Assembly (NCBI GenBank): GCA_938023075.1
Contig: CALHDG010000197.1
Coordinates: 1 to 42,099, forward strand
DNA: 42,099 nucleotides
DNA from: an uncultured Chitinophagales bacterium
GTDB lineage: Bacteria > Bacteroidota > Bacteroidia > Chitinophagales > JAHDHT01
Reading direction: 5' to 3'
A program made the position numbers and the translations under genes. Shown piece after piece: positions 1 through 42,099 of the stretch (positions within the stretch are counted from its first letter, which is position 1; each line of letters starts with the position of its first letter). Below the pieces are notes generated by a model that was not told the DNA's origin, did not search any database, and saw only the letters and a list, made by a program, of their open reading frames with translations.

Positions 1-838
1 ACCGTTTACAACCAAGGCAGCGAATCGGTTAGTAACGTTTCTGTAAATGATTACTTCCCAACAGGATTAACTTTACAAGATGGCAACTGGACATTAACTG
101 CAACGAACACCGCAACAACTTTTGTTGCTGGACCAATCGCCGCCGGAGGTTCAACATCAGTAAATATATCATTCATTATAACAGCAGGTGCCACAGGCAT
201 CTTAACCAACTTCGCAGAAATTGGTTCATTTACCGATATTTCGGGAGTACCACAAACAGATGTAGATTCAACACCGGACAATAATGCAGGCAACGATGGT
301 GCAGTAACAGACAATGAAATCAACAATGCTAATGGCGATGAAGATGACCACGATCCGGCAACGATTTTATTAGAAGATAAAGTGTATGATTTGGCTTTAA
401 TTAAATCACTCGCAGCAGGTCAACCTTCAACAGTTGGCGTAGGCGATGCAGTGAATTACACGATCACTGTTTACAACCAAGGCAGCGAAGCGGTTAGTAA
501 TGTTTCTATAAATGATTACTTCCCAACAGGCTTAACTTTACAAGATGGCAACTGGACATTAACTGCAACGAACACCGCAACAACTTTTGTTGCCGGACCA
601 ATCGCAGCAGGCAGTTCAACCTCAATAAATATATCTTTTATAATAACAGATGCAGCTACCGGCAGCTTAACAAACTTTGCAGAAATTGGTTCATTTACCG
701 ATATTTCGGGAATACCACAAAGCGATGTAGATTCAACACCGGATAGTAATGCAAATAATGATGGTTTGGTTTCAGATAATGAAATTAATAATAACAATGG
801 AGATGAAGATGATCATGATCCGGCGTTCATTAATATTG
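1..838 (+). repeat. Tandem 465-bp DUF11-encoding repeat, near-identical copies
   Basis: Base 1 aligns with base 466, so the period is 465 bp (155 codons) and reading frame is kept. Long runs are identical at nucleotide level, including silent positions, with divergence concentrated near the ends of each unit. The first unit is cut by the window edge, so further copies may lie upstream. The identity suggests recent duplication or gene conversion and a protein whose length can vary. Confidence 0.9.
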
Positions 839-3444
839 GTATTGAGCCGGTAAAAGATTGTGCTTATTATCAACAAAATGGGCTGAATATATGTATTGTT
901 ATTTCAGCAGATCCGACAGGCGTATTGGCTTTAGGCGATTGTGATAATGGTGGTGTTAATAACATTACGGAGTGTTTTGATGGAAGAGACCCATTTGATC
1001 CTTCTGATGACAATCCTGATCAGCCAACCATTGACTGTGCGTATCTGCTTTCAAACGGTTTAGATATTTGTGCTTATCTACCATCTTACCCACAACTAAA
1101 TAATTTAGATTGTGATGGTGGCGGTGTGAGCAATGCAGTTGAATGCGCGAACGGTACAGACCCATCTGACCCAATTGATGATGTGATTCAACCTGTTATT
1201 GATTGTGCATATCTGCTTTCAAACGGCTTAGATATTTGCGCTTATCTACCATCTTACCCACAATTAAATCATTTAGATTGTGATGGCGGTGGTGTGAGTA
1301 ATGCAGTTGAATGTGCCAATGGTACTGACCCATCTAACCCAAATGATGATAGTGTTGAACCGCAAGATTGTTTAACTACAGTTAGCTGTTCGCCAATAAA
1401 CGTTTGTACGCAGCCATTAACTACAATTGAGTTATGTCCAGTAAATTGTGTGGCAGGTAATTATATGATTCTTGAAGCGGTCAGCTTATTTGATTGCTCC
1501 ATTGAAATATTGCCTAATGGATGCGTGGCTTACACGCCGGTTCCAGGTATGGAAACGATTGGTTATGATGTGGTTGAAGTGATTGCTCAGGATACGAATG
1601 GCAACTGCACGAGCACCATATTCAATATTGTAATAGGGGAATGTTTGTCGATCAATAATCCGCCGGTAATTACTTCGCCAACTAACGGAACTGATTTATG
1701 TGCAGCACCTTATATTCCAATTACCATTTGCTTGGAAGCGAGTGATATTGATGGAGATAATGTTTCGATATGTAATGTAGAAACCTTGTCGAATTGCAAC
1801 ATTAATGAGGTAAGCGATTTGTGTTTTGTTTATGTAGCTTTACCCTTACAAGAAGGTTTAGATGTTGTGACGGTTACGGTATGTGATGACGGCAATCCTA
1901 TATTGACTGACCAAATTGATATTAATATTAATGTAGGTTGTGGAATGCCAATTGCTCAAAGTGATGCGATAACAGTGGATACTGAAGGTGCGACTTTTAA
2001 CGGAAGTGCAACTGCTTTCACCAATGGAACGGTAACGGTTAATCCGGTAACGAACGATTTGGCAAACGATGCTTGTCACGAAGGCTTAACCTTAACCAGT
2101 ATTAGCAGTCAGCCGAATAACGGCACGGCTATGATAGTTGGTGGACAAGTACAGTATCAACCCAATGCTGGTTATAATGGTAGCGATCAAATTCAATATG
2201 AAATTTGTAACGACTGTGGTAATTGCAGTATGGGAACGATAATCATTGAAGCCAATTTAGAACTATGTGAAAATGTGTATAATACTTGTACCAGTCCAAT
2301 TACACCAGTTGAGATTTGTGTGGATTTTTGCAATGCGGCTAATGCAGCTATTACCGAAATTGAAACAACATTTGACTGTAGTATAGAAATTACACCACCC
2401 AACTGTTTCACCTATATTCCGTTACCAGGCTTAACTGGTACTGATAACATAACTGTAACTGGTCAGAATAGTTCGGGTTCAACTGATGTAGCAACTGTTT
2501 ATGTAGATGTTGATGGTTGTGGTGGTGTTTTAATAACTCAAGATGAAGCCAGCACCATACAAGAACGCAGTGTAGCGATTCCTGTATTATCCAATGATGA
2601 AAGTGCTTACAGTTGGGAAACACCAGCCATTGAAGTAGCACCGCTTTATGGTTCAGTCAGCGTAAATTTAGATGGTACGATTACCTACTTCCCTAACCAA
2701 CATTATTATGGTTTAGATGAGTTTAGCTATAGCATTTGTGATGAAAAAGGACAGTGTGGTTCAGCCAAAGTTGAGGTTGTGGTGGAAGAGGTAGTACGAA
2801 CAATTCCGACCTTGTATAATGATATGGTATCTACATATTCAACGGTAGCTTTAAGCATTGATGTGTTGTTAAATGATGTTACACCAAACGGAGAAATCTT
2901 AAATATTGTAGCGGTAACTCCAGCACTAAACGGTGTTGTTGAGATTGTTGATAATAGATTGGTATATACTTCAGAAGAAGGTTTTGTTGGGAATGATCGT
3001 ATAGATTATATTGCTTGTGATGATGCCGGTAATTGTGAAACTGCAAGGGTGCATATTAGTGTGTTACCGCAAATAGTTGAAGTTGCGTCAGCCACAACTG
3101 AGGAAACTTTTGGGGAAAGTGTTGAAGAATTTCCGGTAGAGGTGATGGAAGAAGTTGAAGAAGTTATGGAAGATGAACTGCTTGAATACATGGATAGTTT
3201 TGCGATCAAAAATGCGTACCAAAATGGCGATATGATACAAGTGGAATTTGGCAATAGTATTGAAGAAATGATGGATTATCGTTTAATTGATATGGCTGGT
3301 AAACTTAGAGCAGCGGGTAAAATCGAAACGATTAAGGGAACAAATTATTTGGAAATCCGTAGAAGTAACATAGAGGCAGGAGTATTTGTGATATTTATTC
3401 ACAATAGTCATCAGTCTGATTACCGAAAAATACTAATCCAATGA
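1..3444 (+). CDS. Large secreted repeat protein with T9SS-type C-terminal domain (5' end outside window)
   Basis: The frame is open from base 1, so the start lies upstream; the GTG at 382 is an internal valine within a repeat. Order of parts: two DUF11-like beta-sandwich repeats, each ending in an Asp/Asn-rich acidic linker; three Cys-rich repeats with LDCDGGGVSNAVEC-type cores resembling calcium-binding thrombospondin-3 stretches; Cys-containing Ig/HYR-like domains; then two tandem cadherin/Big_9-like domains (LSNDES, LLNDVT motifs). An acidic Glu-rich linker near base 3100-3180 leads to a final ~80-residue beta domain ending in DYRKILIQ, typical of T9SS type A sorting tails, although the usual YPNP motif is missing. 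Likely a cell-surface adhesin or matrix protein exported by the PorU/PorV system; the ligand is unknown. A rho-independent terminator follows. Confidence 0.85.
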   Translation, partial: TVYNQGSESVSNVSVNDYFPTGLTLQDGNWTLTATNTATTFVAGPIAAGGSTSVNISFIITAGATGILTNFAEIGSFTDISGVPQTDVDSTPDNNAGNDGAVTDNEINNANGDEDDHDPATILLEDKVYDLALIKSLAAGQPSTVGVGDAVNYTITVYNQGSEAVSNVSINDYFPTGLTLQDGNWTLTATNTATTFVAGPIAAGSSTSINISFIITDAATGSLTNFAEIGSFTDISGIPQSDVDSTPDSNANNDGLVSDNEINNNNGDEDDHDPAFINIGIEPVKDCAYYQQNGLNICIVISADPTGVLALGDCDNGGVNNITECFDGRDPFDPSDDNPDQPTIDCAYLLSNGLDICAYLPSYPQLNNLDCDGGGVSNAVECANGTDPSDPIDDVIQPVIDCAYLLSNGLDICAYLPSYPQLNHLDCDGGGVSNAVECANGTDPSNPNDDSVEPQDCLTTVSCSPINVCTQPLTTIELCPVNCVAGNYMILEAVSLFDCSIEILPNGCVAYTPVPGMETIGYDVVEVIAQDTNGNCTSTIFNIVIGECLSINNPPVITSPTNGTDLCAAPYIPITICLEASDIDGDNVSICNVETLSNCNINEVSDLCFVYVALPLQEGLDVVTVTVCDDGNPILTDQIDININVGCGMPIAQSDAITVDTEGATFNGSATAFTNGTVTVNPVTNDLANDACHEGLTLTSISSQPNNGTAMIVGGQVQYQPNAGYNGSDQIQYEICNDCGNCSMGTIIIEANLELCENVYNTCTSPITPVEICVDFCNAANAAITEIETTFDCSIEITPPNCFTYIPLPGLTGTDNITVTGQNSSGSTDVATVYVDVDGCGGVLITQDEASTIQERSVAIPVLSNDESAYSWETPAIEVAPLYGSVSVNLDGTITYFPNQHYYGLDEFSYSICDEKGQCGSAKVEVVVEEVVRTIPTLYNDMVSTYSTVALSIDVLLNDVTPNGEILNIVAVTPALNGVVEIVDNRLVYTSEEGFVGNDRIDYIACDDAGNCETARVHISVLPQIVEVASATTEETFGESVEEFPVEVMEEVEEVMEDELLEYMDSFAIKNAYQNGDMIQVEFGNSIEEMMDYRLIDMAGKLRAAGKIETIKGTNYLEIRRSNIEAGVFVIFIHNSHQSDYRKILIQ
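856..1356 (+). repeat. Three Cys-rich in-frame repeats
   Basis: Units begin near 856, 1033 and 1201 (spacing 177 then 168 bp). The last two encode almost the same protein (DCAYLLSNGLDICAYLPSYP, then LDCDGGGVSNAVEC and NGTDPS); the first is diverged. Each has four cysteines and an Asp/Asn/Gly-rich loop of the kind that binds calcium in related extracellular repeats. Confidence 0.8.
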
Positions 3445-3472
3445 TATTAGTTTCATATTAGGAAAATTTCAA

Positions 3473-3508
3473 AACCCGGATTGTTTTATAAATGATCTGG
3501 GTTTTTTT
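3473..3508 (+). terminator. Rho-independent terminator of the large repeat protein
   Basis: A 9-bp stem (AACCCGGAT at 3473-3481 with ATCTGGGTT at 3495-3503, one G-T pair), a 13-nt loop, and a T run to 3508, 29 bp after the stop codon. Confidence 0.8.
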
Positions 3509-3632
3509 AGTTAAGCAACACTTATGCTTCCATTTAAATATTAGAAACCAAAGTGATTAACTACAGATTTAGTATCTTTAGTATAAAAACGGGGCAATTA
3601 GCTACCATTAAAAAGATTGTAGAAAGCTTGCT

Positions 3633-3991
3633 GATGCACAAATAGATATAGCGCGTTTATGCTTAGATGCGGGTTCTTATTTAACCAATTATTTTGAAGA
3701 TGACATGAACTAAAAAACGATTTCAATTCTAAACACCTTCCAATTAGTGAGTTGAATTACAACACCGTTCATTTAATCTTAAGCTGTTTAACAATGCTGG
3801 TTTACAAATGGCTGATTGCAAAATACAGTAAATTAGTTGGCTGCGCATTAAAGGCTACTGACCGTATCAAAAAATTTAAATTCTTATTCATCAACAGGCT
3901 TTGCTTTAAAGTTATTGAAACGGGTAGATACATAATCACCAAAATATTTAAACTCAAGTTGATGAGTATGGACTTATCGGGTTTTACATAA
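3633..3991 (+). pseudogene. Decayed IS1380-type transposase fragment
   Basis: Two broken reading-frame pieces resemble IS1380-family transposases. The first (3633-3713) reads LCLDAGSYLTNYFED, like the D-(A/S)-x-S-Y region of the family, then stops. The second, in another frame from 3716, reads NYNTVHLILSCLTMLVYKWL, then ATDRIKKFKFLFI and ETGRYIITKIF, like the conserved C-terminal region (NTV...TxRLKRFxFxFI...GRxxxxxxY). Most of the core between these parts is missing and no inverted ends were recognised, so this is a dead remnant. Family assignment is from memory of family sequences. Confidence 0.55.
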
Positions 3992-4290
3992 CAATCAGAT
4001 TTATGGATGAAGGAGGCATTCGGCAAGTAGCCAATCAAAAAGTGGGTAAGGGAAGGTACATATATAGTGATCAAAAAAAGGATTGACAATTAAACGAAAT
4101 TTAAAGACATTAGTACTATTTAAATTTAAAATGATCGCCCCAGCTAAATGTTGCTGCTTTGCGCTTGGTCGACGACACAGCTAAAAATTTTACATTTCCT
4201 AATTTTTTCTATGCGGATTTAAGGATAAGTACTTGATTAAAGCAAACGAAATATCATTATATTTGCTAGCTAAAATTAGATTAAAAAAAT
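3992..4290. other. Non-coding stretch before fumarylacetoacetase
   Basis: AT-rich, with stops in all frames at short intervals. It presumably carries the promoter of the following gene, but no convincing TAnnTTTG box with a well-spaced -33 element was found. Confidence 0.4.
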
Positions 4291-5541
4291 ATGTCAAGTA
4301 TACAAAGTTGGGTAAACATTCCTGCGGATAATGGTTTTACAGTAGAGAATTTACCTTTCGGAATATTTTCAACTACAGATAAATGCAAAAGGGTGGGGGT
4401 TGCCATTGGTGAATACATTATCGATCTATCAGCTTTGCACGAACTAAGTTTTTTGCAAGATGTCGAAATAGATCAAAGTGTTTTAATGGCAGAAAACTTA
4501 AATCCTTTAATGGCTTTGGGAAGAGCCACCAGCACGGCAATACGAAATAAATTGCAAACGCTTTTACAAGCAGATAATGAAAGTTTAAAAGCAGCAGGAG
4601 AAAAAATTTTAGTCAAACAATCCGAATCAACTATGCATATGCCGGTAAAAGTAGGTGACTATACCGATTTTTATTCCAGCATAGAGCATGCCACTAATAT
4701 TGGCAAAATGTTCCGTGACCCTGAAAACGCATTGTTGCCCAATTGGAAACATTTGCCGGTCGGTTATCACGGCAGGGCTTCTTCTATTTATGTTTCGGGC
4801 ACACCTGTTTATCGCCCCAATGGACAGAAGATGCCACCCAATGCTACACAACCTGTTTTTGGTGCATCTGCTCGTTTAGATTTTGAGTTGGAAATGGCGT
4901 TTATCGTTTGTAAAGAAAACGAACCGGGCAAAGGCGTGTCAACTACAGATGCTGCTGACTATATTTTTGGAATGGTGCTGTTTAATGATTGGTCAGCACG
5001 CGATATTCAAAAATGGGAATATGTGCCTTTAGGTCCATTTTTAGGGAAAAGTTTCGCTTCGTCAATTTCGCCATGGGTGGTTACCATGGATGCCTTGGCA
5101 CCTTTTAAAGTTGCCGGACCTAATCAAGAACCAGTAGTATTGCCTTACTTAAAATATGTAGGTAAACATAATTACGATATTGATTTACAAGTATTTATAC
5201 AGCCAGAAGATAAAGAAGCAACTTGTGTTTCTAAATCGAATTACCGGTATATGTATTGGAACATGGCGCAACAATTAGCGCATCATTCTGTTAACGGTTG
5301 TAACTTAAAAGTGGGTGATATGATGGCTTCAGGTACTATTAGTGGTAAAGACCCCGATTCTTATGGGTCGATGTTAGAGTTGTCTTGGGCGGGTAAAAAC
5401 CCGGTCAGCTTGCACGATGGTAGTACGCGTTCATTTATTGAAGATGGTGATACCGTAATTATGAAAGGAATGGCACAAAAGGACGATATACGTGTAGGTT
5501 TTGGAGAAGTTAGTGGAAAAGTGTTGGCAAATACAGTGTAG
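4291..5541 (+). CDS. fahA: Fumarylacetoacetase
   Basis: Cytosolic hydrolase (EC 3.7.1.2) that splits fumarylacetoacetate into fumarate and acetoacetate, the last step of tyrosine/phenylalanine breakdown by the homogentisate route. The 416 residues match the family's length. Residues that bind metal or act in catalysis in mammalian FAH fall at the same numbers: Asp126 and His133 (DFYSS...EHATN), Glu199 and Glu201 (LDFELEMAF), Asp233 (NDWSARD), Lys253 (FLGKSF); Thr349 (SGTISG) is one position off. The ATG at 4291 gives the standard N-terminal SH3-like domain. Other homogentisate-pathway genes are not adjacent. Its stop codon directly abuts that of the convergent kdsB. Confidence 0.96.
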   Translation: MSSIQSWVNIPADNGFTVENLPFGIFSTTDKCKRVGVAIGEYIIDLSALHELSFLQDVEIDQSVLMAENLNPLMALGRATSTAIRNKLQTLLQADNESLKAAGEKILVKQSESTMHMPVKVGDYTDFYSSIEHATNIGKMFRDPENALLPNWKHLPVGYHGRASSIYVSGTPVYRPNGQKMPPNATQPVFGASARLDFELEMAFIVCKENEPGKGVSTTDAADYIFGMVLFNDWSARDIQKWEYVPLGPFLGKSFASSISPWVVTMDALAPFKVAGPNQEPVVLPYLKYVGKHNYDIDLQVFIQPEDKEATCVSKSNYRYMYWNMAQQLAHHSVNGCNLKVGDMMASGTISGKDPDSYGSMLELSWAGKNPVSLHDGSTRSFIEDGDTVIMKGMAQKDDIRVGFGEVSGKVLANTV

Positions 5542-6258
5542 CTAACAACCAATCAATTGCTCAACTTTTGCAATATCTTCTGGAACATCAACTCCAATAC
5601 CAGCTTCTTTTACTTTGGTTAAATGAATAGTATATTGATGCTTCAACCATCGTAGTTGCTCTAAATTTTCTGATAGTTCATTTTCGGTAGGAGCAAGTTG
5701 TACTAACTTTAAAAGCGTAGCAGTTTTAAAACCATACATTCCTTTATGCAGATAAAAGGGTATGGGTAACCGTACATTTGGTAATTGACGACCAAACCGA
5801 AAAGCTGTTCCATCGTTTTTAAATAAAACTTTTACTCTGTTAGGATTGATAATATCGCTACGGTTTGTGGAAGGATAAATTAATGTGCCTATTTCTACTT
5901 TTTCTCTTTTTACTAAATGAATCAACCTATCAATTTCCGTTGCTTTTACTAATGGTTCATCTCCTTGTATATTTAATACAATATCAAAAGACTCGTCAAG
6001 TTGCTTTACTACCTCAGCACAGCGGTCGGTACCCGAAGGGTGTTCTGGCTTTGTCATGGTTACCCGGGCTCCAATTTTTTTAGCTACTGTTTCAATTCGG
6101 TCATCATCCGTTGCTACCATCACTTCATTAATCAGGTTTGATTGAATGGTATTTTGATAGACCCATTCAATCATCGGTTTGCCACAAATTAGTGCCAAGG
6201 GTTTGCCAGGGAAACGTGTAGAAGCATATCGAGCGGGAATAATACCAAGTACTTTCAT
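5542..6258 (-). CDS. kdsB: 3-deoxy-manno-octulosonate cytidylyltransferase (CMP-KDO synthetase)
   Basis: Activates KDO with CTP (EC 2.7.7.38) for the inner core of LPS, in the cytoplasm. The N-terminus IIPARYASTRFPGKPL is the nucleotide-binding signature of the family; IQGDEPLV (about residues 97-104) is the metal-binding motif, and MVATDDDRI and HPSGTDRCAEV are also typical. Length 238 is close to the usual ~245. The stop codon touches the stop of fahA on the other strand with no base between, so the two transcripts must overlap at their 3' ends. Confidence 0.96.
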   Translation of the reverse strand: MKVLGIIPARYASTRFPGKPLALICGKPMIEWVYQNTIQSNLINEVMVATDDDRIETVAKKIGARVTMTKPEHPSGTDRCAEVVKQLDESFDIVLNIQGDEPLVKATEIDRLIHLVKREKVEIGTLIYPSTNRSDIINPNRVKVLFKNDGTAFRFGRQLPNVRLPIPFYLHKGMYGFKTATLLKLVQLAPTENELSENLEQLRWLKHQYTIHLTKVKEAGIGVDVPEDIAKVEQLIGC

Positions 6259-6401
6259 TGAATTTGTTTGGATGTAAATGTATTAAAATGTGGGTAGAAT
6301 TGATGTTTATCTTTTGATGTTATTCAACTAATTTGTTTAACTTAAATACATGCTTATACTTGGTTGATAAGAATATGTTAGAACAAGTGATTGACATTAT
6401 G

Positions 6402-6571
6402 CTCTTTAATCATTTATAAATTGCTAAATTACTACTTGATTATTGAACAAATCCTATTACAAAGAGGCTTGAACAGATGAAACGCCGCTTTCGGTAGCAG
6501 AAGTTAAGAAGAATAAAAAAGCTATTGAATTAATCAATTTATATATTAAACGACATTTCATTGTCCATTAA
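6402..6571 (+). pseudogene. Decayed ankyrin-repeat gene, C-terminal part
   Basis: Reading LFNHL-stop-IAKLLLDY-stop-TNP, then after a 1-base deletion TDETPLSVAEVKKNKKAIEL and INLYIKRH, this matches the second half of the intact ankyrin gene at 8219-8527 (FNHLDIAKLLLDYGANP ... ETPLSVAQVKKNQKAVEL). There are stops in place of Asp, Gly and Trp codons, plus the frameshift, so it is dead. It ends exactly where the inverted-repeat array begins. The ATPase gene thus sits between a dead and a live copy of the same small gene. Confidence 0.8.
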
Positions 6572-6722
6572 TTCTGCTCAATCTTACATTTTTTAACAGA
6601 TTGAGCAAGTTTAATTCTTTGTTAATTCTGCTCAATCTTAAAATAAATTTAACATTGAGCGAGATTAAATATTTGTTAATCTCGCTCAATCTTTATATAT
6701 TGGGCAGATTAAGCGAGATTAA
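6568..6722. repeat. Six-copy alternating 18-bp word array (54-bp period) abutting the ATPase start
   Basis: The word TTAATcTcGCTCAATCTt occurs at 6568, 6622 and 6676 on the plus strand and inverted at 6597, 6651 and 6705. Starts are spaced 29, 25, 29, 25, 29 bp. Each plus/minus pair makes an imperfect 18-bp palindrome with an 11-bp centre, so the array is a 54-bp tandem repeat of about 2.9 units. The last word ends 2 bp before the ATG at 6725. It could be an operator array or a set of transcribed hairpins. Confidence 0.93.
6672..6703 (+). promoter_or_regulatory. Candidate promoter inside the repeat array
   Basis: TTTG at 6672-6675 and TATATTGG at 6696-6703 resemble the Bacteroidota -33 (TTTG) and -7 (TAnnTTTG) boxes, one mismatch in the latter, with a 20-bp spacer. 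The fifth 18-bp word fills the spacer and the sixth covers the expected transcription start, so a protein bound there would block RNA polymerase. Position and role are inferred. Confidence 0.35.
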
Positions 6723-6724
6723 TA

Positions 6725-8164
6725 ATGATAGGAAGGCAATCAGAACGTGCATTATTGAACAAAAAATTACGGAATAAAAAGGCAGAAATGGTGGCTGTAG
6801 TCGGTCGTAGACGTGTTGGTAAAACCTTCTTAATCCGGGAGCATTACAAAGAGTATATTGTATTTGAGTTTACAGGCACTCAATATGCAGACAAAGAAAA
6901 TCAATTGTTAAAATTTGCGGATAAACTCAATCAATATAATAAAGATCAAATTTCTATAGCCATACCTGAGGATTGGGCAGCGGCATTCAAGCAATTAAAA
7001 GCATACTTACAAAGTCTGCGAAAGTCAAAGCGCAAACCAACAATTTTTTTTGATGAGCTCCCATGGATAGATAGCCCACGATCCGGTTTTTTAAACGAAT
7101 TTGCCTATTGGTGGAACGATTGGGCATGCCGTCAAAATATAATAGTAGTTATTTGTGGTTCAGCCGCATCGTGGATGATTGACCGTGTTGTAAACAATAA
7201 GGGTGGATTACATAATAGAATTACCGAGTATATTCATTTAAAACCTTTTACATTGGCAGAAGTAAAACAATATGTACACACCGTTAATCCGGCTTTAGAT
7301 AATTATCAACTTTTGCAACTCTATATGTCTATTGGAGGCATACCCCATTATTTACAACACCTTCAAAAAGGAGAATCGGCAACACAAACAATTAACCGTT
7401 TATGTTTTCAAAAAGATGGAATTTTACGCAATGAATTCAATAATTTATACGCCGCATTGTATGAAGGACACGATAGGCATATTGCAGTTGTAAAAGCACT
7501 ATCTACCAAATGGAAAGGCTTAACCCGGATGGAAATTAGTGCTTTAACCGGCTTGTCGAATGGCGGTGGCTTAACCCAAATTTTAACCGAGTTAACAACA
7601 GCTTCTTTTATTATGCCTATTCTGCCTTTTGGCAAAAAGAAAAAAGATACTTTATTCCGTTTAGTAGATGAATATTCGCTGTTGTACATGACTTTTATTG
7701 AAGGAAAACGTGCCGGTAAAAAAGAGATTTGGTTACAAACTTCAAGAGAACAATTTTACAAGATATGGCGTGGTTATGCTTTTGAAAATATTTGCATAAA
7801 ACACGCCGAAGCCATCAAAAAAGCATTGGGTATTTCGGGTATGCTTACGGAAGTTTCCGGCTATAGAAATCATGGTAAAAAGGAAGGTAGTGGCATACAA
7901 GTTGATATGCTAATTGATCGTGCTGACCGGTGTATTAATCTCTGTGAAATTAAATTTTATAACGATGAAATAAGCCTGACTAAAGAAGATGCAGAAAAGT
8001 TAAGAAGGCGACGAACCCGTTTTATACAATTCTCCAAAACCCGTAAAACAGTTTTTAACACCTTGGTTACTAATTATGGCATAAATCAAAATCAATACAG
8101 TTTAGGGCAAGTAGACTATGAAGTTACTATGGACGCTTTGTTTAAGTTGAGAAGTTTTGCTTGA
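6725..8164 (+). CDS. AAA+ ATPase (ATPase_2/DUF234 type) with PD-(D/E)XK-like C-terminal domain
   Basis: A 479-residue protein of the archaeal-type ATPase families. Walker A is GRRRVGKT (27-34), Walker B IFFDE (107-111), and the sensor region ICGSAASWM (143-151). A winged-helix-like segment follows (about 250-300). The C-terminal part has the order expected of a restriction-endonuclease fold: Glu354 (YAFENI), Asp394 (IQVDMLID), Glu408-x-Lys410 (LCEIKF), so the nuclease-like site looks intact. The biological role of this family is not established; links to mobile or defensive elements have been proposed. The gene has its own inverted-repeat array up to its start codon and is followed by an ankyrin-repeat gene 54 bp downstream on the same strand, possibly co-transcribed. 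Confidence 0.85.
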   Translation: MIGRQSERALLNKKLRNKKAEMVAVVGRRRVGKTFLIREHYKEYIVFEFTGTQYADKENQLLKFADKLNQYNKDQISIAIPEDWAAAFKQLKAYLQSLRKSKRKPTIFFDELPWIDSPRSGFLNEFAYWWNDWACRQNIIVVICGSAASWMIDRVVNNKGGLHNRITEYIHLKPFTLAEVKQYVHTVNPALDNYQLLQLYMSIGGIPHYLQHLQKGESATQTINRLCFQKDGILRNEFNNLYAALYEGHDRHIAVVKALSTKWKGLTRMEISALTGLSNGGGLTQILTELTTASFIMPILPFGKKKKDTLFRLVDEYSLLYMTFIEGKRAGKKEIWLQTSREQFYKIWRGYAFENICIKHAEAIKKALGISGMLTEVSGYRNHGKKEGSGIQVDMLIDRADRCINLCEIKFYNDEISLTKEDAEKLRRRRTRFIQFSKTRKTVFNTLVTNYGINQNQYSLGQVDYEVTMDALFKLRSFA

Positions 8165-8218
8165 TAGTTTTATATTTGTACAAATAGACCAGTAAATTCA
8201 TCATAAATATAATTCAAT

Positions 8219-8527
8219 ATGTCAGGAGGAAATTGGAAAGATATGTTTAAAGGCGTTCAAGATGGAGATGCTGGTTTGGTAGAATATCATCTTAAAATGG
8301 GTATTGACCCAAATTATCAACATCCGGAGTTTTTGGCAGCTCCATTGGTTGAAAGCATCCGGTTTAATCATTTAGATATTGCCAAATTGCTGCTTGATTA
8401 TGGAGCAAATCCAACCATAAAAGAAGCTTGGGCAGGAGAGACTCCGCTTTCTGTGGCACAAGTTAAAAAAAATCAAAAAGCTGTTGAGTTGATTAATGGA
8501 TATATTAAAAAGCAGAACAGCAGTTAG
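8219..8527 (+). CDS. Small ankyrin-repeat protein
   Basis: A 102-residue protein with about two ankyrin repeats: residues ~15-35 (GDAGLVEYHLKMGIDPN) and ~40-70 (APLVESIRFNHLDIAKLLL, DYGANP), then ETPLSVAQVKKNQKAVELI starting a third. No signal peptide, so probably cytoplasmic and protein-binding; the partner is unknown. A dead copy of the same gene lies on the other side of the ATPase (6402-6571), which suggests a duplicated pair with the ATPase region between them. The ATG at 8219 follows an AT-rich 54-bp gap. Confidence 0.85.
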   Translation: MSGGNWKDMFKGVQDGDAGLVEYHLKMGIDPNYQHPEFLAAPLVESIRFNHLDIAKLLLDYGANPTIKEAWAGETPLSVAQVKKNQKAVELINGYIKKQNSS

Positions 8528-8762
8528 TTAAAACTAGGTTTATAAGTTCGCACTTCAGTGCGATTAATTCATCTTCAATTTTAGGTAGCTTTTTACTTTT
8601 TATCAGATATGTTTAAAGCGTCATGCTGCGATTTATTGCGCAGTTTTGAATGCGCAGTATCTTCCTATTTTAAGCAAGAAAATTCTGCGCAATCCGCTCC
8701 GTTTCACTACACGGATTCGCAGCAAGACGGTATAGCCTAAAGTTTTCAGTTAGAATTTTTGA
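8528..8762. other. Non-coding stretch with a short perfect hairpin
   Basis: TCGCAC (8548-8553) and GTGCGA (8558-8563) form a perfect 6-bp hairpin with a 4-nt loop, without a T run, so it is a weak terminator candidate. GCGCAG/CTGCGC words recur between 8635 and 8695. No gene is supported. Confidence 0.4.
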
Positions 8763-9004
8763 CAAGTTTATCAATGTGGTTGATACTTTCTTGTTTTGGA
8801 TTGTCACTGTTTTTTTCTTTTTACGAAGCACCGAAGTTTTTAAACTAGCCCCGATTGCAGCGGTTATGCCATTTTGAGCAGCTTTTGTAGCGTTGGCAAA
8901 TGGCATTTGAGTGGAAAGCGGGACGGGTGTTATTATAAAGCCAAATAGTTTCGCTTCAAAAAAATATTAAAAAGTGTCAACTACTTTTTTGTTTAGATAA
9001 ACTT
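8763..9004 (+). mobile_element. MITE-like repeat carrying a structured-RNA core, copy 1
   Basis: About 240 bp bracketed by imperfect terminal inverted repeats: left ACAAGTTTATC...GGTTGATACTTT (8763-8790) and right AAAGTGTCAACTACTTTTTT...GATAAACTT (8971-9004). Between them are a conserved 5' segment (ACGAAGCACCGAAGTTTTTA), the RNA-like core and a 3' GTTTCGCTTCAAAA motif. The same order is seen at 10464-10928 and, cut by the window end, at 41939-42099. No protein is encoded, so any movement would need an enzyme supplied from elsewhere. Confidence 0.7.
8846..8924 (+). ncRNA. Flavo-1-like structured RNA, copy 1
   Basis: The core starts TAGCCCCGATTGCAGCGG and ends GAGTGGAAAGCGGGAC. It resembles the Flavo-1 RNA motif of Bacteroidota as remembered. 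A perfect 9-bp stem pairs 8866-8874 (ATGCCATTT) with 8898-8906 (AAATGGCAT). Two of its base pairs differ from the other copies by compensatory changes. Function unknown. Confidence 0.6.
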
Positions 9005-9082
9005 TTCGATTTTTTTCTTGTAATAACAATTTTAAGTCGTTTTCCTACCAAGCCACTTACTGGAAAGTAGGTGGTTGTTGAG

Positions 9083-10348
9083 TTACATGTATTTAATTAT
9101 CTCGTCGCCAAACTCGGTAGTGGACAGCTCTTTGGCTCCATCCATTTCGCGAGCGAAATCGAAGGTTACGTTTTTATTTTTGATGGCTCCGCCAATACCT
9201 TTGTAAATGATTTGCGCAACTTCTCCCCATTTCATATATTCAAACATTAAACAACCTGACAAGATAACAGAACTTGGGTTGACCATATTCATACCAGCAT
9301 ACTTAGGCGCAGTGCCGTGCGTAGCTTCAAAAATAGCTCTGCCAGTCTCGTAGTTGATATTGGCACCCGGTGCTATACCTATACCGCCTACCATTGCAGC
9401 CAAAGCATCCGAAATATAATCGCCATTTAAATTTAAGGTGGCAATTACATCATAATCTTCTGGACGAAGCTGTATTTGTTGTAAAAAATTATCGGCAATT
9501 ACATCCTTTACAATAATGGCACCGTTGTCAATGGCTTTTTGCTGAGCTTCATTAGCAGCATCTGCCCCATTTTCTGCTTTCAATTTATCCCATTGTGCCC
9601 AAGTAAAAACTTTATCGCCAAATTCTTTTTCGGCTAATTCGTATCCCCATTTTTTAAAAGCCCCTTCGGTAAATTTCATTATGTTACCTTTATGTACAAT
9701 GGCAACATTTTTACATTGTCTGTCTAAAGCATATTGAATGGCCGCTCTAACCAAACGCTCCGTTCCATCTACGGATACTGGTTTAATTCCTATAGAGGAA
9801 GTTTCTGGAAAACGAATTTTATCTACGCCAAATTCATCTTTTAAAATTTCAATTAATCGTTTTGCTTCGTCGGTGCCTTGCATATATTCTATACCTACAT
9901 AAATATCTTCGGTGTTTTCTCTAAAGATCACCATATCAACTTTTTCCGGATGTTTTGAAGGTGAAGGTGTACCTTCAAAATACTGAACGGGTCGCACGCA
10001 GGCATATAAATCTAATTTTTGGCGTAGCGCCACATTTAAGGAACGAATACCGCCGCCCACCGGTGTAGTTAGCGGACCTTTAATGGCAATTAAATATTCT
10101 TCAACGGCTTTCAACGTTTCGTTGGGCAGCCACTGCCCGGTTTGGTTAAAAGCTTTTTCCCCTGCCAGTACTTCTTTCCAAACTATTTTACGCGCTTTGC
10201 CATAAACTTTTTCAACGGCAGTATCAAACACTTTTTGTGCTGTGGGCCAAATATCAATGCCAATACCATCTCCTTCAATATAAGGTATAATGGGGTTGTT
10301 GGGCACTTGTAGTATTTGATTATCGATGGTAACCTTTTCTCCGTTCAT
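9083..10348 (-). CDS. icd: NADP-dependent isocitrate dehydrogenase
   Basis: TCA-cycle enzyme (EC 1.1.1.42) converting isocitrate to 2-oxoglutarate, cytosolic homodimer. The 421 residues are collinear with the E. coli enzyme. Substrate residues are present: Ser103 and Asn105 ([13 protein letters not shown]), Arg109, Arg119, Arg143, Tyr150, Lys220 ([12 protein letters not shown]), and metal ligands Asp286, Asp310, Asp314 (NLNGDYISD). Lys349-Tyr350 in HGTAPKYAG are the residues that favour NADP over NAD. The ATG at 10348 gives the normal N-terminus. It stands alone between two copies of the repeated RNA element; copy 2 lies upstream, about 115 bp before the start at its nearer end, and reads in the opposite direction. 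Confidence 0.97.
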
Positions 10349-10546
10349 TCTATAAGTTGTAGTAAAAAAATTGAGGGCGCAAAGGTACGGTTAAAATATT
10401 ATTTTAGTGGGAAAATTATTGGTTTATACGAGGTGTTAAGATGAAAAAAACATTTAAATATAGACAAGTTTATTAAAATAGTTGATACTTTCTTATATTG
10501 GAGTGTACCCGTTTTTTCTTTCTACGAAGAACCGATGATTTTAAAC

Positions 10547-10844
10547 TAGCCCCGATTTCCAAGCCTACAGCACTAAAGTGCATTGGGTTGTTTAACAGCT
10601 AAGTGTTGTTTTTCGAATGGAAAAATTCGTCATTCAAAATTCGGTGTTCGATATTCGAAATTTTTGGTTGACCATTTATGAATAACGAATATCGATTAAC
10701 GAATAATGAATGTTGAATTATTTTGAAAGTATAAATAAATAACATTCAATATGCCGAAAGACACTTAGATAGAATTGTAGCGGTTATGCTGCCTGAAGCG
10801 TTGGCATTTGTGTGTTGCCGCAGCATTTGAGCGGAAAGCGGGAC
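10547..10844 (+). ncRNA. Flavo-1-like structured RNA, copy 2, split by an insertion
   Basis: TAGCCCCGATT at 10547-10557 is separated from GTAGCGGTTATGCTGCC at 10777 onward; the core ends GAGCGGAAAGCGGGAC at 10844. The inner stem ATGCTGC (10786-10792) / GCAGCAT (10820-10826) is intact, but the outer closing stem is interrupted, so this copy is probably non-functional as an RNA. Confidence 0.5.
10558..10776. mobile_element. Hairpin-type insertion inside RNA copy 2
   Basis: About 219 bp of sequence absent from the other copies, with ATT on both sides (10555-10557 and 10774-10776) as a possible 3-bp target duplication. It holds a 33-bp imperfect inverted repeat: arms 10625-10657 and 10686-10718, 26 of 33 positions matching, 28-bp centre, rich in ATTCG/CGAAT words. 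No coding capacity. Confidence 0.6.
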
Positions 10845-11058
10845 CACCGTTATTATAATGTTGCAAGGTTTCGCTTCAAAATAATATAGCAAAAGTATCA
10901 ACTACTTTTATTGTTTGGGTAAACTTGTTAAAATATGTATAGAGTACTTGCTAACTGCTTTGGATTACTCATTGATTAATAGCAGCATTTCTTGTTTCAC
11001 TCGAAATGACAGGAGCATCAGTACATTATTATGTTTTGATTTACTGCCGAAACTTAAG

Positions 11059-11841
11059 TTATTTATTAGATTGAGCAACATAGCGCTCAATTGCCATAGT
11101 CATTGAAGGTGTTTCGGGAGCCGGTGCTCGTATGTCGATGCGAAGTTCATAATCTTCCATACATTTTGCGGTGGCGGGTCCGAAAACCGCGAGGCGGGTG
11201 TTGTTTTGCTGAAATTCTGGAAAGTTTTCAAACAACGATTTTAAGTCTAAGGGACTAAAAAAAACGATCATATCGTAAAATATGTTTTCTAAATCTGATA
11301 AATCGCTACTGACTGTTTTGTAAATTACCGCCTCTGTCCAATCGTAGTCATTTTCGGTTAGAAATTCTGGAAAAGCGCGGGTATTCGCATCAGAGCAAGG
11401 CAGTAAAAATTTTTCGTTGGCTTTGTGCTTTTTTAAAATAGTTTGCAAATCTTTATAAGAGCCTTTTCCGTTAAATACCTTTCTTTTTCGGTATTGTACA
11501 TACTTCTGCAAGTATAAACCAATGGCTTGCGAGCGACAAATGTATTTGGTATCTGCCGGCATTTCAATTTTGGCTTCTTCGCAAATTCTAAAAAAATGAA
11601 CAATAGCATTTTTACTGGTAAAAATAATAGCAGAAAAATCATTGAGCCGTATTCTATTCTTTTTTCGAAAATCTCTCCAACTTACGCCTTCTACATGAAT
11701 AAAGTGCCTGAAATCAACTTTAAGTTGATGTTTTTTTGCTAAATCTAAATAAGGAGATTTACCATTTTCAGGAGCAGGCTGCGAAATTAATATTGTTTTT
11801 ACCTTTCTTGTTACAGAAGAATTAGATTTAGTAGACGGCAT
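11059..11841 (-). CDS. hemD: Uroporphyrinogen-III synthase
   Basis: Cyclises hydroxymethylbilane to uroporphyrinogen III (EC 4.2.1.75), a shared step of heme and cobalamin synthesis, in the cytosol. HemD is weakly conserved; support is the two-domain alpha/beta layout with FSAIIFTSKNAIVHFF (about 68-84), LPCSDANTRAFPEFL (about 147-161), VIYKTV (about 172), MIVFFSPLDLKSLF (about 192-205) and LAVFGPATAKCMED (about 218-231), which match Bacteroidota members. Length 260 is usual. The DUF4271 gene lies upstream on the same strand, a pairing common in this phylum, 203 bp away. Confidence 0.88.
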   Translation of the reverse strand: MPSTKSNSSVTRKVKTILISQPAPENGKSPYLDLAKKHQLKVDFRHFIHVEGVSWRDFRKKNRIRLNDFSAIIFTSKNAIVHFFRICEEAKIEMPADTKYICRSQAIGLYLQKYVQYRKRKVFNGKGSYKDLQTILKKHKANEKFLLPCSDANTRAFPEFLTENDYDWTEAVIYKTVSSDLSDLENIFYDMIVFFSPLDLKSLFENFPEFQQNNTRLAVFGPATAKCMEDYELRIDIRAPAPETPSMTMAIERYVAQSNK

Positions 11842-12044
11842 GAAAATGTACCCTTGCTATTTTTATTAATGAGCTAAATAATTGATTAGGAGTAATTCAA
11901 AACTAACTGTTCATTTTTACCAATGAGATTTTACAATCTACTTCTTTAAAAATACTCGACTTAGCACTACTAAGCCTGTGTTTTTGCCATGTATATCGAA
12001 AAATATCTTCACTAAAATTTGAACCTTTCTTTTCTCATGATTCC

Positions 12045-12974
12045 TTATCCCAACATCAGCCAGTTATCCATTATTTTATATAAAACAAGAAACGGACCAA
12101 TTTCGAGGATGCAAAAGTAAAGAAAAAAATAAAACTTGTGAAAAACAATTAACCTTAAGGATGATAAAATACCTTTAAAGTAAGCATACATATGCCCTGC
12201 AACAAAAATAAAAAGGCAAATTAATAACAACAACTTTGCATTAAATGCCCCATTAAAGGTGGCTAACATTAAAAGTGGTATAATAATAATACAGGTTGCT
12301 ACTTCAATTAAAAAGAAATTAAACTGATAAAAGCTTAATGTATTTTTTAATTGAAAAATACTGGATAAAAAGTTGTTGATAAAGAGCTTAAATACGTGAT
12401 AAGCGGCTACAATTAAAAGAATAATTAGAAAGTGCTGAGCAGGGGCTGTGAAAATATAATCGGAGAAATTTTGTGTAATTAAATAAAGTAATGTACTTAT
12501 AGCCAATAAATTGAAAATGAAAAGCAAAGAGAAGGGTTGAATCATTCTGGCACCTAGAGTACGATGAAATTGATGGGCTAAATTGGTATTAAAAACAGAC
12601 CGCTGAATGGCAGATAGATAGTTGGTATATCCAGATTTTACAAAACCAACAATCAATACCATTAGTAAAAATAGATAAAACAGAATAGTATTATTTTCAG
12701 AGTAAAGCGGTTTTACATTTCTAATTTCGTCTATACTAATATTTTCTTTAGCAAGCTGATCAATATTTGAATTTCGTTGCACTTCATTTTCTGTAGGTAT
12801 AGTTAACTTTTTTTCGTAGGGTAAAATTTTATCTAAAGGTTCAACCACTCCGGGATGGACAGAGGATTTCAAATCACTGTCTGATAAATTGCTGCTTTGC
12901 GCAAGTAAGTTTAAAGCACTAATCATTAAAAAAAATGAAAGAAAAAACGATATGTAAGTTGACCTATGTAGCAT
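12045..12974 (-). CDS. DUF4271 membrane protein
   Basis: A 309-residue protein with an N-terminal signal-like segment (about 6-26), a ~70-residue soluble part, then about six membrane segments near 96-115, 148-168, 180-202, 218-238, 248-268 and 276-300. The layout and the SYTNY/AHQFHRTLGARM-like region fit DUF4271, a Bacteroidota-restricted inner-membrane family often next to hemD. Function is not known. Only 2 bp separate it from the preceding BamA-like gene, so the two are probably co-transcribed. Confidence 0.75.
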   Translation of the reverse strand: MLHRSTYISFFLSFFLMISALNLLAQSSNLSDSDLKSSVHPGVVEPLDKILPYEKKLTIPTENEVQRNSNIDQLAKENISIDEIRNVKPLYSENNTILFYLFLLMVLIVGFVKSGYTNYLSAIQRSVFNTNLAHQFHRTLGARMIQPFSLLFIFNLLAISTLLYLITQNFSDYIFTAPAQHFLIILLIVAAYHVFKLFINNFLSSIFQLKNTLSFYQFNFFLIEVATCIIIIPLLMLATFNGAFNAKLLLLICLFIFVAGHMYAYFKGILSSLRLIVFHKFYFFLYFCILEIGPFLVLYKIMDNWLMLG

Positions 12975-12976
12975 CC

Positions 12977-14791
12977 CTAAAAATAATTCAAATATCCAAA
13001 ATGTATTTTACCCGATCTTAAATTGAAGTTGTTATTTAATTGTTTACCAAGTGCATAATTAAGACTGAAAATACCTGCGGAAGTCTCAAAGTTTAATCCT
13101 GCACCTAATCCTATGGGAATATTGTAATAATTTTGAGCGGTTAATTTGGTTATGGCATTTTCGGTATAAGCGAAATCTCCAAAAACAGAAAAGTACGAAT
13201 TTGAGCCAATTAAATATCTAAACTCTAAGGTTAAAATATTATACCAATTAACAAAAATGGATTCTTCATCAAAACCTCTAAGAGTGTTCAAACCTCCAAT
13301 TCTATACAACTCACTCTCTGAAATACTTTTCTCATTTTCAGATGTGTAAAGGTAAGAAGAATTTATGGAAGTTTTTAGTACTAACGCCGAACTTATTTTC
13401 CAATATTTATCAAACTGCAAACCTATTTCATATTTTAAAAATTTTTGATCACCGGTTTCGTACAAAGTACTAAAGTTAAAACCGGGCACAGAATCAATGC
13501 TCAATTGTAGGATACGTAAATTTTGAAGAATAGTTTTGCTACCAATGCTAGTTGTTAAACTAAGTTTTATGCCTTTTGTAGGATTAAATCGATAATCTAA
13601 TTCTTCATAGTTAAGGGCAATGCCATAATTCTGTCTTCTCCAATCAACATTATCGGGTAAACGTTGTTCGTCAATAATTTTTTGTTCATCAATTTCCAAT
13701 AGATTCGATTGATGTGATTTGTAAAATGCTTTGATAAAATTGTTGCCTTTTAAAGGATATAAAATGCCGGCTTCAAAATCTCTGTTTATGTATAAAGTAT
13801 CATTTATATACAAATTAAACTGAAAGTTAGCACCTAATGGCAACAGTGGCAGATAATTTGAAGCGATTTGTGTTTTTAAGGTGCGTGTTTTGTTGGGATA
13901 ATTGTTGTATTCAAGATGAAATTTTTCACCATAACCAAAAACATTGGTGAGGCTAAGCAAACCTTCTCCGGTTATTTGAAAATTGGACCCTCTGCTATTA
14001 TTAGTATTTGGCAAAATGCCCAATAGAAAATCGAAGCGGTTAACTTTTTGATCGTTCATAAACAAAAATAAACGTGCGCGGTTATCAAAAAACTCCACTG
14101 CCGGTGAACGATAGGTTTTTACAAAAGGCAATTCTAAAAGTTTTTTGTTCGACTGTGCTATTTTCTGTTCATTATATATGGAACCTTTTTTTAAATCGAG
14201 GTAATTTTCAATATAGTTTCGATTAATTTTTGCGGTGCCTCTTATTTCAATGCTATCAATAGTGTACTGTTTACCATGGTCATAAAAAACTTTTGCATGT
14301 ATAACAGAATCATTAACAGCAATCTGATTCAATTGAACGGTAGAAAACGGATATCCATTGTTTTCACCGTATTGCAACAATTTTTCACTAAGTTTTTTCC
14401 AATCGTTCCAATCTAATTGCACTTTATCTTTTAGTGGCAACTGAATCGATTTTTTTGTTACCGGATCTAAATTTGAAATATCTAAATGAAAATGTTGAAA
14501 AGCCTGCCCAATATGTAAATAAGCATACAAAGTATCATTGCTTATCTTAAAAGAATCTGCCGAAGCAGCCAAGTAGCCTTCATTTCTTAAAATGCTGATT
14601 AAATTGCTTACTTGGGTTTTCGCTTGCTCTTCACTTTCGGCTTGAATAAGCTTTGGTATTTGCATTTTGGGTAATTCTGTATTAGTCTTTAACAAGATGT
14701 ATATGGAATCTTGATTAGCAAATAGTAAACTATTACCCAAAAGCAATAGGCAAAAACTAATTATTGTAATATGTTTGTACTTTTTAATCAA
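12977..14791 (-). CDS. BamA/TamA-family outer-membrane protein
   Basis: A protein of about 604 residues that probably inserts or exports proteins or lipids at the outer membrane. A TTG start at 14791 is chosen because it yields a clean signal peptide (MIKKYKHITIISFCLLLLG, then NSLLFA); the longer frame to 14869 would run antisense through hemW and add non-signal-like residues. After the signal come POTRA-like modules (YTIDSIEIRGTAKINRNYI...ELPFVKTY) and a C-terminal 16-strand-type barrel. IGGLNTLRGFDEE matches the conserved (V/L)RG(F/Y) loop of Omp85 proteins, and the final strand ends HFGYLNYF with a terminal Phe. It is shorter than BamA (fewer POTRA domains), nearer TamA or the surface-antigen group. 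It forms a unit with the DUF4271 gene. Confidence 0.8.
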   Translation of the reverse strand: MIKKYKHITIISFCLLLLGNSLLFANQDSIYILLKTNTELPKMQIPKLIQAESEEQAKTQVSNLISILRNEGYLAASADSFKISNDTLYAYLHIGQAFQHFHLDISNLDPVTKKSIQLPLKDKVQLDWNDWKKLSEKLLQYGENNGYPFSTVQLNQIAVNDSVIHAKVFYDHGKQYTIDSIEIRGTAKINRNYIENYLDLKKGSIYNEQKIAQSNKKLLELPFVKTYRSPAVEFFDNRARLFLFMNDQKVNRFDFLLGILPNTNNSRGSNFQITGEGLLSLTNVFGYGEKFHLEYNNYPNKTRTLKTQIASNYLPLLPLGANFQFNLYINDTLYINRDFEAGILYPLKGNNFIKAFYKSHQSNLLEIDEQKIIDEQRLPDNVDWRRQNYGIALNYEELDYRFNPTKGIKLSLTTSIGSKTILQNLRILQLSIDSVPGFNFSTLYETGDQKFLKYEIGLQFDKYWKISSALVLKTSINSSYLYTSENEKSISESELYRIGGLNTLRGFDEESIFVNWYNILTLEFRYLIGSNSYFSVFGDFAYTENAITKLTAQNYYNIPIGLGAGLNFETSAGIFSLNYALGKQLNNNFNLRSGKIHFGYLNYF

Positions 14792-14806
14792 ACTAAAACA
14801 ATTTAA

Positions 14807-15943
14807 TTGGCAGGCATTTATATTCACATTCCATTTTGTAAACAAGCATGCCACTATTGTAATTTCCACTTTTCAACTTCTTTAAAACTAAAAAAAAGTT
14901 TTCTAATTGCTTTGTTTAAAGAAATTGAATTGAGAAAAAATTATTTGATGGGCGCCGCGATAGAAACCATCTATCTTGGTGGAGGTACGCCAAGCTTATT
15001 CAGTATTGATGAATTGAAGTTGCTTTTTGAAAAATTATTTGACACTTTTGATTGCTCCTTAATAAAAGAAATTACTGTAGAAGCTAACCCCGATGATTTA
15101 CAGCCCGATTATATCAATCAACTAAAACAATTACCTGTAAACCGCTTAAGTATTGGCATTCAATCGTTTAATGATTTAGATTTACAATGGATGAACCGAA
15201 GCCATAACGCAAACGAGGCATTAACTTGCATTCAAAATTGCCAATCTGCCGGTTTTACAAATCTAAATATCGATTTAATTTATGGTTTACCTAACACCAT
15301 ATCCGATAGTTTCAAACAAAATTTACAAACTTTTATTGATTTAGCAATACCCCATCTTTCGGCATATTGCTTAATGGTAGAGCCAAAAACAGCATTAGCT
15401 CATCAAATTAAAAACAAGACTAGTCCGCCAATGAGCGAAGCTGAAGCAGGTGAAGAAATGTTGCATCTTATCAATTTTTTGAATAAGCATCATTTTGAAC
15501 AATATGAAATTTCTAATTTTGCTAAAGAAAAGCAATATGCATTACACAACACCAATTATTGGAAACAAGTACCATATATTGGTTTAGGTCCGTCGGCTCA
15601 TTCGTTTAATGGATTAAGTCGTCAATGGAATATTGCCAATAATGCATCTTACATAAAAGCTTTAAAAGAAAATAGTAATTTTTATACAGAAGAAATATTA
15701 ACTCGTGAAAATCGCTTTAACGAATATTTGATGACTGCTTTAAGAACAAAATGGGGTGTTGACTTAGAATACATTGAAGAACACTTTGATGGAACTTACA
15801 TTACGCATTTGTTAAACTTATTACAAAAAAGCCACTATATCAATGGCTTACATTACACAATTGAGCAAAACCGTATCGTTTTGTTAAACAAAGGAAAGCT
15901 ACTAGCAGATGGATTTGCCTCTAATTTATTTTTGGTCAGCTAA
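14807..15943 (+). CDS. hemW: Radical SAM heme chaperone HemW
   Basis: Member of the HemN-like radical SAM group, now understood as a heme chaperone rather than a coproporphyrinogen oxidase. The 4Fe-4S motif is CKQACHYC (11-18) right after GIYIHIPF. IYLGGGTPSLF, VEANPDDL, RLSIGIQSFND, INIDLIYGLP-like (NLNIDLIYGLPN) and YEISNFAKEKQYALHNTNYW are family signatures; the C-terminal HemN domain is complete (378 residues). The TTG at 14807 must be the start because the next ATG lies beyond the cluster motif. The start is only 15 bp from the probable TTG start of the divergent BamA-like gene, so regulatory regions overlap coding sequence. Confidence 0.93.
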   Translation: MAGIYIHIPFCKQACHYCNFHFSTSLKLKKSFLIALFKEIELRKNYLMGAAIETIYLGGGTPSLFSIDELKLLFEKLFDTFDCSLIKEITVEANPDDLQPDYINQLKQLPVNRLSIGIQSFNDLDLQWMNRSHNANEALTCIQNCQSAGFTNLNIDLIYGLPNTISDSFKQNLQTFIDLAIPHLSAYCLMVEPKTALAHQIKNKTSPPMSEAEAGEEMLHLINFLNKHHFEQYEISNFAKEKQYALHNTNYWKQVPYIGLGPSAHSFNGLSRQWNIANNASYIKALKENSNFYTEEILTRENRFNEYLMTALRTKWGVDLEYIEEHFDGTYITHLLNLLQKSHYINGLHYTIEQNRIVLLNKGKLLADGFASNLFLVS

Positions 15944-16089
15944 ATTTCCATCATATAACATTTTGCTTTAATTATTATGATAAGCCGTAAATTAATTGTA
16001 AAATAGCTATAATTTAAGCTAAAAGCCCTATCTATTTTAACTTTTTATCGTCTAAATATTTGAAAGCTACTTTATGTGTTAATTGAATA

Positions 16090-17799
16090 ATGGGAAGTAT
16101 GACAACCAGTTTTAAAGAATTACATAAGTTGGTAACCGAATTGTCGCCGGAAGAAATTCAGTTTATCCGTACCAAACTGAGCAAAAACGAGTTAGAAAAA
16201 GTTGATTTACTAAACGGCAATAAAACGATGCACGAGTTAAATACCCTGCAACGCTCTGAAAACAAAATTTCGGACAATGAGGTAGAAGATTTAACCGGCT
16301 TTCTGAAATCAATTGTTCAAAAAGAAAATAAACTCTCTAGCAAATCTAAAGATATAAAATTACAAATTACTAAAGATGCTTTTGACATCAATAAGATGAT
16401 TATTGGTCCTGAGGTGGAAGTTGAAGGCAAATTGAGTACCCCTGATGCGTTAAATGTAAACCCGAATTTTAGTGAAACCGACTCCTTGGGGTTCATTTAT
16501 AAAACCATTATTAATTATTTGGAAGAGTATCGTACTTCTTATGATACTAAAATTTTGCAATGGTTAAACGAAATGGAAGGCTTGTACAACAAACGCCTAT
16601 ATAAAGCTAGTTTATATTATTTAGAAAATTCTTATAAATTAGCATCTTTATATGAGGATTTTGAAAATTTAGATAAAATTCTGAAATGGAAAAAACGCTT
16701 TGTTTCCTTAGGGGTATCCAAAGATGTGAAAAAAGCTGCTATTGACGAAGAATTGTTAAGTATTAGAATAAAAGCGGCAAATTATTGGCAATACAAAATT
16801 TTAAATCAAAAGGTAATTAATGGAAAAACTAAGGTATACGCTACCGAAGATGATAAAATAAAAACCTTAGAAGATTTAACAAAAGACCCCCTGCTACAAT
16901 CGGAAGAACAAGCCTTAAGTACTACCGCAAAAATGCATTTTCATGAAATTGCTGCTTTAATCAGTATGGAATTTACCGATTTTAAAGCCGTAAAAGAGCA
17001 TTGGAAAGCGATGATTGGGCTGTTTGAAAAAAATGCACAATTTATTCATAAAAAAGTACAGCCCTACATATATATTATACACAACTATCTTAATCTTTGC
17101 TTATTACTTAATCAGTTTAAAGAAATGGAACGTGGAATTGAAGTGTTAGATGAGTTGCCAAAACGCTTTCCGCATATTATTAATAGAATGTTGTTTGAAG
17201 ACATTAAATTAAAAGTATACTCTCATAAGTTTAATTTATTTGCGAAACAAGATTCGTTTTATAAGTGCTTTAAAATGACCCCTGAAGTAGATTACTTTTT
17301 AAGCCGAAGTAAAACACCACTAAATCCGTTGGTGAAATCGGTTTTATATTTTGATTTAGCACGAATACTTCATTTGTACGATAAATATGATAAAGCCATA
17401 CAAAAGTTAGATCAAATTATTGCTATAGAAGAAGGTGTGCATATTAATTTCAAGTTGATATCGTATAGCCTGAAATTAATTTGTTTAATTGATTTAAATT
17501 CCCAATATCGCTTAGAGCGCGATTTAGAGGAGGTGAAAGATTTTTTTAAAGAAAACAAGATAAAATCGAAAGTGCATCAAATGATCTTACATTTAGCATT
17601 AGAAGTTTTAGCCTCTGAAAACGAAAATAATACTCAGAAAATATTTAAAAAATACCATCAATCTGCTAAAAAATTTGTTGCACCTAAAGATAAACACATC
17701 AAGTTTAATCAATTTGACTTAGTTACTTGGCTTTTTAGCAAAGTAGAAGGTAAACGATTTTTAACCTTAGTGAAAGAAAACGCAAAAATTAAACTTTGA
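16090..17799 (+). CDS. Hypothetical helical-repeat protein
   Basis: A 569-residue protein without signal peptide or membrane segments. The first ~55 residues (FKELHKLVTELSPEEIQFIR) are helical and resemble openings of large Bacteroidota helical proteins; residues from ~135 on are almost wholly alpha-helical with TPR-like spacing (for example YDKAIQKLDQIIAIEEGVHI). It is Lys/Glu-rich. The start may be ATG 16090 or ATG 16099. It converges on the OstA-like gene with only 11 bp between stops. No function is proposed beyond a scaffold-like fold. Confidence 0.75.
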   Translation: MGSMTTSFKELHKLVTELSPEEIQFIRTKLSKNELEKVDLLNGNKTMHELNTLQRSENKISDNEVEDLTGFLKSIVQKENKLSSKSKDIKLQITKDAFDINKMIIGPEVEVEGKLSTPDALNVNPNFSETDSLGFIYKTIINYLEEYRTSYDTKILQWLNEMEGLYNKRLYKASLYYLENSYKLASLYEDFENLDKILKWKKRFVSLGVSKDVKKAAIDEELLSIRIKAANYWQYKILNQKVINGKTKVYATEDDKIKTLEDLTKDPLLQSEEQALSTTAKMHFHEIAALISMEFTDFKAVKEHWKAMIGLFEKNAQFIHKKVQPYIYIIHNYLNLCLLLNQFKEMERGIEVLDELPKRFPHIINRMLFEDIKLKVYSHKFNLFAKQDSFYKCFKMTPEVDYFLSRSKTPLNPLVKSVLYFDLARILHLYDKYDKAIQKLDQIIAIEEGVHINFKLISYSLKLICLIDLNSQYRLERDLEEVKDFFKENKIKSKVHQMILHLALEVLASENENNTQKIFKKYHQSAKKFVAPKDKHIKFNQFDLVTWLFSKVEGKRFLTLVKENAKIKL

Positions 17800-17810
17800 A
17801 GTTTTGTCTT

Positions 17811-19814
17811 TTAAAATTTTTCTATAAATTCTTTAAAATCGCTGAAGTTGGGGCGGCGGTCTTTTAACCATTGGAAACCGTTTAGTTTTAATTGAAAGGG
17901 TTGTACTTTATCAATTGGATTTAAGGTGGCTTTTGCTTCGGATATAAATTTAATTTTATTCACTTGTTGATCTTCATCAAAAACAATTTGCATGGTATCG
18001 CAAGCGGCTTGATTGACGGCAGTGAAGGCTTCATTTTCATTTTTTACAAAATAGATGCTTTCGGCATTTTTGTATACAAACATATCTTCAATGTTGCCTT
18101 CCTTAAATTTGCCTGTTAAATAATTGCCTTTTACCTGATCGAATAGATTTGGAAAAGTTATGGTGCCGATGTAAGCATTATTAATCAATTTAACACTATC
18201 TAACTCGTTTTTGGTGGTATGTAAACGAATGGTATCTCCTGAAAGTTGACTATCGTTTACCCAAACAACCGGTTTGTAATGAAAGTGAAAAGTTGAATCG
18301 ACCCCATCATAATACAATGAATCACAAACCGATTGCATGTCTCTTTTAAAAACACTTACTTCTTTAAAAGCCACAAAACTACGGCTGCTATCGGCTTGTT
18401 CGCCCGTCATTAAGCTAAGCAAGGTATCTGCTTTAATAAATAAACTATCTTTGTCTAACTCGTAAATTAAAAATGGATTTTCAGTTACCAAAATAAAATC
18501 ATCCTCTTTGCTGTACTCTAAATAATTGCCCGAAAGCATGATGTGTTGTGCCGTATCTTTAAATATAATATTTCCAAATGCCTTACCTGTGCCTTCGTTT
18601 TGATTAAAGCCTAAGGTATCTGCCCAAATAGTTGCTCCATTTTCGTCAACCGTTACGGCATTTCCAATAATTTCTCCTTCACCACTTTGTTCGTTAAATA
18701 TTACATGATTGCCGGCAAGTTGTTTGCCTTCATTAATAATGTAAGCTCTTCCAATTACTTCTACTTCGCCACTTGTGCGGTTAAATAAAATGGTGTCTCC
18801 TTCAATTTCGGTTTTTTCATCGTAATAGTAGGCGTTGCCAAAAGCTTTACCTTTGCCGGTATCATCATTAAATAAAAGTTGTTTGCCCATAATTTCAGCT
18901 CCCTTATTATTTACATAAGCGTTGCCAAAAGCTTCGCCTTGGTTGGTTTGCTGATTATAAAATATGGTATCGGCTTCAACATATAACGAATCTTTTTGAA
19001 CAATGGCATTGCCATAGGCACGGCTCAAATTTTTTGTGCCATTGTAATACAGACTATCGGCTTCAATATAGTATTCGCCAAAAATTTTAGTCCGGTTTCC
19101 AAAGTTTGCCACATTATTTTTCATATCAAAATAACCACCATCTCCAACAATAGTGTTGGTTTGTGTAACTACCTCAGAAGGTCCAAAATACAAAGCAATT
19201 TCGGTATCTAAATTATGATTGAGTGAATCGGTTGTCAGTTGATAGTCCGGATGAATTAAGCGTACACTGTCTTTATAAATTACATCGTTGGTATTGCCAT
19301 AATAGTGTGCTTCTCTGCTGGTTAATATGGTAGAATCTCTAACTATTTCTCCACCGGTAGTATAATAGCCATATTTAGTTTTGCTGTTGTAGCTTAATTG
19401 GTTGCTGCTTATTTGTGTATTGCCATTAATTAAAATGGCATCTCCATTTAAAGTGGCTTGCCCTGTGTTGATTTTATAATTCATTTTTTGACAACTAATT
19501 TGAATGGAATCGCCTTGCTCCATTATTACATTACCCATTGCCAGAAAACGCCCTTCTTCTACATATTGGTAAACCGAATCACAAAAAAATATAATATCAC
19601 CTTGCCTAAGTTGAACATCGCCCACTAATTTTCTTGATTGGGTTTTGCCTGAATCGAGCGGTTCTAATTTTAGTGCATTAATAATTTGTAGCCGTTTGCT
19701 TTGCAGGCTGTCTTGTAAATTAGTTTGAGCTTTTGCCGGTAAGCCAAACATTACTATTAAAGTAATAAACGCCCAAACTATGTATACTGTATTTAATTGT
19801 TTTGACAAAAGCAT
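17811..19814 (-). CDS. OstA/LptA-like protein
   Basis: A 667-residue secreted protein: the signal peptide covers about residues 10-29 (VWAFITLIVMFGLPAKA). The N-terminal half (about 60-230) has OstA/LptA-type beta-strand repeats (VGDVQLRQGDIIFFCDSVYQ, AMGNVIMEQGDSIQISCQKM, GDAILINGNTQISSNQLSY), the fold that carries LPS between membranes. A run of six to seven ~30-residue repeats (18515-19098) extends the fold, followed by a C-terminal region with further strands. Likely periplasmic, in LPS or other lipid transport; it is much larger than LptA. The MCE gene lies upstream on the same strand, a pairing seen often in Bacteroidota, though the amidase gene often found between them is absent here and an RNA element takes its place. 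Confidence 0.8.
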   Translation of the reverse strand: MLLSKQLNTVYIVWAFITLIVMFGLPAKAQTNLQDSLQSKRLQIINALKLEPLDSGKTQSRKLVGDVQLRQGDIIFFCDSVYQYVEEGRFLAMGNVIMEQGDSIQISCQKMNYKINTGQATLNGDAILINGNTQISSNQLSYNSKTKYGYYTTGGEIVRDSTILTSREAHYYGNTNDVIYKDSVRLIHPDYQLTTDSLNHNLDTEIALYFGPSEVVTQTNTIVGDGGYFDMKNNVANFGNRTKIFGEYYIEADSLYYNGTKNLSRAYGNAIVQKDSLYVEADTIFYNQQTNQGEAFGNAYVNNKGAEIMGKQLLFNDDTGKGKAFGNAYYYDEKTEIEGDTILFNRTSGEVEVIGRAYIINEGKQLAGNHVIFNEQSGEGEIIGNAVTVDENGATIWADTLGFNQNEGTGKAFGNIIFKDTAQHIMLSGNYLEYSKEDDFILVTENPFLIYELDKDSLFIKADTLLSLMTGEQADSSRSFVAFKEVSVFKRDMQSVCDSLYYDGVDSTFHFHYKPVVWVNDSQLSGDTIRLHTTKNELDSVKLINNAYIGTITFPNLFDQVKGNYLTGKFKEGNIEDMFVYKNAESIYFVKNENEAFTAVNQAACDTMQIVFDEDQQVNKIKFISEAKATLNPIDKVQPFQLKLNGFQWLKDRRPNFSDFKEFIEKF
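18515..19098 (-). repeat. Tandem ~30-residue repeats in the OstA-like protein
   Basis: Six clear units and a weaker seventh, each about 87-93 bp, with consensus ADTIxFNxxTGxGxAFGNAYV. Examples are EADTIFYNQQTNQGEAFGNA, GDTILFNRTSGEVEVIGRAY and WADTLGFNQNEGTGKAFGNI. Period and strand pattern suit a stacked beta-jellyroll that lengthens a groove. Units differ in sequence, so they are old rather than freshly duplicated. Confidence 0.75.
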
Positions 19815-19919
19815 TTTTTTGAGATGTAGAGCTATGTAGTTTTAACTGTTAAATTGATTATTTTTGTTATGCTGCTATAAAAATAGGAGCCTAATTGAAG
19901 CCGGCTGAAGTTTGAATTT

Positions 19920-19995
19920 TAGCCCCGATTGCAGTGGTTATGCTGCAGAAGCATGGCATTGTAGCCAAGCCGCAGCATTTGAACGGAAAGCGGGG
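19920..19995 (+). ncRNA. Flavo-1-like structured RNA, copy 3
   Basis: TAGCCCCGATTGCAGTGG opens the core and GAACGGAAAGCGGGG closes it; the inner stem is ATGCTGC (19940-19946) / GCAGCAT (19972-19978). GGTTCGCTTCAAAA follows at about 20020, as in the other copies. The left terminal repeat and conserved 5' segment of copies 1, 2 and 4 are absent, so the core can occur without the full element. It lies between the OstA-like gene and the MCE gene, antisense to both. Confidence 0.6.
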
Positions 19996-20086
19996 AGCGC
20001 GTTTCTAAATGATCTTGTCGGTTCGCTTCAAAAAAAAATCCAAATTTTTTGTACTCAAATTAATTATAATAATATTATATGCATAT

Positions 20087-21181
20087 TTAATTATTAGCTT
20101 TGTCTGCTTTTCTTTCTAACTTCTTTTGCTCTTTTTGTTCTTTGGTTTTGCGTTCTATTAACGAAAATTGAACGTATTTTTTGGGGTTATCTTTTAAATC
20201 ATTTAATAAATTATCTAAACTGAGGGTGGTATTTTCAATTTTATTATAGAGGTCTTCATCACTTAGTAGCGCACCAATGGTTCCTTTTCCATTATTTACC
20301 TGCCCTAAAATTTGTTCTAATTCTGATATGGTTAATTTTGCTTTTTCAACCGTTTCGGTTAATTCCATTGTTGCAAATTTATCGGTTATAATACTTACGT
20401 TACGCACTACCGAATCTACATTAGACATAATTGAGGTGATTTTATTGGCGTTGTTATCTAATAAATAATTTATTTTTGAATTCGTTTCTCCTAAGTTGCC
20501 GGTTATAGTGTCAACATTTGCGAGAATGTTTTTTAAGTTTTGTTGTTCCTCATCAATTAGCTTGTTTAGCTTTAAGGTAGTTTTATCAAATTCGCCCAAA
20601 ATATTTTCAATACTGCCTATGCTTTGTGTAATGTTGTTTTGAGTATTAGTATCGAAAACGCCTTTTATAACGTTTAAGATCGAATCGATGGAGCCTAACA
20701 TATTGTCTGCTTTTTCACGAACCGGGCGCACTTCTTCGGCAACTTGTGTGGTTAGGTCTTTCTGATTATCGCCATACAAGGTATCGCCCGACATTGCCAA
20801 TTGATTTTTAGGGATTCTATTGCGTAAAAATCCATCGGTCGTTTGCATTAAATTTATGGCTTTATCACTAATTAAACCGGTGCTGTATATTTGAGCAATC
20901 GATTCTTTACTTAGCGGAACGGCATTATCTACCAGAATGGTTGCCAATATTTTGTCGGCATTATTTGGTATTAATTCCAACGATTCTACTAAACCAACTG
21001 CCAAACCTTTATAATGCACCGGACTGGAAGCTACCAAGCCTTGTACATCATCGTACAACACATAATAGATACTTTGCGAACTAAACAAATTTTTGCCTTG
21101 CAAATAACGATAGCCTAATATAAAAATAGCTAGTGCCACTAAAGTCAATAAGCCTACTTTTAATTCGTTTGAAATTTTCAT
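20087..21181 (-). CDS. MCE/MlaD-family lipid transport protein
   Basis: A 364-residue protein anchored by one N-terminal membrane helix (about 8-26, VGLLTLVALAIFILGYRYL). The MCE domain follows (about 36-115: YYVLYDDVQGLVASSPVHYK, GLAVGLVESLEL, ILVDNAVPLS, IYSTGLISDKAINL), the substrate-binding module of phospholipid shuttles such as Mla. Residues ~155-330 form long helices with many Asn/Ile heptad positions, as in MCE proteins that build needle-like assemblies. The tail is Lys/Glu-rich. Its permease and ATPase partners (MlaE/MlaF) are not in this window. OstA-like is the next gene on the same strand. Confidence 0.88.
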   Translation of the reverse strand: MKISNELKVGLLTLVALAIFILGYRYLQGKNLFSSQSIYYVLYDDVQGLVASSPVHYKGLAVGLVESLELIPNNADKILATILVDNAVPLSKESIAQIYSTGLISDKAINLMQTTDGFLRNRIPKNQLAMSGDTLYGDNQKDLTTQVAEEVRPVREKADNMLGSIDSILNVIKGVFDTNTQNNITQSIGSIENILGEFDKTTLKLNKLIDEEQQNLKNILANVDTITGNLGETNSKINYLLDNNANKITSIMSNVDSVVRNVSIITDKFATMELTETVEKAKLTISELEQILGQVNNGKGTIGALLSDEDLYNKIENTTLSLDNLLNDLKDNPKKYVQFSLIERKTKEQKEQKKLERKADKANN

Positions 21182-21497
21182 TTAATTAGATTGTGTGCTT
21201 AATCAAACACTCTTTTTATTTGTTTCAAAGATAGTTAAATATTGAAGGCTTTTTCAAATGCTGAAATATATTTTATACTTTTTTCACGAAGGTTATTGCA
21301 CCTATACTACTTCAAAAAATAGTTCTATGGCACCCACTATGCAGTAATTTTTTTATTGTTTAAGTAGTTAGTTAGGCTACTACTGTTAGTTAATTTGGTA
21401 AAATAAGAACGATTACTTCATTAGAGAACTGCTTGTATATTAATCAGTAAAAAGGAAAAAGAAACTATCAAATACGAAGTTATTTTATCCGTGTTGC
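21182..21497. other. Non-coding stretch between MCE gene and caspase-like lipoprotein
   Basis: AT-rich, without coding potential. It holds one copy of a 49-bp dispersed repeat at 21381-21429. Confidence 0.5.
21381..21429 (+). repeat. 49-bp dispersed repeat, copy A
   Basis: Matches 23964-24012 at 43 of 49 positions without gaps; shared words include TTAATTTGG and AGAACGATTACTTC. Non-coding in both places. Confidence 0.75.
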
Positions 21498-22412
21498 TTA
21501 CCATCCGGTTCTGAATAATCTGCTAGCTCCTTTCAATCCACATTTTTGATATTTGTGGTACGATTTACCGATTGCTTCTTTTATCTCATTTTCCTCTTTT
21601 AGCATAATCCACGAGTCAATTAATGAATTGGCTACGTAGGCTTCAGGTGTCATTAAATTGGTCGTCATTAATAATGGGTAACCTTTTGCATGTTTTAAAT
21701 GATCGACAAAATATTTATGAGACACACAACCAATTACCGCAACGTCTCTTACTTTTTCATCGGCTGTTTCTACAAATTCCATTTCATAGTCCATTAATCC
21801 ATTGTGTCCGTTGAAGACCAACAAATCGGCATGGCTTCCGAGTTTTATTGTGTCTTCTTCTATTATAATTTCCTCTTTTACTATACCTGCTACGGAGTTT
21901 AAAAAATCTGCTAAACAGGCTTTCATTTTATCTCCTCTATAGGCATCTGCTATTAAGTAAGTTTTTGCTTTATTCGGATATTCTCTATACAAAATAATTC
22001 TTTCTAAAATGTTATTATCGATGTTTTTTGATGATCTAATGAATGTCCACGAACTTTTGTTTTTAAAATAATTTTTTATCCCATACATAGCTCCCCAATA
22101 CAGATTGTTGCGTAAATCACGTCCATTACCAAGTTTTCTACTAACGGGTACAATGCCTTGGTTTTTATTATCACACAAAGGCACCAACAAATGAATAGTT
22201 ATTGGAGTGCCTTTATCTATTTTTGCTTTCAGTTTTTGAACGTTGTCTTGCCTCTCAAAGGTTGTATATGTTTTATTGGCTTGTTGTTCTACTTCTTTTT
22301 GAATATTTAAAGTGTCAGGCGCATTCGATACTTTAGCGGTGTTTTCAGTGCTGCAACTGCAGGTAATGAAACAAAAAAGGGTTAATGGAATTATTGATTT
22401 AAAATTTTTCAA
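21498..22412 (-). CDS. Lipoprotein with caspase/gingipain-like (clan CD) signature
   Basis: A 304-residue protein. The N-terminus MKNFKSIIPLTLFCFITCSC is a lipoprotein-type signal with Cys18 or Cys20 as possible lipidation site. The mature part has alternating strands and helices; hydrophobic strand + GHxG at 197-204 (LLVFNGHNG, His203) and a following strand + Cys at 224-230 (VAVIGCV, Cys229) reproduce the His/Cys order of clan CD peptidases (caspases, gingipains). Conserved-looking segments WGAMYGIKNYFK, YLIADAYRGDKMKACLADFL, TTNLMTPEAY and YHKYQKCGLKGASRLF recall a widespread uncharacterised family. Peptidase activity is inference; the fold could be retained without it. It lies between the MCE gene and the second ATPase; no partner gene is evident. 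Confidence 0.6.
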   Translation of the reverse strand: MKNFKSIIPLTLFCFITCSCSTENTAKVSNAPDTLNIQKEVEQQANKTYTTFERQDNVQKLKAKIDKGTPITIHLLVPLCDNKNQGIVPVSRKLGNGRDLRNNLYWGAMYGIKNYFKNKSSWTFIRSSKNIDNNILERIILYREYPNKAKTYLIADAYRGDKMKACLADFLNSVAGIVKEEIIIEEDTIKLGSHADLLVFNGHNGLMDYEMEFVETADEKVRDVAVIGCVSHKYFVDHLKHAKGYPLLMTTNLMTPEAYVANSLIDSWIMLKEENEIKEAIGKSYHKYQKCGLKGASRLFRTGW

Positions 22413-22490
22413 AATAATTTCAATATTATTATATTTTCAGATATCACATATTATGTATTAAACGAATAGGCTACTAAAATTGTATTACTG

Positions 22491-23690
22491 TTATGTACCC
22501 ATCCATTTCCAAAAAGGTATAATTTCAACTTTGCCAATTCCTTTTATTTTATAACTGTCCTCTTCGTTATAGGTTATCAGTTTTGCTTTCTTCAAATTAA
22601 AAAATTGCATCGCCTCTGCCAAACCATTAAATTCCCTATCTTTATTATGCCTGTCGAGCTGCCAACAAACTTGGTATAAGTGGTGCTTGCCTTTATCTAC
22701 TACTACAAAGTCGCATTCATTTTTTTCCTGAAAATAATAAATTTCAGGATGCGTATGTCTTAAATGCATATACACCATATTTTCTAATATGCGTCCAAAA
22801 TCGTCACTCAATTGTGTGCTGTTTTGTTTTGCAAATGCATGGTCAACTATATACACTTTTTTAGGATTATTTTGCTGCTTTTTTACGCTGTAGGTAAAGC
22901 GGGGTATAATGTAAATAAGATAAGCATTAACTAACATATTGGTATAATCAACAACCGATTTTACTGATTTAATTTGATAGTTTTTTGCCATACGGCTTAA
23001 GGTAAAGGGCCGGGCTAAATTATTAATTAAGTGTAATGCCACTTTATTAAAATCGGGTAAATTTCGCAGTCTATACCTAACGGCAATATCTCTTTGAACT
23101 ATATCATTGTACAATTCGTGATGATAGGTAGGCATTTTATATTTTAAGGCTTCTGGAAAACCACCGGCTTTAAAATAGCCATCAAAAGAAGTTTTACAAG
23201 GTTTTTGTTTTTTAAAATTTAAGTATTCTTTATATGAAAATGGAAATAATTCAAAAGTTAAATGCCTGCCGGTTAGCAAAGTGCCTAGCTCTTTGCTTAA
23301 TAACTGTGCATTAGAACCGGTTATATAAATCTGCTTTTTTCGTTCTACCGCATGCCTAACATACTTTTCCCATCCTTTTACTTGTTGTATTTCATCATAT
23401 TGAAACTGTTGTTTATCTGTCCAAATTTCTTCTAAGGTATAAAAGTCAGCTACTTCAAAATCTGAGAGGCGAGGATCATCAAAATGTAGATATGCTGCAT
23501 TTGTTTTTTTTTGATGGTGCAATAGTTTCATTAAGGTACTTTTCCCTGATCTGCGGATGCCAGACAGTACAATAGCTTTTGGTAAACCAACGGGTATTTC
23601 ATTAAAAACAGTCCGGTTTATCCATTGTTTTTTATCAATAAAATAAGCATTTTGTTGGTTAGTTACTTGTAGCAATTGCGATTTTATCAT
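22491..23690 (-). CDS. AAA+ ATPase with DUF4143-type C-terminal domain
   Basis: A protein of about 399 residues. ATG at 23690 is preferred over an in-frame TTG at 23708 because the candidate -7 box overlaps the latter. Walker A GIRRSGKS (44-51), Walker B FQYDE (96-100), and IYITGSNAQLLS (121-132) are AAA_14 features; DUF4143 follows (about 190-345) with wHTH-like LARPFTLSRMAKNY. The C-terminal nuclease-like fold has ECDFVV (Asp327) but YQVCW (340-343) where active nucleases carry E/Q-x-K, so catalysis is doubtful; Q-V-C is common in this family. Role unknown. Its upstream region carries an exact 23-bp-period tandem array, parallel to the array before the other ATPase at 6725. Confidence 0.85.
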   Translation of the reverse strand: MIKSQLLQVTNQQNAYFIDKKQWINRTVFNEIPVGLPKAIVLSGIRRSGKSTLMKLLHHQKKTNAAYLHFDDPRLSDFEVADFYTLEEIWTDKQQFQYDEIQQVKGWEKYVRHAVERKKQIYITGSNAQLLSKELGTLLTGRHLTFELFPFSYKEYLNFKKQKPCKTSFDGYFKAGGFPEALKYKMPTYHHELYNDIVQRDIAVRYRLRNLPDFNKVALHLINNLARPFTLSRMAKNYQIKSVKSVVDYTNMLVNAYLIYIIPRFTYSVKKQQNNPKKVYIVDHAFAKQNSTQLSDDFGRILENMVYMHLRHTHPEIYYFQEKNECDFVVVDKGKHHLYQVCWQLDRHNKDREFNGLAEAMQFFNLKKAKLITYNEEDSYKIKGIGKVEIIPFWKWMGT

Positions 23691-23705
23691 CTTTCGATAT
23701 TTGCC

Positions 23706-23736
23706 CAAAGGTAGTATTATTTATTAGCAATATCAA
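23706..23736 (-). promoter_or_regulatory. Candidate promoter of the second ATPase
   Basis: On the minus strand TTG (23736-23734), a 20-bp spacer, then TACCTTTG (23713-23706), an exact TAnnTTTG -7 box. Transcription would start about 9 nt before the ATG at 23690. The -33 part lies inside the first 23-bp repeat, so the array continues upstream from the promoter. Confidence 0.45.
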
Positions 23737-23860
23737 GTATCGTGTATTAGTAATATCAAATAACGTGTATTAGCAATATTAAATAACGTGTATTAGTAAT
23801 ATTATATAACGTGTATTGGCAATATATAAAAATATGTATTGCTAATACATATAAATTGAT
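23723..23860. repeat. 23-bp tandem array upstream of the second ATPase
   Basis: Units start at 23723, 23746, 23769, 23792, 23815 and 23838, exactly 23 bp apart. The core is ATTAGyAATATyA followed by AATAACGTGT in the better units. The TATTrGyAATA word is nearly self-complementary, and the last unit carries it inverted (GTATTGCTAATAC). There are no spacers, so it is not a CRISPR array. It resembles iterons or a multi-site operator. Confidence 0.93.
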
Positions 23861-24348
23861 TTGGAAAGATTTTATATTATTGTCTGACAGTGGATAGAGG
23901 ATAGAAGATGCTGAACAAGTGAAGTAGTTTGTAAGAATCTGTCAGATTGAAAAGAGTATTGCTTACTGTCGGTTAATTTGGCAAAATTAGAACGATTACT
24001 TCGTTATAGAACATAGCTTTGGCTATGCTTGATATCCTCCGCCTCGTACTCGTCCGAATTTTACTAAAATTTATCCGACACCATCAACTTGGCTGACAAC
24101 TTAGGCTAAAGTTAGTTGAAGTATTTGAGAGATACTGAGCATTTATTCCACTTCGCTCTATATGTTGAATCAAGTTCAGTACAAGTCTCAGTATAACGTG
24201 GTTGTAAATACTTAGACGGGTAGCCTAAATGTAGAAAACACAAAATTGAAGAATTTTCAATGTAATGATAATCAAAAATTTTGCAGGTTTGAAATTGCCT
24301 GCAAAAGGTAAGAGATAATTTTTAACGTGTCAAAATCTCCGCCAACGA
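23861..24348. other. Non-coding stretch beyond the tandem array
   Basis: Contains the 49-bp repeat copy B (23964-24012), a CATAGC/GCTATG hairpin just after it, and an ATACTGAG (24132-24139) / CTCAGTAT (24187-24194) inverted pair. No gene is supported; it looks like repeat debris. Confidence 0.4.
23964..24012 (+). repeat. 49-bp dispersed repeat, copy B
   Basis: Ungapped partner of 21381-21429, six mismatches. The two copies flank the caspase-like gene and the second ATPase in the same orientation. Confidence 0.75.
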
Positions 24349-24879
24349 TTAATCTAAAATCTTGAATCCAGATTTTTTATCGAAAGCCGCTTTTTGTGCA
24401 TCCGTCATATTTTCACGAAGTGCTTTTATCGTGTATCCGCCATATAATACATCATCACGTAAATACATCCAATCTACCACATCTTCAAAAACAACTTTCA
24501 GTTGGTCCCCTGCTTTAATATGGGTTAATTTTTTTGGTTCATTAGCAAGAAATCCCATCAAAGTATTGCTATTGTCATAACGCAAATTATCTAACCAAAT
24601 GTGCTCTTCTTCGGTAAAACTTCTGAAAACCATTTTTATGGAGTAGTTATAATTTTTATCATCTTTTGATTCATAGACATCCAAAAATTCTTTTTGCAAT
24701 GTTTTTTTGGCTTTTTCAATGCCTTGCTCAATAGCACGCTCTGTTGCTTTATCTAATTTATTGGTGTTTTTCGTTTTTGGGTTTTCCGCAGTTTCTTTGC
24801 TTTGATTGCAAGCTACCGTTAAGCAAAAAACAAGGCTAATTAGTAAAGGTGTCATTATTTTATTTATCTGATTTGTCAT
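24349..24879 (-). CDS. DUF2314-domain lipoprotein
   Basis: A 176-residue protein with a lipoprotein signal (LLISLVFCLTVAC, lipidated Cys about residue 24), a Lys/Asn-rich linker and a DUF2314 domain (about 65-165): EEHIWLDNLRYD, GFLANEP, IKAGDQLKVVFEDVVDWMYL and LYGGYTIKALRE are its hallmarks. The domain's function is unknown; in other bacteria it occurs in small exported proteins. It lies downstream of a terminator that separates it from the PDZ gene. Confidence 0.85.
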   Translation of the reverse strand: MTNQINKIMTPLLISLVFCLTVACNQSKETAENPKTKNTNKLDKATERAIEQGIEKAKKTLQKEFLDVYESKDDKNYNYSIKMVFRSFTEEEHIWLDNLRYDNSNTLMGFLANEPKKLTHIKAGDQLKVVFEDVVDWMYLRDDVLYGGYTIKALRENMTDAQKAAFDKKSGFKILD

Positions 24880-24894
24880 AATTGCGGCGAAAAT

Positions 24895-24932
24895 AAAAAA
24901 GCCTTGATAATTATTGAATCAACAAGGCTTTT
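24895..24932 (-). terminator. Terminator of the PDZ/T9SS gene
   Basis: AAAAGCCTTG and CAAGGCTTTT form a 10-bp perfect stem (24897-24906 with 24923-24932); on the minus strand it ends in a T run, 20 bp after the stop of the PDZ gene. Its symmetry could stop transcription from either side. Confidence 0.85.
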
Positions 24933-24951
24933 AAATTTAATTTAATTTCGT

Positions 24952-26262
24952 TTATTCTATGATTATTTTTTTATTGAATCGTTTATTGTCTTTTAAAATT
25001 TCTAAAATATACGTACCACCTTCACTTTGGCTAATGTTGATATCTTCGTCAAAAGTACCTTCAAAATTGTTGATGGTTTCGGTATAAATTTCCTTGCCGT
25101 TTATGTCGTAAATATTAATTTGTGTATCAGCAGGTTGTTCTACATCAAATTTTAAGTTAAATAAGCCTTTACTTGGATTAGGGAAAAATTCCAATTCATC
25201 AATTTCATTTGCATCAATTTTTAATAATTGAGCATTTGGACTGATGTCTTTTAAAGTTTTGACATCCTCATCATCCAAATCGGTAATCATAACCATTACC
25301 CTAGTAGAAGTTTTTTCACCATTTATATTTTCAACCTTTTCTTCTATCCACTTATCCATATGATTAAGGTCAAAATCTTCTCCATTAAACTTAAATTTTT
25401 TCAACTCTTCATCATTCAGCTTCCATTCGTGTTTTATAAACCGGTCATAGCCTTTCAATTCAACATTTGCCTTTTTCAATTTTCCATCCCTTTCATATTG
25501 TACTTCAATAAAATCCCCAGCCTCTTTTTGAGCAATGTAATCAATTACTTCATCTACACTTTCCATTTTTTCTCCATCAATGGTTTTAATGATATCGTTA
25601 GTTTCTAAACCAGCCTCTTTAGCACCCATATTATCGGAAACATTTTCAATTAAAATACCATCTTCTAAATCTTTAATGGTTACGCCCATCATGGGCTTTT
25701 TACTATCATATAAACTATTTACATCTAAATCCCAATCTTTTAACTTATGATTTAAATTTTCTTTCAATTGCTCCATATCCAACCACTCTTTAACATTTTC
25801 ATCTAAATTGTCAAATAAATTGTCCACGTCAAAATCTCCGTCATCAGGCATAAATTTGAATATGCGCATCTCCTTTTGATCATTTTCATTAATGTTAATA
25901 TCAATATCTAAATCTTTAGCTAACTGTTTCATTTGCTGCTTAAACTGTTCTACACTTTCGGCATCATCCGTATCCAATTGAATGTTAAAACTATTCTTCT
26001 CCTTATCTCCATCTATTTCAATATCTACATCAATTTCTTCACCGTTAATGTGTACATCATTGTCTTTTAATAATTCTTGTAATTCCAGATCATTTGGATC
26101 AGTAAAAATTTTATCAATGATTTGCTTCTCCCCATTAATATCTTTTTCAATTTTAATATGAATTTCAGTGTCCGTTTCTTGCGCAACCGCAATAGTTAAA
26201 CCGACGCATAAAAAAATTAAAATGATTAAAAAATTGTTGATAGAAAATAATCGCTTGACCAT
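24952..26262 (-). CDS. Secreted PDZ-domain protein with T9SS type A sorting tail
   Basis: A 436-residue protein: signal peptide (about 1-27, ending IAVAQ), a strongly acidic Asp/Glu/Lys region (30-185) with no recognised domain, a PDZ domain (about 188-268: PMMGVTIKDLEDGILIENVS, GLETNDIIKTIDGEKM) and a T9SS tail (about 355-436) with FFPNPSKGLFNLKF, IYDINGKEIYTE and the terminal KKIIIE. No protease domain is present, unlike most PDZ proteins of the envelope (DegP, CtpA). Probably anchored on the cell surface and binding peptide termini; partner unknown. It has its own terminator. Confidence 0.85.
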   Translation of the reverse strand: MVKRLFSINNFLIILIFLCVGLTIAVAQETDTEIHIKIEKDINGEKQIIDKIFTDPNDLELQELLKDNDVHINGEEIDVDIEIDGDKEKNSFNIQLDTDDAESVEQFKQQMKQLAKDLDIDININENDQKEMRIFKFMPDDGDFDVDNLFDNLDENVKEWLDMEQLKENLNHKLKDWDLDVNSLYDSKKPMMGVTIKDLEDGILIENVSDNMGAKEAGLETNDIIKTIDGEKMESVDEVIDYIAQKEAGDFIEVQYERDGKLKKANVELKGYDRFIKHEWKLNDEELKKFKFNGEDFDLNHMDKWIEEKVENINGEKTSTRVMVMITDLDDEDVKTLKDISPNAQLLKIDANEIDELEFFPNPSKGLFNLKFDVEQPADTQINIYDINGKEIYTETINNFEGTFDEDINISQSEGGTYILEILKDNKRFNKKIIIE

Positions 26263-26338
26263 AATTTAAAAATATTGATTTCTACAAAAATAAGGTTTCC
26301 TGATTTTAATTGATGTTAAACAAGTATTAATTGATGTT

Positions 26339-26451
26339 AAGGAATGTTGCAAAAATAAATTCACCAACTGTACTGATTCTTTTTCTCCTTGACTTACTTG
26401 AAAAAGCCTCCTCTTAGTGCAGGCAAAGCCTGAGTTTTTCGCATGTCTAAT
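26339..26451 (+). repeat. Second dispersed repeat family, partial copy
   Basis: AAGGAATG...AAAATAAATT, then GAAAAAGCCTCCTCTTAG and GTTTTTCGC, match in order the element at 31303-31464, but the right end is missing. Contains the small hairpin CAGGC-AAA-GCCTG. Confidence 0.5.
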
Positions 26452-26472
26452 ACTTGTTTCTGCGGATAAAAA

Positions 26473-26961
26473 TTAACTTTTACGCATCAAGTTTTTGTAA
26501 GTGGTTTCAAAGTCTTGATTAAAAATCTTTTTATCTTCTTGCCCTGTTATAGCATCGCCTAAACTACGAGCCTTCAGTTTATGCTTTTCGGCTTTTTCGG
26601 TATTTCCCTCCGCTAATTCGCATTTCCACATCATTTCTTCAGCATAAGCATAATCAAAATCTTTAATGCCTTCCGGGTTTTGTTGTGTAATATTCCAACA
26701 TCTATTGGCATAAATTAGAGCGGCATCGGGACTACCAAGTGCTAAAAATACACGGGCAATCAAATAAGCTCCACGCTGCTGGTTTATAGCCGTACCCGAC
26801 AAACGCCAATGGTGGTTACTGGCATGAGCTAAGTCAATTAGTTGATAACCTTCTTCAACTGTTATAGAAGGTTTATCTAACATTTTCCAAACCTCTTGAT
26901 TGAAATGTACTCCAAAATAGCGATTGACGGAAAAATCTAACGTATGTTGTTTAGGAATCAT
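26473..26961 (-). CDS. TPR-like conserved hypothetical protein
   Basis: A 162-residue cytoplasmic helical protein. FGVHFNQEVWKMLDKPSITV, LIDLAHASNHHWRLSGTAIN, QQRGAYLIARVFLALG, ALIYANRCWNITQQNPEGIK and DFDYAYAEEMMWKCELAEGN follow the pattern of a widespread single-domain family with two to three TPR-like helical hairpins and an invariant-looking HASNHHW. Function unknown. It has no close operon partner. Confidence 0.75.
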   Translation of the reverse strand: MIPKQHTLDFSVNRYFGVHFNQEVWKMLDKPSITVEEGYQLIDLAHASNHHWRLSGTAINQQRGAYLIARVFLALGSPDAALIYANRCWNITQQNPEGIKDFDYAYAEEMMWKCELAEGNTEKAEKHKLKARSLGDAITGQEDKKIFNQDFETTYKNLMRKS

Positions 26962-27044
26962 ATAGAATAATAATTATTATTTCTTCAAAAAAAATTGATC
27001 AATGTAATATTACGAATAAATTTTTAATTTTCATTGAAGTTAAA

Positions 27045-27626
27045 ATGCTACATTGCGCTACCATGCAAGTTAGCCGTAAAACGCTGTATTTATTAAGTTT
27101 ATTAACTTTAGTGGGTTTTCCATTATTAGCGTGGCTGGTATTGTGGTTTAGTAATAATATTTCTTTTATAGATATTTTTATACATGGTACAACGTTAACT
27201 GAACAACTTTGGCGTGGTTTAATATACGGTATGATAGCAGCTGCCAATGCGGTTTGGTTGGTCCGGTTAGATTTTTTGAAGCCGGTAACCGGTGTTTTTA
27301 AAGAACTATTAGGACACATTAATTTAAATTGGATAGATGTACTGTTCTTTTCATTTTGTGCCGGCGTGGGTGAAGAAATTTTCTTTAGAGGTGCTTTGCA
27401 ATATCACTTTGGCGTTTGGCTTACCGCATTTATTTTCATTTTAATTCACGGCTATTTATCAATTACCGATTGGCGTATTACACTCTATGGAATTTTAATG
27501 GTAATAATTGTTGCCGGCATGGGTTACCTGATGAACAACTACGGTATTTGGGCTGCCGCTATGGCACACTTTGTTTTTGATGTGGTGATGTTTGGGTATT
27601 TGATTAAGTATGATGCATTTGATTAA
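27045..27626 (+). CDS. CPBP-family intramembrane metalloprotease
   Basis: A 193-residue membrane protein (CAAX-protease/bacteriocin-processing family, Abi). Motif 1 is GVGEEIFFRG (EExxxR), motif 2 FILIHG (FxxxH), motif 3 HFVFDVVMF (HxxxD/N), all in membrane helices of the C-terminal half, so the zinc-type site appears complete. Two further helices lie near the N-terminus. The start may be ATG 27045 or ATG 27063; the latter gives a typical basic N-terminus (MQVSRKTLY). Substrate unknown; relatives process prenylated proteins or peptides or serve self-immunity. Confidence 0.88.
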   Translation: MLHCATMQVSRKTLYLLSLLTLVGFPLLAWLVLWFSNNISFIDIFIHGTTLTEQLWRGLIYGMIAAANAVWLVRLDFLKPVTGVFKELLGHINLNWIDVLFFSFCAGVGEEIFFRGALQYHFGVWLTAFIFILIHGYLSITDWRITLYGILMVIIVAGMGYLMNNYGIWAAAMAHFVFDVVMFGYLIKYDAFD

Positions 27627-27756
27627 ATGCCATAATTGTACTTTTTCGTGAAAATTGATGTTTATATTAAAATTATCTTATGTATGATTAAAGATGTTTA
27701 ACTAAAATTCGATATATTCGTATGATTTTTGTTATAATTTAACTAAAAAGATAAAA

Positions 27757-28062
27757 ATGAATATTATTAAACCCACATTTCGATCCGCTTTTAATCTGAT
27801 TAAAGATTCTTTGTTTGGCTTTGACGATGATATGGAATTAACACTAGAAGAAATTGAAGCGCAAATTAAGTTAAAAGAAAAAGATCATAATCCTATACTA
27901 GAAAAACAAAATGAAATTCCTCTTCATGGAAAAATAAATATTGAAACGTTATTTTTAAATTTGACGAAATCTAAAGAAGAGAAAAAGTTTCTTTATATTA
28001 AAACAACGTCTTTAGATGAGAATTTGTACTCACAGAACAGTATGAATTTGCTTTGTCGATGA
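27757..28062 (+). CDS. Small hypothetical protein (uncertain)
   Basis: A possible 101-residue protein beginning MNIIKPTFRSAFNLIKDSLF with a Glu/Lys-rich middle. ATG preceded by an AT-rich leader; no known domain recognised. The last ~21 codons overlap, antisense, the coathanger-like fragment at 27998-28289, so at least one of the two is shortened or false. Confidence 0.35.
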   Translation: MNIIKPTFRSAFNLIKDSLFGFDDDMELTLEEIEAQIKLKEKDHNPILEKQNEIPLHGKINIETLFLNLTKSKEEKKFLYIKTTSLDENLYSQNSMNLLCR

Positions 28063-28289
28063 TAGCTTCAAAGTCTGCTCCTTTCTCTACTTCAAAATTG
28101 TTATTTAAAATAATATAATCGCCTACCTTAAAATGGACACTTACCTTATCTACTATTAAACCTTTTGGAATGATTACTTTTTGAGCACAATAGATACTGG
28201 CACTCAAAAAATTGCCTATAAACAGTAGCTCTGCTATACAATTTCTTTCTCTTTCAGATAGTTGAATGATAACAATATCGCGAACATCT
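27998..28289 (-). pseudogene. Orphan coathanger-like beta-stack segment downstream of coaE
   Basis: The minus-strand frame reads GNFLSASIYCAQKVIIPKGL, then VSVHFKVGDYIILNNNFEVE and KGADFEAIIDKANSYC. This copies the pattern AxxxI...V...VxFxAGxxIxLxxGFxVxxGAxFxAxI found in coathanger-stack segments of Bacteroidota surface proteins. The open frame starts inside coaE in another register and has no signal peptide, so it is probably a stranded 3' fragment of a larger surface-protein gene. A small translated product cannot be excluded. Confidence 0.4.
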
Positions 28290-28880
28290 TCATCTTTTGG
28301 TTCTAAGTATCTGCTGATGTATTTCATTAATCTGAGGAATGATTGCTCGTACCTCATCATTATAAATACAATACTGAGCTAATTCTTTTTTTTGCTCGTC
28401 GCTCCATTGTTTATTCATCCGGTTTTTGATGCTTTTTTCGTCTGTATCATCTCTCTGCATCACTCGTTTAATTCTTACTGTTTGCGGAGCTATTACCAAA
28501 ATAGTGGTATCTAAAGCTTGATAAGAGCCGGTTTCAAATAACAAAGCCGCTTCTTTAATTGCATAAGGATGTTGTTGCTGTTTCGCAAACCAAGCGCTGC
28601 CATGTTCAAAAACCGCCGGATGCACAATTTGATTCAATTGATTCAACTTTTCTTGATTATTAAATACAATGTCAGCAAGGGCTTTTCGGTCTAATTGATT
28701 GTTTTTATAGATATGAGCACCAAATATATTTTTTATAGAATTAATAAGGGTTTCATCGGTTTGCATTAAATATTTGGCATAATAATCTGCATTATATAGC
28801 GGTATAGCCAATAAATTAAAAATACGGCAAACCAACGATTTGCCTGCCCCAATACCTCCGGTAATGCCTACTTTAATCAT
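28290..28880 (-). CDS. coaE: Dephospho-CoA kinase
   Basis: Last step of coenzyme A synthesis (EC 2.7.1.24), cytosolic. P-loop GITGGIGAGKS (5-15), IPLYNADYYAKYLM-type substrate region (about 26-39), HPAVF (about 86), ALLFETGSYQALD (about 112-124) and QRDDTDEKSIKNRMNKQ (lid, about 141-157) are diagnostic. Full length at 196 residues. Its ATG overlaps the ybbR stop by 4 bp, so the two are translated from one message. Confidence 0.96.
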   Translation of the reverse strand: MIKVGITGGIGAGKSLVCRIFNLLAIPLYNADYYAKYLMQTDETLINSIKNIFGAHIYKNNQLDRKALADIVFNNQEKLNQLNQIVHPAVFEHGSAWFAKQQQHPYAIKEAALLFETGSYQALDTTILVIAPQTVRIKRVMQRDDTDEKSIKNRMNKQWSDEQKKELAQYCIYNDEVRAIIPQINEIHQQILRTKR

Positions 28881-29776
28881 TCGTTTTCAAATAGTATATA
28901 ATCCACTTCATTCGGGTAAAAGTTAACTTGTTTTGCAAATTCATGTTGTCTAACCATAGCCACATCAATTTTTCCTTTATATGCATTGTTTTTATAATCG
29001 GCTTCCAATCTAAAATCTTCCGGTACTATATTATCATACTCGTCTACCGGCACCAAACATTTTAATTCTACCGATTGAGGAATCATCAAAAAGTTTATTT
29101 CGCTGGCATTCACTAAAACTACCGGAATATCCATTTTCTTTTCGGTGTACTGAACCACATCAATTTTAACATCTATCAAGTAGTCATCTTCGTTTAAAAT
29201 AACGTTATCCACTACAATAATTTCTACGGTTTTATTAACTGTTTTTGTCAAGTCGTTTAACCGCAAAGTATCGGTATGCCAATGGTCAATGGGCTCAACA
29301 ACTGATTTTGCCCCGGTTATAGTTACTGAATCTGGAGCAAGTTTAATCAGCCCTTTTTGAAAATAGCCATCTTTAAATGTAAGTTGATGATTTAGTATAA
29401 CCGGCACTTTTTTAATGTATTTTTTTTCAAACTGAACCGCAATACTTTCAGGTTCAATATTTCGTATTTTTACCTTAACCTGATTCGGAATCTGATTGAA
29501 CAATGCTTTTTTAAGATCATCTTCAGATATTAAATTGTTTTCAACGGTAGATAAATCAACTAATATTGTATTAGATCGTTGTCTGTTGTATTTAAACAAA
29601 TCCCAACCAAAAGCCTCTAATTCGGCAGTTAACGTGTTGGGTAATTTAATTGCCGGTACTTTATCTTCCGGCATTTTAGGATAGGCAATTCTAAACTCAT
29701 ATTTGGTATTAAAGGTTTCATTTAAAGAAGTAAATACCCAAGTGCCCGAAGCAACTATCAGGCAAAACACCAACAT
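28877..29776 (-). CDS. YbbR-like domain protein
   Basis: A 299-residue protein with one N-terminal membrane helix (about 1-17) and tandem YbbR-like beta domains outside (IRNIEPESIAVQFEKKYIKK, VPVILNHQLTFKDGYFQ, VTITGAKSVVEPIDHWHT). In Firmicutes the YbbR protein CdaR controls a c-di-AMP cyclase; no cyclase is seen here. The ATG at 29776 leaves almost no cytoplasmic residues; an upstream in-frame non-ATG start would add FKNVNKR, a normal basic N-terminus. Gene order yajC-ybbR-coaE is typical for the phylum. Confidence 0.85.
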   Translation of the reverse strand: MLVFCLIVASGTWVFTSLNETFNTKYEFRIAYPKMPEDKVPAIKLPNTLTAELEAFGWDLFKYNRQRSNTILVDLSTVENNLISEDDLKKALFNQIPNQVKVKIRNIEPESIAVQFEKKYIKKVPVILNHQLTFKDGYFQKGLIKLAPDSVTITGAKSVVEPIDHWHTDTLRLNDLTKTVNKTVEIIVVDNVILNEDDYLIDVKIDVVQYTEKKMDIPVVLVNASEINFLMIPQSVELKCLVPVDEYDNIVPEDFRLEADYKNNAYKGKIDVAMVRQHEFAKQVNFYPNEVDYILFENE

Positions 29777-29805
29777 TCGTTTATTTACATTTTTAAACAG
29801 AGCGC

Positions 29806-30129
29806 CTATTCTTTCGTTTTATTGATTGCCAAAACTTTAGAAAAATCGACTGATATGAAAGATTTTTCAACCCTTATTTTGGTATTGCTGTCTAACTCTA
29901 ACAGTACCGTGTTTTCTTCAACTTTAGCAATTTTACCGTGTATGCCTCCATTGGTAACCACTTTATCACCTTTTTGTAGTTCGTTTATAAAATTGCGTTG
30001 GTCTTTCATCTTTTTTTGCTGCGGACGGATCATAAAAAAATACATGATGCCAAAAACAGCTGCTAAAAATGCAAAGCTTACCATGGGGTTGCCTCCTTCG
30101 GCAGGGGTTAACAATAACAAATAATGCAT
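29806..30129 (-). CDS. yajC: Preprotein translocase subunit YajC
   Basis: Accessory inner-membrane subunit of the SecDF-YajC complex. One membrane helix (MVSFAFLAAVFGIMYFFMI), then the signature RPQQKKMKDQRNFINELQKG and GDKVVTNGGIHGKIAKV. The ATG at 30129 is preferred to a GTG at 30135 that overlaps the DUF1573 stop codon. Confidence 0.95.
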   Translation of the reverse strand: MHYLLLLTPAEGGNPMVSFAFLAAVFGIMYFFMIRPQQKKMKDQRNFINELQKGDKVVTNGGIHGKIAKVEENTVLLELDSNTKIRVEKSFISVDFSKVLAINKTKE

Positions 30130-30134
30130 AATCA

Positions 30135-31130
30135 CTATGGCTTTTCTTTTTTGTCTGTATCAATTGGTTTTTTAGGCTTGGGTACGGGTAAAAAATAATC
30201 AATCTCTCCGTCCTTCGCCGATTTTTTGGTGCTTTCCTTTGCGTCGGTCTTATTTTCTTTAGTGGCGTTTTCCTTTTGTTTGTTATTAGAAGTCTCTTTA
30301 TTATTTTTTGTGTTGTTCTTTAAAGCATGTTGTTTTTTATCAGCTTTCTTTTTTAATTTTAAACTATCTCTTTCCGCTTTTTTAGTGGCTTTTTTAATTG
30401 AATCTAACTTTACAGAATCTACTAATTCTTTTTTCTTTGGGCGGTTATATACTTCACCGGTTAAATACAAAGTAGTATAGTTTGGTTCGGTATTGGCTTT
30501 AATGGTAATGCTTTTCTTTTGCGTATTTAGTTTGCCTTTAGTGGCAAAAACAGCTTGTATAAAAGCACGTTGTCCTGGTTTAATTGGTTTTTTAGGATAT
30601 TCAGGTACGGTACAACCACAACTTGAACTAGCCTCCGAAATAATGGCAGGTGCATCACCATTGTTTACAAAATAAAATTTATGGCTTACCGTATCGCCAT
30701 GGTCAACCACTCCAAAATCGTAAGTTTTATAGTCAAAAACCAATTCCGGTAAAGGTTCTTTTTTTTCAGTTTTCTTTTTTGAGGCTGTTTTTGAATTAGA
30801 TACTAACTTAGCCGATAATTTTTCATCGTTATCAGCTTTCTTTTTTTTGGGTATAGAAGCCGGTTTTTTAGGTTGAGGTTTTGCTCGAGGCTGTTCAACT
30901 TTAATTTCTTTTTTTACTTCATTGGTTTGATCAATTGTACGCTTGGTAATCAACTCTTTTTCAGAACTAGTCTCCGAAACAGAAGAATTATCTGAAGTAC
31001 TTAAGTTAGCATCACTGTTTTTTATTTGATTAGCAGACTGCTTTTCAACAACTCCTTTTTTTTCCGGTTCGCTTTGGCAAGCCGAAAAACCAATTAACAC
31101 TACTAACAATATCAAAAAATAATGATTCAT
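30135..31130 (-). CDS. DUF1573-domain lipoprotein
   Basis: A 331-residue protein: lipoprotein signal with lipobox GFSAC (Cys about 19), a long Lys/Ser-rich linker (20-125), one DUF1573 Ig-like domain (about 128-225: FDYKTYDFGVVDHGDTVSHK, FYFVNNGDAPAIISEASSSC, GCTVPEYPKKPIKPG) and a very Lys-rich tail (230-331). The CGC site and strand pattern are typical. Envelope-located; function unknown. Its stop lies 5 bp before the yajC ATG, so it is part of the yajC-ybbR-coaE unit. Confidence 0.88.
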   Translation of the reverse strand: MNHYFLILLVVLIGFSACQSEPEKKGVVEKQSANQIKNSDANLSTSDNSSVSETSSEKELITKRTIDQTNEVKKEIKVEQPRAKPQPKKPASIPKKKKADNDEKLSAKLVSNSKTASKKKTEKKEPLPELVFDYKTYDFGVVDHGDTVSHKFYFVNNGDAPAIISEASSSCGCTVPEYPKKPIKPGQRAFIQAVFATKGKLNTQKKSITIKANTEPNYTTLYLTGEVYNRPKKKELVDSVKLDSIKKATKKAERDSLKLKKKADKKQHALKNNTKNNKETSNNKQKENATKENKTDAKESTKKSAKDGEIDYFLPVPKPKKPIDTDKKEKP

Positions 31131-31514
31131 AATTAACTTATGTAATGAATGTAAATTTAAAAAAGACGCTCACAATAACGGTTTAAGTAATTTAGCTAAT
31201 ATTTAGATTTAAAAGCATTTGATAGATACTAATTTTTTCCTTAAAGAATATTAAAACGCGAATCTACTATAATTTTATGCTAAATTATTGTCAATTTGTT
31301 ACTGAGGAATGAGAAAAAAATAAATTTGCATTCTGACTTTGCAATTTTCTGATATACTTCGTTGAAAAGCCTCGTCTTAGCCCCACTATGACTACGTTTT
31401 TCGCCTCGTCTATCAAAAAATTGCTTTATCATTGTTGGTAAATTTATTTTCTCATCATCCTTCAATAGTTTGTCAAGTCAATAACATTAATTTATTCTGC
31501 TAATAAAAACTAAT
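31131..31514. other. Non-coding gap between nusB and the DUF1573 gene
   Basis: Largely filled by the small inverted-repeat-bounded element at 31303-31464. The remainder is AT-rich and must hold the promoter of the DUF1573-yajC-ybbR-coaE unit, although no clear box was found. Confidence 0.5.
31303..31464 (+). repeat. Second dispersed repeat family, inverted-repeat-bounded copy
   Basis: About 162 bp with imperfect inverted ends: TGAGGAATGAG...AAATAAATTT (31303-31326) and AAATTTATTTTCTCATCATCCTTCA-like right end (31440-31464). The centre carries GAAAAGCCTCGTCTTAG and GTTTTTCGC, also found in order at 26339-26451 and, weakly, near 11952-11990. Looks like a miniature element; no coding capacity. 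Confidence 0.5.
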
Positions 31515-32465
31515 TTACATGTCTACCAAACCTCTACCCGCTTTTTTAATTTTTCCTTCCGCTTTTAGGGTTTTCATCAATTTATCTAATATACCATTTA
31601 CAAAATCTTTACTTTTTGGGGTGCTGTACAATTTAGATAGTTCAATGTATTCATTAATGGTAACTTTTAATGGAATTTCTGAAAATTCGCAGAACTCGCA
31701 AATGGCTAACTTTAATATCATAATGTCAACCGTGGTAACCCGTTCTAAATCCCAGTTTTTCAAAAAAGGCTCAATTATTTGTTCGTACTCCGTTCTGTTT
31801 CGCAGTGTTTTAATTAATAATGATTCCGCAAAAAATATACTTTCTTTATTAATTGGCTGATAAATATCATAAAAAGCAACCGGATCACTTTTCAAGTTTC
31901 TAATGGTATCGTTCATGTTTTTGTATACATATTCCCGGTCATCGTACCAATTGATATAGTGATCTTCTAAAAAACTTTTAAACAGCGAACTTTTTAAGAG
32001 CAATTTGTTAAATATATAAATCAGTATTCTTTTATGTTGATCATATTGCAGGCTATTCGCATCAGCATTTATATATTCTTCGTATTTTTTCTTTTTTACC
32101 AAGTCGTTAAACATGGTTTTTAAATCATCCTCTTTAACAATGTACTGCTGTTTTTCACTTTCTACTTTTTTTTCAAAAGCTATATCATTTTTCAAGGCAA
32201 CTATTATAGGGTTATTAGCTAAATTCAGCGAATAATTAACATCTTCGTTAGATTTAATGTGCTTGGCTTCTAAGCGCTCTTTGTAGTTAACATTATACAA
32301 GCAAAGCCTAACAATAAACTGCCAACACAGTAAGTAAGATTTGTAATAATTATTAATGTAGGTATGCAATAACGATTTGGAGTATTGTATCGTAATTTCT
32401 TGTTGATGCTCGGTGCTGTATACCGCTTGTAATACTTTTATCCTTAAAAGTCGCCTGTTTAACAT
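31515..32465 (-). CDS. nusB: Transcription antitermination factor NusB (long Bacteroidota form)
   Basis: A 316-residue protein, about twice the E. coli size. It opens with MLNRRLLRIKVLQAVYSTEH, the NusB helix 1 motif, has a ~150-residue helical insert, and the classical NusB domain at the C-terminus (about 165-300): ESLLIKTLRNRTEYEQII, WDLERVTTVDIMILKLAICE, VTINEYIELSKLYSTPKSKD, FVNGILDKL. NusB with NusE binds boxA RNA in rRNA antitermination. The long form is usual in this phylum. Divergent from the ABC exporter gene. Confidence 0.92.
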   Translation of the reverse strand: MLNRRLLRIKVLQAVYSTEHQQEITIQYSKSLLHTYINNYYKSYLLCWQFIVRLCLYNVNYKERLEAKHIKSNEDVNYSLNLANNPIIVALKNDIAFEKKVESEKQQYIVKEDDLKTMFNDLVKKKKYEEYINADANSLQYDQHKRILIYIFNKLLLKSSLFKSFLEDHYINWYDDREYVYKNMNDTIRNLKSDPVAFYDIYQPINKESIFFAESLLIKTLRNRTEYEQIIEPFLKNWDLERVTTVDIMILKLAICEFCEFSEIPLKVTINEYIELSKLYSTPKSKDFVNGILDKLMKTLKAEGKIKKAGRGLVDM

Positions 32466-32795
32466 GGTTCTTCCCTCATCATAAATTTTCCTGTCATTAA
32501 ATAAAAGAACTATTTTATATAAATATTTTTAAGAAGCGAAACATTAGATTATCGAATATAGTACAGTCTTGCTTTCCGCTCAAATCTTTCTTTACAGTTC
32601 ATTACTCAAATGGATGTCTACTATATTCAAAGCTATTTAAAATCAATTATCTCGTCTCTAAACAAAGAATATTAATTTATTATTTGCTTAGTTGATCAAA
32701 CAAATATTTGTTAAACAAAATTATTGTTTACCTTGCAAAAATATAACCTTTCTTTTACTATGCAAGTTTAATAAATGAAACGCATAAATATATAA
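32466..32795. other. Divergent promoter region of nusB and the ABC exporter, with an RNA-element remnant
   Basis: No gene. At 32533-32586 the minus strand reads ATTTGAGCGGAAAGC...GTTTCGCTTC, matching the 3' half of the Flavo-1-like element; the CCCCGATT half is absent, so it is a decayed fragment, the only one in reverse orientation. Confidence 0.4.
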
Positions 32796-34586
32796 ATGAA
32801 ACATCTTAAATATCTACATAAGTACTTTCTGAAATATAAATTTCATTTTTTCGGAGGAATTATTTTTGTAACCATTTCTAACATTTTCGGTATCATACCT
32901 CCACGTTTAATACGGTATGCTTTTGATATGGTTAAAGAAAACCTGTCTTATTTTCAATTAATCAATGGTTTTGCTCAACAAGATGGCTATTATTCCTACA
33001 TCAGCAAGTCGCTTTTGTTATTTGCAGGTTTGGTTTTGCTTATGGCAGTGCTAAAAGGCTTGTTTATGTTTCTTATGCGCCAAACCCTAATAGTAATGTC
33101 AAGACATATTGAGTATGATTTAAAAAATGAGCTATATCAGCATTATCAAAGGTTAAGTGTAGCATTTTATAAAAGAAATCAAACCGGCGATTTAATGTCT
33201 CGCGCTACCGAAGATGTTTCTAAGGTTCGTATGTATCTTGGTCCGGCGGTTTTATATACCATCAATACCATGGTACTTTTTATTGTTGTTATTTGGACGA
33301 TGATTAGCGTAAACCCCAATCTTACTTTTTATGTGCTGCTGCCGCTACCTATTTTATCTATATCTATTTATTATGTGAGTAGCATTATCAACAAAAAAAG
33401 CGAACGTATTCAAGAACAACTATCTACCTTAACTAACGTTGCTCAAGAAAATTATAACGGTATACGGGTGGTAAAAACCTATGTGCAAGAGCCCCCTGTT
33501 ATCAATTATTTTAGTGAAGAAAGCGAAACATATAAAACAGAAAGTTTGGGTTTGGTAAAAGTGCAAGCCCTTTTTTTTCCATTAATGATTTTATTGGTAG
33601 GTGCCAGTACTATTTTAACCATTTTTATAGGTGGACTACAAGTAGCGAAAGGTACCATAACTGCCGGAAATATTGCTGAGTTTGTTATTTACGTAAACAT
33701 GTTAATATGGCCCGTTACCTCAATTGGATGGATTGCTTCAATCATCCAACAAGCAGCAGCCTCACAAAAAAGAATTAACGAATTTTTGTTGACCCAACCA
33801 GAAATACAAAATGAAAATGCCAAAAACGTCCAAATAAAAGGACATATAGTCTATAAAAATGTACAATTCACGTATCCAGATTCGGGCATTAAGGCTTTGA
33901 AGCAAATAAATTTAGAAATTTTACCCGGTGAAAAAGTAGCCATTGTAGGCAAAACCGGATCAGGAAAAAGCACTATTATTGACCTACTTTTGCGCATGTA
34001 TGATGTTGATGATGGTGCCATATGGATTGATGGACAGCCAATAAAACAAATTGATTTACAAAGCATTCGGCAAAATATAGCTTATGTACCGCAAGATGTA
34101 TTTTTATTTTCTGATACCATTACCAATAACATCAATTTCGGAATTGACGATATTAACTTTGAAACTATTGAAAATACAGCAGCTACAGCCAAAATACATC
34201 AAGAAATAAAGCGATTACCTAATGCTTATGCCACTAAAATTGGTGAGCGTGGTGTAACCCTATCAGGAGGGCAAAAACAGCGCATTTCTATAGCTAGAGC
34301 CTTATTAAAAGAGGTGCCGGTTTTAATTATGGATGACAGTCTTTCGGCAGTAGATGCGCACACCGAAAAAGAAATTTTCACTAATTTGATGAATAGGTGG
34401 AAAAACCAAACAGTAATACTAATAACTCACCGGATTTTTGCCTTAAAAGAGTTTGATAAAATATTTATTGTAGAAAATGGCACGATAGTTGATTGGGGCG
34501 ATCATAAGTCGTTGCTACAACGGAAGGGTTTGTATTTTGAACTTTTTGAAAAGCAGCAGAAAACGAAAATGAGTAACATAGAATAG
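32796..34586 (+). CDS. ABC exporter, fused permease and ATPase (MsbA/multidrug type)
   Basis: A 596-residue half-transporter in the inner membrane: six-helix permease (about 15-315) and ATPase (about 340-590). Walker A GKTGSGKST (385-393), signature LSGGQ (489-493), Walker B VLIMDD (508-513 with Asp513 as the metal ligand and Asp514 next), D-loop SAVD, H-loop His545 (LITHR). Asp514 replaces the catalytic Glu usual after Walker B, as in the degenerate subunit of heterodimeric exporters; no partner half is adjacent. Substrate could be lipid A, drugs or peptides. The DUF3276 gene follows 35 bp downstream. Confidence 0.9.
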   Translation: MKHLKYLHKYFLKYKFHFFGGIIFVTISNIFGIIPPRLIRYAFDMVKENLSYFQLINGFAQQDGYYSYISKSLLLFAGLVLLMAVLKGLFMFLMRQTLIVMSRHIEYDLKNELYQHYQRLSVAFYKRNQTGDLMSRATEDVSKVRMYLGPAVLYTINTMVLFIVVIWTMISVNPNLTFYVLLPLPILSISIYYVSSIINKKSERIQEQLSTLTNVAQENYNGIRVVKTYVQEPPVINYFSEESETYKTESLGLVKVQALFFPLMILLVGASTILTIFIGGLQVAKGTITAGNIAEFVIYVNMLIWPVTSIGWIASIIQQAAASQKRINEFLLTQPEIQNENAKNVQIKGHIVYKNVQFTYPDSGIKALKQINLEILPGEKVAIVGKTGSGKSTIIDLLLRMYDVDDGAIWIDGQPIKQIDLQSIRQNIAYVPQDVFLFSDTITNNINFGIDDINFETIENTAATAKIHQEIKRLPNAYATKIGERGVTLSGGQKQRISIARALLKEVPVLIMDDSLSAVDAHTEKEIFTNLMNRWKNQTVILITHRIFALKEFDKIFIVENGTIVDWGDHKSLLQRKGLYFELFEKQQKTKMSNIE

Positions 34587-34621
34587 CAAAATTAATTTTC
34601 AAAATTTAAAAAAGTATTATT

Positions 34622-35104
34622 GTGGAGCAAGAAAGCAACAAACAACAAAATGGCGTTTATTCTAAAGTGATACGTGCCGGCAGAAGAAGAACTTATTTTT
34701 TTGATGTAAGATCGACAAAAAACGAAGAATTTTATTTAACCATAACCGAAAGTAAACGAAAGTTCGATTCAGATGGCTATGAGCGACATAAAGTGCACGT
34801 GTATAAAGAAGATTTCCATAAATTTATTAATGCTATAGAAGATGTAGTTGGCCATATAAAAACCTTAATGCCTAACTATGATTACGACGAATTTACCCGC
34901 CCCGTTCAAACCATTGAATATGATGAACATGGAAATGCCATTAGAGAACCCTACGAACACAGCGAGTCCGATTCTGAAACAGAGACTGCAGATACAGAAG
35001 TAGTTTCAGATCAAGTTGACACTAATCAAACTTTTGACAGTGAACCAACTACAGAAACAAGTACAGATAATGTAATTGATGATGAGGATTTAAAGTGGGA
35101 CTAA
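34622..35104 (+). CDS. DUF3276 / PUR-alpha-like nucleic-acid-binding protein
   Basis: A 160-residue cytoplasmic protein with a GTG start. The PUR-like domain is residues ~12-95 (YSKVIRAGRRRTYFFDVRST, EEFYLTITESKRKFDSDGYE, HKVHVYKEDFHKFINAIEDV), followed by an acidic Glu/Thr/Asp tail of ~65 residues. Relatives in Borrelia (BpuR) bind DNA and RNA. It follows the ABC exporter and ends at a strong terminator, so the two form one unit. Confidence 0.88.
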   Translation: MEQESNKQQNGVYSKVIRAGRRRTYFFDVRSTKNEEFYLTITESKRKFDSDGYERHKVHVYKEDFHKFINAIEDVVGHIKTLMPNYDYDEFTRPVQTIEYDEHGNAIREPYEHSESDSETETADTEVVSDQVDTNQTFDSEPTTETSTDNVIDDEDLKWD

Positions 35105-35140
35105 ATTTAACGTAAATTCCAAAACCCTACTCTGAATGTT

Positions 35141-35176
35141 AAAAAAAAGGATCTTATACTCGTAAGATCCTTTTTT
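35141..35176 (+). terminator. Strong terminator after DUF3276
   Basis: GGATCTTA (35149-35156) and TAAGATCC (35163-35170) form a perfect 8-bp stem with a 6-nt loop, preceded by A8 and followed by T6; the A and T runs extend the stem. Confidence 0.92.
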
Positions 35177-35212
35177 GCATTTTAATTTGATTTTTAGATT
35201 AGGTGTATCAAT

Positions 35213-35240
35213 GTTGGAGTTTGTAATTTGATTTTTGGAG
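35213..35240 (+). promoter_or_regulatory. Candidate promoter of the porV-porU2 unit
   Basis: TATTTTTG at 35233-35240 is an exact TAnnTTTG -7 box, with GTTG at 35213-35216 as a possible -33 element 16 bp upstream. It lies between the terminator and porV, leaving a leader of about 215 nt. A weaker alternative is TTTG 35301 / TATCTTTA 35322. Confidence 0.35.
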
Positions 35241-35461
35241 CTTATTTTTGTAACACTATTTAATACTAATTAAGCCTTAGAAATTGTCAATTCGCTTAAC
35301 TTTGTAACAATTTGATGAAGCTATCTTTACATTTATTAAGATTGACACAATTTTTTTATTCCGCCTATCGTTTGTGTATCGTTCATTTTAAAGAAATTTA
35401 AGAATCTCTCCAAAATTATATTAAATTTATTTAATCAAAAACAACAACATCAAGGCTATTT

Positions 35462-36544
35462 ATGATGAAACAAAAATTAGCTATTTTTATAGCAAGTTGG
35501 TTAATCTCATTAAGCTGCATTGCGCAAACATATACCAATAACCAGTTGAATATTGGCGTAGGTGCCCAAGCATACGCTATGGGTAATGCTGTAGTGGCAA
35601 CCATTGATAATACTACGGCAGGGTATTGGAATCCGGCAGGATTAGCTAATATGGGCGAAGGTATACAACCAGCTATTATGCATGCCGAACTATTTGCCGG
35701 CATTTCAAAATTTGATTATCTATCAGTTGCTATGGGGCTTGCTGGAGGAAGCAGCGTAGTTGGCTTGTCTATTTTTAGAAATGGGGTAGATGGCATTCCA
35801 AATACATTATTTGCCGTAGATGGTAATGGAATTTTTAGGCCAGAACAAGTCACCTATTTCTCAAGTTCCGATTATGGAATGATCTTTTCTTTCGCCAAAC
35901 CCAACTTATTGATTGATAACTTGAATGTAGGCATAAACGCGAAAGTATATTACCGGACTGCCGGCGATTTTACCAATGCTTATGGTTTCGGAATTGATAT
36001 TGGCGGACAATATACGCTTGGTGATGTTAAGTTTGGTTTAATGTTAAAAGATATTACCACTACGGTACTTGCATGGAGTTTTAATTTTACCGAAGAAGAA
36101 AAACAAGTTTTCGCAGCAACCGGTAATGATATTCCTGTAAAAAGTACTGAGTTTTCTTACCCAAAAATTAACTTAGGTGCCGCTTACAATTTTGAATTTA
36201 CCGATAAATTAAGTCTATTGGCTGAATTGGATTTGGATATGACCACCGATGGCAAAAGAAATGTGTTGATTGGTAACATTATTGATCCACATTTTGGGTT
36301 AGAGTTCAATTACAACGATTTGGTATTTTTAAGAGGTGGTTTAAACAACATGCAAAAAGGTACCAGTTTTGCCGGTAAAGAAGTTACCTTTATACAACCT
36401 AACCTTGGGGCGGGTATTAAAGTGGCAGATTTACATATTGATTATGCCTTAACCCGCTTTGGAGATTCTAACCAAAGTGTGTTTAGCCATATTTTTAGTT
36501 TAATGTTTGATATTAATCGCGAGAATACCTCAAATAATTTTTAA
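35462..36544 (+). CDS. porV: PorV/PorQ-family outer-membrane protein
   Basis: A 360-residue barrel with signal peptide MMKQKLAIFIASWLISLSCIAQ. It has the FadL-like barrel opening GAQAYAMGNAVVATIDNTTA followed by GYWNPAGLANM, typical of PorV/PorQ proteins, many amphipathic strands, and a C-terminal strand ending IFSLMFDINR. PorV (LptO) shuttles substrates from the T9SS translocon to the PorU sortase. The direct neighbour is a C25-peptidase PorU2-like gene 17 bp downstream, which argues for PorV over PorQ; a paralogue of PorV cannot be excluded. Confidence 0.8.
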   Translation: MMKQKLAIFIASWLISLSCIAQTYTNNQLNIGVGAQAYAMGNAVVATIDNTTAGYWNPAGLANMGEGIQPAIMHAELFAGISKFDYLSVAMGLAGGSSVVGLSIFRNGVDGIPNTLFAVDGNGIFRPEQVTYFSSSDYGMIFSFAKPNLLIDNLNVGINAKVYYRTAGDFTNAYGFGIDIGGQYTLGDVKFGLMLKDITTTVLAWSFNFTEEEKQVFAATGNDIPVKSTEFSYPKINLGAAYNFEFTDKLSLLAELDLDMTTDGKRNVLIGNIIDPHFGLEFNYNDLVFLRGGLNNMQKGTSFAGKEVTFIQPNLGAGIKVADLHIDYALTRFGDSNQSVFSHIFSLMFDINRENTSNNF

Positions 36545-36561
36545 AATAAAAAAACGAAATC

Positions 36562-39500
36562 ATGAAATATATATCTACAATTTTATGCTTTGGATTATTA
36601 CTTTTAACGGTTTTTGGGGCAAAAAGCCAAGGTTATGGTAACGAGTGGGTTGATCTAAGTAAAGATCATTATAAAATAAAAATTGCAGAAGAAGGCGTTT
36701 ATCGTATTTCAAAAAGTGTATTAGAAAGTAACGGAATATTAGCTAATGGTACCGATTATAAAATGTATACCGATGGTAAAGAAGTACCGTTGTATGTCTC
36801 CAATTCAGGTCAGTTGGGTGGCAACGATTTTATAGAATTTTATGCCAATAAATTAGATGGCTCGTTTGATACACAGTTGTTTGAAAAACCTGAAATGCAG
36901 TTGCACACTTATATTAGCCAATTTACCGATACGGCTGTCTATTTTCTGTTAATAGATCCAAATGCAACTAACTTAAGGTTAAACAATACGGTAAATAACT
37001 TAACCGGAGCACCTGCTGCCGAAGAATACTTTATACACGAAGGTTTATATGTAGGTAATAATTCTCATAGTTTAGGAGTGGGTAAACGTTTTAGCGGAGT
37101 AAATGTACATTTTTCTGATTATGAAGAAGGTGAAGGTTGGATGGGGAATCAATTTTCGGCTAGCAATCCACTAGCTCCAAATTCAATTAAAATTAATGTT
37201 CCTACACCCAATATTTACCCTAATGGACCCAGCGCAGATATTGAGTTAAAAGTGTTGGGGGTTTCTGATGACTTCTTTACCAATAACGACCATACCTTAC
37301 AAGTAAAATTGAATGGCAACGATATTATATTCGAAAAATTTGAAGGTTATACTGTTCAGAAATATGAAATTGACAATTACGCTTTGCCAAAATTGTCTAG
37401 CCCCAATACCGAATTTGAATTGAGTGCCTTAGGCTTTGCTTCTAAAGCTGATAATCAAACAACATCCTATATTTCGGTTAAATATCCTCGAAATTTTAAT
37501 TTTGCTAATATCAATCAACTTTTATTTAATTTACTAACAAATGGAACAACATCTGATTTAATTGAAATTACCGACTTCCCTACAGGAGGGGTGGCTCCAA
37601 TTATGTTAGATTTACATAACAATATTCGTATAGAAGGTATTATATCGGGTAACAAAGTAAGTTATCATTTGCCTGCCGCTTCTAATAACAATAGAAAATT
37701 ATTTATCTACCAAAATACAGGAAGTATTGTAAAACAAGTAAGCCAACTTGTTAAGCGGCAGTTTATTGATTTTACAAAAGCCGAGAATCAGGGAAATTAT
37801 GTCATCGTTTCACAAACCGGATTAATGCAAGATGGTTCTGTGAATGAATATGCAGCCTATCGTTCATCAACAGAAGGTGGTGACTACAAAACAGTGGTAG
37901 CTGATGTAGAATTATTGTACGATCAATTTGCGCACGGCATTCGCAAGCATCCATTATCTATTAAAAATTTTATGCAATATGCCTCAAATGTTTGGGAGGT
38001 AAAACCTGAAAACTTATTTTTAATAGGTAAATCGATAAAAAATTCTAAATGTAGAACTACACCAATTAACTGGCAAAAAAATCTAGTACCCACTTACGGA
38101 GATACCCCATCTGATTTACAATTTTCTATACCTAAAGGTAAAGTTTTACCAACAATTGCTGTTGGCAGATTAAGTGCCTTTCTTGATGATGCTGGAAATT
38201 CTACTCACACAAAAGATTATTTAAGTAAAGTAAGAGAATATGAAACCGCAAATGTATACACATGTAATGAATTAGACTTAGATTGGAAAAAGCAAGTATT
38301 ACATATTGCTGGCGGAGATAATTTAGAACAACAACAAGATTTTGCCCGATCCCTTAAAAAAAGAGAACGCATAATTGAAGATACTTTATATGGAGGCTAC
38401 GTACATAACTTATTTAAGCAAGGGGGAGTAATAGATATTCCGCCAACAGAATTTGTTGATTATTTGATAAACGATTTAGGTTTAGGGCTAATCTGTTTTT
38501 ATGGGCACGCAAGTGGTTTATTCTGGGAGGTTGACATTGGGCACGCTAATGAATACGACAATAAAGGTAAATATCCTTTTATATTAGCTAACTCATGTTT
38601 TGTAGGTGATATACACAAATCTTTTGGTGAAACAAGCACATTATCTATGTCAGAAGAATGGGTTTTAGAAGCCGATGCAGGAGCCATAGGTTATTTAGCC
38701 GGTGTACAGTTTGGTTTCCCGCCTTCTTTAGATGAGTATACCGAAAGCATTTATAGGCAAATTTCTTATAATAATTATAATGGAAGTGTTGGCAGAAGTA
38801 TGATTAATACCGTGACCGAAATTTACGAAGAAAATTATGGAATTTTGATTACCAGTGAAGAAATGGTGTTGGAGGGAGATCCTGCAATTGTAATTGGTTA
38901 TACACCAAAGCCAGAGTTTGAAGTAAAAAACTCTGATATCTTTTTTGAGCCGGCTTTAGTTTCAACAAGGGTCGATTCTTTTAAAGTAAATGTAGTACTT
39001 TCTAACTACGGAACTTACAACACTGCTGATTCTATTACCCTTTGCATTGAACGTAAATATGAAGATGGCACGGTAGAAAATGTGGCAAATCCTCGTTTTG
39101 TTGTCCCATCTTATCAAGATACTTTTAGCGTTAATATTTATACTGATCCTTTAAATGGTTTTGGAGAAAACGAAATTACAGTAAAAGTTGATTGCAACAA
39201 TGAATTAGACGAACTTTGTGAAGATAATAATATATCCATTGCGGAACTATTTATTACTGCCGATAATTTGGTGCCTGTAAACCCTTGTGAGTTTAGTATT
39301 ATGTCGCAGCCAGGTTTTTCTTTACAAGCCTCAACAGCATCGCCTATTTTATTAGAACAAGATTACATTTTTCAAATGGATACTACTGAGCTGTTTAACA
39401 GCAGTTTGTTAAACGAAGGCATAGTGCGTTCTGCCGGTGGAATTGTAGAATGGGAACCGGGGTTTAATTTCTCGGGACCGCAATGGCAAGGTGTGGTGTT

Positions 39501-41832
39501 TTATTGGCGGGTAGCTAAAGTTGACCCGAATGTAACCAACTGGAGAAACAGTTCTTTTATTTACGATGAAAACTTAAATAATGGTTGGAATCAATCACAT
39601 TACTACCAATATAATAGAGGCACAAAATCAAACGATATGAGTTTGAGTGAATTTAGCCGAGAATTTGAATATCGAGATCAAGTAAAAAATGTAAAAGCCT
39701 TAACCGGCTTTGTTGATGATGTTGGCAGTGGCTTAATATGGTCGAATAATGATTGGGCAGAAGTAGATGTTGAATTAAATAATGTAAAAGAAGTAACGTG
39801 GTCTTGCTTAGGCGAAGGTTCGTGCACTTACGATGGAGGTATACAGTTTGTGGTTTTAAACCCTGCAACTTTCGCACCATTAATTAGTGAAATTGAAGAT
39901 GTGGATATGACGCAGTTGCAAGATCCGAATTGCTTTGCTCCAGGACCTTGTTGCGATAACGCAGCTAAAGGTATTTATGGTAATATTCATTGCCGGTCAA
40001 TTGACACGCCTCAATTCGATTTTGAAACCAAAACTATTCAAGATTTACAAGCCATTATTAATTTTTTAGATGCCATACCAAATGGTCATTATGTGCTAAT
40101 TAAGAGTATTCAAAATCATAAATTAGATGTTGCCACTAATCCGCAGGTGGTTTCTTACTTAAATAATATTTATAACCGTATTGAATCGATGGGTGGTTTT
40201 GGCATTAAAAATATACAAAGTAAAATGCCCTTCTTACTCTTTTTAAGAAAAGGGGTAAGCAGTTTTGAACCGGAAGTTCAAATTGGCACTAGTTTAGATG
40301 ATATTTTAGCTTTTGATTTAAATGTAGAAAGCAAATGGTACGAAGGTTCTTTTGAATCTACCTTGGTAGGTCCAGCAGATGAATGGCAATCATTATTTGT
40401 TAAAACGTATAATAACGATCCATCCTTTAACCAAGCAGATCAATTTACCTTAAATGTTTACGGGGTACGCGCCGACGGACGCGTGGATTTATTAACAAAA
40501 GGTCCTGATAGTATTTTAGGTGATCTCACCTTTAACGGTAATGAGTTAATTACCTCTTTATCAAATGTCAATGCCCTATTTTATCCATACATAAAACTTG
40601 AATTGGTTTCTCAAGATCAAGCCAATAACACGCCACCTCAATTAGATTATTGGAGAGTGTTATTTGATGGCGTGACTGAACTCGCTTTTAATACCGGTGA
40701 GGGTTTAATATATGAAGGAGAGCCTTTGTTTATAGACAAGCCTTTCGATTCAACCATTCCGATAGATACTATAGATTTAGGAGAGTCTTTCGATTTATCA
40801 GTAGCTATAGAAAATGTTAGTGGAGTAGATGCCGATAGCATATTAGTGGTATACGAAGTGGTAGATGCGAATAATGTGGTGTATAATGCCGGTTCTTCTT
40901 TACAGGCTCCCTTAGCTGCAGGAGAAAAAGGTACAGCCACGGGGTCGTTTTCAACAAGCCAGTTAAATGGATTAAATTACCTCTACGTAAAGCTTAATCC
41001 AATTGAAGGTAATCCTTATTACCAACGTGAAAAGTTTGGCTTCAACAATATTTTAATTTTACCATTTTATATAGGTGGAGATAATACGAACCCATTATTA
41101 GATGTAACTTTTGATGGAGTACATATTTTAGATGGCGATATTGTTGCAGCACAACCAGAAATTTCGATCACGGTTCGAGATGACAATCCTTTTTTGGCTT
41201 TAGATAATCCTGACATTGTGGATATTGTATTAACTTACCCAGATGGAACAACTGAAGATATTTTTGCGGGTGATTCATCAGTTCAATTTATACCGGCAGA
41301 TATTGATAGATTGAGTGAAGAAAACTTAGCACAAATTTTAATTAACCGGCATTTTACAGAAGATGGTACTTATTGTTTGCAAGTTAATGCAGAAGATGCA
41401 GCAGGCAATGCCTCTGGCGAATTCGCTTATAAAGTAAGCTTTGAAGTAACCAATGCTTCAACTATCTCGCACATTTATAATTATCCAAATCCATTTTCAA
41501 CTTCTACGCAGTTTTTGTTTACCCTTACCGGTTTGCAAGTTCCCGAAGTATTTAAAATACAAATTGTAACAGTAGGTGGTAAAATAGTGCGGGAAATTGA
41601 TAAAACAGAATTGGGTAATTTGCATATTGGCAGAAACATTACCGATTATAAATGGGATGGAAAAGATGAATATGGTGGAGAGTTAGGTAATGGTGTTTAT
41701 TTGTACAGAATTGTTTCTAGCACCAATGGCGAAGAAACCGGTTACTATGATATTTATGCCGAAAGCAATGCTACTGATATAGAAGATCGCTACCATAAGT
41801 CAGGCTTTGGCAAGTTGTATATTATGCGATAA
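36562..41832 (+). CDS. porU2: PorU2-like T9SS sortase / C25 cysteine peptidase
   Basis: A 1756-residue secreted protein. Signal peptide 1-23 (ending AKSQ); N-terminal beta region (YKIKIAEEGVYRISKSVLES, VPLYVSNSG); a gingipain-type C25 domain about 405-770 with His649 in CFYGHASG and Cys679 in ANSCFVGDI, 30 residues apart as in gingipains; a CARDB-like Ig module (about 785-890); a long linker region; Ig-like modules (about 1420-1610); and a FlgD-type T9SS tail from NYPNPF (1640-1645) with WDGKDEYGGELGNGVYLYRI. PorU removes sorting tails and links cargo to A-LPS. PorU of Porphyromonas is ~1150 residues; the extra domains fit the PorU2 group. It could instead be a C25 cargo protease; the porV neighbour favours a sorting role. 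Confidence 0.82.
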   Translation: MKYISTILCFGLLLLTVFGAKSQGYGNEWVDLSKDHYKIKIAEEGVYRISKSVLESNGILANGTDYKMYTDGKEVPLYVSNSGQLGGNDFIEFYANKLDGSFDTQLFEKPEMQLHTYISQFTDTAVYFLLIDPNATNLRLNNTVNNLTGAPAAEEYFIHEGLYVGNNSHSLGVGKRFSGVNVHFSDYEEGEGWMGNQFSASNPLAPNSIKINVPTPNIYPNGPSADIELKVLGVSDDFFTNNDHTLQVKLNGNDIIFEKFEGYTVQKYEIDNYALPKLSSPNTEFELSALGFASKADNQTTSYISVKYPRNFNFANINQLLFNLLTNGTTSDLIEITDFPTGGVAPIMLDLHNNIRIEGIISGNKVSYHLPAASNNNRKLFIYQNTGSIVKQVSQLVKRQFIDFTKAENQGNYVIVSQTGLMQDGSVNEYAAYRSSTEGGDYKTVVADVELLYDQFAHGIRKHPLSIKNFMQYASNVWEVKPENLFLIGKSIKNSKCRTTPINWQKNLVPTYGDTPSDLQFSIPKGKVLPTIAVGRLSAFLDDAGNSTHTKDYLSKVREYETANVYTCNELDLDWKKQVLHIAGGDNLEQQQDFARSLKKRERIIEDTLYGGYVHNLFKQGGVIDIPPTEFVDYLINDLGLGLICFYGHASGLFWEVDIGHANEYDNKGKYPFILANSCFVGDIHKSFGETSTLSMSEEWVLEADAGAIGYLAGVQFGFPPSLDEYTESIYRQISYNNYNGSVGRSMINTVTEIYEENYGILITSEEMVLEGDPAIVIGYTPKPEFEVKNSDIFFEPALVSTRVDSFKVNVVLSNYGTYNTADSITLCIERKYEDGTVENVANPRFVVPSYQDTFSVNIYTDPLNGFGENEITVKVDCNNELDELCEDNNISIAELFITADNLVPVNPCEFSIMSQPGFSLQASTASPILLEQDYIFQMDTTELFNSSLLNEGIVRSAGGIVEWEPGFNFSGPQWQGVVFYWRVAKVDPNVTNWRNSSFIYDENLNNGWNQSHYYQYNRGTKSNDMSLSEFSREFEYRDQVKNVKALTGFVDDVGSGLIWSNNDWAEVDVELNNVKEVTWSCLGEGSCTYDGGIQFVVLNPATFAPLISEIEDVDMTQLQDPNCFAPGPCCDNAAKGIYGNIHCRSIDTPQFDFETKTIQDLQAIINFLDAIPNGHYVLIKSIQNHKLDVATNPQVVSYLNNIYNRIESMGGFGIKNIQSKMPFLLFLRKGVSSFEPEVQIGTSLDDILAFDLNVESKWYEGSFESTLVGPADEWQSLFVKTYNNDPSFNQADQFTLNVYGVRADGRVDLLTKGPDSILGDLTFNGNELITSLSNVNALFYPYIKLELVSQDQANNTPPQLDYWRVLFDGVTELAFNTGEGLIYEGEPLFIDKPFDSTIPIDTIDLGESFDLSVAIENVSGVDADSILVVYEVVDANNVVYNAGSSLQAPLAAGEKGTATGSFSTSQLNGLNYLYVKLNPIEGNPYYQREKFGFNNILILPFYIGGDNTNPLLDVTFDGVHILDGDIVAAQPEISITVRDDNPFLALDNPDIVDIVLTYPDGTTEDIFAGDSSVQFIPADIDRLSEENLAQILINRHFTEDGTYCLQVNAEDAAGNASGEFAYKVSFEVTNASTISHIYNYPNPFSTSTQFLFTLTGLQVPEVFKIQIVTVGGKIVREIDKTELGNLHIGRNITDYKWDGKDEYGGELGNGVYLYRIVSSTNGEETGYYDIYAESNATDIEDRYHKSGFGKLYIMR

Positions 41833-41897
41833 AACGGCTAATTCTTATCAGGAAGTAGCGTTGCATCGCAAAAAAGAAAACATTTAGAATTTATTTG

Positions 41898-41925
41898 AAA
41901 GGAGGGCAATTGTCCTCCTTTTTTT
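41898..41925 (+). terminator. Terminator of the porV-porU2 unit
   Basis: GGAGGGC (41901-41907) pairs with GTCCTCC (41912-41918) around AATT, one G-T pair, extended by flanking A and T, followed by a T run to 41925. Confidence 0.9.
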
Positions 41926-41938
41926 GAGGTAGCCATTA

Positions 41939-42099
41939 ACAAGTTTATCAAAGTGGTCGATACTTTCCTGTTTTCGAGTGCCTGTGTTTTTCTTGCTACG
42001 AAGAACCGAAGTTTTTAAACTAGCCCCGATTGCAGCGGTTATGCTGCCTGAAGCGCATGATTTTGCAGCCTAGCCGCAGCATTTGAGCGAAAAGCGGGA
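41939..42099 (+). mobile_element. MITE-like repeat carrying a structured-RNA core, copy 4 (cut by window end)
   Basis: Left terminal repeat ACAAGTTTATCAAAGTGGTC...GATACTTT at 41939-41966, then the conserved segment (TACGAAGAACCGAAGTTTTT) and the core. Begins 14 bp after the porU2 terminator. The right end is outside the window. Confidence 0.65.
42021..42099 (+). ncRNA. Flavo-1-like structured RNA, copy 4
   Basis: Opens TAGCCCCGATTGCAGCGG; inner stem ATGCTGC (42041-42047) / GCAGCAT (42076-42082); closes GAGCGAAAAGCGGGA at the window edge. Closest to copy 2 in the stem and to copy 1 in the 5' part. Confidence 0.6.

Follow-up and report, generated by a model that had tools for sequence, protein, structure and literature searches.

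The window analysed here, which is the whole stretch of 42,099 nt taken from contig CALHDG010000197.1 of an uncultured Chitinophagales bacterium (GCA_938023075.1), carries on its forward strand a gene for a protein of 479 amino acids (6725-8164) with an AAA+ ATPase domain, a winged helix and a PD-(D/E)XK nuclease fold. The reading frame matches Pfam PF01637 (ATPase_2, E 4e-18) and, over residues 1-473 and hence full length, the PADLOC model PDLC04984 of PDC-S27 (E 2.7e-186); this match and the fusion of an ATPase to a PD-(D/E)XK nuclease place it in PDC-S27. The Walker A motif GRRRVGKT lies at residues 27-34 (6803-6826), and its residues G27, R28, R29, G32, K33 and T34 are unchanged in 57 homologues. 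Pfam DUF234 (PF03008) is matched at 0.01 by 20 of the 57 homologues but not by the window protein. A phmmer search with the protein retrieved no relative among PDB sequences, so structures had to be compared by fold. The AF2 model of the whole protein (mean pLDDT 91.4) places a winged-helix domain at residues 249-313 (7469-7663), with helices at 249-259, 268-275 and 281-292 and strands at 296-299 and 310-313. The C-terminal nuclease fold (7736-8161) has invariant D394, E408 and K410; when this domain was modelled alone the mean pLDDT was 90.7, and Foldseek returned AF1548 (1y88), MspJI, EndoMS and other endonucleases as best matches. For the N-terminal part, Foldseek returned the archaeal ATPases PABY2304 and SSO1545 first, followed by ORC/Cdc6 and NLR-type STAND proteins. 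The gene is flanked by two ankyrin-repeat copies, one of them broken: a gene at 8219-8527 and its decayed copy at 6380-6555, which lies directly upstream of the array described below. Elsewhere in the window, a 168-bp tandem repeat (1030-1350; 1.9 copies, 90% match) is located inside an open reading frame of 1020 amino acids with Ig, cadherin and TSP3-type repeats.

A palindromic array before the start codon

Ahead of the ATPase gene stand three gapped palindromes of 47 bp each, with a period of 54 bp. In the register shared by the family, each unit has two 17-bp half-sites around a 13-bp spacer: unit 1 spans 6568-6614 (half-sites 6568-6584 and 6598-6614), unit 2 spans 6622-6668 (6622-6638 and 6652-6668) and unit 3 spans 6676-6722 (6676-6692 and 6706-6722), with 14, 13 and 16 of the 17 positions pairing, respectively. 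An earlier note on this sequence had described six words of alternating orientation, 18 bp long and with starts 29-25 bp apart. The array itself was recovered by a repeat search and by TRF, while the word length and spacing turned out to be a shifted register of 17-bp half-sites whose starts are 30-24-30-24-30 bp apart; the array does end, as that note stated, 2 bp before the ATG (6722 and 6725). Its order is also as hard to obtain by chance as had been supposed, since none of 1000 dinucleotide shuffles came close. At the 54-bp period, the arms of all three units together pair at 43 of 51 positions (shuffles: mean 21.4, maximum 28), and the top-scoring palindrome reached 15.5 compared to a shuffle maximum of 13.0. 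These results confirm that the array is real and beyond chance.

Unit 3 overlaps the predicted core promoter (6672-6702, forward strand), which would be made up of TTTG at 6672-6675, resembling a -33 box, and TATATATTG at 6694-6702, resembling a -7 box, and which is weak in the window copy. A sigma-70-type scan of the window gave TTGTTA (starting at 6673) and TATATT (ending at 6701) with 9 of 12 matches, which is the level of shuffled sequence. The -7 consensus of Bacteroidota is TAnnTTTG, and its part TAnnTTT was found family-wide in 116 of 230 last spacers compared to 27 of 144 earlier spacers (p 6e-10). The -33/-7 boxes proposed in the earlier note are thus at chance level in the window copy, and it is the enrichment across the family that speaks for them. 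In the Firmicutes relatives L102 and L103, TATAAT and an upstream TTGAC-like box, read by eye, overlap the outer left arm. The TAnnTTT enrichment together with these boxes indicates that in Bacteroidota and Firmicutes alike the core promoter lies under the last palindrome, though in differing arrangements; overlap of a palindrome with the gene's own promoter is a feature of the family, of which the window copy itself is a weak example.

Palindromes across the family

Homologues were collected from GTDB genomes, contig collections and plasmids. Nearly all of them have palindromes directly before the start codon, and the word is different in each. When the spacer was left free between 8 and 20 bp, it was 13 or 14 bp in 154 of 180 non-redundant genes, or 87% of the 177 genes in which a palindrome was found, and successive palindromes lay 52-54 bp apart in 96 of 144 pairs. 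A palindrome score of at least 12 was reached in 70% of 104 upstream regions; the corresponding share was 0.6% for shuffles and 1.0% for windows elsewhere in these loci. The distances of about 30 bp between half-sites and 52-54 bp between palindromes amount to nearly three and five turns of the helix, a spacing that suits a protein on one face of the DNA. The comparison that the earlier note had called for, namely homologues with conserved spacing but lineage-specific words, therefore came out in its favour, and the kept spacer and period agree with its idea of selection on spacing by a multimeric DNA-binding protein. Close intact homologues without repeats, which it had named as evidence against the idea, are few: no candidate palindrome at all was found in 3 of the 180 genes and in 2 of 87 genes of a held-out set. 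A clear array was absent upstream of the intact relatives L014, L273 and L304, and the same holds for most of the distant relatives examined from plasmids, archaea and epsilonproteobacteria.

The family is patchily distributed (37 of 296 genomes of the class), with many divergent paralogues per genome; some members are on plasmids and one is on a phage, and the viral contigs searched held one relative only. The window's own genome has eight family reading frames, including the window gene, and one fragment. Neighbouring genes are not conserved among the loci, and the one neighbour seen repeatedly, at 5 loci, is itself a fragmentary family member. C-terminal fragments were found at a contig end (G000:C257:1-348, L011) and beside the intact genes L053, L059, L071, L076 and L083, which suggests frequent decay in the family. 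A gene of another candidate type, PDC-S01, lies on the reverse strand of the window at 22491-23708 (PADLOC PDLC04787, E 3e-103), and five copies of a 23-bp direct repeat (23722-23854) are positioned just before its start. Among 24 PDC-S01 genes examined, 13 had direct or inverted repeats upstream that exceeded all 40 shuffles, and it may therefore be a general feature of single-gene ATPase-nuclease candidates to carry upstream repeats of their own.

Within a genome, each word appears to belong to one gene. Allowing up to three mismatches, the window palindrome was found only in its own array across the 6.1 Mb of its genome, so that it was not encountered away from the gene, the other outcome that the earlier note had held to count against it. 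Two further family genes gave the same result, and no second site for a gene's own palindrome was found in the two genomes searched. There was no sign that words diverge actively within one genome (similarity 5.61 of 10 within genomes and 5.21 between genomes).

Covariation of the word with the winged helix

In order to relate word and protein, mutual information with average-product correction was calculated between the 17 half-site positions and the protein columns of 142 genes (effective number 125). Among all residues and all 17 positions, the five strongest pairs joined N279 to positions 10 (Z 24) and 11 (Z 14), K307 to position 12 (Z 11), and both G282 (Z 10) and Q285 (Z 9.5) to position 7; G282 covaries with positions 6 and 7. 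In the AF2 model, N279 caps the recognition helix (helix and N-cap, residues 279-292; 7559-7600), residues 282 and 285 are on its first two turns, and K307 (7643-7645) is in the wing. The base at position 10 follows residue 279: T accompanies asparagine (33.5 of 41), C accompanies serine (37 of 39) as well as threonine, and G is found with either acid, aspartate or glutamate (48 of 51). Similarly, position 12 is A with lysine at the wing residue 307 (99 of 103) and T with arginine (19 of 24), and arginine at 285 goes with G at position 7. The contacts expected of these side chains are asparagine with adenine, an acid with cytosine and serine with guanine, and the preferences would make chemical sense if residue 279 faces the complementary strand, as we infer.

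The pair counts come from related sequences, and kinship was addressed by a holdout, a nearest-neighbour comparison and a tree. The holdout consisted of 87 further genes, whose products share no more than 90% identity with any protein used before (median identity to the nearest one, 60%). The rule was frozen on the 142 genes, and the word positions under test were masked when the palindrome was picked, which 85 of the 87 genes had. At position 10 of these 85 genes, asparagine went with T in 18 of 21, serine with C in 18 of 21 and threonine with C in 10 of 10; aspartate went with G at position 11 in 22.5 of 23; and at position 12, lysine 307 went with A in 48 of 54 and arginine 307 with T in 15.5 of 19. 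Overall the rule was correct in 62.5 of 80 cases at position 10 and in 63.5 of 73 at position 12, and in every comparison for which both methods were applicable it did better than copying the word of the nearest training protein (51.5 compared to 41 of 60, 49.5 compared to 39 of 57, and 14.5 compared to 7.5 of 18). Its main failure was aspartate 279 with T in place of G at position 10, in words that keep G at position 11. When residues 245-330, and hence the winged helix, were left out of the tree, the class of residue 279 changed 39 times on it, and the predicted base followed in 32 of the 39 (p 5e-10 against one in three). Ranking all columns by co-changing branches was noisier: K307 came first at position 12 and G282 first at position 7, while N279 was fifth at position 11 and not in the top six at position 10. 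Among the family genes of the window's genome, the rule holds in 6 of 6 covered genes at position 10 and in 8 of 8 at position 12. Taken together, covariation, holdout and tree support the gene's own protein as the predicted reader of the word, so that the ATPase with its winged helix, which the earlier note had offered as the candidate for binding, remains the favoured one on these sequence grounds.

Interpretation and known systems

We consider it likely, with good though not full confidence, that the palindromes of the array serve as operators for the product of the same gene, which would act at the DNA level, not the RNA level, as an autorepressor. Each ATPase-nuclease would use its winged helix to read the 17-bp half-site. 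A protein dimer would occupy one palindrome, whose two half-sites are separated by about three helical turns, and a series of up to several palindromes at intervals of five turns would provide a cooperative platform. With the palindrome nearest the gene over the core promoter, binding would most likely block RNA polymerase and leave the gene nearly silent. If the protein were removed, or its state were changed by ATP, a ligand, or phage or DNA stress, it would leave the site and expression would rise. Recognition residues and operator would evolve together and give each gene its private word, and because of this co-evolution the 8 or 9 paralogues in the window's genome would not cross-regulate. 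What we infer in this model is the binding itself, the formation of dimers, an effect that represses and does not activate, the trigger, and any role in phage defence. Judged from sequence, the candidate phage-defence genes of this family most likely switch themselves off until needed.

In another reading, each gene is a single-gene mobile or homing cassette whose palindromes are its ends or its target, which the winged helix would recognise and the nuclease would process, with promoter control being secondary; we regard this as unlikely. It draws on palindromes located behind the gene, for which simple promoter occlusion does not account: 20 of 134 genes (about 15%) have their own palindrome also within 110 bp after the stop codon, and 30 palindromes fall in the first 100 bp after the stop compared to 0-2 in each 100-bp bin beyond. 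In several genes (L128, L139, L156 and L160) the unread spacer is copied too, in direct orientation, and in L139 the spacers of the palindromes on both sides of the gene (G280:C58:106686-106730 and 108162-108206) are identical. The patchy distribution, the many divergent paralogues per genome, the unconserved neighbours and the plasmid and phage members point the same way. So does the wRi_AMD phage (L199, Wolbachia phage WO), in which the ATPase lies between two capsid genes, at a spot where the WO phages L340, L341, L342 and L343 have no ATPase and keep at least one related palindrome of the form ACCGC...GCGGT. Recombination loss between flanking palindromes, or homing into a resident one, would give such solo palindromes, and the flanking and WO-phage palindromes suggest a cassette that can be gained or lost at a palindrome. 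The downstream palindromes may, on the other hand, serve looping or insulation, and those of the WO phages may be a resident regulatory repeat unrelated to the ATPase. Moreover, the window copy and most relatives have no palindrome within 110 bp downstream; relatives with both sites have no target-site duplication (shared flank words 4.93 compared to 4.90 at random); no clean empty site was found in genus g76, where the flanks are repeat-rich and not contiguous; the two genomes searched contain no second site for the palindrome; and the promoter motifs are concentrated in the last upstream unit. The wider form of the idea, a widespread mobile or homing family whose private, fast-evolving palindrome is operator and end or target at once, seems to us equally improbable.

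Control of translation or mRNA stability by three RNA hairpins in the 5' leader, the alternative raised in the earlier note, is very improbable. Each unit does fold better than shuffles (z -3.9, -5.5 and -6.1), but any DNA palindrome would fold likewise, and there was no Rfam match at gathering score, only sub-threshold microRNA models. The helical phasing (about 30 and 52-54 bp) also argues against hairpins. Because promoter-like motifs lie inside the last palindrome, the upstream units are probably untranscribed; this, and the fact that the word covaries with recognition-helix and wing residues, hence with a DNA-reading fold, weakens the RNA reading. Least probable of all, and hardly to be expected, is a replication-origin or centromere-like array by analogy to the origin boxes of archaeal Orc1/Cdc6. 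Inverted repeats beside the gene of an AAA+ protein with a winged helix would suit it, as would the ORC/Cdc6 structures among the next fold matches after the archaeal ATPases, and on this fold similarity the analogy rests; many copies are dispersed over each chromosome, however, each with a private word, the protein has a nuclease domain, promoter motifs lie in the last palindrome, and replication genes are not conserved neighbours.

Should each copy indeed control its own promoter as an autorepressor, a member's binding site would be predictable from four residues, or usable as a test, and cross-talk among paralogues in one cell would become measurable. The family would then be a natural library of co-evolved winged-helix/DNA pairs, and it would be explained why cloned copies may be silent, or toxic without the operator. 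Autoregulation through palindromes is of a known kind; what would be new is a candidate defence NTPase-nuclease with its own reader, a word per gene and a short residue-to-base rule. Such a self-reading protein was absent from the literature searched, which left out most subscription papers and the original PDC preprint and in which nothing on point was found concerning an upstream repeat or autoregulation in a PDC-S27-type family.

In fold, the structures that match the AF2 model best (E about 1e-9) are SSO1545 (2fna) and PABY2304 (2qen) of Pfam ATPase_2, which differ in having 17-19% identity to the window protein and about 350 residues, so that they are without the C-terminal nuclease region; we know of no operator for either. 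Archaeal Orc1/Cdc6 are AAA+ ATPases with a winged helix whose origin recognition boxes adjoin their own gene. Unlike them, the window family has a nuclease domain, many private words per genome and promoter overlap. PDC-S27, with which the window protein shares its architecture, is reported to be one of the more frequent defence candidates of archaea and bacteria. PMC12988326 presents S27 as a fusion of an ATPase domain with a PD-(D/E)XK member and as a defence candidate by embedding only, with experimental validation pending for most PDCs. The searched passages of papers naming S27 mention neither operators upstream of the gene nor autoregulation nor a code for reading DNA. Operators that hold defence genes low are described for the WYL proteins BrxR/CapW and for RptR (PMC9122601, PMC9122588, PMC12255303). 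These appear there as dedicated regulators, whereas in PDC-S27 the NTPase-nuclease itself carries the predicted reading domain, with its own word for each gene.
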